Below, in pieces: positions 1-64,000 of a stretch of 64,000 nt of DNA. Location of the stretch: positions 186,001-250,000 of the forward strand of contig NZ_JARDUA010000004.1 of assembly GCF_029360645.1 (NCBI RefSeq), written 5' to 3'. Each line of letters starts with the position of its first letter. Within the stretch, counting starts at the first letter, position 1. The translations under genes were made by a program, and so were the position numbers. The notes below the pieces were generated by a model. The model saw only the letters and a program-made list of their open reading frames with translations, did no database searches and was not told where the DNA came from. This DNA comes from Pontibacter litorisediminis (GTDB lineage: Bacteria; Bacteroidota; Bacteroidia; Cytophagales; Hymenobacteraceae).

Positions 1-3000
1 TCAATCACAGCAACAGAGGTTGTTGTTCAAGTGCCTGCAGATGCCACTACAGGCTTTATTGCCGTGAATGGTGAGAACGGAGCAGCTACAAGTGCAAGTG
101 AATTTAGAGTCATCCCATCGCCACAAATTTCAAGCTTTACTCCTGAAGCTGGCCCTGTAGGTACGGAGGTAACCATTATAGGTACAAACTTTACAGATGT
201 TGATTCAGTTAAATTCAACGGTATTGCTGCAGCATCCTTCACCGTTGCTGCTGATGGCCAAAGCATAACAGCTACCGTTCCTGAAGATGCAGCCAAAGGT
301 AAGATCACGGTAGTAAATCCTGCTGGCAAAGCAACAAGCTCAGAAGACTTTGAAGTACCTGCGCCTGCAATCACCTCTCTTTCTAAAACTGAAGGTTTTG
401 TTGGTGAGCCAGTAGTTATATCTGGTCAGTATTTTACAGGAGCTTCTGCTGTAACATTTAACGGAGTGGAGGCTGCTAGCTATAAGGTTGATAGTGATGA
501 GCAGATAACGGCCTACCCGCCTGCTGATGCTGGTGAAGGTGTGATTGCTGTGACAACCGCAAGTGGCACAGGAGACAGTGGTACAATGCTGTTCAAAGTG
601 CTGTCTCCTGAAATTACTGACATATATGTAGGAGGACCTTCTAATACAATAAATGAAGGTTATTTTGGAACGGAAGTAACCATCGTTGGAAATTATCTCA
701 ATGGTGCCACAGACGTAACGTTCAATGGTGTATCGGCTACCTTCCAGTCTCTGACGGATGAGCTTGGTAACACATATCTATTAGCAAATGTGCCACAGGC
801 CAGGCTGTATCAAAATGTTGGCCCCATTTCAGTGACTACGCCAAGTGGCACAGGGGAAAGCAGCGAAAGCTTCAAGACACTTGCTCCAGAGCAAATCACG
901 TTCAATCCTGTATCAGGAAGAGTAGGTGAAAGTGTAACAGTTTCTGGCGTATACTTCAGAGATGTAACCTCCATCAGTTTCGGTGGAGTACCGGTAAGCA
1001 TCCCTGCTGATGGGCAGACTGAGCCAGTTGGAACAGAAGTAAAATCCTTTACAGTAAAGATACCTTCTGGGGCAAGTTCAGGCATGATTACAGTAACCTC
1101 TACAAGTGGTATTGGTGCCTCTGCGGAGAGCTTTACTGTGTTGTCTCCGGATATCCTGACGATCAACCCAACTTCAGGTAGAGTGGGAATGACAACTGTG
1201 GAGATTAGTGGCAAGTACTTCCTGCAGGCTACAGAAGTAAGGTTTATGGGTGGAAGTGGTACATCAGATGATGTGGTATTGTCTCCAGGGGACTTCATAA
1301 TAGTGGATGACAACAACATAAAAGTTGTTGTGCCAGCTGGTGCCAAAACGGGCCCTATTTCCGTGACGACACCAAGCGGCACGGACGCAAGCGGAACATT
1401 TAAATTACTTGCACCAACGTTTACTTCATTTACTCCAACTCAGGGCCAGGTAAACAGGACAACATTTACTATTACCGGGAATTACTTCCTTGAGGCTAGT
1501 AAAGTAACTTTCCTAAGCGGTACATCAACTGATGTCGATGCAACAAGCTTCAAGGTGGATAATGATAATCAAATAACAGTTACAGTTCCTCTAGGGGCCA
1601 AAACTGGACGTATAGCGGTAACTACACCAAGTGGTACCAGTACAAGCTCTTTTAATTTTACGGTATTGGCACCAGTTGTAACCTCTATCACACCGGCAGA
1701 AGGTAACAAAGCTGGCGAGGCTATAACTATCACGGGTAAGTATTTCGATGATCTGCAGACAGTACAATTCAATGGTCTTGCAGCGACCAGCTTTACAGGT
1801 CCTTTGAATGAAGCAGGAAAAGATGCTGACGGTGTGGAACTGAAGTCGTTGACGATAGCAGTACCAGAAGGAGCTGTTACGGGGCCAATCACCCTCACGA
1901 CACTAAGCGGTACTGGAAGCAGCGCATCTTACAAAATTATACCTGAGATAGATGACTTCTTCCCGAAGATCGGGCCATTTGCTACTGAGGTTACCATAAC
2001 AGGTATGTCGCTCACGAATTCGAGTGTAACCTTTACCGGGAAGGACGGAGCCAGAATTGCCGCGACAAATGTTTCAAACAGTAATACAGAAGTAGTAGTT
2101 ACAGTGCCAAACGGTGCTAGAACAGGCTTGATAGAGTTAACAACTGCTGGAGGTACTGTAGCTACAACAGAAGCTTTTGTAGTGACGAGCCCTATCATTG
2201 ATAAGCTAACACCTACAGAAGGCAAAGTAGGCTCCAAGCTTACCATTACAGGCGTGAATCTGAGAGACGTTGGTAAGGTAGTGTTCAGTGGAGGTGTTGC
2301 TACCTCACAGATACTGGAATCAGAAGACGGAACAAGCTTGGAGGTTATAGTGCCAAAAGGTGCACAGACAGGCAAAGTGAGCGTTTTTGCCCTGGTTGGC
2401 CCAACGGCTGTAAGCGAGGAGGTGTTCACGGTGATCGTTCCGGTGATTACACTTAGTGGATCATTGGCAGAGTTTAGAGCTATGGTAGGAGAAGAGTCTG
2501 CGCCGCAGCAGTATACGGTAAGCGGTACAAACCTTGAGGCTAATATTAACCTGGCAGCACCACGAGCAAACTTTGTTATCGCTTCTTCGATGGAAGGCCC
2601 TTACACAAAGACGCTCTCTATACCAATGAATGAAGATAGTGCGGTGGTAAACTATCCGGTTTGGGTAAAATATATTCCTACAACTGAGGATACACACCAG
2701 GCCACAATCAGTCATACCTCAGTAAATGCGGCGTCAAAGTCGTTGACAGTAAGAGGCTCCTCTATTGTTCCACTCCCAGTAGAACTCATGGCCTTCAACG
2801 CGGCGCTGCAGAACAACAGCGTTCTGCTGACGTGGGCTACGGCCTCTGAGCAGAACAACTCACACTTTGAGGTGGAGATGTCAAGGGATGCGAAGAAGGG
2901 CTTTGAGAAGATTGGCCGTGTGGACAGCAAAGGCTCGAACAGCTCCATTAGACTGAACTACGAGTTCACGCACAGGCTGGGTAACCTGTCGGGCACGATC

Positions 3001-3339
3001 TACTACCGCCTGAAGCAGGTGGACCTGGACGGCACCACAGACTACAGCAAAGTGGTGGCCGTAAACGTGAAGACTCGTGAGCTGGTGCAGCAACTGCTGG
3101 TGGCGCCTAACCCGATCAACTACAACTCTAAGCTGTTTGTAACGGCAGAGGTGAGCGGCAAGGCCAACGTGGTGCTCTACAACATGACCGGCAAGAAAGT
3201 ATACAGCAAAGTGATTGAGCTGCAGGAAGGACCGAACGAAGTGCAGCTGCCAGTATACGAGAAGCTAACCAAGGGCATGTATGTGCTGAAGGTGGAGCTG
3301 AACGGGCAGGTAAGCCAGATTAAAGTGATGAAAGAATAG
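1..3339 (+). CDS. IPT/TIG-repeat surface protein with T9SS C-terminal sorting domain (5' partial)
   Basis: The reading frame is open from base 1, so the true start lies upstream of the window. At least nine complete tandem IPT/TIG Ig-like repeats of about 80-95 residues are visible, each with the pattern 'P.I.s..P..G.vGt.VtI.G..F......V.F.G' and ending near 'VP.gA.tG.I.VtT.sGt'. A partial repeat precedes them. They are followed by a domain with 'YTVSGTNL', a fibronectin-like module starting 'PLPVEL', and a C-terminal beta domain starting 'APNPI' and ending 'QIKVMKE', typical of T9SS type A sorting. The protein is inferred to be exported by T9SS and anchored or released at the surface, perhaps as an adhesin. 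The repeat region is clearly less GC-rich than the C-terminal 550 bases. Confidence 0.92.
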   Translation, partial: SITATEVVVQVPADATTGFIAVNGENGAATSASEFRVIPSPQISSFTPEAGPVGTEVTIIGTNFTDVDSVKFNGIAAASFTVAADGQSITATVPEDAAKGKITVVNPAGKATSSEDFEVPAPAITSLSKTEGFVGEPVVISGQYFTGASAVTFNGVEAASYKVDSDEQITAYPPADAGEGVIAVTTASGTGDSGTMLFKVLSPEITDIYVGGPSNTINEGYFGTEVTIVGNYLNGATDVTFNGVSATFQSLTDELGNTYLLANVPQARLYQNVGPISVTTPSGTGESSESFKTLAPEQITFNPVSGRVGESVTVSGVYFRDVTSISFGGVPVSIPADGQTEPVGTEVKSFTVKIPSGASSGMITVTSTSGIGASAESFTVLSPDILTINPTSGRVGMTTVEISGKYFLQATEVRFMGGSGTSDDVVLSPGDFIIVDDNNIKVVVPAGAKTGPISVTTPSGTDASGTFKLLAPTFTSFTPTQGQVNRTTFTITGNYFLEASKVTFLSGTSTDVDATSFKVDNDNQITVTVPLGAKTGRIAVTTPSGTSTSSFNFTVLAPVVTSITPAEGNKAGEAITITGKYFDDLQTVQFNGLAATSFTGPLNEAGKDADGVELKSLTIAVPEGAVTGPITLTTLSGTGSSASYKIIPEIDDFFPKIGPFATEVTITGMSLTNSSVTFTGKDGARIAATNVSNSNTEVVVTVPNGARTGLIELTTAGGTVATTEAFVVTSPIIDKLTPTEGKVGSKLTITGVNLRDVGKVVFSGGVATSQILESEDGTSLEVIVPKGAQTGKVSVFALVGPTAVSEEVFTVIVPVITLSGSLAEFRAMVGEESAPQQYTVSGTNLEANINLAAPRANFVIASSMEGPYTKTLSIPMNEDSAVVNYPVWVKYIPTTEDTHQATISHTSVNAASKSLTVRGSSIVPLPVELMAFNAALQNNSVLLTWATASEQNNSHFEVEMSRDAKKGFEKIGRVDSKGSNSSIRLNYEFTHRLGNLSGTIYYRLKQVDLDGTTDYSKVVAVNVKTRELVQQLLVAPNPINYNSKLFVTAEVSGKANVVLYNMTGKKVYSKVIELQEGPNEVQLPVYEKLTKGMYVLKVELNGQVSQIKVMKE

Positions 3340-3363
3340 CAGCTAGAGTTTTAGCCATACTAC

Positions 3364-3399
3364 AAAGGCCCGGTGCAGAAGCACCGGGCCTTTGTTTTT
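3364..3399 (+). terminator. Rho-independent terminator of the IPT-repeat gene
   Basis: A perfect 13-bp stem (3364-3376 with 3381-3393) and a four-base AGAA loop are followed by a T-rich tail. It lies just after the stop of the upstream gene and before the glyA promoter. Confidence 0.9.
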
Positions 3400-3463
3400 A
3401 TGTTAGGGTACGGAGTCAGAAATCCGGCACCAGGCGCAACCACGTATATAAACATCTGAAACA

Positions 3464-3494
3464 TTGGTTTATTCCGGTGCATACTTTAATTTTG
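3464..3494 (+). promoter_or_regulatory. Bacteroidota-type promoter of glyA operon
   Basis: TTG at 3464-3466 (-33 element) is separated by 20 bases from TAATTTTG at 3487-3494 (-7 element, consensus TAnnTTTG). The expected transcript start is about 3500, giving a leader of roughly 20 bases to the glyA ATG. Confidence 0.7.
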
Positions 3495-3521
3495 AGCACT
3501 TACAAAATCTAACCAAAGCTG

Positions 3522-4796
3522 ATGCAGAAAGATACCATTATATTTGACCTGATAGAGAAGGAGAAAGCACGCCAGATGCATGGCATAGAACTGATCGCCT
3601 CTGAGAATTTTGTCTCGGAGCAGGTGATGCAGGCTATGGGCAGCGTGATGACAAATAAGTATGCCGAGGGCCTGCCAGGCAAACGCTACTATGGCGGCTG
3701 CGAGGTGGTGGACCAGTCGGAGCAGTTAGCCATTGACCGTGCCAAGGAACTGTTCGGTGTGGAGTGGGTTAACGTGCAGCCGCACTCGGGGGCGCAGGCA
3801 AACGCAGCGGTTATGCTGGCCGTGCTGCAGCCTGGCGACAAAATCCTTGGGTTCGACCTGTCGCACGGCGGTCACCTGACCCATGGCTCTCCAGTGAACT
3901 TCTCAGGCAAACTGTATAGCCCTTCCTTCTACGGGGTGGAAAAAGAAACCGGCCTGATCGATTTTGACAAAGTGGTAGAGACGGCACGCCGTGAGAAACC
4001 GAAGCTGATTATCTGCGGTGCCTCTGCCTACAGCAGAGACTGGGATTACAAGAAGCTGCGCCAGGCAGCCGACGAAGTAGGCGCCCTGCTGCTGGCCGAT
4101 ATTTCCCACCCTTCCGGCCTAATTGCCCGCGGGTTACTGAACAGCCCGTTTGAGCACTGCCATATCGTAACCACCACCACCCACAAAACGCTGCGTGGAC
4201 CTCGTGGCGGTATGATCATGATGGGCAAAGATTTTGAGAACCCGTTCGGTCTGAAAACGCCTAAGGGAGAAACGCGCATGATGTCTTCTGTGCTGGACGG
4301 TGCCGTATTCCCTGGAACACAGGGAGGCCCGTTGGAGCACGTGATCGCGGCGAAGGCGGTGGCGTACTTTGAGGCCCTTTCTGACGATTACCTGGGTTAC
4401 GTAAAGCAGGTGCAGCAAAACGCGCAGGCCATGGCCAAAGCCTTCCTGAGCCGCGGGTACGATATTATCTCCGGTGGCACAGATAACCACATGATGCTGA
4501 TCGACCTGCGCTCAAAAGGCATAACCGGCAAACTGGCCGAGAACACGCTGGTGAAAGCAGACATCACCATCAACAAAAACATGGTGCCGTTCGATGACAA
4601 GTCGCCGTTCGTTACCTCTGGCATGCGTGTGGGCACGGCTGCCATCACCACCCGCGGCCTGAAAGAGCAGGACATGGAGCGTATCGTGGAGTATATCGAC
4701 CAGGTGCTGATGAACCACGACAACGAAAGCAAGATCAGCAGCGTGCGCAGCGACATTAACGGCTGGATGCAAAAGTACCCGCTGTTTGCTTATTAA
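3522..4796 (+). CDS. glyA: Serine hydroxymethyltransferase
   Basis: This PLP enzyme interconverts serine and glycine with transfer of a one-carbon unit to tetrahydrofolate, in the cytoplasm. The 424-residue length is normal. The N-terminal '[11 protein letters not shown]' and 'GKRYYGGCE' motifs and the PLP-binding lysine in '[14 protein letters not shown]' (Lys about 222) are all present. It heads an apparent operon with tatC (30-base gap) and rpiB. Its folate product 5,10-methylene-THF is the substrate of MetF, encoded near 54 kb in this window. Confidence 0.98.
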
Positions 4797-4826
4797 ACTT
4801 TTACAGCAAGTATAGGAGGAGCCCTT

Positions 4827-5675
4827 TTGTTGGACCAACCATATCTAGAAGAAGAAGAGCCGAAGGAAATGTCCTTTGTGGACCATCTGGAGGAATTACG
4901 ATGGCATATCATCAGGGCATTAGGCTCTATCTTCGTTTTCGCGACCATTGCTTTTCTGGCGAAAGGCTTTGTGTTTCATGACATCATACTTGCCCCCTCC
5001 CGCACTGATTTCCTGAGTTACCGGGTGATGTGCCAGGTGGGCCAGTATTTTGGCTCAGATGCGCTGTGCTTTAGTGAGATGGGCTTTACCATCCAAAGCA
5101 GGCAGATGAGCGGACAGTTTACCATGCACCTGCTGGTATCGGCCATACTGGGCTTGGCGTGTGCTTTCCCGTACGCGTTCTGGGAGATATGGCGCTTCGT
5201 AAGCCCGGGCCTCTACCCGCAGGAGCGTAAGAACTCGCAGGGCGCCGTGTTTTTTGTATCGGTGCTGTTTGTGATGGGGCTGCTGTTTGGGTATTATGTC
5301 GTGTCTCCTATCTCGATCAATTTCTTGGCCGGGTACCAGGTAGACCCGAGCATCGTGAATGAGTTCGACCTATCGTCTTACATCTCCACGCTCACCACGC
5401 TGTGCCTGGCCTGTGCGTTTATGTTTGAGATGCCGGTGATCGTGTTCTTCCTGACCAAAGCCGGGTTGATCACGCCGGAGACCATGAAGCTGTACCGCCG
5501 CCATGCCTTGATTGTCATACTTGTGGTGGGTGCGATCATCACGCCTCCGGACGTAGTGAGCCAGATACTGATCTCCCTCCCGCTGATGCTGCTGTACGAG
5601 GCAAGTATCTATATCTCGCAAAACATACGTAAAAAAGACCTGAAGCGACTTAACGAACAAAACACGCAATCATAA
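4827..5675 (+). CDS. tatC: Sec-independent protein translocase TatC
   Basis: This is the multi-spanning core of the twin-arginine translocase, which recognises RR signal peptides of folded proteins. The 282 residues include the diagnostic N-terminal 'FVDHLEELRWHIIRA' and about six hydrophobic segments. The start is a TTG codon placed directly after a strong AGGAGG ribosome-binding site (about 4816-4823). The stop overlaps the rpiB start by one base (TAATG), indicating translational coupling. Confidence 0.96.
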   Translation: MLDQPYLEEEEPKEMSFVDHLEELRWHIIRALGSIFVFATIAFLAKGFVFHDIILAPSRTDFLSYRVMCQVGQYFGSDALCFSEMGFTIQSRQMSGQFTMHLLVSAILGLACAFPYAFWEIWRFVSPGLYPQERKNSQGAVFFVSVLFVMGLLFGYYVVSPISINFLAGYQVDPSIVNEFDLSSYISTLTTLCLACAFMFEMPVIVFFLTKAGLITPETMKLYRRHALIVILVVGAIITPPDVVSQILISLPLMLLYEASIYISQNIRKKDLKRLNEQNTQS

Positions 5676-6112
5676 TGGCACTGAACATCGCAATTGGCGG
5701 CGACCACGCCGGCTATACCTATAAAAAAATGCTGAAAGGGGTACTGGCGGAACTGGGCCATCAGGTACAGGACTTTGGCCCGGACTCTGAGGCATCGGTG
5801 GACTACCCGGACCATGTGCACCCATTGGCTAAGGCTGTGGTGAACAAGGAGGCCGATTTTGGCATCCTGATTTGCGGGAGCGGAAACGGCGTGGCTATCA
5901 CGGCTAACAAGTATCAGGAAATTCGCGCCGCATTGTGCTGGTTGCCTGAGTTGGCGAAGCTGGCGCGTGAGCACAACAATGCCAACATCCTGTGCATTCC
6001 GGCAAGGTTTGTTTCTGAAGAGGTTGCCAGGGAGATGGTGCGCACCTTCCTGAGCACCGACTTTGAAGGTGGCCGCCACCTGAACAGGGTAAACAAGATA
6101 GCGGCCTGCTAG
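5675..6112 (+). CDS. rpiB: Ribose-5-phosphate isomerase B
   Basis: This RpiB/LacAB-family sugar-phosphate isomerase interconverts ribose-5-phosphate and ribulose-5-phosphate in the pentose phosphate pathway. The 145 residues show the N-terminal 'GGDHAGY' substrate loop and 'CGSGNGVAITANK' (catalytic Cys near residue 67). The start overlaps the tatC stop by one base. It is the last gene of the glyA operon and is followed by a very strong hairpin. Confidence 0.96.
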   Translation: MALNIAIGGDHAGYTYKKMLKGVLAELGHQVQDFGPDSEASVDYPDHVHPLAKAVVNKEADFGILICGSGNGVAITANKYQEIRAALCWLPELAKLAREHNNANILCIPARFVSEEVAREMVRTFLSTDFEGGRHLNRVNKIAAC

Positions 6113-6122
6113 GCAGGAAGTA

Positions 6123-6184
6123 TTAAGTATAAAAAGGAAGAGCCGCCCTTAATTGTAAGGGCGGCTCTTCCTTTTTATACTTAA
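6123..6184. terminator. Bidirectional terminator, 28-bp perfect inverted repeat
   Basis: The left arm 6123-6150 and right arm 6157-6184 are perfectly complementary with a six-base loop. Both arms have A/T-rich ends, so it can stop rpiB (+) and the convergent gene on the minus strand. Each outer arm contains one copy of the AAGTATA motif, in opposite orientation. Confidence 0.92.
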
Positions 6185-6198
6185 CCTGAGCTTATACT

Positions 6199-7599
6199 TT
6201 ACTTTAACCGGTAAACACCTGCGTCTGCCGTTTCCTCATACTTGCCAAAGATATCCGGCAGCTTATAGCTGAGCTCCGGCATCAGCCCTGCCTTGTCCAC
6301 CAGGTACTGCGGCATCTCATGCTTGAGGTTCTCGTGCAGTTGGAAAACAGCTTGGTACTCGTTTAGCCTGCCGAAGTGGCGCTGGGCCAGTTTCCAGTTT
6401 AGATAAGGCGTTACCGGCTTGTTCTGCATATAATAACTGATGTCGCTGCCCAGCACCAGTACCGTGCTGTTCTGCATAGGCACGGCTGCCCGTTCCGGCA
6501 GCAGCAGCGGGGACTCATCCATTTGTATAAAACGGTTGATGCCCAGCACGAGGCGGTAGCGCAGCACCACGGCCCCTGCCAGTATCACCAGGAAAGCGGT
6601 ATTCAGTATCCAGCCCTTGCGGTTAGAGGTGAAGAAATATTCCCCGAAATAGGCAATCGGTGGCAGAATGATGACGAAGGTAGCCACCGTAATCTCATCC
6701 CGTGTAAAGATAACCAGCAGGCTGGCCACCAGCCACACCCACATGAGCTGCTGAAACTTTACCTGGAACACCAGGCGCTGCGGCAGAGAAGCGGCGCTGA
6801 GCAGTGAGAGCAACAGCACCACCCCGGGTATGGTCATCAGCTTCGCCACGTCAGCCGGTGGGCGTAGAAAGGCCACCTGCAGCTGCCAGGGGCGCAACAG
6901 GTGCAGGTCCAGAAACTCCGGGTTGGTGTTGGTGTACAGGTAGTACGTCATCAGCACCGCATAGGGAAACAGGAAACCGCACAGCATAAGCATGGTGCTG
7001 CGCAGGGTGTTAGAGGCAAAGAAAATAACGGCAAAAATGCCCATCAGCAGAAACACCGCCAGCGGCAAATAGCTCATGGCGGCCAGGCCCAGCATGAAGC
7101 CCCCCACAAAAAGGCGGTTGTTCTCGTAGCCCTCGCGGTTAAGCGTGATGATGTAAGGCAGCGATAGCACCAGGAATGTGTTGCCGATGAGCAGCGGCGT
7201 GAGCATGTTGAACTCAAAGGAGAGGCTGCCCAGCACCAGGTACAGGAGCGCCGGGAGGTAGTTCTGGCTGGCATACACGTTATGCCGGTTCAGGATGCTG
7301 TTCAGCAGTAGCGCCTGCAGCAGCAGCAGCCCCATGGCCGTAAGGCGGTAAGCCAGGAAGGAGCGCCCCGCCACCACATCCAGCAGCCAGAAAACAAGGG
7401 CCGAGATGGGGGCCGTGTTATCATAAATGTCGCGGTACATGCTGTAGCCCTCCGCTAGCCGCTCCCCCACCAGCATGTGCAGCAGCTCCGGGGCCGTAGG
7501 GCGTATGCCCAGCAGCAGCAGCGGCAACTCTATGCCCAGAAACAGCACGATCAGCAGGAAAAGGCGGGAAGGCAGTATGCTACGGAAGTAACTTATCAA
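6199..7599 (-). CDS. Polytopic inner-membrane protein, DUF6427-like
   Basis: The 466 residues carry about ten hydrophobic segments, with an early 'YSMYRDIYDNTAPISA' stretch resembling the first periplasmic loop of GT-C glycosyltransferases ('YrDfwdnkPP'). Overall layout recalls the Bacteroidota family DUF6427, but this is from memory of sequence pattern only. No catalytic site is proven. The many CAG/CTG runs encode leucine-rich membrane helices. It stands alone, convergent with rpiB and divergent from rbfA. Confidence 0.85.
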   Translation of the reverse strand: MISYFRSILPSRLFLLIVLFLGIELPLLLLGIRPTAPELLHMLVGERLAEGYSMYRDIYDNTAPISALVFWLLDVVAGRSFLAYRLTAMGLLLLQALLLNSILNRHNVYASQNYLPALLYLVLGSLSFEFNMLTPLLIGNTFLVLSLPYIITLNREGYENNRLFVGGFMLGLAAMSYLPLAVFLLMGIFAVIFFASNTLRSTMLMLCGFLFPYAVLMTYYLYTNTNPEFLDLHLLRPWQLQVAFLRPPADVAKLMTIPGVVLLLSLLSAASLPQRLVFQVKFQQLMWVWLVASLLVIFTRDEITVATFVIILPPIAYFGEYFFTSNRKGWILNTAFLVILAGAVVLRYRLVLGINRFIQMDESPLLLPERAAVPMQNSTVLVLGSDISYYMQNKPVTPYLNWKLAQRHFGRLNEYQAVFQLHENLKHEMPQYLVDKAGLMPELSYKLPDIFGKYEETADAGVYRLK

Positions 7600-7801
7600 G
7601 GAAAGACAGAGTTAAGGAGAAACGGTAATAAGTATAAAACACTACCCGGCAAGGGATCCATCCAGCCACCAGTACTCTTAAAACGCCGGCCGGCTGCAAA
7701 GGTCTTTGCCCCAGGGGCATCTGCAAAAAGTGCCTGACCCGAAATGAGTAAGGCACTTTTGGGGTAAAAATGCGAAATTAATATGATATTTGCATCTTCG
7801 T

Positions 7802-8197
7802 ATGGAAAGTAAAAGACAACAGAAATTCTCGCGCCTGATTCAGAAAGAGCTGGCGGACATCTTCCAGAGGGAGGTGCCGCACCTGTTTGGGGGCGCCTAT
7901 ATCTCGGTGAGCGTGGTGCGTGTGTCGCCGGACCTTGGCGTGGCCAAGATATACCTGAGCATTATGATGGCCAAAAACAACGAGGAGGTGCTGCAGGAGG
8001 TGCGCATCAACGCCAAAACCATCCGCCACCAGTTGGCCCAGCGCATCAAAAACCAGGTGCGCATCATCCCGGAGCTTATCTTTTACCTGGATGACACGGC
8101 TGAATATGCGGCAAAAATCGATAAGCTGTTCGAGAACATCGACATCCCTCCGCCCCGCGAGGACGACGAGGACGACGAAACATACCCTAACAAGTAG
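7802..8197 (+). CDS. rbfA: 30S ribosome-binding factor A
   Basis: This small KH-fold protein assists late maturation of the 30S subunit and 16S rRNA 5' processing. The 131 residues include the typical N-terminal 'SKRQQKFSRLIQKELADIFQ' and central 'VRVSPDLGVAKIYLS'. ATG 7802 is chosen over an in-frame TTG at 7790 because family members begin near 'MESKRQ'. The C-terminus is acidic (EDDEDDE), common in this phylum. It is followed 22 bases later by a methyltransferase gene. Confidence 0.95.
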   Translation: MESKRQQKFSRLIQKELADIFQREVPHLFGGAYISVSVVRVSPDLGVAKIYLSIMMAKNNEEVLQEVRINAKTIRHQLAQRIKNQVRIIPELIFYLDDTAEYAAKIDKLFENIDIPPPREDDEDDETYPNK

Positions 8198-8219
8198 GCC
8201 TTAGCCATACATCACCCTT

Positions 8220-9029
8220 ATGCAGTACGACCCTATCAAACGGGTGCTCGGCGGCGTGTTTAACAAAACGCCGTTCCTGCGCCGCGTATTTTATAACCTG
8301 CTGGACCTGCTGCTGCTGCGCGCCTGGCACGTGCACAAAGAGCTGGACACCTGGGCCGCCAACCGCCGTGGCAAGGAGCAGCACATTCTGGATGCCGGCT
8401 CCGGCTTCGGGCAGTACACCTACAAGCTCTCAGGCATGAGCAGCAAGTGGCGCATACTTGCCGTAGACGTGAAGGAGGAGCAGGTGTCGGACTGCAACCG
8501 CTTTATGCGTGCCATTGGCCGCCACAACGTGCTGTTCAAAATCGCTGACCTGGTAAAGTTTCGGGAGCCTAACAGCTATGACCTGATCCTTTCGGTGGAT
8601 GTAATGGAGCATATTCTAGAGGATGTGGAGGTGTTCCGCAACTTCCAGGCCTCATTGCGCCCAGGTGGCATGCTGCTCATCTCCACCCCATCAGACCAGG
8701 GCGGCTCCGATGTGCACGGCGACGACGAGACCTCGTTTATAGAGGAGCATGTGCGCGACGGCTACAACATCAAAGAGATAGAGGACAAGCTGAAACTGGC
8801 CGGCTTCAGCAAAGTGCAGGCGCGCTACTCGTACGGCAAGCCGGGGCAGGTGTCGTGGCGCCTGTCCATGAAGTACCCGCTGCTGATGCTCAATGCCTCT
8901 AAAATTTTCTTCGTGCTGCTGCCGTTCTATTACCTGGTTACCTTCCCGGTGAGCCTGGTGCTGAACTGGCTGGACGTGAACGGCAACCACCCCTCCGGCA
9001 CTGGCCTGATCGTAAAGGCATGGAAATGA
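8220..9029 (+). CDS. Class I SAM-dependent methyltransferase
   Basis: The Rossmann-type SAM-binding motif I 'ILDAGSGFGQYT' is near residues 58-69, an acidic 'AVDVKEEQ' follows, and 'LSVDVMEHILEDV' matches the post-II motif of small-molecule methyltransferases. A hydrophobic C-terminal stretch (about residues 220-250) suggests membrane association. The substrate is unknown. It lies between rbfA and a LolC/E-type permease, probably in one transcription unit. Confidence 0.9.
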   Translation: MQYDPIKRVLGGVFNKTPFLRRVFYNLLDLLLLRAWHVHKELDTWAANRRGKEQHILDAGSGFGQYTYKLSGMSSKWRILAVDVKEEQVSDCNRFMRAIGRHNVLFKIADLVKFREPNSYDLILSVDVMEHILEDVEVFRNFQASLRPGGMLLISTPSDQGGSDVHGDDETSFIEEHVRDGYNIKEIEDKLKLAGFSKVQARYSYGKPGQVSWRLSMKYPLLMLNASKIFFVLLPFYYLVTFPVSLVLNWLDVNGNHPSGTGLIVKAWK

Positions 9030-9070
9030 TTTAATTGTTAAATTGCTGCATTGTTTGATTGTTGATTTCG

Positions 9071-9104
9071 GACATCTGACAACGATCAACGAATAACGAA
9101 ATAG
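9071..9104 (+). repeat. Dispersed 'CAACGA' leader repeat, copy 1
   Basis: A low-complexity series of AACGA units (AACGATCAACGAATAACGAA core) sits immediately before the start codon of the permease gene. A near-identical tract at 19975-20006 precedes an unrelated lipoprotein gene, and a degenerate form occurs at 22661-22697. The function is unknown. Confidence 0.55.
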
Positions 9105-10328
9105 ATGAACGTACCTTTTCTGATAGCGAAGCGATATTTTTTCTCTAGAAAGAAGAGGAACATCATCAGCATTATCTCCAACATTGCCATGATCGGCGTG
9201 GCGGTGGGCTCAGCGGCGCTTATTATCGTGCTGTCGGTGTTCAACGGCCTGGAAGACTTGATCCGGGAGATCTACTCCAGCTTTGATCCGGACCTGAAGA
9301 TTTCGGCGGCGGAGGGCAAGGCCTTCGAGACAGACACCGAGTTCATGAACCGTATCCGAAACACGCCGGGCGTGGCCGTGGTGTCGGAGGTGATAGAGGA
9401 TAATGCCCTGCTGCGCTACAACGAGCGCCAGATGGTGGTGAAGGTCAAGGGTGTGAGCGAGAACTTCTTTCAGCAGAACGACATCGACTCCTCCGTGGTA
9501 GAAGGCTCCAGTGATCTATACTTCAACAAGACCTACCGTGCCCTGGTGGGCCGCGGGGTGCAGTACCAGCTCTCTATCCGGCCGGGCAACCAGTTTGTGC
9601 CGATGCAGTTCCTGTACCCGCGCAACGTAAAGTTTAACCCGCTCAACCCTGAGGGCTCCTTTAACAGCCTCAACATCCTGCCTGGCGGCATCTTCGCCAT
9701 AGAGCGGCAGTATGACGATGCCTACGTGTTCGTGCCCCTGAACTTTGCCGAGGAGCTGCTGGAGTATGGCCGCCGCCGCACCGCCCTGGAGATAAAGGTA
9801 GAGCAGGGCTTTAAGGTAGAGCAGGTGAAGCGCGAGCTGCAGCAGCTTTTGGGGGATAGCTTTAAAGTACAGAACTCCGATGAGCAGCACACAAGCCTGC
9901 TGCGGGCCGTGAAGGTGGAGAAGCTCTTCGTGTTCATCACCTTTGCGTTCATACTTGGCATTGCCTCCCTCAACATCTTCTTCTCGCTCTCCATGCTGGT
10001 TATCGATAAGAAAAAAGACATTGCCATACTTGCCTCCATGGGGGCCACCGCCAAAACCATCCGCAACATTTTCCTGCTGGAGGGGGCGCTTGTGGCCTTT
10101 ATCGGAGCCTCTTACGGCCTTACGCTGGGCATGCTTGTTTGCAACCTGCAGCAAACCTTTGGGCTGGTAAGCATGGGCATGGCCACCTCGGTGGTAGAGG
10201 CCTACCCGGTGAAAATGGAGGTGGAGGACTTTGTCTTCACTGGCCTTGCCATCGTCATCATCACGCTGCTGGTGTCTATCCGTCCGGCCAACAAGGCGGC
10301 GGCCATGTCGGTGACCGAGAACATTTAA
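9105..10328 (+). CDS. ABC transporter permease, LolC/LolE (FtsX-MacB) family
   Basis: The 407 residues show the LolC/E layout: an N-terminal membrane segment (about 25-48, 'IAMIGVAVGSAALIIVLSVFNGLE'), a large periplasmic domain, then three C-terminal membrane segments (about 275-400) with 'KKKDIAILASMGAT'. Family members extract lipoproteins from the inner membrane together with the ATPase LolD, which is not encoded nearby. The start ATG follows the CAACGA repeat tract. In many Bacteroidota a permease of this type is found next to rbfA. Confidence 0.92.
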   Translation: MNVPFLIAKRYFFSRKKRNIISIISNIAMIGVAVGSAALIIVLSVFNGLEDLIREIYSSFDPDLKISAAEGKAFETDTEFMNRIRNTPGVAVVSEVIEDNALLRYNERQMVVKVKGVSENFFQQNDIDSSVVEGSSDLYFNKTYRALVGRGVQYQLSIRPGNQFVPMQFLYPRNVKFNPLNPEGSFNSLNILPGGIFAIERQYDDAYVFVPLNFAEELLEYGRRRTALEIKVEQGFKVEQVKRELQQLLGDSFKVQNSDEQHTSLLRAVKVEKLFVFITFAFILGIASLNIFFSLSMLVIDKKKDIAILASMGATAKTIRNIFLLEGALVAFIGASYGLTLGMLVCNLQQTFGLVSMGMATSVVEAYPVKMEVEDFVFTGLAIVIITLLVSIRPANKAAAMSVTENI

Positions 10329-10470
10329 ACCCGGGTACCTGCCTCCGTACAACTAGGGTATTTCAAAAACATCCTCAGCGCATTTCTGTTTCCTTCTGAA
10401 AAGTTAGCCTACCTAGCCAAAGTACAAGGCAAAGGGCTGCTACACAGTAGGAAATAAGCGGGTATTTGGC

Positions 10471-10478
10471 TAAATTTG
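10471..10478 (+). promoter_or_regulatory. -7 element (TAAATTTG) of SNF2 helicase gene
   Basis: TAAATTTG matches TAnnTTTG about 24 bases before the chosen ATG. No clear -33 TTG is seen at the expected distance. Confidence 0.5.
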
Positions 10479-10501
10479 AAGTCTCTTAATTGCACCTTGG
10501 C

Positions 10502-13432
10502 ATGAAAGTTTACACAACTCAGCCCTTTCAGGCTGTTTATTCTTTGTTCGAGCATGAGTACCTGGGGTACCTGTTCGAGTCGTTTGTGGTTCAGGTAAAT
10601 ACAAAAGGCCAGCTAACGCTTCAGCACCAGAACATCTCTTCTAAAAACGCCGATGAGTTTGCCGCCCGCCTTGATGCAACAGACTTTAAGCTGATACAAC
10701 TCATCGATCAGATACAACAGGACGCCGTGCTAAAGCGCTTCTCGCCTAAAAAGAAGCTCTCCCCTGCCGACTTCTTCCTGAAAGTATACGACCCGGAGAA
10801 GGGAGATAAAACCCTGCAGGAGGACATTAGCCACTACATACAGAGCCGTGTAGGCAAAATACTGGAGCTGCTGCGCCATGACAAGAATACCTTCATCATG
10901 GGCAAAGACGGCGAACCCACCTGGAAGCGCATTAAACTGGCTCCGGAAAAGGCGTCGGTGCTGTTTCATTTCATGCGCAATGAGGATAACACCCATTACT
11001 TCCCCAGGATCAGGTATGCCGGCGAGAAGCTGGACTTCCAGTATAAGAATGCGCAGCTGATCTGCTACGAGCCCGCCTGGCTGATGCTGAACGATGTGGT
11101 GTACAGCTTTGACAAGCCCATTGACGGCAAGAAGCTGCAGCCTTTCCTGAACAAGAAGTTTATTGCCATTCCCCGCTCCATTGAGGAGAACTACTACAGC
11201 AAGTTTGTGGTGCCGCTGATGGAGTCGTTTGACGTTTTTGCGAAAGGCTTTGAGGTAAAGGACGAGAAGTATGTGCCGAGCCCGTACCTGAGCTTTGCTG
11301 AGATTCAGGCTGCGGATGCCCCTGTGGCCAAAGCTAATGGCAACGGAGAATCAAAAGGAGAGCGTGCAACCAGCAAAATCCTCTTCCACCTGGCGTTTAA
11401 GTATGGCAACCACCTGGTGCAGACGCAGGAGCCGAAGCGCATCAGCGTGAGCATGGAGCGAACGCCGGAGTCTTACGTGTTCCACAAGCTTATCCGCGAC
11501 CTGAACCGGGAGAAAGAGTTTGCCAAGGAGCTAACCAAGCGAACCCTGGAGGTAAAGAACGGGCAGGCGGTACTGGACAAGAGCGATGCCTTTGCCTGGC
11601 TGAACAGCAACCTGCAGGAGCTGGAGCAGATAGGCTTTACGGTGCAGCAGTCGGAGAAGAGCGGGAAGCACTATTTTATTGGCGAAATCACGCTGGATGT
11701 GGGCATCACCGAGAAAAACGACTGGTTCGACATTTACGGAACGGTGCGTTTTGGGGAGTTTGAGGTGCCGTTCATTAAACTGAAGAACCACATCCTGACT
11801 AAGAACAACGAGTATGTGCTGCCTAACGGGCAGATAGCTGTGATACCGGAAGAGTGGTTTACGCAGTACATTGAGCTGTTTGCCTTTGCCGAGGGTGAGG
11901 AGCACCTAACGCTGCGCAAGCACCACATGGCCTTGGTGAACGACCTGCAGAACGGTAACCTGGCCACCGTGACCATGGGCCGGAAGCTGGAGAAACTGCG
12001 CGAGTTTGAAACCATAGAGGACCAGCCCCTACCGGCGGGTTTTATGGGCGAGCTGCGCCCGTACCAAAAGGCCGGGTACAACTGGCTGCACTTTGTGCAG
12101 AACTATAAGTTCGGCGGTTGCTTGGCCGACGACATGGGCCTGGGCAAGACCGTGCAAACGCTGGCCATGCTGCAGCACCGCAAGGAAAACGGCGCCGAGA
12201 CGGCGTCTTTGCTGGTGATGCCGACCTCGCTGGTGTACAACTGGCTGAACGAGGCGCAGAAGTTCACCCCGAGCCTGCGCATTCTCAACTATACGGGCAC
12301 CTACCGCGAGAAGAATGTGGAGCTGTTCAACGAGTACGATGTGGTGCTGACCTCCTACGGCATTGTGCGCCTGGATGCAGAGCTGCTCAAGACGTACTAT
12401 TTCGATTATATTATCCTGGATGAGTCGCAGGCGATCAAGAACCCGGACTCCAACACCTCGCGTTCGGTGCGGGAACTGAAGTCGCGGCACCGGCTTATAC
12501 TTACCGGCACGCCCGTGGAGAACAGCACCATGGACCTGTGGTCGCAGATGTCGTTCATTAACCCGGGGCTGCTGGGCAATCAGCACTTCTTCCGAAACGA
12601 GTTTCTGAAGCCGATCGAGAAGGACAAGGACGAGCACAAGACGCGCCGGTTGCACGCGCTCATCAAGCCCTTTATACTTCGCCGGCATAAATCGCAGGTG
12701 GCAAAGGAGCTGCCGGAGAAGATCGAGCACACCACCTTCTGTAAGATGACGGAGGAGCAGGAGCACGCCTACGAGGAGACAAAGTCTTACTACCGCAACA
12801 AGATACTGAAGAACCTGGAGGAGAACGGGCCGGGCAACACCCAGTTCATGCTCTTGCAGGGCCTTACCAAACTGCGCCAGATCGCCAACCACCCGCGCAT
12901 GACGGACCCCAGCTACGAGGGCAGCTCCGGAAAGCTGAAGGAGGTGATCCACAAGACGAAGGATGTGGTGGGCAAAGGGCACAAGGTGCTGATCTTTAGC
13001 CAGTTTGTGAAGCACCTGGAGATCATCAAGCACTCTTTGGATAAGCGGGAGATAAAGTACACGTACCTGGACGGCAACACCAAAAACCGCCACGAGCAGG
13101 TAGAGCGTTTCCAGAAGGACGAAAGCATACAGGTGTTCCTGATCTCGCTGAAGGCCGGTGGCGTGGGGCTTAACCTGACTGCCGCCGACTACGTGTTTAT
13201 ACTTGACCCATGGTGGAACCCGGCCGTAGAGGCGCAGGCCGTAGACCGGGCGCACCGCATCGGCCAACAGAACACGGTGTTTACCTACAAGTTTATCACC
13301 AAGGATACTGTGGAAGAAAAGATTCTGGCCCTGCAGAGCCGCAAGATACAGCTGGTAACGGACCTGATCAGCACCGACGAAACCATTATCAAAAGCCTGA
13401 CCAAAGAGGACATTGACAATCTTTTAAGCTAG
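10502..13432 (+). CDS. SNF2-family DEAD/DEAH-like helicase (SWI2/SNF2 ATPase)
   Basis: This double-RecA-fold ATPase is predicted to translocate on double-stranded DNA and remodel protein-DNA complexes. The N-terminal half (about 500 residues) is family-specific. Walker A 'DDMGLGKT' lies near residue 541, motif II 'ILDESQAIKNP' near 639, 'LTGTPVENS' follows, and C-terminal 'SLKAGGVGLNLTAADYVFILDPWWNPAVEAQAVDRAHRIGQ' motifs V-VI lie near 885-920. Motif II is DESQ where DEAQ is the usual form. ATG 10502 is preferred to an in-frame TTG at 10490. Three ATA-CTT codon pairs from the AAGTATA motif occur in this gene. Confidence 0.95.
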   Translation: MKVYTTQPFQAVYSLFEHEYLGYLFESFVVQVNTKGQLTLQHQNISSKNADEFAARLDATDFKLIQLIDQIQQDAVLKRFSPKKKLSPADFFLKVYDPEKGDKTLQEDISHYIQSRVGKILELLRHDKNTFIMGKDGEPTWKRIKLAPEKASVLFHFMRNEDNTHYFPRIRYAGEKLDFQYKNAQLICYEPAWLMLNDVVYSFDKPIDGKKLQPFLNKKFIAIPRSIEENYYSKFVVPLMESFDVFAKGFEVKDEKYVPSPYLSFAEIQAADAPVAKANGNGESKGERATSKILFHLAFKYGNHLVQTQEPKRISVSMERTPESYVFHKLIRDLNREKEFAKELTKRTLEVKNGQAVLDKSDAFAWLNSNLQELEQIGFTVQQSEKSGKHYFIGEITLDVGITEKNDWFDIYGTVRFGEFEVPFIKLKNHILTKNNEYVLPNGQIAVIPEEWFTQYIELFAFAEGEEHLTLRKHHMALVNDLQNGNLATVTMGRKLEKLREFETIEDQPLPAGFMGELRPYQKAGYNWLHFVQNYKFGGCLADDMGLGKTVQTLAMLQHRKENGAETASLLVMPTSLVYNWLNEAQKFTPSLRILNYTGTYREKNVELFNEYDVVLTSYGIVRLDAELLKTYYFDYIILDESQAIKNPDSNTSRSVRELKSRHRLILTGTPVENSTMDLWSQMSFINPGLLGNQHFFRNEFLKPIEKDKDEHKTRRLHALIKPFILRRHKSQVAKELPEKIEHTTFCKMTEEQEHAYEETKSYYRNKILKNLEENGPGNTQFMLLQGLTKLRQIANHPRMTDPSYEGSSGKLKEVIHKTKDVVGKGHKVLIFSQFVKHLEIIKHSLDKREIKYTYLDGNTKNRHEQVERFQKDESIQVFLISLKAGGVGLNLTAADYVFILDPWWNPAVEAQAVDRAHRIGQQNTVFTYKFITKDTVEEKILALQSRKIQLVTDLISTDETIIKSLTKEDIDNLLS

Positions 13433-13470
13433 ATTGTTGAATGGCTGAAACGTTGTTCAGTACAAAGTAT

Positions 13471-13510
13471 AAAAAGCCGCTGCAAGTATACTTGTGGCGG
13501 CTTTTGTTTT
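13471..13510 (+). terminator. Terminator of SNF2 helicase gene
   Basis: The outer stem AAAAGCCGC/GCGGCTTTT (13472-13480 with 13497-13505) encloses a self-complementary CAAGTATACTTG, so the whole loop is a palindromic pair of AAGTATA motifs. A T-rich tail follows. Confidence 0.85.
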
Positions 13511-13710
13511 GGCAGAAGTATAACTAATGGCTTAGAAGGATGTTTAAGCAGTAAGCCTTGCTTGGTAAAGAACGATGGTTAGGACCGGTACTGCAGAAAC
13601 GCGAATCAGGAGGTTCACATTTATATTTATATGATGGGAAGGAACTCCCGCACCAAAGGACTTTTTGCGGAGATCAACAGTTATTAATTTAATAATCAAC
13701 AAGTCATCAC

Positions 13711-14151
13711 ATGCAGCTCCATATAAAAACAGCCGTAGCACAGGACTACCTGCAGGTGTTCAACGCCTTCGACGAGCGGCTGTTCCGGAAGCTGGCACCC
13801 CCCTACCCCCGGTTAAAGCTGCTACGCTTCGGCGGCTCCGAGACCGGCGATGTGGTGGAGGTAGAGCTGCAGACCGGCATCAGGAACTTCCGCTGGACCA
13901 GCCGGATCACCGACAGGAGAATAACCGACACCGGGGCATACTTTGTAGACCAGGGGCAGGAGCTGCCGCCGCCGCTGAAAGTATGGCACCACAAGCACCT
14001 GGTCACCAAAAACGGCAGCGGCGCCACCATCCACGATATCATCACCTACAGCACCGGCTCCAGACCGCTCGACCTGCTGCTCTACCCCTTTATGAAGCTC
14101 GCCTTCGGCATGCGGGGGCCTGTGTACAAACGGGAGTTCGGCAAAGTATAA
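13711..14151 (+). CDS. SRPBCC/START-like ligand-binding protein
   Basis: The 146 residues match the small SRPBCC (polyketide cyclase-like) fold: an N-terminal strand-helix 'VAQDYLQVFNAFDERLFRKLAPP', an antiparallel sheet with 'GDVVEVEL' and 'TIHDIITY', and a long C-terminal helix. No catalytic motif is seen. It lies just upstream of two carotenoid genes, and such proteins recur in Bacteroidota carotenoid clusters, so a role in binding a hydrophobic pigment intermediate is inferred. An overlapping frame on the same strand is rejected because it lacks such structure. Confidence 0.85.
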   Translation: MQLHIKTAVAQDYLQVFNAFDERLFRKLAPPYPRLKLLRFGGSETGDVVEVELQTGIRNFRWTSRITDRRITDTGAYFVDQGQELPPPLKVWHHKHLVTKNGSGATIHDIITYSTGSRPLDLLLYPFMKLAFGMRGPVYKREFGKV

Positions 14152-14218
14152 GCTACCAAAACCTTTCCCCCACCCCATCAGTTTACAGCACATAAAGCCA
14201 AACGCCGTAGAGCAAAGT

Positions 14219-15715
14219 ATGACAAAAGCAGCCATCATAGGGGCCGGAATTGGAGGTATCGCCACAAGCATCCGCTTGGCTGTAAAGGGCTATGAGGTTA
14301 CTGTTTTCGAGGCCAACGACACCTTTGGCGGTAAGATGCAGGAGTTCTGGCTGGGCAAGTACAGGTTTGATGCCGGGCCTTCGCTGTTCACGCTGCCGCA
14401 CCTGGTGGATGAGCTGTTTACCCTAGCTGGCCGCAACCCATCCGACTACTTCCGCTACGCCCGCCTCGACCCGATAACGCACTATTTCTGGCCCGACGGC
14501 AGCCACGTAAAGGCTTATGCCGATGCCGAAAAGTTTGCCGCAGAGGTAAACCGGCAGCTGGGGGTGCCGGAGCAGGCCGTGCGGGAGGCGCTGGACAAAA
14601 GCGCCAGGCTTTACAAAGGCACGGCCGATACTTTCCTGCACAAGTCGCTGCACCGGCTGGACACGTATCTGAGCCCGGATGTGCTGAAGGCGCTGGGATG
14701 CCTCTCCGACCTTGGCCTGACCACCACCATGCACCAGGAGAACGCCAGGCAGTTCTCTGACCATCGCTTTGTGCAGCTACTCGACCGCTTTGCCACCTAC
14801 AACGGCTCCGACCCCTACCAGGCCCCCGGTACGCTGAACATCATCCCGCACCTGGAGCACAACATCGGCGCCTTTTACCCGGAAGGCGGTATGTACGCCA
14901 TTGCCGCCAGTCTGGTAAGGTTGGCAGAAGAGCTGGGCGTGGTATTCCGCTATAACGAGCCGGTAAAGCAGATCCTGACCGCAGGCAAAAGTATAAACGG
15001 CGTGGAGACCAGCCAAGGCAAGTATAAGGCCGAGGTGGTGGTGAGCAACATGGATGTGGTGCCCACTTACCGCCGGCTGCTGCCCAACCAGAAAGCGCCG
15101 GAGCAAACGCTCCGGCAGCCCCGCTCCAGTTCCGCGCTCATCTTCTATTGGGGCATCAAGCGCTCCTTCCCGGAACTGCATGTGCACAACATCTTCTTCA
15201 GCCAGGATTATAAAACGGAGTTTGAGCAGATCTTCAAGTATAAAAGCGTAAGCCCCGACCCCACGGTATATATCAACATTACCTCCAAGGCCGATCCGCA
15301 AGATGCCCCCGCTGGGTGCGAGAACTGGTTTGTAATGGTGAACGTGCCGCACAACCAGGGGCAGGATTGGCAACAGCTGACAGCCGATACCCGGCAGGCC
15401 GTGCTGCAGAAACTGAGCCAGATGCTGGGCGCCGATATAGCACCGCTCATCGAGGAAGAGCAGCTGCTGGATCCGCTGCTGATCGAAAGCCGCACCTCCT
15501 CGTTTGGAGGCGCCTTGTACGGCAGCAGCTCCAACAACCGCATGGCCGCCTTCCTGCGGCACCCGAACTTCAGCTCCAGACTAAAAGGTTTATACTTTTG
15601 TGGCGGCAGTGTGCATCCCGGCGGCGGCATTCCGCTGTGCCTGCTCTCGGCCAGGATCGTGGGCGAGCTGGCTCCTGCTCCTTCAACCGCTAAAACCCCT
15701 AAGCACCATGCCTGA
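14219..15715 (+). CDS. Phytoene desaturase-type carotenoid oxidoreductase (CrtI/CrtD family)
   Basis: This FAD-dependent flavoprotein (498 residues) has an N-terminal dinucleotide-binding 'IIGAGIGGIATSIRLA', 'FGGKMQEFWLGKYRFDAGPSLFTLP' and C-terminal 'YFCGGSVHPGGGIPLCLLSARIV', all hallmarks of CrtI-like desaturases. Its partner CruF adds water at C-1',2', so the likely step is 3',4'-desaturation of a 1'-hydroxy carotenoid (CrtD-like) rather than phytoene desaturation. Its 3' end overlaps the next gene by eight bases. Which of CrtI or CrtD it is cannot be decided by eye. Confidence 0.93.
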   Translation: MTKAAIIGAGIGGIATSIRLAVKGYEVTVFEANDTFGGKMQEFWLGKYRFDAGPSLFTLPHLVDELFTLAGRNPSDYFRYARLDPITHYFWPDGSHVKAYADAEKFAAEVNRQLGVPEQAVREALDKSARLYKGTADTFLHKSLHRLDTYLSPDVLKALGCLSDLGLTTTMHQENARQFSDHRFVQLLDRFATYNGSDPYQAPGTLNIIPHLEHNIGAFYPEGGMYAIAASLVRLAEELGVVFRYNEPVKQILTAGKSINGVETSQGKYKAEVVVSNMDVVPTYRRLLPNQKAPEQTLRQPRSSSALIFYWGIKRSFPELHVHNIFFSQDYKTEFEQIFKYKSVSPDPTVYINITSKADPQDAPAGCENWFVMVNVPHNQGQDWQQLTADTRQAVLQKLSQMLGADIAPLIEEEQLLDPLLIESRTSSFGGALYGSSSNNRMAAFLRHPNFSSRLKGLYFCGGSVHPGGGIPLCLLSARIVGELAPAPSTAKTPKHHA

Positions 15716-16391
15716 TACCACTACCGCACCGACTGCTGTACCCACGGTTGCCGCTAAGTATAAACCGTACGCGCTGCCCCTGGCGGTGGCGGTGCTCGTT
15801 ATTTTCCATGCGGTAGGCTTTTGGGGCCTCCAGTTCAGCGGCAGGCCGGAGTACTTTCAGAACCTCACGCCCATGAACCTGCTGCTCACCAACGCGCTGC
15901 TCTTCGCTTTCCACAAAAGGTGGCGGAAAAGCTTTGTGCTTTTTGCCCTGCTGGTTTTCGCCGTCGGCTTCTTTTCCGAAGTGATAGGCATTCATACAGG
16001 GCTGTTGTTCGGGAACTACGCGTATGGGGCAGCCTTGGGGCTAAAAGTATGGGAGGTGCCGCTGCTGATCGGCCTGAACTGGCTGATGCTGGTGTACAGC
16101 ACCGGCCACATCAGTGAGTACACAAGCCTGCCGAGGTGGGGCAAGGCCATACTTGGCACGCTGCTCATGCTGCTGCTCGATTTCTTTATAGAGCCCGTAG
16201 CCATGCGCTTCGACTTCTGGGACTGGCAGGGGGGGCAGATCCCGATGAGTAACTACCTAGGCTGGTTTGTGGTGGCGCTGGGGCTGCAGGTATACTTCCA
16301 GTGGGCTTCGATCTACAAAAGAAACCCCCTGGCGCCTTACGTGTACCTGGTGCAGCTGCTCTTCTTTATGGGGCTGTTTGCGTTGCTGTAA
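15708..16391 (+). CDS. cruF: Carotenoid 1',2'-hydratase, CruF family
   Basis: This integral membrane protein of 227 residues has about seven hydrophobic segments. Family-typical motifs are 'FFSEVIGIHTGLLFGNYAYG', 'VPLLIGLNWLMLVYSTGHI' and 'LLLDFFIEPVAMRFDFWDW'. CruF hydrates the psi-end of monocyclic carotenoids in the route to saproxanthin, myxol and flexixanthin-type pigments. ATG 15708 overlaps the desaturase stop, and an in-frame upstream extension is rejected because it would lie wholly inside that gene. The pair is probably translationally coupled. Confidence 0.92.
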   Translation: MPDTTTAPTAVPTVAAKYKPYALPLAVAVLVIFHAVGFWGLQFSGRPEYFQNLTPMNLLLTNALLFAFHKRWRKSFVLFALLVFAVGFFSEVIGIHTGLLFGNYAYGAALGLKVWEVPLLIGLNWLMLVYSTGHISEYTSLPRWGKAILGTLLMLLLDFFIEPVAMRFDFWDWQGGQIPMSNYLGWFVVALGLQVYFQWASIYKRNPLAPYVYLVQLLFFMGLFALL

Positions 16392-16424
16392 AGAATGGTT
16401 AGTGCTAGAGACCAAAAAAATAAC

Positions 16425-16432
16425 TAATTTTG
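16425..16432 (+). promoter_or_regulatory. -7 element (TAATTTTG) of TetR gene
   Basis: TAATTTTG matches TAnnTTTG. It lies 24 bases before an in-frame GTG at 16457 and 54 bases before ATG 16487, so the regulator has its own promoter separate from the carotenoid genes. Confidence 0.5.
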
Positions 16433-16486
16433 AAGATGCGTGATGTGGCATAACGTGTGACTGCCGCAGAAAACCCATTTCAAAAC

Positions 16487-17098
16487 ATGGTTTTACCGGA
16501 GACAATTTTAGAGCAGCTTCTTCAGATTTTTAAGGATGAGGGGGTGGAACGCTACTCTGAAGCGGAGTTGATAGAGCGCTTGGGGGTGCCAGAGGAGACC
16601 TTTAGGACCTTGTTTGCCGATAGGGCCGATATGGTGCAGAAGGTAGTGCAGTATGACCTAAGCGCACAGGAGGTACGCGACCAGGAACGGTTAAGGTACG
16701 CTAAAAACCCGGTAGAGAAAATTATCCTGTTGTTGCAGCATGGCATTCAGGACCTGAAGTCCATCAACCCAGCCTATATCTTTGACCTGCAGCAACACTA
16801 CCCGCAGGCCTGGCAAATGGCGCTCAACCACTTAGCCAACTATAACCACGACCTGGACTACAGCATCATTAACGAAGGGGTGGTGCAAGGCTACTTTCGC
16901 AAAGACATCAACCTGCAGTTGGTGACCAGGATCATCATTGAGCAGTTCAACATGGTCATCAACCCGCTCATTTTCCCTCCGGACCGCTTTGATCTGGGCG
17001 AGGTGTTCCGCAGCGTGTACCTGTACTACGTGCGCGGGCTCTGCACCGAAAAGGGCGGGAAACTGGCAGAAGAATACTTCTCCAGAAGCAACATATAA
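16487..17098 (+). CDS. TetR/AcrR-family transcriptional regulator
   Basis: The N-terminal helix-turn-helix is recognisable as 'TILEQLLQIFKDEGVERYSEAELIERLGVPEETFRTLFADRADMVQKVV', the usual TetR pattern with 'F..L...K..L' at its end. The remaining 150 residues form an all-helical ligand domain with no sign of the ligand. The start may instead be GTG 16457, adding ten residues. The gene is co-directional with the carotenoid cluster but has its own -7 element and terminator. Control of the cluster is an inference from position only. Confidence 0.87.
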   Translation: MVLPETILEQLLQIFKDEGVERYSEAELIERLGVPEETFRTLFADRADMVQKVVQYDLSAQEVRDQERLRYAKNPVEKIILLLQHGIQDLKSINPAYIFDLQQHYPQAWQMALNHLANYNHDLDYSIINEGVVQGYFRKDINLQLVTRIIIEQFNMVINPLIFPPDRFDLGEVFRSVYLYYVRGLCTEKGGKLAEEYFSRSNI

Positions 17099-17114
17099 CA
17101 GAAGCTAAACAAAT

Positions 17115-17160
17115 AAGCGCCGCGGCCGAAGTATAACCTTTGGCCGCGGCGCCTTTTTTA
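17115..17160 (+). terminator. Terminator of TetR gene
   Basis: A GC-rich 11-bp stem (17117-17127 with 17142-17152) is followed by a six-T tail. The loop contains one AAGTATA motif. Confidence 0.92.
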
Positions 17161-17179
17161 TAGGTACTCTAAAACGGTG

Positions 17180-17422
17180 CTAGCTGATGGACACGCGCAC
17201 CTTCTGCGTGTACTGGCGCAGCGCGGTTTTAAAGTCGGTGCCGTTGTCCTCCATCTCGTTCAGTATCCAGACAGCGGCCAGCACGTGCGTCAGCTGCTCG
17301 CCTTCGTCGTCGCCTTCTACCTCAATGGCAGGCTGCTGCTCGTCTACAATGGCAGCCTCGGCAGCCATTAGCTCGTCTAATTTGTGGTTCTCTACCAGTT
17401 TCTTTATCGCGGGTATCTTCAT
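17180..17422 (-). CDS. Small conserved Bacteroidota protein, DUF6952-like
   Basis: The 80-residue acidic protein starts 'MKIPAIKKLVENH' and ends in a helix with 'NEMEDNGTDFKTALRQYTQKV'. The pattern and its place directly after a thioredoxin-family gene (8-base gap, same strand) match the Bacteroidota family DUF6952, whose function is unknown. A role in the same redox unit is inferred from the conserved neighbourhood only. Confidence 0.8.
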   Translation of the reverse strand: MKIPAIKKLVENHKLDELMAAEAAIVDEQQPAIEVEGDDEGEQLTHVLAAVWILNEMEDNGTDFKTALRQYTQKVRVSIS

Positions 17423-17430
17423 GTCTATGC

Positions 17431-17751
17431 TTAGGCGTCTAGTTTATGGATCAGGTCACGAACGGCTTCTTCCTTGCTGGCCGCCACAGAGTCTACCAGT
17501 TGGCCGTTTTTAAAGATGGCGAAGAACGGCAGGTTGGTAACGCTGGCTAGCTTGCGCGCCTCCGGGCTTGTCTCTGCGTTTACATCCACAAAGGCCACAC
17601 CGGCAAAAGCCTCGTCGTCAGACATACGCTTGAACTTTGGTGAGAACAAACGGCAGCTGCCACACCAATCGGCGTAGTATTTCACCACCACTTTCTCGTT
17701 TGAGCTCAGTACATTGTTGAAATCGTTGTCAGTTGCTACTATAACAGCCAT
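17431..17751 (-). CDS. Thioredoxin-family protein (active site WCGSC)
   Basis: The 106 residues form a single thioredoxin fold. The redox site is 'DWCGSC' at about residues 28-33, with Ser rather than Pro at the third X position, and the cis-proline lies in 'TNLPFFAIFKNG'. There is no signal peptide, so it is cytoplasmic. It is the first gene of a two-gene unit. The CGSC site differs from classical CGPC thioredoxin, suggesting a specialised disulfide or peroxide partner. Confidence 0.93.
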   Translation of the reverse strand: MAVIVATDNDFNNVLSSNEKVVVKYYADWCGSCRLFSPKFKRMSDDEAFAGVAFVDVNAETSPEARKLASVTNLPFFAIFKNGQLVDSVAASKEEAVRDLIHKLDA

Positions 17752-18019
17752 GTTTCTTCTTTTTGTTGGTTACTTGTTCAGATTCTATCTCTATTTAACT
17801 ACTGTCAAAAGTAAATGTTTCAGCCTAAAGTATGGCAATAGGTACGATAGATTTAATTTATGTTATTATAGATATGATCTATAAGGATGTGGCGTGATGA
17901 TCGATGAGCGGCACTGAAACTATACCGGCGGCTTTAAAGTTATAGCATAGAACAGATTAAGGAGGCAGAATTATACTTAAGGGGCAAAAATGGATGACAG
18001 AATCTATAGCCCAATTTTG

Positions 18020-18027
18020 TATCTTTG
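18020..18027 (+). promoter_or_regulatory. -7 element (TATCTTTG) of prfA
   Basis: TATCTTTG followed by C matches TAnnTTTGC and lies 23 bases before the prfA ATG. The rest of the 299-base intergenic region (17752-18050) is AT-rich with no gene visible. Confidence 0.6.
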
Positions 18028-18050
18028 CAGCCTAAAACCCGAAGAGCACG

Positions 18051-19127
18051 ATGTTAGATAAGTTAGAAGCCATCAATCAGCGTTTTGAGGAGGTAAGCCA
18101 GTTGCTTATCCAGCCGGATGTGGCCAGCGACATGAAGAAGTTCAAGGCGCTGAATAAAGAGTATAAAGATCTGGACAAGATCGTTACAGAATACAAGAAG
18201 TACAGGAACGTCCTGAGCAACATCGACAATGCCAAGCAGGTGATTGCCACGGAGAAGGACGAGGACTTCCGGGAGATGGCCAAGGAGGAGCTGGATGAGC
18301 TGCTTCCGCAGCGCGAGCAGATGGAGGAAACCCTGAAGGAGCTGCTGATCCCGAAAGACCCGAACGACAGCAAGGACATCATCATGGAGATCCGTGCGGG
18401 AGCGGGTGGCGACGAGGCCTCTATCTTTGCCGGCGACCTGTACCGCATGTACAGCCGCTTCGCCGAGAAGCAGGGCTGGAAGATGGAGTTAATGGACGCC
18501 ACGGAAGGAACTTCCGGAGGATACAAAGAGATCATCGTGGGCGTGTCTGGCGAGGATGTGTACGGCAAGCTGAAGTTTGAGTCGGGGGTGCACCGCGTGC
18601 AGCGCGTGCCAGCCACCGAGACGCAGGGCCGTATCCATACGTCGGTGGCCTCCGTGGTGGTGCTGCCGGAGGCGGAGGAGTTTGACGTGGAGATCGACAT
18701 GAATGATATCCGCAAAGACCTGTTCTGTTCGTCAGGCCCGGGTGGGCAGTCGGTAAACACGACGTATTCCGCCGTTCGTTTGACGCACATCCCGACCGGT
18801 ATCGTGGCGCAATGCCAGGACCAGAAGTCCCAGCTGAAGAACTTCGATAAGGCGCTGGCGGTGCTTCGCTCGCGTATCTTTGAGGTGGAGCTAGCCAAGA
18901 AGAACGAGGCTGAGGGCGCACAGCGTAAGAGCATGGTGGGCGGCGGCGACCGTTCCGACAAGATCCGCACCTATAACTATCCGCAGGGCCGTGTAACCGA
19001 TCACCGCATTGGCTACACCGTGTATAACCTGCCTGCCGTAATGGATGGTGGCATAGACGACTTTGTGGAAGAGCTGCGCATCGCCGAGAACGCGGAGCGA
19101 CTGAAAGAAGGCGCCACGGCAGAATAA
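18051..19127 (+). CDS. prfA: Peptide chain release factor 1
   Basis: RF1 reads UAA and UAG stop codons and triggers peptide release. The 358 residues include the catalytic '[10 protein letters not shown]' (GGQ near residue 234) and the PxT anticodon-like tripeptide in '[16 protein letters not shown]', which separates RF1 from RF2 (SPF). Length and domain order are normal. It is monocistronic, with its own promoter and terminator. Confidence 0.98.
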
Positions 19128-19152
19128 TCAGGTAAAATCCTAAGCTAATAAG

Positions 19153-19197
19153 AAAGGATGCAGTGGAGCACTCAGGCGACGCTGCATCCTTTTTTTG
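19153..19197 (+). terminator. Terminator of prfA
   Basis: The stem AAAGGATGCAG/CTGCATCCTTT is closed by a loop of about 18 bases and followed by a run of seven or more T. Confidence 0.85.
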
Positions 19198-19271
19198 TGC
19201 GGTGTAGGTTTTGCCTGCCGGGTTTGCTAACTTCCGTTCTTTATCCAGCTTCCAACCATTCAAAAGATCTG

Positions 19272-19892
19272 ATGAACAAACTTTTACTTATTTGCTTTAC
19301 TGTTGCCCTTTTCATCGTCTCGCCAAAGGTGCAGGGGCAGGCTTACATGGATGCCATTGCCGACGAGACCTGCGGTTGCCTGAACGAGTTTATGAGCAGC
19401 GGCGAAACCAGGAATGTAGAGATGCGCATAGGCGCCTGCCTGCTGAAAGCTGCCGGCCCTTATGAAAAGCAGCTCAAGAAAGATTACGGTATCGAGCTTA
19501 CCAACCTGTCGAGCCAAGGCGAAAAGCTTGGCGAGATGCTTGGGGTAAAAATTGCCACAAGGTGCCCGGACTCATTTATGGCTATGATGGAGCTAATGGA
19601 AAAGGGCCAAGAGGCCAAGGAGGTTGCTCTGGAAGAAAAAACTTATGAGGGGACGGTAACGGGGGTAAACGACCAGCAGTTCATTGTTTTTACCATAAAA
19701 GATGCAAGTGGTAAGGCATCTAGTTTCTACTGGTTATCGTTCTTTACCTCTGACCTGGGCTCAGGTAATAATTACAAGGAGGTTAAGGGCAAAAAGGTAC
19801 AGGTGGGGTACCGTGAGGAAGAATTCTTTGACCCACGTATCAACGAGTACAAAAAGTTTAATGTGATCACCTCGTTAAAGTCGCTTAACTAG
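19272..19892 (+). CDS. Secreted hypothetical protein
   Basis: The 206 residues begin with a clear signal peptide 'MNKLLLICFTVALFIVSPKVQGQ'. The mature part contains a Cys pair early ('ETCGCLNEF') and another at 'IGACLLKA', then a beta-rich second half ('YEGTVTGVNDQQFIVFTIKDASGK') that resembles an OB-like barrel. I do not recognise a family. ATG 19272 is chosen because it begins the signal peptide. It is a single gene with no terminator apparent after it. Confidence 0.8.
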   Translation: MNKLLLICFTVALFIVSPKVQGQAYMDAIADETCGCLNEFMSSGETRNVEMRIGACLLKAAGPYEKQLKKDYGIELTNLSSQGEKLGEMLGVKIATRCPDSFMAMMELMEKGQEAKEVALEEKTYEGTVTGVNDQQFIVFTIKDASGKASSFYWLSFFTSDLGSGNNYKEVKGKKVQVGYREEEFFDPRINEYKKFNVITSLKSLN

Positions 19893-19974
19893 GCGTGTAG
19901 TAGTCTTTTTGGCCGATGCTTGGGAATGACAGCCGGGAAAAAGCTTTAAGCCTGGGGTGTATCACCCCACCTTC

Positions 19975-20006
19975 AACAACCGACAACGAACAACGAATTA
20001 ACGAAA
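19975..20006 (+). repeat. Dispersed 'CAACGA' leader repeat, copy 2
   Basis: This tract of CAACGA/AACGAA units matches the one before the permease gene at 9105 and again abuts a start codon (here TTG). Confidence 0.5.
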
Positions 20007-21380
20007 TTGAAGCTTCTGCTCACCATACTGCCCCTGTTGCTGCTGCTGTCGGTGTTCGGCTGTGAGCCCAAGGAGGAGGTGATCACCACCGACCCGGGCG
20101 CTGTGCTGGCTTTCTCGGCAGACACTGTGCTGTTCGACACGGTGTTTGTGAGCCGGGGCAGCATCACCAAACGCCTGAAAGTATACAACCGCAATGAGAA
20201 AGCCGTGCGCATCAGCGAGATCACGTTGGCTGGGGCCGGCTCCTCCCCTTATCAGCTGACCATAAACGGGGTGCAGGCGCCGCTGGCAAACAATGTGGAG
20301 CTGCGGGGCGGCGACAGTTTGTACGTGCTTGTAAAAGCCAACATCAACCCCACAGATCAGAACCAGCCTTTCCTGGCGGCAGACTCTATCCTGTTTACCA
20401 CCAACGGGCAGCAGCAGAAGGTGAAGCTGGTGGCCTACGGGCAGAACGCCTACTTCCACCGCAAAGGCAGCATCGGCTCCACCACCTGGCCCGCCGATAA
20501 GCCCCATGTGCTGCTAGACTCGGTGCTGGTGCGTGAGGGGGAAGTGCTGACGATTGAGAAAGGAGCCCGCATTTACGGCTACAACAAATCGGTGCTGCTG
20601 GTGGCAGGGCAGTTGCAGGTGCAGGGCACACCGCAGGAGCGGGTGCGCTTTGGCGGCTACCGCCGGGAAGAGAGCTACCGTACAGCGCCTGGCCAGTGGG
20701 AAGGCATCCATGTGCTGGCAACCAGCGGGGGCAACAGCATCAAGTATACCGATGTCCGGAATGCTGTTTACGGTATACGCATTGGCAACCCAGGCAAGGC
20801 TGGCACATTGATAGAGGGTGCTTTGGTGGCGCATGCCATGCTGGGCGGCGTGGTGGCTTTTACATCCGAGGTGAAGCTGGTGAACACGCTCATCTATAAC
20901 TGCGGGCAGTATGGCTTCGGCGGCTTGGGCGGCGGCAAGTATGAATTGCTTTACACCACTATCGCCAGCTACCAGAACCCGCTGCAGCGCGAAACTCCAT
21001 TGCTGGCCGTGGTGGATTTTATACCTGAAACAGAGATCGCAGACATGCCCACCTCGCTGCGCCTGGTAAACTCCATCGTGTATTCGGACAGCTACAGCAC
21101 CGTGGATGAGGTGCTGGTGGAGCCGGCCTCGGCAGCCGTAGAGGTAACTAATAGCCTGCTGCGCACCCAGCGGCACCAGGCACAGTTCGAGGGCAACGGC
21201 AACATCCTGAACATCGAGCCAAAGTTGAAGGCACCAGCCAAGTATGATTTCAGCCTTGATACCCTCTCCCCAGCCAGCGGCGCAGCCAAAGTGCTGCCCG
21301 GCATATCCCAAGACCTGAAAGGCAGCACCCGCAGCAGCACCAAACCCGACGCAGGTGCGTATGAACGAACGATAGATTAA
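20007..21380 (+). CDS. Right-handed beta-helix lipoprotein
   Basis: A lipoprotein signal peptide with lipobox 'SVFGCE' (Cys about residue 19) is followed by an Ig-like strand-rich region and then repeated beta-helix rungs (about 160-400: 'VLLVAGQLQVQGTP', 'GVVAFTSEVKLVNTLIYNC', 'SLRLVNSIVYSD'). This is a pectin-lyase-like fold without visible catalytic residues. The 457 residues end 'PDAGAYER', typical of choice-of-anchor beta-helix proteins. The start is TTG, directly after the CAACGA tract. It is predicted to sit in the outer membrane. Confidence 0.88.
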   Translation: MKLLLTILPLLLLLSVFGCEPKEEVITTDPGAVLAFSADTVLFDTVFVSRGSITKRLKVYNRNEKAVRISEITLAGAGSSPYQLTINGVQAPLANNVELRGGDSLYVLVKANINPTDQNQPFLAADSILFTTNGQQQKVKLVAYGQNAYFHRKGSIGSTTWPADKPHVLLDSVLVREGEVLTIEKGARIYGYNKSVLLVAGQLQVQGTPQERVRFGGYRREESYRTAPGQWEGIHVLATSGGNSIKYTDVRNAVYGIRIGNPGKAGTLIEGALVAHAMLGGVVAFTSEVKLVNTLIYNCGQYGFGGLGGGKYELLYTTIASYQNPLQRETPLLAVVDFIPETEIADMPTSLRLVNSIVYSDSYSTVDEVLVEPASAAVEVTNSLLRTQRHQAQFEGNGNILNIEPKLKAPAKYDFSLDTLSPASGAAKVLPGISQDLKGSTRSSTKPDAGAYERTID

Positions 21381-21382
21381 TT

Positions 21383-21533
21383 TTGAATGAGTGGGTGAGT
21401 GAATGTGAGAGTAGGAGTTGCTGTAAGTTTTAATGGTTATACTTGCACATGCGGGGTGCAGCCAAACTCAACCTATAAAAGGCTGATGCCGTCACTTTAA
21501 AAACATTCACACACCCACTCATTCACTCATTAT
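21383..21533. repeat. Low-complexity inverted tracts of ATGAGTG/CACTCAT units
   Basis: A tract near 21384-21407 (AATGAGTGGGTGAGTGAATG) is mirrored near 21503-21530 by CATTCACACACCCACTCATTCACTCATT. Together they could form an imperfect long stem enclosing about 95 bases. They lie between the beta-helix lipoprotein stop and the yjbQ start. Confidence 0.55.
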
Positions 21534-21539
21534 AAATAT

Positions 21540-21971
21540 ATGTGGTTTCAGAAAGAGATAAGGCTGCCGGCCGTGAAGCGCGGCTTTCATTTGATAACCG
21601 ACCTGCTGGAGTCGCAGCTGCCGGAGCTTGAGGAGATGAAGGTGGGGCTGGCGCACATTTTCATCAAGCACACCTCAGCCAGCTTAACTATAAACGAGAA
21701 CGCAGACCCTACTGTGCGGCAGGACTTTGAGAGCCACTTCAACCACATGGTGCCGGAGAACCAATCCTACTACCGTCATACCTTAGAGGGCTCTGACGAC
21801 ATGCCGGCTCACCTGAAGGCCGCCCTGCTTGGCTCCTCTGTTACCATACCTATCCGAAACGGCGAGTTTAACCTGGGCACCTGGCAAGGCATCTACCTCT
21901 GCGAGCACCGCGACCACGCCTCCAAACGCACTGTCGTCGTAACGCTGCAGGGAGAGGGAAACCACGGGTAG
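21540..21971 (+). CDS. yjbQ: YjbQ-family (UPF0047) secondary thiamine-phosphate synthase
   Basis: The 143 residues carry the family signature 'HIFIKHTSASLTINENADPTVRQDFE' and the C-terminal 'LGTWQGIYLCEHRD'. Family members form a small beta-barrel trimer with weak thiamine-phosphate synthase activity, and their main role is unsettled. It is a single gene preceded by the low-complexity inverted tracts, and no terminator is obvious. Confidence 0.93.
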   Translation: MWFQKEIRLPAVKRGFHLITDLLESQLPELEEMKVGLAHIFIKHTSASLTINENADPTVRQDFESHFNHMVPENQSYYRHTLEGSDDMPAHLKAALLGSSVTIPIRNGEFNLGTWQGIYLCEHRDHASKRTVVVTLQGEGNHG

Positions 21972-22019
21972 TTTATGGGCTATCAGGTTTAAATTAGCAC
22001 CTTACACAAAAGTATAAAT

Positions 22020-22616
22020 TTGAGAAAGCCGAAATTGTATGTGGGGTTATTGGGCTTCCTTGTTCTATTGCTTACTGGTTGCCGGAGCACCCCAGTGGAA
22101 GAACTCCCTGATGAACAGGGGAGAAAAAACAGGAGCTATGTGAAAGCGCTTATGTTTCAATATGTGTCTCCAAATGAAAGGTATGAAGGGCGGATGCCTC
22201 CCCCACCTATTGGTTTTTCCTACCTAACTATAGGAGCTACTTATAAGAGTGATACTTTGCGAATCTTATTACACACTGTAAGGGAGCTGGTTGATATTAG
22301 TGAAACAGCAGGTTCACAAACTGATTCAGCTTATATCGCCTCACTTATAAAGGGAGAAGACTTATTAGATTTAAATAAAGAGGCTATAGAGGAATCTTAT
22401 GTCATAAAGCCATTGGCAAGCATAGATTCTGTTAAGTCACGGGGAAGGCAGTACACCCTGGACTATTATTTTACAGAAAACGGATATCAAAAAGTCCATC
22501 TTAGCTTTCGAGAGCAAGCATATTTAATTGATGCCCTCTCTGATTGGGGCTTGTTGATAAGCTTTGATGATGTTGGAGGAATTTATAGAGTTAGAGAACC
22601 ATCTATAGCTTACTGA
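22020..22616 (+). CDS. Orphan AT-rich lipoprotein
   Basis: The 198 residues start with a lipoprotein signal 'LGFLVLLLTGCRS' (lipobox Cys about residue 21). The mature protein is Ser/Tyr-rich with 'SYLTIGATYKSDTLRILLHTVREL' and no recognised domain. The start is TTG, and the preceding bases (TATAAATTTG) resemble a -7 element that overlaps the start, so the true start or promoter is uncertain. Its base composition is visibly AT-richer than the neighbours, and the AAGTATA motif is absent inside, suggesting recent acquisition. Confidence 0.75.
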   Translation: MRKPKLYVGLLGFLVLLLTGCRSTPVEELPDEQGRKNRSYVKALMFQYVSPNERYEGRMPPPPIGFSYLTIGATYKSDTLRILLHTVRELVDISETAGSQTDSAYIASLIKGEDLLDLNKEAIEESYVIKPLASIDSVKSRGRQYTLDYYFTENGYQKVHLSFREQAYLIDALSDWGLLISFDDVGGIYRVREPSIAY

Positions 22617-22697
22617 GAAAGGTAATATAACACGAAAAAGCATACTACTAAATTCTTACTCAAACAACTGAAAACGAACAACCAATAACCCAAAAAC

Positions 22698-24200
22698 CTA
22701 CCGCACGATGCTCACCCGCCTGATCTCAGTGCCGTTGGTGCTGACAGCGCGAAGGAAGTACACGCCCGGCGGCAGGTGGCGCACATCCAGTTGCAGGGTG
22801 CGGCTGCGGACATCGGCAGAAAGTATGGTTTTACCCACGCTGTTCAGGAGCTCTACATGCCGCACCAGTATGCGTGCAGGCTGCTCTACGTGCAGATAAT
22901 CAGAAGCAGGGTTCGGGTAGACAGCCAGGTTGCTCACCGTTACGTGCACAAAGTCTTCCTTTACCTTGGTGTCGCTGGTGCTGCCATTGCTTACCGTTAG
23001 CTTCACGCTGTACGTGCCGGGGCGCGGATACGTAACCACCGGGTTCTCCTGTGTCGAGGTTGCCGGCACCCCTGCCTCAAACTCCCAACGCCACTCGGTG
23101 GCCCGCACACCCTCGGGGGCAGCCGCAAACTGCACTGAAGTACCGGCCACCACCAAGGTGTCCGTTTCCTGGGCCAAGCCAAAGTCAGCGCGTATGGCGG
23201 CGGAACAAGCCAGGGAGCTGAGCAATGTGCTGCGGCTGGTGCTGATCATGGCATTCATGTAAGCGGCCTGGCCGTGGGTAAACAGGTTCATGCAGGCATC
23301 GTGGCTGTAATCCATATAGTTCTGGTACATGTTGCCGTAGGGCCCGTTGTCGCAGGAGACCTCTATGCCGCCGGTACAGTCGGTGGTGTACGTTTCCTGA
23401 TTCGGCGTGTCGCTGATGCCGTCGGAGTCGGAGCAGCTGGCATCGTCGCCGCCCCAGATGTGGCTCAGCCCAAGCCAATGGCCCACCTCGTGCGTGGCGG
23501 TACGGCCCAGGTTATACTCCGAGGCAAATTTGTTGGCCGGCGCAGCGCCTACAGCGGTGTAGTGCAGCACCACGCCGTCCAGGTGCGGCAAAGTGGCTCC
23601 CGGCATGGTGGCATAGCCAAGCACATTGTCTTTGATATCCCCTACCCAAATGTTCAGGTAGCGGCCCGTATTCCAGGCGTTGGCGCCGCCGTTATCTGCT
23701 TTCTTGATGTGGTCATACACATGATCGAATTCAGAGCGGTAGGTTTGGGTGCGGGTGATGCCGGTGGTCGGGTCGCCGTTGGGGTCGACAGAGGCTAGGC
23801 AGAACTCGATGTGGGTATCGGCGGCGTAGGGCGCAAAGTATGATGGGGTATTCACCGCGTCCGCGTTGCGCCTTCTAAAGTCCGCGTTTAGCACCTCCAG
23901 CTGCGACAGGATCTGCTCGTCTGAAATGTTCTCCTCCTCACTCCCATACACCACATGAAACACCACCGGAATGCTAATGGTGGTAATAGCGCGCAGGTTC
24001 TGCCACTGGCGCTGCTGCTGTAGCTTTTGCTGCACGGCCTGCTGCACCTGTTGCTGCTCCTGCTCCAGGTAGGGGTGCTGTGCTTTCAGGGCCTCCAGGT
24101 AGGTGGTGGTGGCGCAGCCGCGATCGGGTGCTGGCTGCTGGGCAAAGGCCGACAAGCCAAGGCCAAGGCAAAAAGCAACCGTGAGGGCAAGCGTACGCAT
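22698..24200 (-). CDS. Secreted M43-family zinc metalloprotease with PKD domain and sorting tail
   Basis: A signal peptide (about residues 1-21, ending 'GLSAFAQQ') is followed by a pappalysin-like catalytic domain with 'HEVGHWLGLSHIWGG' (HExxHxxGxxH near 237-247) and a downstream 'YMDYSHDACMNLFTHGQAAYM' Met-turn region. A PKD-like domain ('GTSVQFAAAPEGV...VTYPRPGTYSVKLTVSNG') and a C-terminal T9SS type A module ('VYPNPASDYLHVEQ') come next. It is predicted to be exported by T9SS. ATG 24200 is chosen to begin the signal peptide; an in-frame GTG lies 24 bases upstream. Confidence 0.93.
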   Translation of the reverse strand: MRTLALTVAFCLGLGLSAFAQQPAPDRGCATTTYLEALKAQHPYLEQEQQQVQQAVQQKLQQQRQWQNLRAITTISIPVVFHVVYGSEEENISDEQILSQLEVLNADFRRRNADAVNTPSYFAPYAADTHIEFCLASVDPNGDPTTGITRTQTYRSEFDHVYDHIKKADNGGANAWNTGRYLNIWVGDIKDNVLGYATMPGATLPHLDGVVLHYTAVGAAPANKFASEYNLGRTATHEVGHWLGLSHIWGGDDASCSDSDGISDTPNQETYTTDCTGGIEVSCDNGPYGNMYQNYMDYSHDACMNLFTHGQAAYMNAMISTSRSTLLSSLACSAAIRADFGLAQETDTLVVAGTSVQFAAAPEGVRATEWRWEFEAGVPATSTQENPVVTYPRPGTYSVKLTVSNGSTSDTKVKEDFVHVTVSNLAVYPNPASDYLHVEQPARILVRHVELLNSVGKTILSADVRSRTLQLDVRHLPPGVYFLRAVSTNGTEIRRVSIVR

Positions 24201-24315
24201 GAGGCAACGATAAAGGATTTGCACATTTTACAGGCAGCCCATGTGCCTGTAGTTATGCAAGATAAGGAAAATCAGGAGAGGTCGGAAAGGGTGAGGTTGT
24301 TTTGTGCAGCCTGTG

Positions 24316-24894
24316 CTACAGGTTCGCCTTCACCTCGTAGTGCAGCGAGTCGCCGAAGAGCATTTTTTGCACGCCCTCCACCTGGTAGCTGGAAATATCG
24401 CCGGTTTGCGGATTGGTGCTGAGCTCTATGGCGCGTTGCGAAAAGAAGATGATGTTCTTGTCCTGCAGGCGGGCGCTGAGCTGTTTCAGCTTTCCGTCCG
24501 GCGTCATGAGCAGGCGGAGGTAGTGCACCTGCGGTTCGGCATCTTCGCGCTTGGTGAACTCTATGGCCACAGACCCATCCTCCAGTACCTGCTCCTGGCG
24601 GGTATAGTACTCCTGCAGCGATGGACGGCTCAGGTCGGCCTGCTCAAACACGGTCAGCTCATCCTCCCAGTCAATATCGGGTGTTTCCACCACCTCCGGT
24701 GCATGCCCCTGGGCCGCTACAGATTTGAGCACCATGGGCTGCTTTGCCTCCAGCTTTTGCCGCTGCCCCTGCAGGTAGGAAGTGAGGTTGAAAGCGCCTT
24801 CCCCCGCCGCATCGGTAGCAGGCGGGGAAGGGCGCTCACAGGCAACCATGGCCAGCAGAAGGCCTATCAGCAAGAGCGGTTTATACTTGGCCAC
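24316..24894 (-). CDS. Hypothetical lipoprotein
   Basis: The 192 residues start with a lipoprotein signal ending in lipobox 'LAMVACER'. The mature part has a beta-rich C-terminal half ('VHYLRLLMTPDGKLKQLSARLQDKNIIFFSQRAIEL'). No family is recognised. The start is GTG. It begins ten bases after the gpmI stop on the same strand, so it is probably the second gene of a gpmI operon. Confidence 0.85.
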   Translation of the reverse strand: MAKYKPLLLIGLLLAMVACERPSPPATDAAGEGAFNLTSYLQGQRQKLEAKQPMVLKSVAAQGHAPEVVETPDIDWEDELTVFEQADLSRPSLQEYYTRQEQVLEDGSVAIEFTKREDAEPQVHYLRLLMTPDGKLKQLSARLQDKNIIFFSQRAIELSTNPQTGDISSYQVEGVQKMLFGDSLHYEVKANL

Positions 24895-24904
24895 GGGTGC
24901 AGTG

Positions 24905-26431
24905 TTAATGGTTTATTAGGGATTCTCCGGTCATTTCCTCCGGCTTCTGCAGGTGCATCAGCTCCAGGATGGTTGGCGCGATATCGCCCAGCTTGCCCGG
25001 GTGCATCGTTCCTTCAAAGTCGTTGCTTACCAGCACGCACGGCACCAGGTTGGTGGTATGGGCCGTGTTTGGCGACCCGTCCGGGTTGATCATCATGTCG
25101 GCGTTGCCATGGTCGGCGATGACAATGGTGTCGTAGCCGTTCTCCAAGGCTGTGGTGATAACCTTGCCAGCGCACTCGTCTACCACCTCGCAGGCTTTCA
25201 CAGCGGCCTCAAACACGCCCGTATGGCCTACCATGTCCGGGTTCGCGAAATTGAGGCAGATAAAGTCGGCACTCTTCTTCTCCAGCTCCGGCACGATGGC
25301 GTCGCGGATGTCGTAGGCGCTCATCTCCGGCATCAGGTCGTAGGTGGCTACTTTAGGCGAAGGGCACATGATGCGCTGCTCGCCGTCAAACTGCACCTCG
25401 CGCCCGCCCGAGAAGAAGAAGGTAACATGCGGGTACTTCTCTGTCTCGGCAATGCGGATCTGCTTCTTGCCAGCCTTGGCCAATACCTCACCCAGCGTGT
25501 TGTTCAGGTTATCCTTCTCGAAGATAGCCTCTGTGTTCAGGAAGCTGTCGTCGTAATTGGTCATCATCACATAGTGCAGGTCCAGCTTATACATATCCTG
25601 CTCCGGGAAATCGCGCTGCGTCAGGGCTTGGGTTATCTCGCGGCCCCGGTCGGTGCGGAAGTTAAAGCAGATCACCACGTCTCCGTTCTTGATCGTGGCG
25701 ATAGGCTCCTGGCGGTCGTTCACCTTCACGATCGGCTTAATGAACTCGTCAGTCACCCCCGCATTGTAGGAGTCCAGCATCGACTTGATGAGGTTCTGCG
25801 ATGGCTCCCCCTCCCCTTTCACCATCAGGTCGTACGCCAGCTTAACGCGCTCCCAGCGGTTATCGCGGTCCATGGCGTAGTAGCGGCCCACGATGGAGGC
25901 AATGGTGCCGGTCGTCTTCTCCAGGTGCTCCTCCAGCTCGTTAATAAACTTCACGCCGCTTTTAGGGTCTGTGTCGCGACCGTCAGTAAAGGCATGGATG
26001 TATACTTCGTGCAGTTCCTGGTCGTATGCCACGGAGCAAAGCGCCTTCAGGTGGTTTATGTGCGAGTGCACACCGCCATCCGACACAAGGCCGATCAGGT
26101 GCACGGCTTTTTTATTTTCCTTGGCATAAGTATAGGCGTTGGCTAGTGCCGGCATGGCAGCCAGCTTGCGCTCGGCAATGGCCTTGTTGATACGCACCAA
26201 GTCCTGGTACACCACGCGGCCGGCGCCAATGTTCATATGCCCTACCTCTGAGTTGCCCATCTGCCCCTCCGGCAGGCCAACAGCCTCGCCCGAAGCCTGC
26301 AACGTGGTGGTTGGGTATTTCTCAAAGATCGAATCAATGAAAGGAGTATTGGCTTTATTGATGGCCGAAACCGACTGGTCGGTGGCAATGCCCCACCCGT
26401 CTAAAATCACTAAGAGTACCTTCTTGTCCAT
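24905..26431 (-). CDS. gpmI: 2,3-bisphosphoglycerate-independent phosphoglycerate mutase
   Basis: This metalloenzyme interconverts 3- and 2-phosphoglycerate in glycolysis. The 508 residues begin 'MDKKVLLVILDGWG'. The catalytic Ser lies in 'MGNSEVGHMNIGAGR' (about 62), and the metal ligands include 'IADHGNADMM'. The start is ATG 26431; a longer in-frame extension upstream is rejected because it precedes the conserved N-terminus and crosses the promoter. Only four bases separate the -7 element from this ATG, so the mRNA is probably leaderless. Confidence 0.97.
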   Translation of the reverse strand: MDKKVLLVILDGWGIATDQSVSAINKANTPFIDSIFEKYPTTTLQASGEAVGLPEGQMGNSEVGHMNIGAGRVVYQDLVRINKAIAERKLAAMPALANAYTYAKENKKAVHLIGLVSDGGVHSHINHLKALCSVAYDQELHEVYIHAFTDGRDTDPKSGVKFINELEEHLEKTTGTIASIVGRYYAMDRDNRWERVKLAYDLMVKGEGEPSQNLIKSMLDSYNAGVTDEFIKPIVKVNDRQEPIATIKNGDVVICFNFRTDRGREITQALTQRDFPEQDMYKLDLHYVMMTNYDDSFLNTEAIFEKDNLNNTLGEVLAKAGKKQIRIAETEKYPHVTFFFSGGREVQFDGEQRIMCPSPKVATYDLMPEMSAYDIRDAIVPELEKKSADFICLNFANPDMVGHTGVFEAAVKACEVVDECAGKVITTALENGYDTIVIADHGNADMMINPDGSPNTAHTTNLVPCVLVSNDFEGTMHPGKLGDIAPTILELMHLQKPEEMTGESLINH

Positions 26432-26435
26432 GGTG

Positions 26436-26443
26436 CAAATATA
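26436..26443 (-). promoter_or_regulatory. -7 element (TATATTTG) of gpmI
   Basis: TATATTTG on the minus strand is followed by CACC and then the gpmI ATG. The spacing implies that transcription starts at or next to the start codon. Confidence 0.65.
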
Positions 26444-26630
26444 GCTATTATCTTCGAAGCTGGAGGCGCTAATTGGACGGTTGCGCCGACGGCCACCATT
26501 ATGTGGCCTGGCCATAGTTTCGCCCGGTAGCCGATACATTAAAAGTATACGTGTATCCGGGCAGGGGTTCTTTCTTTATCTAGATAATCATATTATATTG
26601 GAGACACTTAAGTTGCCATACTACTTGGCA

Positions 26631-26638
26631 TAGTTTTG
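26631..26638 (+). promoter_or_regulatory. -7 element (TAGTTTTG) of DUF4783 gene
   Basis: TAGTTTTG matches TAnnTTTG four bases before an in-frame ATG at 26643 and 34 bases before the preferred ATG at 26673. Confidence 0.55.
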
Positions 26639-26672
26639 GCTCATGAAAGAGCAAGTATTACAAACAGCATTT

Positions 26673-27086
26673 ATGAAAAACTTTAAACACTTTGCAGTTG
26701 CCTTTACGATGTTACTAGTAGCTTTCTCACTGATGGCAGGGCCGGCGATGGCGCAGGGCGATGCCATGAACAGCGTGAAGCAGGCGATGAAGGCAGGTTC
26801 GGCAAAAGAACTCTCCAAAAACTTTGGCAACATGGTGGAGATAACGCTGGACGGTGCAGAGGCTACCAGTTACAGCAGCACGCAGGCAGAGTTCGTGATG
26901 AAGAGCTTCTTCTCTAAAAACGCCCCTGTGGACTTTAGTGTGAACCACAACGGCACCTCCGACAAGGGCCAGTTGTATGCCATCGGCACCTACTCCTCTA
27001 AGGGCGGCTCTTACACAGTGCTGATCCGGATGAAGTCTTCCGGAGGGAAATACCTCATCCATTCCATGAACTTTATCAAAGATTAA
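26673..27086 (+). CDS. Secreted DUF4783 protein
   Basis: The 137 residues begin with a signal peptide 'MKNFKHFAVAFTMLLVAFSLMAGPAMAQG'. The rest is a cystatin/NTF2-like alpha+beta domain with 'SAKELSKNFGNMVEITLDG' and the C-terminal 'SSGGKYLIHSMNFIKD', matching the Bacteroidota family DUF4783 of unknown role. An ATG at 26643 would add ten residues and give a leaderless mRNA. The second ATG is preferred because it gives a compact signal peptide. A terminator follows, and the nadC promoter overlaps its T tract. Confidence 0.87.
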   Translation: MKNFKHFAVAFTMLLVAFSLMAGPAMAQGDAMNSVKQAMKAGSAKELSKNFGNMVEITLDGAEATSYSSTQAEFVMKSFFSKNAPVDFSVNHNGTSDKGQLYAIGTYSSKGGSYTVLIRMKSSGGKYLIHSMNFIKD

Positions 27087-27109
27087 GACGATACTAATGA
27101 GATTTTTAC

Positions 27110-27141
27110 AAAGGCTCGGAGTTTATACCGAGCCTTTTTTT
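27110..27141 (+). terminator. Terminator of DUF4783 gene
   Basis: A 10-bp stem (27110-27119 with 27128-27137) is followed by a T run that continues directly into the nadC -7 element. Confidence 0.88.
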
Positions 27142-27148
27142 ATTTTTG
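27141..27148 (+). promoter_or_regulatory. -7 element (TATTTTTG) of nadC
   Basis: TATTTTTG followed by CACC and then the nadC GTG. It has the same four-base gap to the start codon as gpmI and is fused to the upstream terminator's T tract. Confidence 0.6.
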
Positions 27149-27152
27149 CACC

Positions 27153-28010
27153 GTGAAACCGACATACCTGACCGAAAAAAGTATAAACGAGTTTATCGTT
27201 AGGGCCCTGGCCGAGGACGTAGGCGACGGAGACCACTCCTCGCTGGCGGCCATACCTGCCGATGCGCAGAAGCAGGCTCGCCTGCTGGTGAAAGGCGATG
27301 GAATACTGGCAGGGGTAGAACTGGCCGGCTATATCTTTAAAGCCGTGGACCCAAACCTGCAGCTGGACGTGCTGATGCACGACGGAGACCGGATGAAGTA
27401 TGGCGATGTGGCCTTTACCGTGAGAGGCAAGGCCCAAAGTATACTTACCGCCGAGCGCCTGGTGCTAAACTGCATGCAGCGCATGAGCGGGATCGCCACC
27501 TACACCAACTACATGGCCAGCCTGATAAAGGGCACAGGGGCCAAACTGCTGGATACCCGCAAAACCACGCCTAACTTCCGCATCATGGAGAAGTGGGCCG
27601 TAGTGATTGGCGGCGGCCACAACCACCGCTTCGGCCTGTACGACATGGTGATGCTGAAGGATAACCATGTGGACTATGCTGGCGGTGTGCGCGAGGCCAT
27701 CACCGCAACGCAAAAGTACCTGCAGGAGAAAGGCAAAGACCTGAGGATAGAGGTGGAGACGCGCAACCTGGAGGAAGTACGGGAGGCGCTGGACACAGGC
27801 GGCATTCACCGCATCATGCTCGACAACATGAGCACCGACACGATGCGCCAGGCGGTAGCCATGATCGGCGGGAAGTATGAGGTAGAGGCCTCGGGCGGTA
27901 TCACGGAGGAAGCCATCCGCGCCGTGGCCGAGTGCGGCGTGGACTTTATCTCGGTGGGGGCGCTAACGCACTCCAACAGGAGCATAGACCTAAGCCTGAA
28001 AGCTTTTTAG
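27153..28010 (+). CDS. nadC: Quinolinate phosphoribosyltransferase (decarboxylating)
   Basis: NadC converts quinolinate and PRPP to nicotinate mononucleotide in de novo NAD synthesis. The 285 residues contain 'ERLVLNCMQRMSGIATYT', 'LLDTRKTTPNFR', 'GGGHNHRFGLYDMVMLKDNH' and 'VEASGGITEEAI', all diagnostic. The GTG start lies only four bases after the -7 element, so a leaderless mRNA is likely. The next gene follows after 50 bases. Confidence 0.97.
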   Translation: MKPTYLTEKSINEFIVRALAEDVGDGDHSSLAAIPADAQKQARLLVKGDGILAGVELAGYIFKAVDPNLQLDVLMHDGDRMKYGDVAFTVRGKAQSILTAERLVLNCMQRMSGIATYTNYMASLIKGTGAKLLDTRKTTPNFRIMEKWAVVIGGGHNHRFGLYDMVMLKDNHVDYAGGVREAITATQKYLQEKGKDLRIEVETRNLEEVREALDTGGIHRIMLDNMSTDTMRQAVAMIGGKYEVEASGGITEEAIRAVAECGVDFISVGALTHSNRSIDLSLKAF

Positions 28011-28060
28011 GGAAGGGGCTGGAAAGAAGAGGACAGAGAAGATTTACATTTATAACATTT

Positions 28061-28651
28061 ATGCAGCAACCAAACCAAAGAGGTCGCCGGATGGCGCAGG
28101 GCGCAAACCCGCTGGCTATCCGTACTAAGAAGTACCAGTTAGACAAGAACACCTATACCCGCATGGCCTTAGGGCAGGTGTGGGGCAAGAGCTGGTGGCA
28201 GGCGCTTATTCCGCTGGTGCTGTTTCTGCTGCCCGCCGTGTTCAGTTTCTCGTGGTGGTGGGTGGCCGGCGCCATTGTCGTAACGCTGCTGTTCGTGCTG
28301 CTGCGCTCGGCACAGGTAATGAGCATCACACAGGTGGAGCAGGGCAGCCCGCTTTTCGAGAAGCTCACGTATGAGGTAGACCAGCGCCAAATCCTGCTAA
28401 AGCGTAACGAGCGTGAGGGGATGGCGCTGACCTGGGACATGATCGAGCGTGCCCAGAAGAAGGACGACGGCTTTATGCTGTGGCTGCAGCCGCCGACAAA
28501 CGCACAGATGCCAACGGGCTGGAAAGGCTGGGTGGCCCGTACCTTTCAGGTGCCGGTGTTTATCCACATGCCCTTCCGCATCTTTAACAGCCCCAACGAC
28601 CTGAAGCTGATGGAGAGCTACCTGCGCCGCAAGAACCTGCTGGCCCAGTAG
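28061..28651 (+). CDS. YcxB-like two-TM membrane protein
   Basis: Two adjacent hydrophobic helices (about residues 47-80, 'ALIPLVLFLLPAVFSFSWWWVAGAIVVTLLFVLL') are followed by a cytosolic C-terminal part with 'LTYEVDQRQILLKRNEREGMALTWDMIERAQKKDDGFML', the typical YcxB-like C-terminal pattern. Its role is unknown. ATG 28061 is chosen because the open frame upstream overlaps nadC. It is probably cotranscribed with nadC. Confidence 0.82.
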   Translation: MQQPNQRGRRMAQGANPLAIRTKKYQLDKNTYTRMALGQVWGKSWWQALIPLVLFLLPAVFSFSWWWVAGAIVVTLLFVLLRSAQVMSITQVEQGSPLFEKLTYEVDQRQILLKRNEREGMALTWDMIERAQKKDDGFMLWLQPPTNAQMPTGWKGWVARTFQVPVFIHMPFRIFNSPNDLKLMESYLRRKNLLAQ

Positions 28652-28758
28652 TACCATAACCCGGCTCGGGTTCTTTACCGTAAAGTATTCATAAGTAAGG
28701 CCTTGCGGGCGTAACGCCAGGTAAGGCCCCTAAATGGAAAGTATAAAAACGTACAAAA

Positions 28759-29064
28759 ATGAATAAGAACGTAACAGCAGTACTTGCCGCCGTATGCGGA
28801 TTGTTTATGGCTTCCTGCGGCACACCCTCCGACCTGAGACCAGGCGAGAAAGTATCTACAGACTATGTGGAGCCAGGAACACGCAAGACTTTTAACGTAT
28901 CCGATGCCGGTACCATGGAGGCTACCTCTGGCGCTGTGCAGGGCAACGAGGAGCACGAGCAGGTAATGCCAAACAGTGATTTGGGAGGAAATACCCTTCA
29001 GCCGGGTGATAGTATCAACGAAGCGGTAGAAACCAATACGGCAGCAGGCGCTACAAAAGAGTAG
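28759..29064 (+). CDS. Small hypothetical lipoprotein
   Basis: The 101 residues have a lipobox 'LFMASCGT' (Cys about residue 20). The mature chain is acidic, Thr/Ser/Gly-rich and probably unstructured, with no recognised domain. A strong terminator follows. Confidence 0.75.
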   Translation: MNKNVTAVLAAVCGLFMASCGTPSDLRPGEKVSTDYVEPGTRKTFNVSDAGTMEATSGAVQGNEEHEQVMPNSDLGGNTLQPGDSINEAVETNTAAGATKE

Positions 29065-29080
29065 TCTTGCTACAGCATGA

Positions 29081-29123
29081 GCCTGCCGCTGCTGATTAAA
29101 ACAGCAGCGGCAGGCTTTTTTTT
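29081..29123 (+). terminator. Terminator of small lipoprotein gene
   Basis: A perfect 13-bp GC-rich stem (29081-29093 with 29103-29115) is followed by eight T. Confidence 0.93.
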
Positions 29124-29183
29124 GCCCTTGTGACAGCAAGGCGCATACGCTGGCCTCGATACCGGAGGTTCAGGTATTTCGTG

Positions 29184-29191
29184 TATATTTG
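29184..29191 (+). promoter_or_regulatory. -7 element (TATATTTG) of methyltransferase gene
   Basis: TATATTTG followed by C lies 27 bases before the start codon of the next gene. Confidence 0.55.
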
Positions 29192-29218
29192 CAACATAAT
29201 TGCTTTTAGCCCGCTTGC

Positions 29219-29962
29219 ATGTCAGCACCACAGGAAACAGCAGCTTGGTTCAGCACCTGGTTCGACTCGCCTTACTACCACATCCTATACCAGCACCGCA
29301 ACATGCAGGAAGCGCAGCAGTTCATGGACCGGCTGCTTGCTTACCTGCACCCCAAGCCCAACCATAAAATACTGGACCTGGCCTGCGGCAAAGGGCGCTA
29401 CTCGCGTTACCTGAGCCAGAGAGGCTATGATGTGACAGGCATAGATCTGTCGGAAAGAAGCATAGACCACGCAAAGCAGTACGAGAACGAGCGCCTGCAT
29501 TTTGCGCGCCATGATATGCGCCAGGTGTTCCGGCCAGAGCAGTTCGACTTTATCCTGAACCTTTTTACCAGTTTCGGGTATTTTGACACGGATACGGAGA
29601 ACGTGGTGGCGCTCCGGGCTACCGCCGAGAGCCTGAAGCACGGCGGCAAGCTGGTGATCGACTTCATGAACACAGGCAAGGTGATCGATAACCTGGTGGC
29701 TGAGGAGGAGAAGCAGGTGCAGGAAATAAACTTTAAGATAACCCGCGGCGTAGAGAATGGCTTTATTGTGAAAAGGATTAGTTTCCGCGACAAAGAGCAG
29801 GATTACAGCTTTGAGGAGCGTGTGCGGGCGCTGCGGCAGGAAGACTTCCTGGAGTACTTCGGCATGACCCAGCTGCGCCTGGTGGAAACATTCGGGGATT
29901 ACAACCTGAACCCTTACAACGACGCTATAAGCGACAGAATGATTTTTGTGCTCAAAAAATAA
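29219..29962 (+). CDS. Class I SAM-dependent methyltransferase
   Basis: The SAM-binding motif I 'ILDLACGKGRYSRYL' lies near residues 51-65, with 'VTGIDLSERSI' (acidic residue after strand 2) and 'FDFILNLFTSFGYF' as the motif II region. The 247 residues match the common small-molecule methyltransferase fold. The substrate cannot be assigned. It is followed nine bases later by a ZIP transporter, so the two are probably cotranscribed. Confidence 0.92.
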   Translation: MSAPQETAAWFSTWFDSPYYHILYQHRNMQEAQQFMDRLLAYLHPKPNHKILDLACGKGRYSRYLSQRGYDVTGIDLSERSIDHAKQYENERLHFARHDMRQVFRPEQFDFILNLFTSFGYFDTDTENVVALRATAESLKHGGKLVIDFMNTGKVIDNLVAEEEKQVQEINFKITRGVENGFIVKRISFRDKEQDYSFEERVRALRQEDFLEYFGMTQLRLVETFGDYNLNPYNDAISDRMIFVLKK

Positions 29963-29971
29963 AGGTCCTGC

Positions 29972-30730
29972 ATGATCGTAGCTATACTTGCACTTTTTTT
30001 CACGGTAGTGCTTTCCGGTTTTTTGGTGAAGGTGTTCCCTCCCACCAATATCAAATGGCTAAAGATGGCGCTGGCCTTCAGCGGAGCTTACCTGTTCACG
30101 ATTACCATTATCCACCTCCTGCCCGATGTGCTGCTGAACAGCCACAGCAGCCCTTACCGCGTAGGCTATTGGGTGCTGGCTGGCTTCTTTCTGCAACTGG
30201 TGCTGGAGCTGTTCTCGCATGGTGTAGAGCATGGGCATATCCATCACCACCACGGCCGCACCGACGCTATGCCGTTCCTGCTGCTGGGTTCGCTGTTTGT
30301 GCACTCTTTCCTGGAAGGAAGTATACTGGTGGACCAGGGCCACTCGCATAGCCACGGCGGAGGGCATGCGCACGCCTCGGACAACTTTTATGCCGTGCTG
30401 CTGGGCATCGCCCTGCACCACATACCGGCTGCCTTTGCGCTGATGTCGGTGCTGATGTCGCGGTTGGAGAACTTCAGAAAGGCTTTTCTGTGGTTGCTGA
30501 TCTTTGCCGTGGGCTCGCCCTTGGGTATAGTGGTCAGCAACACGGTGCTGTCGCAGGAGGCGCCAGATGGGTTACTGTTTACTGCCCTTACCGGCTTGGT
30601 GGCGGGCAACTTCCTCCACATTTCCACTACTATCCTCTTCGAGACCAGTCCTGACCACCACTTTAACCGCAACAAGCTGGTGGCAACGCTGCTGGGGCTT
30701 GTGCTGGCCCTGCTAAGCGATTTTATATAA
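29972..30730 (+). CDS. ZIP-family divalent metal transporter
   Basis: The 252 residues have about eight membrane segments. A His-rich loop ('GVEHGHIHHHHGRTD' and 'DQGHSHSHGGGHAHA') and the conserved 'ALHHIPAAFAL' in membrane segment 4, with metal-binding His, identify a ZIP transporter that imports Zn(2+) or related ions. No metal regulator is adjacent. It is cotranscribed with the upstream methyltransferase. Confidence 0.92.
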   Translation: MIVAILALFFTVVLSGFLVKVFPPTNIKWLKMALAFSGAYLFTITIIHLLPDVLLNSHSSPYRVGYWVLAGFFLQLVLELFSHGVEHGHIHHHHGRTDAMPFLLLGSLFVHSFLEGSILVDQGHSHSHGGGHAHASDNFYAVLLGIALHHIPAAFALMSVLMSRLENFRKAFLWLLIFAVGSPLGIVVSNTVLSQEAPDGLLFTALTGLVAGNFLHISTTILFETSPDHHFNRNKLVATLLGLVLALLSDFI

Positions 30731-30956
30731 CAACCAGGATCCGGCGCAAAAAAAGAATGGCCGGGCTTCCCCGGCCAAACTCACCTTAAACACATGCAGC
30801 ATCTCTGCTGCAATAAATGACTATAGTAGTCTTCTCAGGTAAATAGACAGAGCGGAAGGGAAAAGGTTTAAGGGGCGGGATAAATGTTTTTGCTTCCCCC
30901 GCTAGATTTTTGCGGGTGTCGTGCGTAGCATAAGGGGTACGTATACTTTAGAAGCT

Positions 30957-31292
30957 ATGGGTGAGCAGACGCAAAGGCGGCGTTATACTTCTTTTAGGGA
31001 GTTTTACCCCTACTACCTTTCCGAGCACCAAAACACCACCTCCCGCATTCTTCACTTTACAGGTACAGGGCTGTTGCTGGTGGTGGCTATTTGTGCCGTT
31101 GCCTCCGGCCGGTACATCCTGCTGCTACTGGTGCCGCTAATCGGGTATGGCTTTGCGTGGGTGGGGCATTTCTTTTTTGAGCGCAACAAGCCTGCCACCT
31201 TCAGGTACCCCTTCTACAGCCTGGCTTCTGATTTCAGGCTTTTCTTTGATATTCTGCGGGGCAAAGAAGGGTTCAGGAGCGGTAACAGGTAG
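30957..31292 (+). CDS. DUF962 (Mpo1-like) membrane protein
   Basis: The 111 residues contain the family signature 'FREFYPYYLSEHQNTTSRILHFTGT' and 'GYGFAWVGHFFFERNKPATFRYPFYSLASDFRLF'. The eukaryotic homologue Mpo1 is a dioxygenase acting on 2-hydroxy fatty acids, and conserved His residues (EHQ, LHF, GHFFFE) are all present. ATG 30957 is chosen over an upstream GTG at 30921 because it starts close to the conserved domain. The bacterial substrate is unknown. Confidence 0.9.
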   Translation: MGEQTQRRRYTSFREFYPYYLSEHQNTTSRILHFTGTGLLLVVAICAVASGRYILLLLVPLIGYGFAWVGHFFFERNKPATFRYPFYSLASDFRLFFDILRGKEGFRSGNR

Positions 31293-31418
31293 AAAAGAAC
31301 TTTTAACGAGGTGCTGGTTAAGGAAGCACTATGCTGAAGTGGTACAGCTCCAACTCACGGAAAAAATAAACAGCAGCCTCTGGCATGAGGCTTTGCCTGA
31401 GAAATTCCTGAATTGGGA

Positions 31419-31799
31419 TTAGATAACGGTAGACAGAAGTGTGGCAACCAGTGCCTTCAGCGTAACCACTACCGCGTTAGCGCCTGCGGCATTGTCAGTT
31501 TCTTCTTCTTTGGAGGAGAAGGCGTCGCGGAAATAGTCTATCGGGCTTTCCAGCACGTCAGCATCTAGCACAGACTTCTCGCGGGGTTTGGTGGCAGTGG
31601 CTTTTTTGGCAGGCTGGGCTGGTGCTTTCTCTGCGGCGGCTGGCTGCACCTGCTGCGATGGCTGTACGGTGGCGGCAGATGTGCCGTTGTTACTGCCGTT
31701 GGAAGCATAAGCTTGGGTGGCAGGCATAACGAACATGCACAGTAGCAGGACAGCTACCATAGGCAAAAAATCGCGCACGTTTTCCCAAGCTTTCATCAT
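31419..31799 (-). CDS. Hypothetical secreted or anchored Ala/Pro-rich protein
   Basis: The 126 residues have an N-terminal hydrophobic segment ending 'PATQAYAS' (signal peptide or anchor), a low-complexity Ala/Pro/Gln/Lys linker, and a C-terminal hydrophobic stretch 'VVVTLKALVATLLSTVI'. Two adjacent ATG codons (31799, 31796) could be the start. No family is recognised. Confidence 0.7.
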   Translation of the reverse strand: MMKAWENVRDFLPMVAVLLLCMFVMPATQAYASNGSNNGTSAATVQPSQQVQPAAAEKAPAQPAKKATATKPREKSVLDADVLESPIDYFRDAFSSKEEETDNAAGANAVVVTLKALVATLLSTVI

Positions 31800-31929
31800 G
31801 CACAAATGTAATTTTTAAACAGATAAAAGCAAAGTAAAAGTACAACTCTTTTAGAGAAAATAACATAACACCGGGTAGAGGTATCTTGCTGGCTAGGTGT
31901 AGCTTAGCGGAGCCCGCCCGGGCATGGCT

Positions 31930-32367
31930 CTATCTTTCCTTTTTCGGCTTTATGACCTTCAGCTTAACAGGCACCACACCGCTTTCCACCATGTCCACAC
32001 GCTTGGCAGCCGCCTCTGAAAGATCCACAATACGGCCGCTTACAAAAGGTCCCCTGTCAGTGATCTTAACGCGCACAGACTTGTTGTTTTGCAGGTTGGT
32101 TACCTTTACCTGTGTGCCGAAAGGCAGTTTCTTGTGGGCGGCAGTCAGCTTGCCCCGGCGGTAGCGCTCGCCGTTGGCCATCTTGCGCCCCTGGAACTTG
32201 CGGCCATAATAGGAGGCTTTTCCTTCTTCGGTATAGCCCCTCTCCCCGAGGCCAGGGGCTGTGGTGGCACAGGAGCTTAGGCAGAGGGCAACGCCAGCGG
32301 CTGCCAGGGCTTTTTTGGCGGCTCTGGGAAAAACAATAAGGGGGAATGCGGGTAAGGATGTAAGCAT
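31930..32367 (-). CDS. rlpA: RlpA-like septal ring lytic transglycosylase/lipoprotein
   Basis: The 145 residues have a lipoprotein-type N-terminus ('[10 protein letters not shown]') and a double-psi beta-barrel domain with '[21 protein letters not shown]', '[29 protein letters not shown]' and '[14 protein letters not shown]'. The catalytic Asp in 'TDRGP' is present. RlpA proteins cleave denuded peptidoglycan glycans. ATG 32367 is chosen because the longer frame would overlap the upstream hydrolase stop. It is the second gene after the alpha/beta hydrolase (22-base gap). Confidence 0.9.
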
Positions 32368-32389
32368 AATCGGTGATCTGTAAAGTAAG

Positions 32390-33088
32390 TTAACGGCTAA
32401 CCTGCCCAATGAATTGCCTGATGAGCTGGCTCAGGTCCGGCACAGAGAGCGTTTCGAGGGGGTGGCGGGTATTGGGCAGCACCTGCAGGCGGGCGTTCGG
32501 CAATAGCCGGTAAGCCCACAGCGTCTCCTCCACCGTCACCATGTTGTCGCGGTCGCCAACGGCCACCTGCACGGGCAGCTGCAGCTGAGGCAGCGACTCT
32601 GGGGTGAGGATGGGGCTGTGGCCAAGCTGGCGCATCATGGCTGCCGTGTGGCGCATAACCTGTCTCCAGTCCTGCGGAGTGTGGCGCTGTGCCAGCGTGG
32701 TGGCAAATGCAGGCACTTTCTCCTCCACCTTCTCCGGGCTCAGTAGCTTTGTCTCCTTCTCCGCCGCCTCCTCAGACCAGGCAAACTTGGTGGCCAGGGT
32801 ATAAACGCTGCGGAGGCGCTCAGGGTACTGCAGGGCCAGGCTCAGGGCAGCGTAGCCGCCCATGCTGTACCCGAAGACGTGTGTGTGCTCGAGTTGCCGC
32901 TCTTCCAAAAACTGGCCTATATCCTGTACAAACAGCTGCATGGTAAACGGCTCCTGCGGCAGCGGCCTGCCCCCGTGGCCGGTAAAATCCATCGTATGCA
33001 CGTGGTACGTGTCCTGCAGTGCCTGCTTTAGAGGCTCCAGCATAGCGGCAGCGCCCAGGGCACCGTGCAGCAGCAGTAGGTTTTCCAT
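32390..33088 (-). CDS. Alpha/beta hydrolase
   Basis: The 232 residues show the nucleophile elbow '[10 protein letters not shown]' (Ser about 94), an oxyanion region 'LLLHGALG', the acid in '[10 protein letters not shown]' and the catalytic His in '[11 protein letters not shown]'. It resembles MenH/BioH-like esterases, but no specific substrate can be inferred. There is no signal peptide. It is the first gene of a minus-strand pair with rlpA. Confidence 0.9.
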
Positions 33089-33201
33089 AGGATAAAGCTC
33101 TGTTAAAGTTTGGGAGGTGCTTTAGCCAAAGCTACAAAAATAGCCTTAACCATACCGGCTAAAATTATAAATTGCTGCCATAAGTATAAACAGCGCAACG
33201 T

Positions 33202-33555
33202 ATGACGATTGAAGACCTGCAGGGGCTGTGCCGGCAGCTGCCTGGCGTAACCGAAAGTATTAAGTGGGAGCACGACCTGTGCTTTTGCGTAGCCGACAAA
33301 ATGTTTCTGGTAGTAGGGCTGGATAAAACGCCGACTTCTGCCTCGTTTAAGGTAGACGCGGAGGCGTTTGAGGAGATGTGTAGTCGCCCCGGCCTTAGCC
33401 CCGCTCCTTACCTGGCAAGGTATAAGTGGGTGGCGCTGGACGACCTGAACCGCCTGCAGCCGCAGGAGTGGGAGCAGCGGGTGCAGGAATCCTACAGGCT
33501 AGTGGCCGGCAAGCTGCCGAAGAAGGCCCTGAAAGAGCTCGGCATAGAAGTATAA
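33202..33555 (+). CDS. MmcQ/YjbR-family protein
   Basis: The 117 residues match the MmcQ/YjbR fold: N-terminal 'LPGVTESIKWEHDLCFCVADKMFLVV', 'ASFKVDAEAFEEM' and 'YKWVALDDLNRLQPQEWEQRVQESYRLVAGKLPKK'. Members have a CyaY-like fold and were named DNA-binding by structure, without a proven role. It is a single gene. Confidence 0.92.
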   Translation: MTIEDLQGLCRQLPGVTESIKWEHDLCFCVADKMFLVVGLDKTPTSASFKVDAEAFEEMCSRPGLSPAPYLARYKWVALDDLNRLQPQEWEQRVQESYRLVAGKLPKKALKELGIEV

Positions 33556-33580
33556 AAAAGCCGGGGCTGTGGGCCCCGGC
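33554..33580 (-). terminator. Terminator of minus-strand hypothetical gene
   Basis: The stem GCCGGGGC/GCCCCGGC (33560-33567 with 33573-33580) is followed, on the minus strand, by six T. It starts within the last bases of the plus-strand MmcQ gene. Confidence 0.85.
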
Positions 33581-33588
33581 GCTGGTTG

Positions 33589-34347
33589 CTATTGCTTTAA
33601 CTGGTAGTTGTATACTTCCATCGCCTGCGTCAGTTTGTCTTTCTGAAACAGGTTCACCACTAGCTGCACCCCCAGCACGCCGGCACCGGCATACATGAGC
33701 GGGTTTATCTTCAGGGTAGTGGAGCCGTTTACCTCCTGTGAGCTGTTGATCGACTTTACGGCGCCCACCGCCAGCAGGCCGGCCCCCACGATAGACACCC
33801 CCGTGTTAATCAGCTTATCGCGCTTGTAGCGCTGCAACAGGGCCATGCTGGAGGCATTGTCTGACAGAGCCGTCTCCAGGTTGTCGAAATTCATCACATA
33901 AAGGGGGCCGTTGTCCTTCGAGAAAAAGTAGATGCGCTTGCGGCTGGTGCGCGGCATGCCATAGCCCCCGTACCCGTAGCCATAGGGCGAGTAGCCGTAG
34001 CTGCCGTCGTAGTAGGTGCGGGTGGTGTAGAACTTATCGATGCGCGGCCCATCGGTGAGGCGCTTGGCAAAGGAGTTATAGCTGTTTCCGGACTCCACCC
34101 GCGCAAAAAAGCCATCCTCGTTCTGGAACACGTTTACCATGCTCGGGTTGATTTTCAGGGAATCGTTGAGCAGGAAGTGGTTTGACTTGAAGATAGGCGA
34201 CTTGTACTGCAGCTTGTTGGCGTAGTAAATCTGCCCGTCCTGCAGCTGAATAAAGTAGCGGCCCTGTCCGCCGCCTGCCTGGCCAAAGGCGGTGTAGCCC
34301 AGCAGGAGGCAGAGCGTCAACGTGAGTAGGTTCTTTATCTTTATCAT
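33589..34347 (-). CDS. Hypothetical secreted protein with Gly/Tyr-rich loop
   Basis: The 252 residues begin with a signal peptide ('IKNLLTLTLCLLLGYTAFGQ'). A middle region is very rich in Gly and Tyr ('YYDGSYGYSPYGYGYGGYG'). A C-terminal half with hydrophobic stretches ('GVSIVGAGLLAVGAV' and 'LMYAGAGVLGVQLVV') may be membrane-associated. No known domain is identified. It is followed by a good terminator and is preceded by another minus-strand membrane-protein gene. Confidence 0.8.
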   Translation of the reverse strand: MIKIKNLLTLTLCLLLGYTAFGQAGGGQGRYFIQLQDGQIYYANKLQYKSPIFKSNHFLLNDSLKINPSMVNVFQNEDGFFARVESGNSYNSFAKRLTDGPRIDKFYTTRTYYDGSYGYSPYGYGYGGYGMPRTSRKRIYFFSKDNGPLYVMNFDNLETALSDNASSMALLQRYKRDKLINTGVSIVGAGLLAVGAVKSINSSQEVNGSTTLKINPLMYAGAGVLGVQLVVNLFQKDKLTQAMEVYNYQLKQ

Positions 34348-34377
34348 CGTGCAAAAGTGTATAGTTCTTGTGTTTAG

Positions 34378-34683
34378 TTAAAACAGGAAAAAGAGCATCA
34401 CCAGCATTCCCAGCAGGGCCAGGTACACCCAGCGCATGAGCTGGGGGCGGTGCTTGTTCGGTACCTTGCTGCTTATTGCCATAACCGCGATAAGCAGGCA
34501 GAGCAAGTATAACAGTATAAACGTAACAGCCTTCACCCAGTTAGGCACGATGGTGTTTTCAGGCTGCACCTGGTTGCTCATGCCCATGCCCGACAGCAGC
34601 CACTGCAACCCAAAAAAGACAATCAGCTCAAAAACCACAAAGTATAACAGCCAGTTCAGCCAGGTATATTTGCTGCTGCTCAT
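34378..34683 (-). CDS. Small three-TM hypothetical membrane protein
   Basis: The 101 residues contain three hydrophobic helices ('WLLYFVVFELIVFFGLQWLL', 'AVTFILLYLLCLLIAVMAI', 'WVYLALLGMLVMLFFLF') and short basic loops. No known family is recognised. It is divergent from the small-gene group at 35.2-36.1 kb and upstream of the secreted protein on the same strand. Confidence 0.78.
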   Translation of the reverse strand: MSSSKYTWLNWLLYFVVFELIVFFGLQWLLSGMGMSNQVQPENTIVPNWVKAVTFILLYLLCLLIAVMAISSKVPNKHRPQLMRWVYLALLGMLVMLFFLF

Positions 34684-35190
34684 AGAAGTATGCGCTTAAG
34701 GTATCGTGTCGTTATCCGGTGGGCGTGTAGGTAACGTGCTGTACAGGGGTTTTCGTACAGGCTACCCAAAGCCAGCTAAACCTACGCATTTTTCCGAAGC
34801 ATCAAAAGCACTATCCGCAATTGCTTTGCTATCCAAACCCACCGTGCGTGCGCAGCTGGTAGCATACGCGCCCTCACAAGATGAAGCCTTGGAGGGGGTA
34901 AAACGGCAGGTGAATTTGCACTATGCACCGTTACGCCCCTGTGCCTTTAAGCATATAGTAGTATCTCTATAACTTTATGCTTTGGCCTGCTTTTTGCACT
35001 GTTTTGAGTTGGCACCTGGAGGGGGCAAGGCCGGGTAGAAAGGTGAATAAAGGGTTAGGCAACTCCTGTGGGCCTGTAAATGGCTGTTCTTCAGGTGTAT
35101 GAATTTAAGAAGAAATTGCTTGCACTGTAGGTGTTTTTTGAAACAAATTTTGGGTCATGTACCGTTAAAATACCAGGAGATTGTAGGGAT
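34684..35190. other. 507-base gap, no convincing gene
   Basis: An 88-codon frame at 34706-34972 exists but shows no domain, no signal and no ribosome-binding site, so it is not called. The only structured element is a sigma-54-type promoter motif at 34983-34998. Confidence 0.6.
34983..34998 (+). promoter_or_regulatory. Candidate sigma-54 (-24/-12) promoter
   Basis: TGGCCT, five bases, TTGCA matches the sigma-54 consensus TGGCAC-N5-TTGCW with correct GG-to-GC spacing and two mismatches. It would start transcription near 35010 toward the small gene at 35191, leaving a leader of about 180 bases. Confidence 0.4.
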
Positions 35191-35418
35191 ATGAAGTTAA
35201 TGCGAAATATAACGTTAGATAATTATAAGTTTTATACGGGTGAGGATACCAGGAAGATATTCAGTGTAGCTTACGAAGACCTCACCACGGTGATCTATTA
35301 CCAGGACTCAAACAATGATTTTAAATTGGTTGTGGCTAAGGAAAAGGATCCCCCCATGCTTATTGAAAAAGGCATCACGAGGGCCGAGGCCTTTCGTTTA
35401 ATGAACACCCGTCCGTAA
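35191..35418 (+). CDS. Small hypothetical protein
   Basis: The 75 residues ('MKLMRNITLDNYKFYTGED...') have an alpha+beta appearance with alternating strands and a final helix 'GITRAEAFRLMNTRP'. No family is recognised. An in-frame GTG at 35131 could extend it by 20 residues, and ATG 35191 is preferred. The terminator stem overlaps its stop codon. Confidence 0.7.
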   Translation: MKLMRNITLDNYKFYTGEDTRKIFSVAYEDLTTVIYYQDSNNDFKLVVAKEKDPPMLIEKGITRAEAFRLMNTRP

Positions 35419-35434
35419 CCCGGACGGGTTTTTT
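35407..35434 (+). terminator. Terminator overlapping the stop codon
   Basis: The stem ACCCGTCCG/CGGACGGGT (35407-35415 with 35421-35429) has the TAA stop in its loop and is followed by T6. Confidence 0.88.
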
Positions 35435-35505
35435 GTTGCCGCTCTTCCCGCTTCTCCCCTCCTCCCCGGCTGCCAGCCAAAGGCAAACCTCCGTACAACC
35501 CGCTT

Positions 35506-35685
35506 ATGAAGCTTTCAAACAACTACTACAAGCTAGCCTTCTGGGGCTGCGTGCTGAGCCTGCTGCTGCAACTGGTGCTGTTCTTTGCCGTTGACCCGTA
35601 CCTGGCGTCGGTGGTGTCGCCATTCTACCCGGTGTGGTTTATTCTTTTTGTAGTGGGCTGGCGCAAGCAGCATCCGCGCCGCTAA
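35506..35685 (+). CDS. Two-TM 59-residue membrane protein
   Basis: An ATG at 35506 opens a 59-residue frame ending at TAA 35683-35685. It contains two hydrophobic helices ('FWGCVLSLLLQLVLFFAV' and 'FYPVWFILFVVGW') and a basic C-terminus 'RKQHPRR', the pattern of a real small membrane protein with positive-inside topology. No family is known. Confidence 0.6.
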   Translation: MKLSNNYYKLAFWGCVLSLLLQLVLFFAVDPYLASVVSPFYPVWFILFVVGWRKQHPRR

Positions 35686-35827
35686 CGCTCCTTCTGTTTT
35701 GGCATTGCACTAAGCCCTGTGCCAGCTGGGAGAAACAAAGAAAATTTATTGAATAGCCTGAGAGGTAGCTAAAAAGGCACTTTTTACGGCTGTTTGTGTT
35801 TTTACAGGTACAGCCAAAGGAGAAAAC

Positions 35828-36094
35828 ATGGATAAGAAGCAAGAAAGAATAATGGCCGACGAGAACCATGTGCAGCACATGTTCCTGCTTGTGGAGAATA
35901 CCGACATGAAGTGCGTGCTGAACATTGCCGGCCACCCTTACCGCCTGCGCGAGCTTATTTTTATGATGATTGAGAACGGGTGCAGCGTGGTGCAGACAAC
36001 CTCAGACGGTTTTAATACCTTCGAGTACGACCAGGAGACAGTGGAGGTGCACGATTACCTTACCTCGATCATCAAGGCAAAATTTATGAAGTAA
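35828..36094 (+). CDS. Small hypothetical cytoplasmic protein
   Basis: The 88 residues follow a good ribosome-binding site (AAGGAG six bases before ATG). The chain 'HMFLLVENTDMKCVLNIAGHPYRLRELIFMMIENGCSVVQTTSDGF' looks alpha+beta and folded. It may be a single-domain regulator, but no family is recognised. A bidirectional hairpin separates it from the convergent Hsp20-like gene. Confidence 0.75.
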   Translation: MDKKQERIMADENHVQHMFLLVENTDMKCVLNIAGHPYRLRELIFMMIENGCSVVQTTSDGFNTFEYDQETVEVHDYLTSIIKAKFMK

Positions 36095-36110
36095 GCAAAG
36101 GCCACCAAAG

Positions 36111-36143
36111 CAACAAAGGCTACCGTAATGGTAGCCTTTGTTG
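36111..36143. terminator. Bidirectional hairpin between convergent genes
   Basis: A 14-bp perfect stem (36111-36124 with 36130-36143) has a five-base loop. T-rich flanks are weak on both strands, so factor-independent termination is likely but not certain. Confidence 0.75.
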
Positions 36144-36145
36144 CA

Positions 36146-36532
36146 TTAAAGCTGCTTGATCTGGATTTCGCGCGGCTTATTCGTGCCCTCATGGTACGGA
36201 AGCCTTACCTGCAGTTGGCCATCTTCATGTACAGCCTCTATGCGCCCCAAATCTACCTGCGGAGGCAGCAGGAACGTTCTGTTGAACAAAGGAGCGGCCA
36301 TTTCCGGGTTCTCCTCGCTATGCAAAACAGAGAACAAGGTAAGCTGGTTGTTGTGCAGCACCACTTTGAATGACTCCGGGCTAACACCGGCAGCCCAAAC
36401 ATTGATCACAGCCCCCTTTTTATACTTCTTTATATCCACGTAAGTCTCACTCACACCACCGCCAACGGTGTTCAGCAAATTAATGGTATGCGCTATATTT
36501 CTTAAAAACTCTTTATCCTTTATCAATTTCAT
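36146..36532 (-). CDS. Hsp20/alpha-crystallin-like small heat-shock protein
   Basis: The 128 residues have an alpha-crystallin-type core: 'VINVWAAGVSPESFKVVLHNNQLTLFSV' (strands 2-4), then 'PLFNRTFLLPPQVDLGRIEAVHEDGQLQVRLPYHE' with the conserved 'F.LP..vd...I.A...dG.L.v.lP' signature. Such proteins bind unfolding proteins as oligomers. Its ATG follows AAGGAGAAAG, and a sigma-54-type promoter lies 36 bases upstream. The C-terminal IxI motif may be 'IQI' in 'REIQIKQL'. Confidence 0.82.
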   Translation of the reverse strand: MKLIKDKEFLRNIAHTINLLNTVGGGVSETYVDIKKYKKGAVINVWAAGVSPESFKVVLHNNQLTLFSVLHSEENPEMAAPLFNRTFLLPPQVDLGRIEAVHEDGQLQVRLPYHEGTNKPREIQIKQL

Positions 36533-36567
36533 CTCTTTCTCCTTCTTAGTTTCTACACAGAGCTTCT

Positions 36568-36583
36568 TGCAAAGGCAATGCCA
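36568..36583 (-). promoter_or_regulatory. Candidate sigma-54 (-24/-12) promoter of the Hsp20-like gene
   Basis: On the minus strand TGGCAT, five bases, TTGCA matches TGGCAC-N5-TTGCW with a single mismatch and exact spacing. The predicted start near 36557 leaves about 25 bases before the ATG, including the AAGGAG site. An inverted repeat ATCAG-N10-CTGAT near 36643-36662 lies at a distance suitable for an enhancer-binding activator. Confidence 0.55.
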
Positions 36584-37049
36584 AATGCCACCTCGTGTCT
36601 CTGCTAGTTTCCTGGGGTGGTTTTGGTGTCAAAATGGCTCTAATCAGTGGGTTAAGCCTGATGTTGGGTGTCAGAGTGTCATTTCCACAAGGCGGTCTCT
36701 TTCCAGGCGAAAAAGGCAAGGCCTAAGTTGCCCTGATGTAGCGGCACTGCTTGTGTGGCAAAGCGTTTTTCCTCTTTTGGGAATCATTGTCACAGTATAG
36801 GCACTGCTTTCTAATTTTGGGAAAAGCTGTGCTCGAATTGTATTAAAGCAAAAATAAAATTCATCTTGCTTATGCCATAGCCTTTGTCTCGGGGGCAAGT
36901 ATAAAGATATGGTTAGCAATGTGTTGTGTTATGAGGTGGCTGCCAGGTGTAACTATTGTTATATTGTATTGTTTAGGTTGAGTATAAGCTTTTGAGGGCT
37001 GGCATATTTCTTTCTTACTGTAGTATCTAAAGAAACGAAGTATAGTACC
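36584..37049. other. Intergenic region between divergent genes
   Basis: This holds upstream control sequences of the Hsp20-like gene (minus) and the T9SS protein (plus). An overlapping 110-codon frame in this stretch has no protein-like character and is not called. AAGTATA copies lie near 36897 and 37038. Confidence 0.5.
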
Positions 37050-38768
37050 ATGAAGAAGTTTTACACCCTTATCCTTGCCTTATTACTTGTTGTCTCTTCT
37101 GCAGGCGCACAGACCATCATTTACCATGAGAATTTTAGCGGCACAGTAACAGGCGTAACGGGCAGCAGCTGGACTTTATCTACTGCCAACAATAGTAACC
37201 ATGAGCAGGCTTCGGGTGGGGCAAACTTCAGTACCTCTACTACCTCTGCAAGCGGCTTCACGAACAAAACACTAGCGCTTCGGAACAACATCAGCACCAT
37301 TGGCTTCAGGAACATTAAGGTAAGCTGGTCGGATTACCGCTCCTTTGTAAACAATGGCCACAGCGGAAACAACAACAGTGCACCGGTAAAATTCTTTTAC
37401 CGCGTTGGCGCCGGGGCTTATGTAGAGGTTACCGGCTTCACGCAAAACCCGAGCTACAACCAGTGGAACAAGATCAACGGCGGAGTGGAGATCAGCCTTC
37501 CTGCCGCGTGTAATGATGTGAATGACCTTAACTTCTACTGGACATACAACAACAACAACGACAAGGGGGACTTTTACGCCATCGATGACATCACCATCAC
37601 AGGTACGCCCGACGACGATCCTTCCACACAGGAAACCGACCTGTCTGTGCTGAACTGGGGCGCTGTCGCTCTGAACGAGGATCCCTTTGCAGCCGGAAAA
37701 TCTTATGTGGTAGATGAAAACGCCGTGACGTTTACGAAATCAGTGGGCGCGGGAGTGACCTTGTCTAAGAACGTTGTTTCCAACACCGACTTCCAGAGCC
37801 CTACCAAGTCTCTTGCGCTGATTCAGACAGGAGCCTCCAGAACTTCAGGCTCTTCCATAAAGATGGCCTTTGCCGCTCCTGTCGCTGATCTAACGTTCAC
37901 AATCTTCGACCTTGACCAAGCCAGCGGGCAGTTTCAGGATCAGGTAGTAATTAAGGGCAAAGGATTGTATGGGCAGGAAGTGCTGCTGACGAAGAAGAAA
38001 GTGAAAACTACCTTTAACAACAGTTTTGCCGAGGCATCTAGCGCTGTAACAGGGGTGTCTGGAAGCGATGTGCCTGCCACCTCAGCGGGTGGAAACCTGA
38101 CTGTTTCTTTTAGCGAGCCGGTAGGTGAGGTAACTATCCAGTATTATAACCTGGATAGCAGCAGAGGCAACCAGGGCATAGGCCTACATAACCTATCCTG
38201 GAGAAGGGACCGGTACGTTGCCCCGTTACCTGTAGAGCTGCTGTTCTTTAAAGGCATTGCGCAGGGCGCGAACGCGAGCCTGAGCTGGGCCACAGCGCAG
38301 GAGAAGAACAACGAAAAGTTTGTGGTGGAGCGCAGCCTGGACGGTAAAAGCTTCAGCCAGATTGGCGAAGTGCAGGGCCATGGCAACAGCAGCATCCGTC
38401 TCAACTATTCCTTCACGGACACTAATCCGGCAGAAGGGGTGAACTACTACCGCCTGCGCCAGGTGGACTTCGACGGCACAACCGAGACATCGAAAGTGGT
38501 GGCCCTGCAGTTTAAAAGCATGAAGCAGGCCCTGGGCGGCAACATCGCCAAAGTATACCCCACCTTAGCGGCCTCTGAGGTGAACGTGAGCCTTGCCCTG
38601 GCCAATGCACAGGTTAGGGTGCTGGATGCCAAAGGTCGCCAGGTGGCGGAGTACAGCAACGCCAGTCAAAACCTGGTAGTGCCCGTAAGCCATCTGCAGC
38701 CTGGGGTATACTTTGTTAAAGTAACGAACGGTTCGGAGCAGCAGACGCAACGCTTCATAAAGCAGTAG
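37050..38768 (+). CDS. Secreted protein with T9SS sorting domain
   Basis: A signal peptide 'FYTLILALLLVVSSAGAQ' is followed by two beta-sandwich-like domains (about 21-190 'YHENFSGTVTGVTGSSW...DDITITGT' and about 200-390), a 'PLPVELLFF' fibronectin-like module and a C-terminal T9SS type A domain ending 'PGVYFVKVTNGSEQQTQRFIKQ'. The 'PLPVEL...YRLRQVDFDGTTETSKVV' module closely matches the one in the IPT-repeat protein at 1-3339. It is predicted to be exported through T9SS. No enzymatic site is seen. Confidence 0.9.
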   Translation: MKKFYTLILALLLVVSSAGAQTIIYHENFSGTVTGVTGSSWTLSTANNSNHEQASGGANFSTSTTSASGFTNKTLALRNNISTIGFRNIKVSWSDYRSFVNNGHSGNNNSAPVKFFYRVGAGAYVEVTGFTQNPSYNQWNKINGGVEISLPAACNDVNDLNFYWTYNNNNDKGDFYAIDDITITGTPDDDPSTQETDLSVLNWGAVALNEDPFAAGKSYVVDENAVTFTKSVGAGVTLSKNVVSNTDFQSPTKSLALIQTGASRTSGSSIKMAFAAPVADLTFTIFDLDQASGQFQDQVVIKGKGLYGQEVLLTKKKVKTTFNNSFAEASSAVTGVSGSDVPATSAGGNLTVSFSEPVGEVTIQYYNLDSSRGNQGIGLHNLSWRRDRYVAPLPVELLFFKGIAQGANASLSWATAQEKNNEKFVVERSLDGKSFSQIGEVQGHGNSSIRLNYSFTDTNPAEGVNYYRLRQVDFDGTTETSKVVALQFKSMKQALGGNIAKVYPTLAASEVNVSLALANAQVRVLDAKGRQVAEYSNASQNLVVPVSHLQPGVYFVKVTNGSEQQTQRFIKQ

Positions 38769-38794
38769 CAGAGCTTCTGTTTATAGAGCTTAAA

Positions 38795-38838
38795 GCAACT
38801 CCCCGGTGCTATCAAGTGCCGGGGAGTTGCTTTTTTTT
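38795..38838 (+). terminator. Terminator of T9SS protein gene
   Basis: A 12-bp stem (38795-38806 with 38819-38830) is followed by eight T. Confidence 0.92.
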
Positions 38839-38988
38839 ACCTGGGCCAGCTCACCCACCCACAGCAAAGTATGTTTTACGGCTCCCTGCCACGGGAGAAG
38901 CGCTTCTTTGGTCCTGTTTCTGGCGCCGGAATAACTAAGCGGCCGGTATCGCGTAGTTTTAGTATAAATCGATGATAAACTAGAAACT

Positions 38989-39624
38989 ATGAAAAAGAAC
39001 ATGACATTGATGCTGGCAGGACTGGGTATCCTGGCGGCCTGCAACAACCCTGAAGGAAATGTAGAAAACGATACCATGGCTGATGCCACTGCCGATACCG
39101 CTGTAGCCTATGAAGATGAACGCGGACGCGTTGAGGCCGATGGCGCCGAGATCATTACCGTAGACGAGAATTTCTGGGCGAATATAAACTGGGACGCGCC
39201 GGAGTTGGGAGACCCGGAGATGAAAGCCGCCGGTATAGAGGCCCGTGCTACCAACGAGTACAACATTTATACCTTGGAGGACCGTGTGCTGTTTGATACT
39301 GATAAGGCCCAGATCCGTGCCGAGGGTGAAGAGAAGCTTCAGAAAATAGCAGACAAACTGAAGAGCCTGCCTGCTAACTCGGTAATCCGTGTGTTTGGCC
39401 ATGCCGATGCACGTGCCGGGGAGGGGTATAACATGGAGCTCTCTAAAGAACGGGCCAATGCCGTGAAAGACTGGCTGCAAAACAAGGGCAACGTAGAAAG
39501 CCGCCGCCTCTCGATAGAGGCCATGGGCGAGCAGGCTCCACGCGCCACTAACGAGACAGCCAGAGGAAGGCAGCTTAACCGCCGCGTAGCCATTGTGGCT
39601 GTAACCACACAGCCCCAGCAATAA
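38989..39624 (+). CDS. OmpA-family peptidoglycan-associated lipoprotein
   Basis: A lipobox 'LGILAACNN' begins the mature protein (Cys about residue 18). The C-terminal OmpA domain (about 100-205) carries 'VLFDTDKAQIRAEGEEKLQKIADKL', 'VIRVFGHADARAGEGYNMELSKERANAVKDWL' and 'GRQLNRRVAIV', which bind peptidoglycan. It tethers the outer membrane to the wall. Length (211) fits a Pal-like protein with a longer linker. It is a single gene with a terminator. Confidence 0.93.
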   Translation: MKKNMTLMLAGLGILAACNNPEGNVENDTMADATADTAVAYEDERGRVEADGAEIITVDENFWANINWDAPELGDPEMKAAGIEARATNEYNIYTLEDRVLFDTDKAQIRAEGEEKLQKIADKLKSLPANSVIRVFGHADARAGEGYNMELSKERANAVKDWLQNKGNVESRRLSIEAMGEQAPRATNETARGRQLNRRVAIVAVTTQPQQ

Positions 39625-39642
39625 CAAGCTCACATGTAAACT

Positions 39643-39676
39643 AGCCGCTGATGCATATCAGCGGCTTTACTTTTTC
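39643..39676 (+). terminator. Terminator of OmpA lipoprotein gene
   Basis: A 10-bp stem (39643-39652 with 39657-39666) with a four-base loop is followed by a T-rich tail. Confidence 0.85.
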
Positions 39677-39781
39677 CGTACTAGGCTTGCGCCGGGGTAA
39701 GAGCTGCTCTCTTTCAGGGTTACCCGTTTCTGGTATGCGCCGCCTGTTTTGATATCTGCTATACTTTATGTGCAGCCACCT

Positions 39782-40201
39782 ATGTTTAATGTATACTTCA
39801 GGAACAACCATGTGAGCATCTACTTTGATAAAGAGCGACGGATAGGAAAAGCCGTTTGGAGCGGCCATTTAAGGGGGATGGAGTTCAGGGAGGCCTCGTT
39901 GCTGTGCCTGGATCTGGTAGACAGGTATGAACTGTTGGCCTGGCTGAGCGATAACCGAAAGATGAACTCCGTAAAGCCTGCCGACCTGCAGTGGAGCCTG
40001 GAGGTACTGGTGCCACAGCTCGTGGAAAGCCATTTGCTGCGCATGGCTATCCTGCCATCAGAGTTTGAGGAGAGCCGGAATGCGATGGGGCTGATGCTGG
40101 AGAGAAAGGACAAATTGGACCAGCGCCCGCTCATGCGCAACTTCGACAGTGAGGAGGAGGCCATGGTTTGGCTACAGGGCGAGCAGGTAACATCCGTTTA
40201 G
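39782..40201 (+). CDS. STAS/SpoIIAA-like protein, paralogue 1
   Basis: The 139 residues have the pattern 'RIGKAVWSGHLRGMEFREASLLCLDLVDRYELLAWLSDNRKM' followed by 'WSLEVLVPQLVESHLLRMAILPS' and a final helix 'EEEAMVWLQ'. This resembles the SpoIIAA/STAS-like fold common in Hymenobacteraceae, and no catalytic site is evident. A clear paralogue lies 450 bases downstream, and a diverged one lies on the minus strand near 57 kb. The start is the ATG at 39782, within an AAGTATA-rich leader. Confidence 0.82.
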   Translation: MFNVYFRNNHVSIYFDKERRIGKAVWSGHLRGMEFREASLLCLDLVDRYELLAWLSDNRKMNSVKPADLQWSLEVLVPQLVESHLLRMAILPSEFEESRNAMGLMLERKDKLDQRPLMRNFDSEEEAMVWLQGEQVTSV

Positions 40202-40651
40202 GTTCAGGTTTTTAGCAGTACTGTTGCAGTGGGTGCCGCTACTTCGCTACCTTTGTGGCAAGAAGTGTTTTCGCATACTTTCAAAACCATACTGTGCCAG
40301 GCTCGGTAGCCATCTGGAAAAGCGTTAGAAGTAACAGCAGTTTTTAAGAAGGCTTTAGAAGTGTGCCAGCGGGAAAACCAGTACCGGTATGCTCTGCCAT
40401 CTTCCAGGAGATCTTTGGAGGTAGCTGTGGAGCGGTTGCCTGATCGGGTTTCTATGATGGGCAGTGTGGTGATGATAGGGGCTATAAGGAAAATCTTGCG
40501 CCGGGAAGGCCTTAGTTGAAAGGCTCCTCTCAGGAGCAGGCTTCCGGCACTTGCTCGCAACTAGCAGGAGGCAGTGCCGCAACCGGTACGGTTTCTTGGG
40601 GTAAGGTTGCCGTTAGTGTTTTTGGAGCCCTGAGTTTTTAGGTTGTTTTTA
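40202..40651. other. 450-base gap with a possible coding remnant
   Basis: No intact gene is called. A frame on the plus strand at 40310-40519 is open for about 70 codons and reads protein-like ('KKALEVCQRENQYRYALPS', 'SMMGSVVMIGAIRKILRREGLS') but lacks a start codon near its 5' end. It may be a decayed gene. A minus-strand frame here looks like a shadow. Confidence 0.3.
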
Positions 40652-41056
40652 ATGCAGTCGTATTTTGAGAATAGTTTCCTGACCCTCTCCTATGATGTGG
40701 AGGCGCGGTTAGGCAAGGCCCAGTGGCGAGGCCGGTTACGCGGGGCGGAACTGCGGGAGGCGTATCTGCTTTGCCTGGAGATGATAAACAGGTTCTCGCT
40801 GGCCCGTTGGCTGGCCGACGACCGCCTGATGGGGCCGATTGAGCAAGCCGACCTGGAGTGGAGCCTGGAGGTTTACGTGCCTCGTATAACTGCCAGCCCT
40901 TTGCTGCGTATGGCCCGGCTTCCCTCCCATTCAGAGGAAAACCTGAAAGCAATAGATTCAATGATAGATAAGGGGCATGGTTACGACTTGCAGCTGGTCT
41001 TGCGCGACTTTGCAAGCGAAGCGGAGGCAATGGATTGGCTAATGAAGCCACTCTAG
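40652..41056 (+). CDS. STAS/SpoIIAA-like protein, paralogue 2
   Basis: The 134 residues align along their length with the product of 39782-40201 ('RLGKAQWRGRLRGAELREAYLLCLEMINRFSLARWLADDRLM', 'WSLEVYVPRITASPLLRMARLPS', 'EAEAMDWL'). The two are therefore tandem duplicates that have diverged. ATG 40652 is chosen; an in-frame TTG three codons upstream is possible. A strong terminator follows. Confidence 0.83.
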   Translation: MQSYFENSFLTLSYDVEARLGKAQWRGRLRGAELREAYLLCLEMINRFSLARWLADDRLMGPIEQADLEWSLEVYVPRITASPLLRMARLPSHSEENLKAIDSMIDKGHGYDLQLVLRDFASEAEAMDWLMKPL

Positions 41057-41104
41057 CCGCTGGCAAAAGAGCTGCCCAGCCTCCTGAGCACATTGTATAG
41101 CATT

Positions 41105-41144
41105 CGAAAGCCGTTGGTGTCTTATCAACGGCTTTCGCGTTTTT
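41105..41144 (+). terminator. Terminator of STAS-like paralogue 2
   Basis: A 12-bp stem (41105-41116 with 41126-41137) is followed by a T5 tail. Confidence 0.9.
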
Positions 41145-41225
41145 AGCCAGTAACAGAGGCCGTGCTGCTGTAAATCACCCGGCACGTATGGGCAACGTAT
41201 ACGTTAGAGGTTTTATACTTATCCG

Positions 41226-41942
41226 ATGATGAAAACGAGCCTTAAACGATGGTTAATCATCGCTCTAACAGCCTCGGTGTTCGGCTGCGCCGATGACGAC
41301 CCTACTGTTCTTCCCTCCGACGGCTACTCTTATACTTTTGAGCAAGGCAATGAGGGCTGGCAGGGAGGTTTCGCTGATTATCCAAGCGATTGGGAGCGGG
41401 AGCGGTTTGAGTTCGCTTTTGCGCATGATGATCTTCCTCCCGAGGTCGGTGAAGAAGGCGGGGCCATGCGGATTTCGGGCCGCAACATTAGCGATGATCT
41501 GTTTCTCTTCATGAAGAAACAGATCACAGGCCTTGAGCCCAACCGCACCTACAGCGCCACTTTTAGGATAGAGCTTGCCTCGCAGTATCCAGAGAACTCG
41601 GTGGGAATTGGCGGCAGCCCGGGTGCAAGCGTGTACCTGAAGGCTGGTGGCTCTACCGTAGAGCCAGTGCCGGTTGAAACCGATGAGGCAGGCAACAACA
41701 TCCGCATGAACATAGACAAGGGCAACCAGAGCCAGGGCGGAGAGGACATGGTGGTACTGGGCACTGTAGGCATACCTGGCGATGAATTTACCTACCAACT
41801 CATCCGGCGCGATAACCAGCAGAATCCGGTGGAGGTAACAGCAGATAGCAACGGCAGCCTTTGGGTAATAGTGGGTACTGACTCCGGCTTTGAGGGCACC
41901 ACCACGCTTTACTACCATACCATTGAGGTGGAGCTAGAGTAG
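41226..41942 (+). CDS. Hypothetical lipoprotein
   Basis: The 238 residues have a lipobox 'ALTASVFGCADD' (Cys about residue 20) and an all-beta mature part with 'YSYTFEQGNEGWQGGFADYP' and 'LEPNRTYSATFRIELASQ', reminiscent of carbohydrate-binding jelly-roll modules. I do not recognise a specific family. A TATACTT motif lies just before the start. Confidence 0.85.
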   Translation: MMKTSLKRWLIIALTASVFGCADDDPTVLPSDGYSYTFEQGNEGWQGGFADYPSDWERERFEFAFAHDDLPPEVGEEGGAMRISGRNISDDLFLFMKKQITGLEPNRTYSATFRIELASQYPENSVGIGGSPGASVYLKAGGSTVEPVPVETDEAGNNIRMNIDKGNQSQGGEDMVVLGTVGIPGDEFTYQLIRRDNQQNPVEVTADSNGSLWVIVGTDSGFEGTTTLYYHTIEVELE

Positions 41943-42119
41943 CAGCCACAAGAACTGTTACAGTAGCTTCCGCTATCCTCCAGAACCTGTGCCTGGGCGC
42001 TCCTGCAGAAATGCTTCTTGCCATCTCTTTGCATGTGTTGTAAAAGCAGGCAGCAATGTAACCTGGCAGAGGAGCAGGACGTTAACTCTGCGGCTTTTTA
42101 CCTCAACTACAGAACTCTC

Positions 42120-42527
42120 ATGACACAGCAGGAACAAAACAAGCGCATTGTGCAGGCATATGTAACAGCATTCAACCAGGGCGACCTGGAGGGGCTTCGG
42201 TCTTTATTCGCCCCGGAGGCTGAGATACAGGGCGTGATGGGCAAAGGCTTAATGGATAAGGTAATGCCTGTCTGGGAGCAGCTGGTGTCGGGACTTGGCA
42301 TGCAGCTGACAGTGGAGGACATGGCTGCGGAGGGGGACGTGGTGGCCGTGCGTTATGTTGAGCGGGGTACGTTTAAGGGTCCGTTTATGGGGCATGAACC
42401 GACAGGCAAATCCTATGAGCTGGTTGCGATGGAGTGGTTCGTTATCCGCGACGGGAAAATACAGAAGCGGTGGGGCGCCAGAGACCATGCCGCACAGGCT
42501 CGCCAAATCGGCTTGCCCTTGAGCTAA
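42120..42527 (+). CDS. SnoaL-like/ester cyclase family protein
   Basis: The 135 residues form an NTF2-like cone: N-terminal helix 'NKRIVQAYVTAFNQGDLEGLRSLFAPEAEIQGV', 'VVAVRYVERGTFKGPFMGHEPTGKSYELVAMEWFVIRDGKIQKRW'. This is the SnoaL/ester-cyclase pattern. Substrates vary widely in the family. ATG 42120 is chosen, since the longer frame upstream has no family-like sequence. Confidence 0.88.
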   Translation: MTQQEQNKRIVQAYVTAFNQGDLEGLRSLFAPEAEIQGVMGKGLMDKVMPVWEQLVSGLGMQLTVEDMAAEGDVVAVRYVERGTFKGPFMGHEPTGKSYELVAMEWFVIRDGKIQKRWGARDHAAQARQIGLPLS

Positions 42528-42844
42528 GGGCCGGAGGAGCGTTTCTTTGTTGTTGCCGCAGGTGTAAAGATGTAGAACTTCCCCGGCTCCAGCTGTATCA
42601 TCTTTGGCCCCTATACTTCTATGAACCAGCAGCAACGTTGGCTCAAAAGACTTGGCGGATTGGAAAGACCTCCCGGTATCCGAAGGCCCCGCGAGTGTCT
42701 GGTGAAAAGGCTGTTGCTTTGCTTCGTGGTTGCGGGCGTTGGACGCTCGCGGGTCGTAAAGATGCCGCGAGGCCTATGGGGGTGAAGTACGTTTTAAATA
42801 GCAACTCCCGCCGTTGTTGGGGAGTACCCCAGCAGCTACGGGTT
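42528..42844. other. Intergenic region with inverted repeat and REP element
   Basis: An inverted repeat CCCGCGAGTGTC / GACGCTCGCGGG (about 42689-42700 and 42741-42752, one mismatch) and a REP-like hairpin at 42807-42836 are present. No gene is visible. The region looks like the downstream flank of the RAYT gene. Confidence 0.5.
42807..42836 (+). repeat. REP-like hairpin downstream of RAYT
   Basis: The conserved head CCGCCGTTGTTGG is shared with the two upstream REP copies. It is followed by a diverged loop (GGAGTACC) and a CCCAGCAGC arm. The arms 42813-42822 and 42827-42836 pair with two G-T wobbles. Confidence 0.6.
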
Positions 42845-43363
42845 TTACTCCAGGTAATGTGTCAGGAGTCCGAAGTTATCCTTGTTCTCGAAGTAAAATC
42901 TTGCCGAGGAGAAGAGATATTCTTCGGGTAGAGTAACGAGCCGCCACTTTTCCTGAGCCGGGTTGTTGTGAATGTAGTCCAGCTTCTGCTCCGTAACAGC
43001 AACAGAGTAGCAATAGATTGATAAAGGGTTGCGCTCCCACAACTGGTACTGACGATCCTTAGCGTTTACTCTAAACCTTTCCAGCACCAAAGGGTGATGT
43101 GCAACAAGGTCATACTTTATTTGCTGTGCGGTATACTTCAAAAAATCCCGCTGCACATCTTCCCGCTTATGCGGCTCCTCCATTTTCCAGAGTAGGTGCA
43201 GGTGGTTTGGCATGATTACAAAAGCGTATACCTTTACCCGTTTCTGCTCTACCAGATAACGCAGGCTGTCGACAATTATCTGTTTATACTTATCGGGCTT
43301 TAGCAGGTGTTTCCATTCCAGAATAGTGGCTGTGAAGAAAGCGATATGCTGTTGCTCATGCAT
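42845..43363 (-). CDS. REP-associated tyrosine transposase (RAYT, Y1_Tnp)
   Basis: The 172 residues contain the HUH-type nuclease motif 'FVIMPNHLHLLW' (HxH) and the catalytic-Tyr region 'TEQKLDYIHNNPAQEKWRLV', characteristic of RAYTs, which act on REP hairpins as single-stranded DNA. ATG 43363 is chosen; a longer in-frame extension to 43651 runs through two REP hairpins and is unlikely to be translated. REP elements lie on both sides, so this is a domesticated REPtron-like unit rather than an IS. Confidence 0.88.
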   Translation of the reverse strand: MHEQQHIAFFTATILEWKHLLKPDKYKQIIVDSLRYLVEQKRVKVYAFVIMPNHLHLLWKMEEPHKREDVQRDFLKYTAQQIKYDLVAHHPLVLERFRVNAKDRQYQLWERNPLSIYCYSVAVTEQKLDYIHNNPAQEKWRLVTLPEEYLFSSARFYFENKDNFGLLTHYLE

Positions 43364-43491
43364 TTGCTGAGGTACTACTTTGCACACCCATATGTTGCGT
43401 AGTGGTTCTTCCGCTGTTTGCTTTGCCTGTTGTGCTATCTGCTTTAGGGGGTTTCGCTGTTGTGCGTATGCCCGCCGTTGTTTGCCATAAA

Positions 43492-43520
43492 CCGCCGTTG
43501 TTGGTGTTTTCACCAACAAC
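43492..43520 (+). repeat. REP hairpin, copy U1
   Basis: A head CCGCC followed by a 10-bp perfect stem (43497-43506 with 43511-43520) and TTTT loop. A half copy of the head and first arm occurs at about 43471-43482. Confidence 0.8.
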
Positions 43521-43613
43521 CACTTTGGGTTTGCGAAATGTAATTGCCCATACTTTTTCTGCTGCGAATAGATGAGTGAGAATGCAGGGCGTTGCTTCGT
43601 TGCTGCTGCCTTA

Positions 43614-43642
43614 GTTGTTGGTGAAAACACCAACAACGGCGG
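43614..43642 (-). repeat. REP hairpin, copy U2 (inverted)
   Basis: The reverse complement is identical over all 29 bases to copy U1. The two copies face each other across 93 bases, a BIME-like arrangement. Confidence 0.8.
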
Positions 43643-43649
43643 GATAAAC

Positions 43650-43682
43650 AAAGAGAGGCTATCACATATTATGATAGCCTCT
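43650..43682 (-). terminator. Terminator of the AT-rich orphan gene
   Basis: An 11-bp stem (43654-43664 with 43672-43682) is followed by a T-rich tail on the minus strand, just after the stop of the next gene. Confidence 0.75.
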
Positions 43683-43685
43683 GCA

Positions 43686-44528
43686 TTAATTGAAATATCT
43701 AGTTAACACCGTAGCTAAAGGCTGCTCAGCAAGAGCACTCCAGAGAAGATCAAAAGCCTTTTCTGCCATTTTCAGTACCAACCAAGTTCCTGCTGCATAA
43801 AGAGTGGACAGAATAGGATGACTCTTTACTAGCTGTAGACTAATTCCATGGACTCTAATTGGATGTGCTGCAACCTTTAACTTTCTATTTGCAGCAGCAT
43901 TCAAGAAGTTAGCTATAATCCTTACCTTACTTAAGGTAGAGAAATAAAGCTCTTGAAACTTTTGCTCATCAAAAGCTTCTGCTTCTTGTTTACCAGTTAG
44001 AGACTCACCCAGTGCATATCTATTTCTCTTGGCAAGGTTTAGCAACTTACCGTTTGGTAAGTTGTTCTCAAATTTCGATGAATAGATTTGTCTCAGAACA
44101 TCTGATAAATCATACTTGTTTTTATCAGGTATAGATATTGGTGTACCTCCAAGTATTTCATATCTAAGACAAACGGCTTCAAACCCATACTTTGAGTTAA
44201 GCATTTTCCAGTGAACCCACTTATAGTTCCTGTGGCTCCTTAGATAGGAAAAATAAGTGTCTAGCATATGTTTCTCAGCCTGATCATACTCCACCTCACT
44301 TAGGCTGAGAAAATCAAGTTTTAAAAGCTGTGCTGACAAATGGATGGAGAAAGACTTTGCTTGCTCCGAACCTAACTTTAGAATAGATATAGAAGTGATT
44401 CTGGGTGTTCTTCCTCTAGGGTTTAAGAAGGATTCACAGGAGTAGTGTACTATTAGTACCCTACTCCTGTTTTCCAATATTTTGTTAAGTTGGTTTAATC
44501 CTTCTTCCCTTTCGTGGGACCTCTTCAC
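43686..44528 (-). CDS. AT-rich orphan protein, possibly RNase H-like
   Basis: The 280 residues begin from a GTG. Recurrent features are 'RVLIVHYSCESF', 'TSISILKLGSEQAKSFSIHL', 'WVHWKMLNSKYGFEAVCLRYEILGG', 'KYDLSDVLRQIY' and a C-terminal 'STLSKVRIIANFLNAAANRKL'. The alternation of strands with 'DLSDVL' recalls DEDD exonuclease-like folds, but the catalytic acids cannot be confirmed, so this is tentative. It begins 17 bases after nrdA on the same strand, and its AT-richness contrasts with nrdA, suggesting insertion by transfer. Confidence 0.75.
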   Translation of the reverse strand: MKRSHEREEGLNQLNKILENRSRVLIVHYSCESFLNPRGRTPRITSISILKLGSEQAKSFSIHLSAQLLKLDFLSLSEVEYDQAEKHMLDTYFSYLRSHRNYKWVHWKMLNSKYGFEAVCLRYEILGGTPISIPDKNKYDLSDVLRQIYSSKFENNLPNGKLLNLAKRNRYALGESLTGKQEAEAFDEQKFQELYFSTLSKVRIIANFLNAAANRKLKVAAHPIRVHGISLQLVKSHPILSTLYAAGTWLVLKMAEKAFDLLWSALAEQPLATVLTRYFN

Positions 44529-44545
44529 TCTTAACTATAAGAGGT

Positions 44546-46930
44546 TTACGATCCGCAAGCTTCGCAAGCGTCTGGGTTGTCTAGCGAGCAAGCCATGTCG
44601 CTGCGGTTCTGGTCTTGTTGGTTATACACCGGCGAAAGGGTTTCGGCGGCTTGTTTCTCAACGGTAAACTTAATCGCGTCTACCGCAGACTTGGTGCGCA
44701 GGTAGTACATACCTGTTTTCAGGCCGCGCTTCCAGGCGTGGAAGTGCATTGAGGTCAGTTTGCCGAAGTTCACGTTCTGCACGTGCAGGTTCAGCGACTG
44801 GCTCTGGCAGATAAAGGCACCACGGTCGGCACTCATATCGATCACGGCACGCTGGCTAATCTCCCACACAGTTTTGTACAGGTCCTTGATGTGCTGCGGG
44901 ATGTTTGGGATGTCCTGCACAGAACCGTTGGCCGCGATGATGTCGTTCTTCATCTTATCGTTCCAGATACCCAGCGCGATCAGGTCACGCAGCAGGTGCT
45001 TGTTCACCACCATAAACTCGCCAGATAGTACGCGGCGCAGGTAAATGTTGGAAGTATAAGGCTCAAACGACTCGTTGTTGCCCAGGATTTGCGCTGTAGA
45101 GGCAGTAGGCATAGGCGCTACCAGCAGCGAGTTACGCACACCGTGCTTCACCACGTCCTGGCGCAGGCTTTCCCAATCCCAACGGCCGCTTTCCGGCGTT
45201 ACGCCCCACAGGTCGAACTGGAACTTGCCTTCTGAAAGTGGAGAACCTTTGAACGTCTCGTAGGCGCCCTGCTTCTTGGCCAGGTCCTTAGAGGCCGTCA
45301 TGGCCGCAAAGTAAATGGTCTCGAAGATATCCTTGTTCAAGCCTTTTGCCTCTTCGCTCTCGAAAGGCATGCGCAGGTGAATGAACGTATCCGCCAGGCC
45401 CTGCACGCCCAACCCGATCGGGCGGTGGCGCAGGTTAGAGTTCTGTGCCTCCGGTACTGGGTAATAGTTGATATCGATCACCTTGTTCAGGTTAACCGTG
45501 GCATGGTAGGTTACATCAAACAGCTTCTGGTGGTCGAAGGTCTTGTTGCCGTGCTCATCCTCTTTCACGAAGCGAGGCAGCGCCAACGAGGCCAGGTTAC
45601 ACACGGCTATCTCGTCTTTGCTGGTGTACTCCATAATCTCGGTGCACAGGTTCGAGCTCTTGATAGTGCCTAGGTTCTGCTGGTTAGACTTGCGGTTGGC
45701 GTGGTCTTTATACAGCATGTACGGTGTGCCCGTCTCGATCTGCGACTCCAGGATGTGGAACCACAGGTCCTGCGCTTTCACGGTTTTGCGGGCGCGGCCC
45801 TCGCGCTCATACTTCTCGTAGAGGCGCTCAAAATCCTTGCCCCAGCTGTCGCCCAGGCCAGGTGCCTCGTTCGGGCAGAACAGGCTCCAGTCGCCGTTCT
45901 CCTCCACGCGCTTCATAAACAGGTCTGGTGTCCAAAGGGCGTAGAACAGGTCGCGGGCGCGGTTCTCTTCCTTGCCGTGGTTCTTCTTCAGCTCCAGGAA
46001 GTCGAAAATGTCGGCGTGCCACGGCTCCAGGTAAATCGCGAAGGCGCCTTTGCGCTTGCCGCCGCCTTGGTCCACATAGCGGGCCGTGTCGTTAAACACC
46101 TTCAGCATTGGGATGATACCGTTGGAGGTGCCGTTGGTGCCTTTGATGTAAGAGCCCGTAGCACGCACGTTGTGGATGCTCAGGCCGATGCCGCCGGCGC
46201 TCTGCGAGATCTGCGCGCACTGCTTCAGGGTATCGTAGATGCCCGGAATGCTGTCGTCCTGCATGGTGAGCAGGAAGCACGAAGAAAGCTGCGGCTTCGG
46301 TGTGCCGGCGTTAAATAATGTTGGGGTGGCGTGCGTAAACCATTTCTCAGACATGAGATTATAAGTCTCGATGGCAGATTCGATGTCCTCCTTATGGATA
46401 CCCACGGCCACACGCATCAACATATGCTGCGGGCGCTCCACGATCTTGCCATCCAGGCGAAGCAGGTAAGAGCGCTCCAGTGTCTTGTAACCGAAGTAGT
46501 CGTAGTTGTAATCGCGGTCGTAGATGATGGTGGAGTCGAGCAGGGCCGCGTGCTTGCGGATGATCTCGTACACATCCTTGGCAACGAGCGAGGCGTTCTC
46601 ACCCGTTTTCGGGTCTGTATAAGTATACAGGCGCTTCATGGTGTTGGAGAACGACTTGCTCGTAACCTTGTGCAGGTTAGAGATCGCCACACGTGCCGCC
46701 AGCACGGCATAGTCCGGGTGCTTGGTGGTGAGCGACGCGGCCGTCTCGGCAGCCAGGTTATCCAGCTCCACGGTGGTCACGCCGTCGTAAATGCCGTCGA
46801 TCACCTTTTTGGCCACCTCAATCGGCGACACATAGTCCATGTGCAACCCATAGCACAGCTTCTCGATGCGTGCGGTAATCTTGTCGAATTTGACGGACTC
46901 GCGTCTGCCGTCTCGTTTAACTACTAACAT
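44546..46930 (-). CDS. nrdA: Ribonucleoside-diphosphate reductase alpha subunit (class Ia)
   Basis: NrdA is the catalytic large subunit that reduces ribonucleotides to deoxyribonucleotides. The 794 residues include an N-terminal ATP-cone ('[23 protein letters not shown]'), '[21 protein letters not shown]' (active-site Cys), '[23 protein letters not shown]' and the C-terminal redox Cys pair in 'CEACGS'. The gene lies downstream of nrdB on the same strand with a 369-base gap. No terminator is apparent after it; the AT-rich orphan gene follows. Confidence 0.97.
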
Positions 46931-47299
46931 AGCGTATACAATTAGCGGGTGTCAAAGGCCCGGGTGGTTAATAAAATATATCGGTGTATTAAAATCCGCT
47001 GCCGCTGCAGCAGGTGGTTGTTCTTTAAATCAGATGTACCATCGGCTATACGTCTATATAGGTATAAGCCGTTGAAGTACAAACAATTGTGCTTTAAGCC
47101 AAATGCTTTTGCTATATAGTAGGGCTAGGATACCCTATCCAGGTGGCGGTGCTGCCACCCATGCCTCCGGTTGCGGTGCTGCGGTCGCCTCTGCTGCTTC
47201 TACTGCCGTCCGGTAATATGGTAAAGAGTAAGTTCAGGTGGGGAAAGAAGAAGTGCTTTCTCCCTCTGGCCACCTAAACTTACAAAGGTTTCTCTAATC
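46931..47299. other. Spacer between nrdB and nrdA
   Basis: This 369-base spacer is unusually long for an nrdAB unit. It contains an imperfect hairpin behind nrdB (47223-47283), a GC-rich hairpin near 47142-47160, and an AT-rich stretch upstream of nrdA with no clear TAnnTTTG. No gene is seen. Confidence 0.5.
47223..47283 (-). terminator. Possible terminator of nrdB
   Basis: Arms 47228-47241 and 47270-47283 are complementary except for one base, with a 28-base loop and a short T-rich tail on the minus strand. It is weaker than the other terminators. Confidence 0.4.
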
Positions 47300-48259
47300 T
47301 TAAAAGTCTTCGTCCAGGCTGAACACGTTTTTATCTTTGTCGCCCAGCACGCCGGCTTTCTGGTACTCGCCTACGCGCTTCTCAAAGAAGTTGGTCTTGC
47401 CCTGCAGCGAGATCATCTCCATAAAGTCAAATGGGTTGGTGGAGCCATAGATCTTCTTATAGCCCAGCTCACCCAGCAGGCGGTCGGCCACAAACTCAAT
47501 GTACTGGCTCATCAGCTTGGAGTTCATCCCGATCAGGTCCACCGGCAGGGCATCGGTCACGAACTCCTGCTCAATGCTCACCGCATCGCGGATAATGGCG
47601 TGCACGCGCTCCTCCGATAGTTTGTTCTGCAGCATAGAGTACAGCAGGCAGGCAAAGTCACAGTGCAGGCCTTCGTCGCGGCTGATCAACTCGTTAGAGA
47701 AGGTCAGTCCTGGCATTAACCCGCGCTTCTTCAGCCAGAAGATAGAGCAGAAAGAACCGGAGAAGAAAATACCCTCCACGGCCGCAAAAGCGATCAGACG
47801 CTCGGTGAAGTTCTCGCTCTCGATCCACTTCAGAGCCCATTCGCCCTTGCGCTTCACGGCCGGCACATTCTCCAGCGCGTTAAACAGGAAGTCTTTTTCG
47901 CTCTGCTTCTTTACATAAGTATCTATAAGGAGCGAGTATGTCTCGGCGTGGATGTTCTCCATCATGATCTGGAAGCCATAGAAGCAGCGCGCCTCCGGTA
48001 TCTGTACCTCGTTCATGAAGTTCACGGCCAGGTTCTCGTTCACAATGCCGTCGGAGGCAGCGAAGAAGGCCAGCACATGGCTGATGAAGTGGCGCTCACC
48101 GTCGTTGAGGTTCTCCCAGTCCTTCAGGTCCTGGCCCAGGTCAATCTCCTCGGCGGTCCAGAAGCTGGCTTCGGCTTTCTTATACATCTGCCACACCTCG
48201 TCATGCTGTATCGGGAACAGTACAAAGCGGTTTGGGTTCTCTTGCAGTATTGGCTCCAT
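47300..48259 (-). CDS. nrdB: Ribonucleoside-diphosphate reductase beta subunit
   Basis: NrdB is the diiron-tyrosyl radical subunit. The 319 residues contain '[15 protein letters not shown]', the metal-ligand helices '[24 protein letters not shown]' and '[24 protein letters not shown]', and '[14 protein letters not shown]'. The length is slightly short of E. coli NrdB but typical for this phylum. It lies upstream of nrdA on the same strand, and its promoter lies in the DnaA-box region. Confidence 0.97.
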
Positions 48260-48423
48260 AATCTTTAAATAAGCGTTTTATTGGTTGAAGGGGTAAGCTG
48301 AGTAGCTTAGAAAACACCCCATTTAAATTTTAGTTTGGATGAATAGGATGGCGTTCACCCGGCATTATCCTGACTTCAAATATATAGAAATGAACTTGAT
48401 TTGCGGGTCGAAAGTTGTTCAAT

Positions 48424-48788
48424 TTATGCACATCCTCCTACGGTGCTACCAAGGCCGATTTTAAGTATAACTAACATGGTTATCCACATTTGTGTTAACA
48501 TATATATTACATAATAGATATTAATAAAGCCATAAGACAAGGAGGTTAGGTACAAAACACCTGCGGTTTTGCCGTGGCAACTGTGTAAGTTGGGTGTACA
48601 GACTGTGAAACGGGTGCTTGCTGTTGCTTATATAAGTGTAACAGGCGGCTAACTTTATAAAACATAGAGGGTGGTGTGGAAAAGTGGCGGGGAAGGGTTC
48701 TGTGTTAACTATCTGTTGCAAAACTGGTTATGCGAATATTGAAAACTATAAGTAAGCCTATATGTGGATATGCACATACTTTTCCACA
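48424..48788. other. oriC: Candidate replication origin: DnaA-box cluster with AT-rich stretch
   Basis: Six DnaA-box-like 9-mers lie in 365 bases: TTATGCACA (48424-48432), TTATCCACA (48480-48488), TGTGGAAAA (48675-48683, minus), TGTGGATAT (48763-48771, minus, one mismatch), ATATGCACA (48768-48776, one mismatch) and TTTTCCACA (48780-48788). An AT-rich stretch at about 48497-48530 could be the unwinding element. The genes on either side are divergent (nrdB left, rplU right). An alternative is DnaA control of nrdB. Confidence 0.55.
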
Positions 48789-48836
48789 GCCTGTATAAGT
48801 AAAGTATACTAGCTGAACAATTTGTTATACAAGCCG

Positions 48837-48867
48837 TTGCAAATATCAAATGGATGCCGTATTTTTG
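48837..48867 (+). promoter_or_regulatory. Promoter of rplU-rpmA
   Basis: TTG (48837-48839), 20 bases, TATTTTTG (48860-48867) matches both Bacteroidota promoter elements with ideal spacing. Confidence 0.72.
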
Positions 48868-48899
48868 CGGACTAAATCTTTAAACATACATTGAAGCTG

Positions 48900-49208
48900 A
48901 TGTACGCAATTGTAGAAATCGCAGGTCAACAGACCAAGGTAGAGAGCGGTAAGTTCATCTACGCTAACAAGCTTTCCGGCAATGAGGGTGACGCCGTTGA
49001 GTTCGCCAATGTTCTTCTAACTGATGACAACGGTACAATCACCGTTGGCGCTCCTTTCGTGGATGGTATCAAAATAACTGGTAAGATCCTGGGTGAGGCG
49101 AAGGCCGACAAAGTATTTGTTTTCAAGAAGAAGAGAAGAAAAGGGTATAAGAAGTCTCGCGGTCACCGCCAGCAGTATACCAAAGTTCTTATCGAAAGCA
49201 TTGGTTAA
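48900..49208 (+). CDS. rplU: 50S ribosomal protein L21
   Basis: L21 binds 23S rRNA in the large subunit. The 102 residues begin 'MYAIVEIAGQQTKVE' and end in the basic 'KKKRRKGYKKSRGHRQQYTKVLIESI' signature. ATG 48900 fits family members; an in-frame TTG at 48891 is less likely. It forms the standard rplU-rpmA pair. Confidence 0.97.
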   Translation: MYAIVEIAGQQTKVESGKFIYANKLSGNEGDAVEFANVLLTDDNGTITVGAPFVDGIKITGKILGEAKADKVFVFKKKRRKGYKKSRGHRQQYTKVLIESIG

Positions 49209-49278
49209 GCAGTAAGAAGAAATTAATCGTAGAACCTTTTGGGCTTAGCTTGCTAACCCAACTAAATAGTAAAAGAAA

Positions 49279-49548
49279 ATGGCACACAAAAAAGGCGTTG
49301 GTAGTTCCAATAACGGCCGCGAATCGCATTCTAAACGACTGGGTGTTAAGATTTACGGTGGCCAGGACATTATTGCAGGTAACATCATTGTAAGACAAAG
49401 AGGTACTGCACACCACCCAGACAAAAACGTAGGTATGGGCAAAGACCACACCCTGTTTGCGCTGGTTGACGGCACGGTACAGTTCAGAAAAGGTAAGAAG
49501 AACCGTTCTTACGTTTCTGTGCTTCCTAAAGTAGAGGCAGAGGCTTAG
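49279..49548 (+). CDS. rpmA: 50S ribosomal protein L27
   Basis: L27 reaches the peptidyl-transferase centre. The 89 residues start '[24 protein letters not shown]' with the conserved N-terminal Gly/Ser/Asn pattern and 'ILVRQRGT'-like '[13 protein letters not shown]'. A terminator follows. It is cotranscribed with rplU. Confidence 0.97.
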
Positions 49549-49572
49549 TCAAGAGCCAAGCAGATACATAGA

Positions 49573-49604
49573 AGAGGGATGCCATACCGGTATCCCTTTT
49601 TTAT
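49573..49604 (+). terminator. Terminator of rplU-rpmA
   Basis: The stem GGGATGCC/GGTATCCC contains one G-T wobble and is followed by six T. Confidence 0.82.
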
Positions 49605-49718
49605 TGCTGCCTGTTGCAACAAGTAAGCAAGGCCCGCGTATAATAAAGCAAAGAGGTTATAGTTAATAAATTAAACCTCTACTAGAAAAGGGATGCATTT
49701 GCATCCCTTTTCGCTTTT
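49605..49718 (+). ncRNA. Possible small RNA between two terminators
   Basis: Between the rpmA terminator and a second one lie two hairpins: AGAGGTT/AACCTCT (about 49652-49680) and a 12-bp perfect stem (49686-49697 with 49700-49711) followed by a short T run. No coding frame fits. The second terminator resembles the first (GGGATGC arms). A read-through backup terminator is an equal possibility. Confidence 0.3.
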
Positions 49719-49786
49719 ATAGCAGATCTTAAAAGACCTAAGCACCCGCAGGCGCAACAAATGTTTACTTTCTGCGGATATAGCTT

Positions 49787-49794
49787 TATATTTG
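49787..49794 (+). promoter_or_regulatory. -7 element (TATATTTG) of the metH transcript
   Basis: TATATTTG followed by C lies six bases before the first base of the riboswitch P1 stem, so the aptamer is at the very 5' end of the mRNA. Confidence 0.65.
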
Positions 49795-49800
49795 CAAACT

Positions 49801-49942
49801 CTTATCAAGAAAGACTGAGGGATAGGGCCCGATGACGTCTTAGCAACCATGTATAAAGCTTGGTGCTAACTCCCTCCTGGTGGTGCTTTGCCAGGGAAGA
49901 TAAGATTGCCCCTGCCTTACCTCAGGTGTCCTTCTTGATAAG
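49801..49942 (+). promoter_or_regulatory. SAM-I (S-box) riboswitch
   Basis: The 5' arm CTTATCAAGAA (49801-49811) pairs with TTCTTGATAAG (49932-49942) to form P1. The core has GAGGGA and GGGCCCGATGA followed by TTAGCAACC, the standard S-box signature. It senses S-adenosylmethionine and shuts off methionine synthesis genes. No intrinsic terminator lies between it and metH, so translational or leader-folding control is inferred. Confidence 0.93.
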
Positions 49943-49978
49943 TTATGTGAGAGACTGACGAGAAGATAGACACCAGCC

Positions 49979-53686
<3,708 letters not shown>

Positions 53687-53948
53687 AGAACCTCGTGCGC
53701 TGCCCCTTCCTGTTAACGGAAGCGGCTTATGCTTACCCCATGTTTCTGTCATCCTCAAGGCATCTTGTGTGAAGGGAGGTGAAGCAGAAGCTATAAAGTA
53801 TAAGGCTGTACTTCCGCAGCGGCTGTTACTCCTTTGCTGAGAACGAGAGTCCGGAAATGTGAGCGTAGCGCTGAGGAGGTAGGGGTAGTTGGGTCCGGCA
53901 GCGTGAAACAGCCATTTAAAAATAGAGCAATTTAACCATCAACATACA
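53687..53948. repeat. Intergenic region with dispersed-repeat-like sequence
   Basis: The stretch around 53746-53775 (TGTCATCCTCAAGGCATCTTGTGTGAA) resembles the interspersed 'GTCATCCTGAG...ATCTTGTG' repeats that are frequent in Hymenobacteraceae, in a diverged form. This is from memory. An AAGTATA copy lies near 53799. No gene is present. Confidence 0.35.
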
Positions 53949-54905
53949 TTGAAAGTAACAGACCACTTCAAAAATGCAAACGGCAAAACGCTGTTCTCTT
54001 TTGAGATACTGCCACCGCTGAAAGGGGAAAACCTGCACACGCTCTACAGCCACATTGACCCGCTGATGGAGTTTCAGCCGCCATTCATTGACGTGACCTA
54101 TCACCGCGAAGAGTATGTGTATAAACAACGGGAGAACGGGCTGCTGGAGAAGCGCACGACCCGCAAGCGCCCGGGGACAGTGGGGATCTGCGCGGCCATC
54201 CAAAACCACTATAAGGTGGACACGGTGCCGCACCTGATCTGCGGTGGCTTTAACAAAGAGGAGACGGAGAACGCCCTGATCGACCTGCACTTCCTTGGTA
54301 TTGATAACGTGCTGGTGCTGCGCGGCGACTGCGTGAAGAGCGAGCAGCGCTTTGTGCCGGAGCCGGGTGGCCACAACTACGCCACCGAGCTGATAGAGCA
54401 GGTGGTGGACATGAACAAGGGCTGCTACCTGGATGAGGAGCAGGCGTATAACAGCGGCACTGATTTCTGTATCGGGGTGGCCGGTTACCCGGAGAAGCAC
54501 TTTGAGGCCCCCAACATGAAGTCGGACCTGCGCTGGTTGAAGAAGAAAGTGGAGCTGGGCGCGGAATACATCGTCACGCAGATGTTTTTCGACAACCAGA
54601 AGTACTTCGACTTTGTGAATCGCTGCCGCGAAGAGGGCATCGACGTGCCGATTATCCCGGGCCTGAAGCCCATGACGACGAAGAGCCAGCTCACCCTGCT
54701 GCCCAGCCTGTTCCACCTGGAGGTGCCCTGCGAACTGGCAGATGCCATAGAAGCTTGCCCCGACAACAAAGCAGCTGCAGAGGTAGGCGTGGAGTGGGCC
54801 ATTCAGCAGTCCAGGGAGCTGATGGCGTTTGGCGTACCTTGCCTGCACTACTACTCTATGGGCAAGTCAGGGTCGGTGCGGAAGGTGGCCGAGGCGCTGT
54901 TTTAG
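53949..54905 (+). CDS. metF: 5,10-methylenetetrahydrofolate reductase
   Basis: MetF reduces 5,10-methylene-THF to 5-methyl-THF with FAD. The 318 residues begin with 'HFKNANGKTLFSFEILPPLKGENL' (catalytic Glu) and include 'IDNVLVLRGDCVK', 'IGVAGYPEKHFEAPN' and 'IVTQMFFDN' of the TIM barrel. The start is TTG. It follows metH on the same strand after 262 bases, and may share SAM-responsive transcription or have its own promoter. Confidence 0.97.
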   Translation: MKVTDHFKNANGKTLFSFEILPPLKGENLHTLYSHIDPLMEFQPPFIDVTYHREEYVYKQRENGLLEKRTTRKRPGTVGICAAIQNHYKVDTVPHLICGGFNKEETENALIDLHFLGIDNVLVLRGDCVKSEQRFVPEPGGHNYATELIEQVVDMNKGCYLDEEQAYNSGTDFCIGVAGYPEKHFEAPNMKSDLRWLKKKVELGAEYIVTQMFFDNQKYFDFVNRCREEGIDVPIIPGLKPMTTKSQLTLLPSLFHLEVPCELADAIEACPDNKAAAEVGVEWAIQQSRELMAFGVPCLHYYSMGKSGSVRKVAEALF

Positions 54906-54972
54906 AATACGAACACCTTAAACAACTAAACTTTATCTACCTTAGGCTGGGGCTGCTGCCCCAGCCTTTCTT

Positions 54973-55908
54973 TTATACTTGCGCCGGCTTAAAAATCTCT
55001 GCGATCATGCAGCGCACACTGCCGCCCCCGCACTGCTCTATCAGGTGAACCGGGATGTGCAGCAGGTGATCATGGTGCTTTCTCAGTTTCCCCAGCTGCT
55101 CCTCCGCCAGCGAAGTAAAAGCGGCCTCCGACATCACCAGTATCCGTTCGCCCTGCCTGTTGCGCAGCTGCAGCATGTTGCCGGCAAAGTGGTGATGGGT
55201 CTGGTCGGCTGTCAGCTCGATGATCTCCTTGCCGGTGCTTTCCAGTTGCCGGCGTAGCCGTTCCCGGTCCTGCTCATCCACCACATCCATGCCAGCCACG
55301 GCAAACGTGTCGCCCACGCAAAGCATCACGTTGGTGTGGTAGATAGGCTCACCTGTGGGGCCATAGGCACGGAAAGTAACAGGTGTATACTTCAGCCTGT
55401 CGCAGAACGCCTGCAGCGGCTCCAGTTCGGTGCGGGGCGACACAGCGGCGTAGGCGATCCTGTTCGCCCTGTCCAGAATCATGCTGCCGGTGCCTTCCAG
55501 AAACTTCGGCTCAGGCGCGTCTTCATACTGCTCCAGCCGCACGTGCTCCCGGTAGCCGTACTGCCGCATCAGGAAATCAATCACCTCCTGGCGGCGCTCC
55601 CCGCGGCGGTTCACGGGGGCCATGGGGTAGGTTACCAAGCGCCCGCTCCGGTGCGTGGAAAACCAGTTGTTCGGAAAGACCGAGTCCGGGGTGCAGGAGT
55701 TCTCCACGTCCCGGACCACGTTTACCGCCACCCCGGCCTGCTGCAGCCGCTGTACCATCTGCCTGAATTCCTGGAGCGCCCTTGCCTGCACTTCTTCCGG
55801 TGTCATCCCCTCAGCCTCTCGTTGGAACTTGTTGGTTGTGGCGGCCTCCGGGTTGTAGCAGAAGTTCGTCGGCTCAACCATCAAAACAGTATCCGTGGTC
55901 TGCTCCAT
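54973..55908 (-). CDS. ctlX: Citrulline utilization hydrolase, CtlX/amidinotransferase family
   Basis: This pentein-fold enzyme has 311 residues with 'VFPNNWFSTH', 'LEGTGSMILDRANRIAYAAVSPRT', 'PIYHTNVMLCVGDTFAVAG' (catalytic His) and a catalytic Cys in 'EQCGGGSVRCMIAEIF'. CtlX-type proteins are linked to citrulline or arginine breakdown. ATG 55908 is chosen as the start of the conserved region. It lies seven bases after the cyclase gene on the same strand. Confidence 0.88.
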   Translation of the reverse strand: MEQTTDTVLMVEPTNFCYNPEAATTNKFQREAEGMTPEEVQARALQEFRQMVQRLQQAGVAVNVVRDVENSCTPDSVFPNNWFSTHRSGRLVTYPMAPVNRRGERRQEVIDFLMRQYGYREHVRLEQYEDAPEPKFLEGTGSMILDRANRIAYAAVSPRTELEPLQAFCDRLKYTPVTFRAYGPTGEPIYHTNVMLCVGDTFAVAGMDVVDEQDRERLRRQLESTGKEIIELTADQTHHHFAGNMLQLRNRQGERILVMSEAAFTSLAEEQLGKLRKHHDHLLHIPVHLIEQCGGGSVRCMIAEIFKPAQV

Positions 55909-55915
55909 AGCGCTA

Positions 55916-56689
55916 CTACAGTTGTTGTGCAAGTAATGGTGTTAAGCTGTAAAGCACGGGCTTGCTGGGGCTGGCATCCAGCTGCAGGCTGGCTATCTGC
56001 AGGTTCAGCAAGTATAGCCCGTCAGCAATATGGTTGGGGGCATAAATGAGTTCGGTAATGGTGGCGCCGCAGCGGGTGTTGTACGGGTACTGCCAGAACG
56101 CGTGGTGGCACAGCAGCTTTCCTTCGTCCAGCTCCCGGTCCACGGATGGCAGGTCTAGCAGCAGGTGCTGTATGCCCTGCTCGGCCAGGTACTGGCCAAT
56201 GGTGTGCTCCAGGTAGGGTGGGTTGGTGCCGGAGTAGTGGCGGGTAAGCTTCTCCTCCGGGTTGGGCAGGGTGCGAAGTATAAGCGCCTCTGGCTTTATA
56301 CTTGGCAGCTGCGCTTTCACATCCTCCAGCAGCACCACCTCGTCGCCGTTCTCCTGCTTTTGCGGCTGCACCGTTATCAGTTGGGCCACAAACAGAAAAC
56401 GCTTCAGGCAGTTGTGGATGGTGGCGTTTCCGTCGGCGGAGATGTGGCCGTAGCACTCGGTGTGGGTGCCGTTGCCGTGGGGCGTGAGGTGCACGCGCTT
56501 GTAGTTGGTGCTGCCGCCCTCGGCCACGCTGCCCACAAAGTCCCCTACCCTGATCACGTCAAACTGGACCGGCTCAGCCCAGAAGCACTCCGGCTGCGGC
56601 TGGCGGTCGTGCAGGGGCATAGAAATGTCCAGCGGCTCTAGCGGACTGAACGCATAAACCTGGCTTTGGTAGGTGATGGTGGCTTCCAT
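55916..56689 (-). CDS. Cyclase-family (KynB-like) metal-dependent hydrolase
   Basis: The 257 residues contain the metal-binding 'TPHGNGTHTECYGH' motif (HxGTHxD-like, with Glu in place of Asp) and 'CHHAFWQYPYNTRCGATITELIYAP'. The family includes arylformamidase and other putative cyclases. Its close coupling to CtlX suggests action on an amino-acid derivative, which is inference only. It is the first gene of the pair. Confidence 0.87.
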   Translation of the reverse strand: MEATITYQSQVYAFSPLEPLDISMPLHDRQPQPECFWAEPVQFDVIRVGDFVGSVAEGGSTNYKRVHLTPHGNGTHTECYGHISADGNATIHNCLKRFLFVAQLITVQPQKQENGDEVVLLEDVKAQLPSIKPEALILRTLPNPEEKLTRHYSGTNPPYLEHTIGQYLAEQGIQHLLLDLPSVDRELDEGKLLCHHAFWQYPYNTRCGATITELIYAPNHIADGLYLLNLQIASLQLDASPSKPVLYSLTPLLAQQL

Positions 56690-56774
56690 AGTATGATGGG
56701 CTTTTTAGCAAGTATAGCAGAAAAGTATAAACCGTGCCTAAAGATCAGGAACAGGGCCTTGGCACGAGTTGAGC

Positions 56775-57185
56775 CTAGAGACGTAGCCACCGCAGGGCAG
56801 CCTCATCGCTGGTGAAGTTCTGCACCTCAAAATCAATGTTGCCTAATGCCTCCGCCCTGGTGACAACCGCCTCAAAAGAAAGCTTGTTGAACAGGTTTTG
56901 GGGCAATACCCGCGCCAGCTTCTTTATGCCGATCTCAGACAGGGACTTGTAGTAGGTGGTTGACAGCCACTCCTTCGTTTCGGGCAGCAGCGAACCCATT
57001 TGCAGCGCGCTCAGCAGCAGTTTGTCAGCATCGTTTTCCTGGAGCAGCCGATTTATCTTTTGGGCCGTGAGAAGCATTTCCTCATGCTGCACCTGCCGTA
57101 GCCAAGTATTGGAGATCAGGCTATGCGCACGATCTATGGCAACCCTGCTGATGTCGTTCTGGAAGAGTGTTTCGAGTTGCTGCAT
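56775..57185 (-). CDS. STAS/SpoIIAA-like protein, diverged paralogue 3
   Basis: The 136 residues ('VAIDRAHSLISNTWLRQVQHEEMLLTAQKINRLLQENDADKLLLSALQMGSLLPETKEWLSTTY' ... 'SDEAALRWLRL') share the W-region, length and C-terminal 'EA..WL' pattern with the tandem pair at 39.8-41.1 kb but have diverged. ATG 57185 is chosen; an in-frame TTG at 57209 overlaps a TAGCTTTG -7 element (57207-57214), which makes it unlikely. Confidence 0.75.
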   Translation of the reverse strand: MQQLETLFQNDISRVAIDRAHSLISNTWLRQVQHEEMLLTAQKINRLLQENDADKLLLSALQMGSLLPETKEWLSTTYYKSLSEIGIKKLARVLPQNLFNKLSFEAVVTRAEALGNIDFEVQNFTSDEAALRWLRL

Positions 57186-57206
57186 CGTGGCATGGTACGG
57201 TTCATC

Positions 57207-57214
57207 CAAAGCTA
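57207..57214 (-). promoter_or_regulatory. -7 element (TAGCTTTG) of STAS-like paralogue 3
   Basis: TAGCTTTG on the minus strand, 22 bases before the chosen ATG. Confidence 0.45.
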
Positions 57215-57254
57215 CGAATAAAATTGAATCTAAGCACCGATGTTGCCAGAGCCT

Positions 57255-58382
57255 CTACTCAGCAAGCAAATCCAACGTGATCTGGTCGGCGAGCAGCTTG
57301 CCTTTGTCTGTTAAGTACAGAACCTCGCCTGTTATACTTGCCAACTCTTTCTGCTGCAGCTCCTGCAGGTAGAGGGTGTGGGATGCCTGCACATCGTACT
57401 TGTACCTGTTACGCAGCAAGGCCAGGTCGCAGCCCCAGATGGTGCGCAGCGTGGTGAGCAGGTAATCGTTGGCCTGGTCGGCGGGGGTAAGTTCTTCTAC
57501 CTCGGCAGGGATATTGCCCTCGGCGATGGCAGCCGTATACTTGCGGTTGTTGGCTACGTTGTACTGCCTGCTGTGGCCGTTAAAGGAGTGTGCGCTCGGC
57601 CCCACACCCAGGTAAGGCACGCCGCGCCAGTAGTTGCTGTTGTGCCGCGACTCATAGCCCGGCTGGCAGAAGTTGGAGATCTCATACTGCACAAAGCCAT
57701 GCAGCCGCATCTGCTCCAGCAGTAGCTCGAACTGTTGCGCCGTAAAGTCATCCTCCGATGGCCTGAACTTGCCCTTTTTGCTCCAGCGGCCCAGCGCCGT
57801 ATCGGGTTCTATCGTCAGGGCGTAGCAGGAAACGTGCTGCACGTTTAGCGAGAAGAGCATTTGCAGGTCCTGCAGCCAGGTGGCATGGCCCGGTGCCGGG
57901 ATGCCGTAGATCAGGTCGACGGTGATGTTGTCGAAGCCGGCTGCCTGGGCATCACGCACGCACTGCAGGCTCTCGGTGGCGTTGTGGGCGCGGTTCATCA
58001 GCTGCAGGTGCGGCTCATGAAACGACTGCAGGCCGATGCTCAGGCGGTTAATGCCCGCCGCCCGCAGCTCCCGCAGCTTCTCCGGCTTCAGGTCATCGGG
58101 GTTGGCCTCCAGCGTAATTTCGGCATCCTCCGAAACTATAAACAGCTTTTTGATGGTTTGTAGCAGTAACTCCAGCTCCTGCTGCGTGAGCAGCGAGGGC
58201 GTGCCGCCGCCAAAGTAGATGGTGCGCACCGTTTGCCCCTGCAGGTAATCCTGGCGCAGCTCCAGCTCGCGGGCAATGGCCGCTATGGTGGCCGCCTTAT
58301 GCCCCATGGAGGTGCTGAAGTGGAAGTCGCAGTAATGGCAGGCCTGCTTGCAGAAAGGGATATGGAGGTAAATGCCGGACAC
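57255..58382 (-). CDS. hemW: Radical SAM heme chaperone HemW
   Basis: The 375 residues begin 'MSGIYLHIPFCKQACHYCDFHF', with the 4Fe-4S Cys motif CxxxCxxC, plus an additional Cys in the family signature. 'YFGGGTPSLL', 'SIGLQSFHEPHLQLMNRAHN' and 'TVDLIYGIPAP' follow. HemW inserts heme into respiratory enzymes and is not coproporphyrinogen oxidase despite earlier naming. The start is GTG. It is upstream of the STAS-like gene on the same strand. Confidence 0.95.
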   Translation of the reverse strand: MSGIYLHIPFCKQACHYCDFHFSTSMGHKAATIAAIARELELRQDYLQGQTVRTIYFGGGTPSLLTQQELELLLQTIKKLFIVSEDAEITLEANPDDLKPEKLRELRAAGINRLSIGLQSFHEPHLQLMNRAHNATESLQCVRDAQAAGFDNITVDLIYGIPAPGHATWLQDLQMLFSLNVQHVSCYALTIEPDTALGRWSKKGKFRPSEDDFTAQQFELLLEQMRLHGFVQYEISNFCQPGYESRHNSNYWRGVPYLGVGPSAHSFNGHSRQYNVANNRKYTAAIAEGNIPAEVEELTPADQANDYLLTTLRTIWGCDLALLRNRYKYDVQASHTLYLQELQQKELASITGEVLYLTDKGKLLADQITLDLLAE

Positions 58383-58562
58383 AGTTAAATTTTTAAATTG
58401 CTGAAAGGTTAAATTGCTGATGGTCTGTAAAATGTGCTTTCCTTAGATGTGCCAGGTATACTAGAACCCTTTACCTTTGCAGGTGTGATGTATAAACCGG
58501 ACGCTGTTGTGCAACCATACATCCAGTAAACAATTTAACCCTTTAACAGTTCAACCGCACAA

Positions 58563-60383
58563 ATGTACAAAATAGCTGCCTTCCTGTGTTGCCTGATGCT
58601 GTGCCTGGGGACCGTGCGTGCCCAGGTGGTGCAGCCGCAGGATACGGCAAAGCAGCAGCAGGCCAAGAAGCCAGAGCCGGAGAAGGCGGAAAAGCCTGCT
58701 CCGGCCAGCAAGGTACAGTTGTCGGTAAAGGCCCAGAACGCTGCGGGGGCGCAGGTGCTCAGGCGCTATAATTTCCGGGAGACCCTGCCTGACTCGGCCG
58801 AGGCCACAAAGGAGGTGCGGGCGCTGGTGTACCGGTTGCAGCAGGACGCCTTTTTGCTGGCCTCCGCCGATAGTTTATACTTTGGCGGCGACACGCTCCA
58901 CGTGAAACTTCATGTGGGGCAGCCTTTTGCATGGGCGCAGTTGCGCAACGGCAACCTGAGCGAGGGCATTCTGGTGGAGGCGGGCTTCCGGGAGAAGTTT
59001 TATAATAATGTGCCTTTCAGGCCAGCCGAGTTCGTGAAGCTGCAGCAGCGCATCCTGGATTACGCGGAGCGCAACGGTTACCCTTTCGCCAACGTCTGGC
59101 TCGACTCGGTGCGTATAGACGGCAGCAAGATATCGGCCACCCTGATGGTGGAGAAGGCCTTTGTGGTGACGTACGATACGCTGGAGATCGTGGGCAAGAC
59201 CAAAACGCAGCCCAAGTTCCTGATGCGCTACCTGCAGCTGCAGCCGGGGCAGCTCTACAACCAGGACCAGGTAAACGCCTCCGAGCGCATGCTCACCCAA
59301 CTGCCTTACCTCAAGTCCACCAAGTCGCCACAGGTACGCTTCCTCAGCGACAAGGCCAAAGTATACTATTACCTGGAGGACCGGCAGGCGAACCAGATCG
59401 ACGGCGTGGTGGGCTTCCTGCCGGACCCGAACCGGGAGAACAAGCTGCTGATCACCGGTGAGGCGAACCTGAACATCCGCAACATCCGGGGCTCCGGTAA
59501 ACAGCTGGGGCTGCAGTGGCGGCGGGTAAGCGTAGGCTCGGTTATACTTAACGGCGAGTACCTGCACCCGAATTTCATGGGCAGCCCCTTTGAGGTAGGC
59601 ACCAAGTTCAGCCTGCTCAAGCAGGACTCTACCTTCATCACGGTGCAGCCGCGCCTGCAGATAGGCTATTATACTTTGAAGTACGGCAAGTTCAGCGTGT
59701 TTACCGAGTGGCGCAACTCCCGCATACTTTCGGAGGTGAGCCCGCAGCGCCTACAGCAGCTCGACCTGGCCGATGCCCAGACCACGACCTACGGCCTGAA
59801 CTACCTCTGGAACAACCTCGATGACTTTTACTTCCCGAGGCGCGGGCGGCTGCTGGAGTTCCAGTTTGCCGCCGGCACCAAAAAGCTGCTGCGCAGCGCC
59901 GACCTGGAGAAGGACTTCTACGACACGCTGGACATGAAAACATCGCAGCTGAGCCTGAGCCTGCGGCTGGAGAATTTCCTGCGGCTGGGCAAGAACAGCG
60001 CCCTGCTTACCAGGCTGCGCGGCGAGGCCCTGCTCAACGACCAGATCTTCCTCAACGACATGTACCGGCTGGGCGGCCTCTCCTCCCTCCGCGGCTTCGA
60101 CGATTACTTCTTCTATGCCTCCAGCTACGCCGTGGGCACCCTGGAGTACCGCCTCTTTACCGCCGCCGACTCCTATGTCCTGCTCTTTTATGACCAGGGC
60201 TACTACCGCCGTGACCTGGAGCGCTTTTCTGCCGATGAGTATCCTTTTGGTTTGGGGGCGGGCATTAGCTTCAGCACGGCAGCCGGTATTTTCCAGTTGG
60301 TGTACTCTGTAGGCAAATCGGGGCAGCAGCCGCTGGCATTAAAACATTCCAAGATACACTTTGGGATAACCAGTAAATTTTAG
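58563..60383 (+). CDS. Omp85 (BamA/TamA)-family outer-membrane protein
   Basis: A signal peptide (about 1-20, 'IAAFLCCLMLCLGTVRAQ') is followed by a low-complexity Lys/Pro/Glu linker, at least one POTRA-like segment ('YDTLEIVGKTKTQPKFLMRYLQLQPGQLYNQDQVNAS') and a C-terminal beta-barrel with the Omp85 'RLGGLSSLRGFDDYFF' (RGF) motif. It ends 'KIHFGITSKF', with a terminal Phe as expected for Bam substrates. At 606 residues it is shorter than BamA and closer to TamA-like proteins. Its role is export or assembly at the outer membrane. Confidence 0.9.
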   Translation: MYKIAAFLCCLMLCLGTVRAQVVQPQDTAKQQQAKKPEPEKAEKPAPASKVQLSVKAQNAAGAQVLRRYNFRETLPDSAEATKEVRALVYRLQQDAFLLASADSLYFGGDTLHVKLHVGQPFAWAQLRNGNLSEGILVEAGFREKFYNNVPFRPAEFVKLQQRILDYAERNGYPFANVWLDSVRIDGSKISATLMVEKAFVVTYDTLEIVGKTKTQPKFLMRYLQLQPGQLYNQDQVNASERMLTQLPYLKSTKSPQVRFLSDKAKVYYYLEDRQANQIDGVVGFLPDPNRENKLLITGEANLNIRNIRGSGKQLGLQWRRVSVGSVILNGEYLHPNFMGSPFEVGTKFSLLKQDSTFITVQPRLQIGYYTLKYGKFSVFTEWRNSRILSEVSPQRLQQLDLADAQTTTYGLNYLWNNLDDFYFPRRGRLLEFQFAAGTKKLLRSADLEKDFYDTLDMKTSQLSLSLRLENFLRLGKNSALLTRLRGEALLNDQIFLNDMYRLGGLSSLRGFDDYFFYASSYAVGTLEYRLFTAADSYVLLFYDQGYYRRDLERFSADEYPFGLGAGISFSTAAGIFQLVYSVGKSGQQPLALKHSKIHFGITSKF

Positions 60384-60422
60384 CGAATGCCTAACTTTTT
60401 TAACGATTTTAGGTATACACAC

Positions 60423-60453
60423 TTGCATGGTAAACATCTTTAGTATACTTTTG
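60423..60453 (+). promoter_or_regulatory. Promoter of initiator tRNA gene
   Basis: TTG (60423-60425), 20 bases, TACTTTTG (60446-60453) match both Bacteroidota elements. The -7 is embedded in an AGTATACTTTT motif copy. Confidence 0.65.
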
Positions 60454-60467
60454 CATCATCATAACAG

Positions 60468-60540
<73 letters not shown>

Positions 60541-60553
60541 CCTCAGATTAAGA

Positions 60554-60596
60554 TAATGGCTTGTAGGTGAATAACTTACAGGCCATTATTGCTTTT
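60554..60596 (+). terminator. Terminator after initiator tRNA
   Basis: A 14-bp stem with two G-T wobbles (60554-60567 with 60575-60588) is followed by a T-rich tail. Confidence 0.7.
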
Positions 60597-60979
60597 AAGG
60601 TGCCCAAAAAGGTGACCAACTTCCTTTTCAACTGTAGTCCGCTGCACTAAAGTTAAGCACGCGTGGCTTAAAATAAAAGCTTTTCATTTCTCCTGTCTGT
60701 CTGCTCCGCAGTAAAATATTTTGCTCCTGCTCGCATTTAGAACACCGCAAACTTCAGATTTAAACTAGCACTTGTCAGGTTTACATGAAGAATTACTCAT
60801 GTGTGTGCAATCTGGATAAGCCATTATTGCTTCATTTTACTCCATGATTAAGGCTCAAACCCCATGTTGCTACGTTTTCTCAAATTTAAATTTAAAATAT
60901 GGCGTAAAACCACGTGATATGTCCGCTTGGAGCCACGCCAAAAAAGTTGATTAAATATGTTATCCTCTTAAATACCCCT
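60597..60979. other. Gap after tRNA, possible island boundary
   Basis: No gene is visible. Base composition falls markedly and AAGTATA motifs cease. No direct repeat of the tRNA 3' end is seen within the window, so integration at the tRNA cannot be confirmed. Confidence 0.4.
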
Positions 60980-61017
60980 CAAAAATAAAACCCGCCCTAC
61001 AATCAGTAGGACGGGTC
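60980..61017 (-). terminator. Terminator of PEGA lipoprotein gene
   Basis: The stem ACCCGTCCTAC/GTAGGGCGGGT has one mismatch and is followed on the minus strand by a T-rich tail. Confidence 0.8.
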
Positions 61018-61063
61018 TCATTGATGCCTTTACAGGCGATTTGAGCAGATGCTAAATGCTAAC

Positions 61064-61510
61064 CTATTGGTTGCTTGTTTCTGCTTTAGTTTCTGCCTCT
61101 GTTTTGGCTTTAGCTTCCGCTTCTGCTTTAGCTTTGGCTTCGGCAGTTTGCTCTAGCTGCATTTCGTAGGCCTTAGGGTTGTAGCGCATCATGGCTCCAG
61201 TAGCTGCATCTATACCCCAACCCAGAATAGAAAATAGGTTCAGTACAGAAACTGCATTGAAGGTAGTCTCTGGCTGGAATGTTTTTGCTTCATAGCCTTC
61301 CTTTTTCAAGGTCACAGTTTGTCCTTCAAAGCCTTTCTTCAACTTAACTACGCTAGGTGTAACGCCTCTGTCAATGCCGTCTACTTGGATTTTGGCTCCA
61401 GCAGGATAGCTCGCAATGTTTACGGCTTGCTTAGAGCCAGTGAAAACTGTTGCGCAGCTTGACATGAAAAGAGTGGATGCAGCAAGAGATAAGAGTACAA
61501 ATTTTTTCAT
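61064..61510 (-). CDS. PEGA-domain lipoprotein
   Basis: The 148 residues have a lipobox 'LFMSSCATV' and a PEGA-like beta domain ('NIASYPAGAKIQVDGIDRGVTPSVVKLKKGFEGQTVTLKKEGYEAK'), then a hydrophobic stretch 'VLNLFSILGWGIDAATGAMM' and a C-terminal Ala/Glu/Lys/Thr repeat tail. PEGA domains are surface-associated beta folds of uncertain role. It is transcribed away from the recombinase. Confidence 0.87.
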   Translation of the reverse strand: MKKFVLLSLAASTLFMSSCATVFTGSKQAVNIASYPAGAKIQVDGIDRGVTPSVVKLKKGFEGQTVTLKKEGYEAKTFQPETTFNAVSVLNLFSILGWGIDAATGAMMRYNPKAYEMQLEQTAEAKAKAEAEAKAKTEAETKAETSNQ

Positions 61511-61684
61511 AAAAGTTTGTTTGAATAACTGGAATATTTATGAATGCAATATTACATTTGAAATATTTAATAATCAATATGTATATATATTTAATGTTTA
61601 CACCTCTTCCCTGCTACTTTACAAAGTTGATAAATATTGCGGTGAATGGTCCACCCTTATATTATGACATTTTCTAAACACACG

Positions 61685-61716
61685 TTTGGTTTATGTCAAA
61701 TTACATCGTAAATTTG
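61685..61716 (+). promoter_or_regulatory. Promoter of serine recombinase gene
   Basis: TTTG (61685-61688), 20 bases, TAAATTTG (61709-61716) match both promoter elements, with a 27-base leader. Confidence 0.7.
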
Positions 61717-61743
61717 CTATGTTCTATTTAAGGTAGCTTTCCC

Positions 61744-62421
61744 ATGAAGAAATACATAGCCTACTACCGCGTGTCAACCCAAAAGCAAGGTGTATCTGGT
61801 TTAGGCCTGGAGGCGCAGCGTGCCGCCGTCCTAGGCTTCATTTCAGGCGCTCCAGTGATAGCGGAGTACACGGAGGTAGAGAGCGGCAAGCAGAACAATA
61901 GAGAGCAGCTAACAGCCGCTATAGCCCACGCAAAGCAGGCAGGAGCCACGCTGGTAATTGCCAAGCTTGACCGCCTTTCCCGTAACGCTGGCTTCATTTT
62001 CAACCTGAAGGATTCAGGCGTAGATTTCGTATGCGCAGATATTCCAGAAGCCAATACCCTGACGATAGGCATTTTCGCAGTGATGGCGCAGCACGAAAGG
62101 GAAATGATTAGCAAGCGTACCAAGGAAGCGTTAGCTGCAAAGAAGCTTCGTGAACCAGACTGGCAGGCTGGCACACCCGCCAACCTGACGGCAGAAGCCA
62201 CAAGGCGTAGCGTGCAGGTGCGTCAGCAAAACGCCCTGACAAACGAGAACAACGTGAAGGCCGCAGCGCTGGCGCAGTCCATGAAAAAGGAAGGATACAC
62301 ACTAACAGCCATCGCCACGGCACTGAACAAAAAAGGCTTTAAAACGCGAAGGGGCAAAATGTTCATAGCCAAATCCGTTCAGCGCCTACTTGAAAAGGAC
62401 TTTGACCTAATAACCGTTTAG
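61744..62421 (+). CDS. Serine recombinase (resolvase/invertase family)
   Basis: The N-terminal catalytic domain begins 'AYYRVSTQKQGVSGLGLEAQ' (nucleophile Ser about residue 10), with 'LVIAKLDRLSRNAGFI' and 'FAVMAQHEREMISKRTKEAL' (the active-site Arg and E-helix). A C-terminal helix-turn-helix ('YTLTAIATALNKKGFKTRRG') binds the crossover site. At 225 residues it is a small resolvase or invertase rather than a large integrase. It may mobilise or resolve the surrounding segment. Confidence 0.93.
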   Translation: MKKYIAYYRVSTQKQGVSGLGLEAQRAAVLGFISGAPVIAEYTEVESGKQNNREQLTAAIAHAKQAGATLVIAKLDRLSRNAGFIFNLKDSGVDFVCADIPEANTLTIGIFAVMAQHEREMISKRTKEALAAKKLREPDWQAGTPANLTAEATRRSVQVRQQNALTNENNVKAAALAQSMKKEGYTLTAIATALNKKGFKTRRGKMFIAKSVQRLLEKDFDLITV

Positions 62422-62441
62422 CCAATTTTAAATATAAAAAC

Positions 62442-62762
62442 ATGAAGAGATTTAGCGAGTTGGTGACCGAGAGTACACCGCAACTGGACATAGCGGCAAG
62501 GGCGTGGTGTGACGAGCAGGTAAAGCACTTGTCAGAAGCAAGTCGGTTAGAGTGGGCACAGGCACGATGGGCAAAGAACGACCTAAACCACCTAGATGGT
62601 TTAAGCCTGACCAACTACTTTCAGAAAAACGAACTGGATGGAGAGCACAGCTACAGCGAATTTCTGACCGCCGTAAACATTGCGTGCGCAGACTTCTACT
62701 ACGCCAACGGCGGCGAAATGAGTGAAGAAATCAAGCGCTTTAGCCAGAAGATGGGTCATTAA
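62442..62762 (+). CDS. Hypothetical protein, recombinase-linked
   Basis: The 106-residue helical, acidic chain ('FSELVTESTPQLDIAARAWCDEQVKHLSEASRLEWAQARWAKNDLNHL') has no recognised family. It begins 20 bases after the recombinase on the same strand, so the two are likely cotranscribed. The leader contains TTTTAAAT. Confidence 0.75.
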   Translation: MKRFSELVTESTPQLDIAARAWCDEQVKHLSEASRLEWAQARWAKNDLNHLDGLSLTNYFQKNELDGEHSYSEFLTAVNIACADFYYANGGEMSEEIKRFSQKMGH

Positions 62763-62793
62763 TTCCTCAAACCAACTTTAAATCTTAAAATTC

Positions 62794-63126
62794 ATGGCAA
62801 AAAAAATCACACCCAAGGAAATTGATTTTTTCACCACGTACTACGTGGCGGCAAGAACGTGGCATGGATTGCTTTTTGGGCAATTGTCCTGTGGGAAAAT
62901 GGGGGACTTTGGTGATGTGTCTAGAATAGTTTTTGCAAAGAACCCAGATGACGTGGACGAGCACACCTATGACAACATACTGGTTGTCTTTAAGACCGAA
63001 AAAGGGCTGCACAACTGGCGCTTGAAGCACTACCCAGAGACAATACCCGTTCCGAAGCCAGAGAAACCAAAGCTGGTGACCATAGGCAGTGGCCCGAATA
63101 AGTTGGTTATTTCCAGCATCCTTTAA
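62794..63126 (+). CDS. Hypothetical protein, recombinase-linked
   Basis: The 110 residues start 'MAKKITPKEIDFFTTYYVAARTWHGLL' and carry a beta-rich middle ('YDNILVVFKTEKGLHNWRLKHYPETI'). No family is known. It follows the previous gene after 31 bases, with CTTTAAAT in the leader. CTTTAAAT also spans its own stop codon. Confidence 0.75.
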   Translation: MAKKITPKEIDFFTTYYVAARTWHGLLFGQLSCGKMGDFGDVSRIVFAKNPDDVDEHTYDNILVVFKTEKGLHNWRLKHYPETIPVPKPEKPKLVTIGSGPNKLVISSIL

Positions 63127-63140
63127 ATTGCCGCTCCAGC

Positions 63141-63422
63141 ATGAAGTCTTTTACCGAACTAACGCCCTGCCAGAAATTTCTCCGTCAAAACCTAGCCCGC
63201 GTCATCGTCTACGGCGGCTTTATTGTGGCCTTGTACATTGGCATGAAAAAAATCGCAGACTTTCAGGGCGAGAAGCGGGAGCAGTATAATCGCATTGAGG
63301 ATACAATGATGAACTACTACAGCGAAACAAAGGGGCAAATGGACACGGTAGGCATGGCTGATTACATGCAGGAGCGTCTTTCCCCTGACGATTACAAGGC
63401 ATGGCAGCAGGAGGACAAATAA
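63141..63422 (+). CDS. Single-TM hypothetical protein, recombinase-linked
   Basis: The 93 residues contain one hydrophobic segment ('ARVIVYGGFIVALYIGM', about residues 19-36) followed by a soluble acidic region. No known family is recognised. It is the last of the three small genes and lies 14 bases after the preceding stop. Confidence 0.72.
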   Translation: MKSFTELTPCQKFLRQNLARVIVYGGFIVALYIGMKKIADFQGEKREQYNRIEDTMMNYYSETKGQMDTVGMADYMQERLSPDDYKAWQQEDK

Positions 63423-63859
63423 GCCCCTTTGCAGCTACTTTAAATACTCTCCTGTGATTTCTGTCGCCAACATTGAAAAAGTGCCTACAACGGCCTTAAA
63501 CAGCCTAAAACAAGGTTTGTTCCAGCCGCTCTCATAGCTCCTTAACACCGCAGTTCTGCCTCTTTAGCCTGTCGTTGCCGCACCAGCTAAAAGCCCCCTT
63601 CCTTATATTGCTTTATTTGCATTTAGTTGCACGGTATGCCGACCCGCAGTTTAAGCTTTCGCAGGTTATTTAAATAGTTGACATAAAGCCACACGGATAG
63701 CTCTCTCCCCACCAATAATTTTGGCGCAAGTGCCTGTAACCGGCATTACAGGAGGCTATAGCAGATTAAAAATGCATTTTTATAGAGTAGAAGGCATTTA
63801 AGTATATATTTGAACTTTTGAATATAAAATGCTTCTTTTTTTGGAAAAAAAATAACAAT
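63423..63859. other. 437-base AT-rich intergenic region
   Basis: No gene is seen. A hairpin GCCTGTAA/TTACAGG is near 63731-63754. TAAGTATATATTTG near 63800-63813 gives a TATATTTG -7 element ahead of the protease start. The stretch leads into the trypsin-like gene. Confidence 0.4.
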
Positions 63860-64000
63860 ATGAGAAACGTAACAGATACACATTTAACCTTTTCAGTTTT
63901 AATCTCTTTAGGTTCATCAAGTGGTTCAGGTTTCCTGTATAATTCAGGTAAGTATATTTATTTAGTGACTGCAAGACATGTTCTATATAATGATGAAAGA
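63860..64000 (+). CDS. Trypsin-like serine protease (3' partial)
   Basis: ATG 63860 opens a frame that continues past the window end. The 47 visible residues contain 'GSSSGSGFLYNSGKYIYLVTARHVL', matching the N-terminal strand and catalytic His region of trypsin-like proteases ('GSGF...LVTA.HV'). No signal peptide is evident, suggesting a cytoplasmic enzyme as found in some defence islands. The remaining catalytic Asp and Ser lie outside the window. Confidence 0.72.
   Translation, partial: MRNVTDTHLTFSVLISLGSSSGSGFLYNSGKYIYLVTARHVLYNDER

Follow-up and report, generated by a model that had tools for sequence, protein, structure and literature searches.

NrdR is the common repressor of nrd genes. 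In E. coli, the nrdAB operon is also under established control by DnaA, which has three boxes there and activates or represses transcription according to its nucleotide state and level, and DnaA has been proposed as a transcriptional regulator of nrd in B. subtilis and C. crescentus, as set out in PMC8203912. Clusters of DnaA boxes away from oriC have been described in another context, in which titration of DnaA or modulation of DnaA-ATP is ascribed to datA, with its five boxes, and to clusters in B. subtilis, where six oriC-proximal ones were deleted; the review that describes them doubts the weight of such clusters in B. subtilis (PMC5295017). A search among open-access papers for DnaA or DnaA boxes together with nrd, NrdR or transcription in Bacteroidota found none, most subscription journals lying outside its scope.

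Here we report an analysis of the intergenic region between nrdB and rplU in a 64,000-nucleotide window (C4:186001-250000) of a 4.99-Mb genome in 17 contigs (G000), whose closest named relatives are Pontibacter. Judging from its sequence and conservation, we regard the region, with a probability of about 0.7, as a DnaA-binding control region for the ribonucleotide reductase gene nrdB, possibly shared with rplU-rpmA. Like the E. coli nrdAB promoter, it has several DnaA boxes preceding a class I nrd operon. However, nrdB here precedes nrdA, four strong boxes in two pairs over 365 bp stand against the three of E. coli, the gap is shared with a divergent ribosomal-protein operon, and the genome has no NrdR match, whereas E. 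coli has NrdR. With B. subtilis and C. crescentus, which belong to other phyla, the locus shares DnaA as the proposed regulator of nrd. Its likeness to datA and the B. subtilis clusters lies in the clustering of strong boxes outside oriC, but the present boxes lie next to a conserved block of the nrdB promoter, and other families also have boxes at nrdB.

The nrdB–rplU intergenic region

The region comprises 640 bp (window positions 48260..48899) between genes that are divergent, as the preliminary description of this DNA had stated, nrdB being on the minus strand and rplU on the plus strand. nrdB, for the class I ribonucleotide reductase small chain, occupies 47300..48259 (PF00268, E 6.9e-120); rplU, for ribosomal protein L21 (48900..49208; PF00829), is followed on the same strand by rpmA, for ribosomal protein L27 (49279..49548; PF01016). 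Gene names at the locus were assigned by Pfam matches. The gene order is nrdB then nrdA, which encodes the large chain with an N-terminal ATP cone (44546..46930, minus strand; PF02867, PF00317 and PF03477). Because nrdA starts 369 bp downstream of nrdB, it may have a promoter of its own.

The length of the gap varies little, from 613 to 660 bp among 45 orthologues. A hidden gene within it was rejected, since no ORF of at least 70 amino acids is wholly contained in the gap. A structured RNA or leader was likewise rejected, since an Rfam search of the gap up to E 5 returned two matches, both with E > 4 and far under the cut-offs, which we regard as noise only.

DnaA boxes in the gap

Exact matches to the DnaA-box consensus TTWTNCACA are found at 48424 (+), 48480 (+), 48675 (−) and 48780 (+), four within 365 bp, and sites with one mismatch at 48763 (−, ATATCCACA) and 48768 (+, ATATGCACA). 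All six of the box-like 9-mers in the preliminary description, four exact and two with one mismatch, are therefore present where it had placed them. Across the 45 orthologous gaps the four exact boxes are supported, whereas the site at 48763 is not (exact in 0/45) and that at 48768 is exact in 1/45. The density of boxes, described as far above chance, is so locally but not window-wide. From the base composition of the gap, taken without neighbour effects, 0.048 exact boxes are expected per 365 bp, for a Poisson P(≥4) of about 2e-7 before correction for scanning; the whole window contains 6 exact boxes against 4.26 expected, a number reached by 27 of 100 shuffles. As four of these six lie in 365 bp, the motif is clustered in the window rather than enriched.

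The first box, B1 (TTATGCACA; 48424..48432, plus strand), is exact in 33 of the 45 orthologues and has one mismatch in 12. B2 (TTATCCACA; 48480..48488, plus strand) is exact in 28, with one mismatch in 13 and more in 4. B3 (TTTTCCACA; 48675..48683, minus strand), exact in 41 with one mismatch in 4, is the top-conserved 9-mer of positions 48440-48830, and B4, which has the same sequence (TTTTCCACA; 48780..48788, plus strand), is exact in 43/45. Spacing within the two pairs is nearly constant: B1 and B2 lie 56-57 bp apart in 25 of the 26 gaps having both exact, and B3 and B4 105 bp (35 gaps) or 106 bp (4 gaps) apart in all 39 gaps having both exact, the pair nearest 105 being chosen where several were possible.

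A possible weak box, B6 (48768..48776, plus strand), lies 12 bp before B4. In addition to its one exact occurrence, this site has one mismatch in 11 gaps and two in 30, 23 of which carry ATTTCAACA, a sequence two mismatches from the consensus and yet well conserved (column conservation at the site, 0.86). The AT-rich tract noted in the preliminary description follows B2 (48497..48530), with 22-25% G+C in 60-bp windows starting at 48460-48500, and its TATATa and aATATt cores are conserved in the 45-gap alignment. Sun et al. reportedly found in 1994 that an upstream AT-rich sequence matters at the E. coli nrdAB promoter.

Conservation of the boxes

The orthologous gaps derive from 56 Pontibacter nrdB matches, 50 of which were read, 45 adjacent to rplU and 5 not; the other six include one 92-residue fragment. 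All 45 rplU-adjacent gaps have at least two exact boxes, and 28 have four or more. The nrdB region thus shows the trait of a DnaA-controlled promoter, conserved boxes upstream of nrd, in 45/45 orthologues, with four orthologous boxes. Conservation averages 0.93 over the columns of B1–B4, compared with 0.53 over the rest of 48440-48830. Ranked by conservation without overlap, the leading 9-mers of this interval are B3, B4 and B2; B1 falls just outside it, inside a conserved block. Pairwise identity in the middle of the gap averages 45%. Variation within the boxes averages 0.23 at positions 3 and 5, 0.14 at position 6 and at most 0.02 at the other six positions; residues other than A/T appear at position 3 in 12 of 180 cells, and the consensus-fixed position 6 changes to A in 25 of 180. 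As judged from this alignment, the four orthologous nrdB boxes are under strong selection.

A second nrdB, which is not adjacent to rplU and has no upstream boxes, is present in five Pontibacter genomes (G021, G043, G036, G017 and G038). None of these paralogues has an exact box within 700 bp (0/5).

Putative promoters

Putative promoter elements of nrdB and rplU were identified with TAnnTTTG, which we take to be the −7 consensus of the Bacteroidota type. On the minus strand, TATATTTG (48377..48384), in a block conserved among the 45 orthologues (TTCAAATATA), is likely the −7 element of nrdB; no clear −33 element for nrdB was seen in the sequence by eye. The centres of B1 and B2 lie some 58 and 114 bp, respectively, before the predicted nrdB start. 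Between the −7 element and B1, the 45-gap alignment contains a further conserved block, GAACTTGA...AAAGTTGTTCAATTT (48392..48425), which is possibly the operator of a second regulator. On the other side of the gap, a putative rplU promoter (48837..48867, plus strand) comprises TTG (48837-48839), a 20-bp spacer and TATTTTTG (48860-48867) and is conserved in the 45 gaps, with B4 about 90 bp upstream of the predicted rplU start. Since rplU, not nrdB, is the gene closer to B3 and B4, the best conserved boxes, the target of control could be rplU or both genes.

The same position of B3 and B4 would fit a different explanation, that the sites are operators of another regulator reading TTWTNCACA-like sequence, or that they control rplU-rpmA only. 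The link to DnaA is drawn from sequence alone, position 6 of the boxes varies though the DnaA consensus fixes it, and the conserved block at 48392-48425 suggests that another factor may act here. However, positions 3 and 5, left free by the DnaA consensus, account for most of the variation, and the same strict 9-mer occurs upstream of mraZ. The oriC candidate described below has this 9-mer once in exact form, along with many near matches, and loci without rplU show an enrichment of boxes at nrdB. Another regulator, or control confined to rplU-rpmA, is in our judgement improbable.

GC skew and the candidate oriC

The oriC of E. coli lies near mnmG (gidA). The preliminary description had proposed a chromosomal origin between nrdB and rplU, and the region indeed has divergent flanking genes and, as traits of an origin, a cluster of four exact boxes with an AT-rich tract. 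It does not, however, sit at a sign change of the GC skew. Within the window, all six full 10-kb steps, which lie on both sides of the boxes, have positive skew, and the last 4 kb has −0.022. The cumulative skew of the window's contig in G000, taken from 13 stretches and the window, reaches its minimum near C4:143-147 kb, some 90 kb away from the nrdB boxes. For G021 and G028, two one-contig Pontibacter genomes, 20 stretches of 20 kb each were sampled, and the surroundings of the minimum were read without gaps over 335 kb and 355 kb, respectively. In G021 the skew changes sign near 1.50 Mb, being negative on both sides of nrdB at 1.413 Mb; in G028 it does so near 3.315-3.32 Mb, with nrdB at 3.400 Mb and, apart from the minimum, lesser reversals at 3.45-3.46 and at 3.51-3.53 Mb. 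The nrdB region is an origin-proximal site in these three genomes, about 80-91 kb from the skew switch.

The switch itself adjoins mnmG in G000, G021, G028 and G037. Nine 20-kb stretches of G035 are coarsely concordant, with negative skew at 2.70-2.74 Mb, positive skew at 2.80 Mb and mnmG at 2.796 Mb, one positive stretch at 2.68 Mb being out of line. The skew analysis that the preliminary description had suggested as a check thus finds the minimum elsewhere, beside mnmG. Ten stretches of Hymenobacter qilianensis gave a weak and noisy skew without a clear pattern.

The two loci are separated in G037. Its nrdB lies about 344 kb from mnmG, inside the negative arm (15 of 16 sampled half-stretches negative), and its nrdB gap retains three exact boxes; the skew switch, between 4.18 and 4.20 Mb, is still beside mnmG. 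On the evidence of this rearrangement, in one genome, the skew switch follows mnmG and not nrdB, and the nrdB region did not stay with the replication axis.

With the nrdB gap set aside, the top cluster of sites with at most one mismatch in the stretches scored falls in the same gap in G000, G021 and G028, 3-5 kb beyond mnmG. It is located at C4:133832-134161 in G000 (about 340 bp, to 134170; 10 sites, 1 exact), at 1511608-1511999 in G021 (10 sites, 1 exact) and at 3306067-3306456 in G028 (9 sites, 2 exact). This gap is alignable across the three genomes and contains AT-rich blocks. In G000 the cluster coincides with a shallow dip of the skew, and the cumulative minimum is some 12 kb away. The 30 kb beside mnmG hold 13, 17 and 9 boxes in G021, G028 and G000, respectively, a feature noticed post hoc. 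In number of sites the nrdB cluster falls short of the mnmG side, with 7 in G021 and 8 in G028, yet 5 of them are exact in either genome, which is more than beside mnmG. When exact boxes count double, it scores 12 against 11 in G021 and 13 against 11 in G028; the stretches scored in G000 did not cover its nrdB cluster.

We take the mnmG-side cluster as the oriC candidate because of its position, not its box strength, and it is likely that this cluster is oriC. As with the mnmG-proximal oriC of E. coli, the skew switch and a box-like cluster lie beside mnmG in Pontibacter; the nrdB boxes differ in being another locus, about 100 kb off. Although the nrdB cluster outscores the mnmG side in G021 and G028, an origin between nrdB and rplU is highly improbable, given the lack of a sign change at nrdB in the window and in G021, the minimum beside mnmG, the displaced nrdB of G037 with its boxes kept, the 9-10 sites by mnmG in three genomes and the boxes found upstream of nrdB also in loci without rplU. 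A DnaA-box cluster alone is insufficient for calling oriC.

Boxes at nrdB in other families

All 15 nrdB-rplU gaps from Adhaeribacter and Hymenobacter contain a box, in other arrangements. We also found 59 loci without rplU, mostly titled Chitinophaga, Pedobacter, Mucilaginibacter and relatives, which have 32 exact boxes within 400 bp upstream of nrdB. Shuffling gave a mean of 4.5 and a maximum of 10 in 100 shuffles, and four permuted control motifs gave 0 to 3 matches. The absence of rplU means here that the locus has no tblastn match, some loci reaching little more than 1 kb upstream. The boxes occur in 26 of the 59 loci, the other 33 having no exact box within 400 bp, and as some of the 26 are closely related, the count of 32 overstates the independent evidence. 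The source set consists of the best 80 of at least 592 confirmed loci; 74 were used, leaving out the Pontibacter loci L001-L005, a genus covered by the 45-gap set, and L043. Boxes may follow nrd apart from its neighbour gene, being present in 26/59 rplU-less loci but in 0/5 nrdB paralogues. L043, from a MAG labelled Thalassovita in which rplU adjoins nrdB, has no exact box in 1000 bp, and L019, a Hymenobacter MAG locus without rplU among the 59, has no box.

This distribution bears on the explanation that we consider the main rival, namely that the array serves mainly to titrate DnaA, or as a DnaA-ATP-modulating site near the origin that sets initiation timing, effects on nrdB being secondary. 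It is the main rival because most of the genomes measured have the locus close to the origin and because the boxes nearest to nrdB are not the best ones. Of the 9 Pontibacter genomes compared, 8 have mnmG and nrdB 86-126 kb apart, the four strong boxes have nearly fixed spacing with the best pair away from the nrdB promoter, and the genome has other strong clusters, one of them in a convergent gap after aspS, all of which would suit the roles ascribed to datA and the B. subtilis clusters. By contrast, a titration site requires no particular gene, whereas boxes are enriched at nrdB in loci from other families as well. Moreover, G037 keeps its boxes about 344 kb from mnmG, and B1 adjoins the predicted nrdB promoter with its co-conserved block. 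A role mainly in titration is, on balance, unlikely.

DnaA, NrdR and a model for nrdB control

A single DnaA match was found in G000. In its DNA-binding domain, GGRDHSTVIH aligns with GGRDHTTVIH of the solved DnaA 8btg, which we take to be the B. subtilis protein. NrdR (TIGR00244) was absent in all nine Bacteroidota genomes searched (five Pontibacter, two Hymenobacter, one Chitinophaga and one Sphingobacteriales MAG). In the controls for this search, NrdR was found in 9 of 14 genomes, E. coli included, and was absent in the control Bacteroides.

The preliminary description had also named, as an alternative to an origin, control of nrdB through the boxes, on the model of nrdAB regulation by DnaA in E. 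coli. This reading is favoured by the conserved boxes with their nearly constant spacing, by their absence at the paralogues and enrichment at nrdB elsewhere, and by the missing NrdR; that DnaA itself binds B1–B4 is what we infer from the box sequences. In the proposed model, DnaA would bind two pairs of high-affinity boxes, B1/B2 and B3/B4, the second an inverted pair 105 bp apart, or about ten helical turns, and looping may take place between B3 and B4. The amount of DnaA and its ATP/ADP state would set the transcription of nrdB, and perhaps of nrdA, whereby the supply of dNTPs would follow replication initiation, and rplU-rpmA may share this control. By analogy with E. coli, low DnaA or ADP-DnaA would activate, and much ATP-DnaA would repress. 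The transcription starts, the timing in the cell cycle and any effects on nrdA or rplU are what we infer in the same way.

A broader proposal, which we advance tentatively and hold to be rather doubtful, is that in Bacteroidota the transcription of class I ribonucleotide reductase may be governed mainly by DnaA. This protein would head a conserved cell-cycle regulon that includes nrdB(A) and rplU-rpmA, through the 105-bp box pair common to two divergent promoters, and the division cluster, through the TTATCCACA triplet before mraZ. If true, initiation would be linked through DnaA with the supply of dNTPs and ribosomes and with division. The nrdB array, the mraZ array and the mnmG-side oriC candidate provide three defined sites at which to ask whether DnaA links replication with the synthesis of dNTPs and with division in this phylum, in which no genome searched had NrdR.

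Other DnaA-box clusters in the genome

Upstream of mraZ and the division cluster, C1:1060072-1060118 contains three exact copies of TTATCCACA, two in tandem and one inverted. Of 30 Pontibacter loci, 29 have the complete triplet and every one has at least two copies, at nearly fixed positions. The triplet is followed by AAAGTGG repeats with a 10-bp period, which presumably resemble known MraZ operators. As an origin this cluster was rejected, the sampled skew being mostly negative on both sides.

Four strong boxes lie within 197 bp at C3:233808-234004, upstream of an ECF sigma factor gene; this cluster was also rejected as an origin, with sampled skew mostly positive or near zero on both sides. 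Another four strong boxes, at C6:88122-88298, lie in the gap where aspS and a Dioxygenase_C-family gene converge, and this cluster, for which no promoter role is in view, is possibly a datA-like site. Finally, three exact boxes occur within 120 bp at C4:453051-453170.
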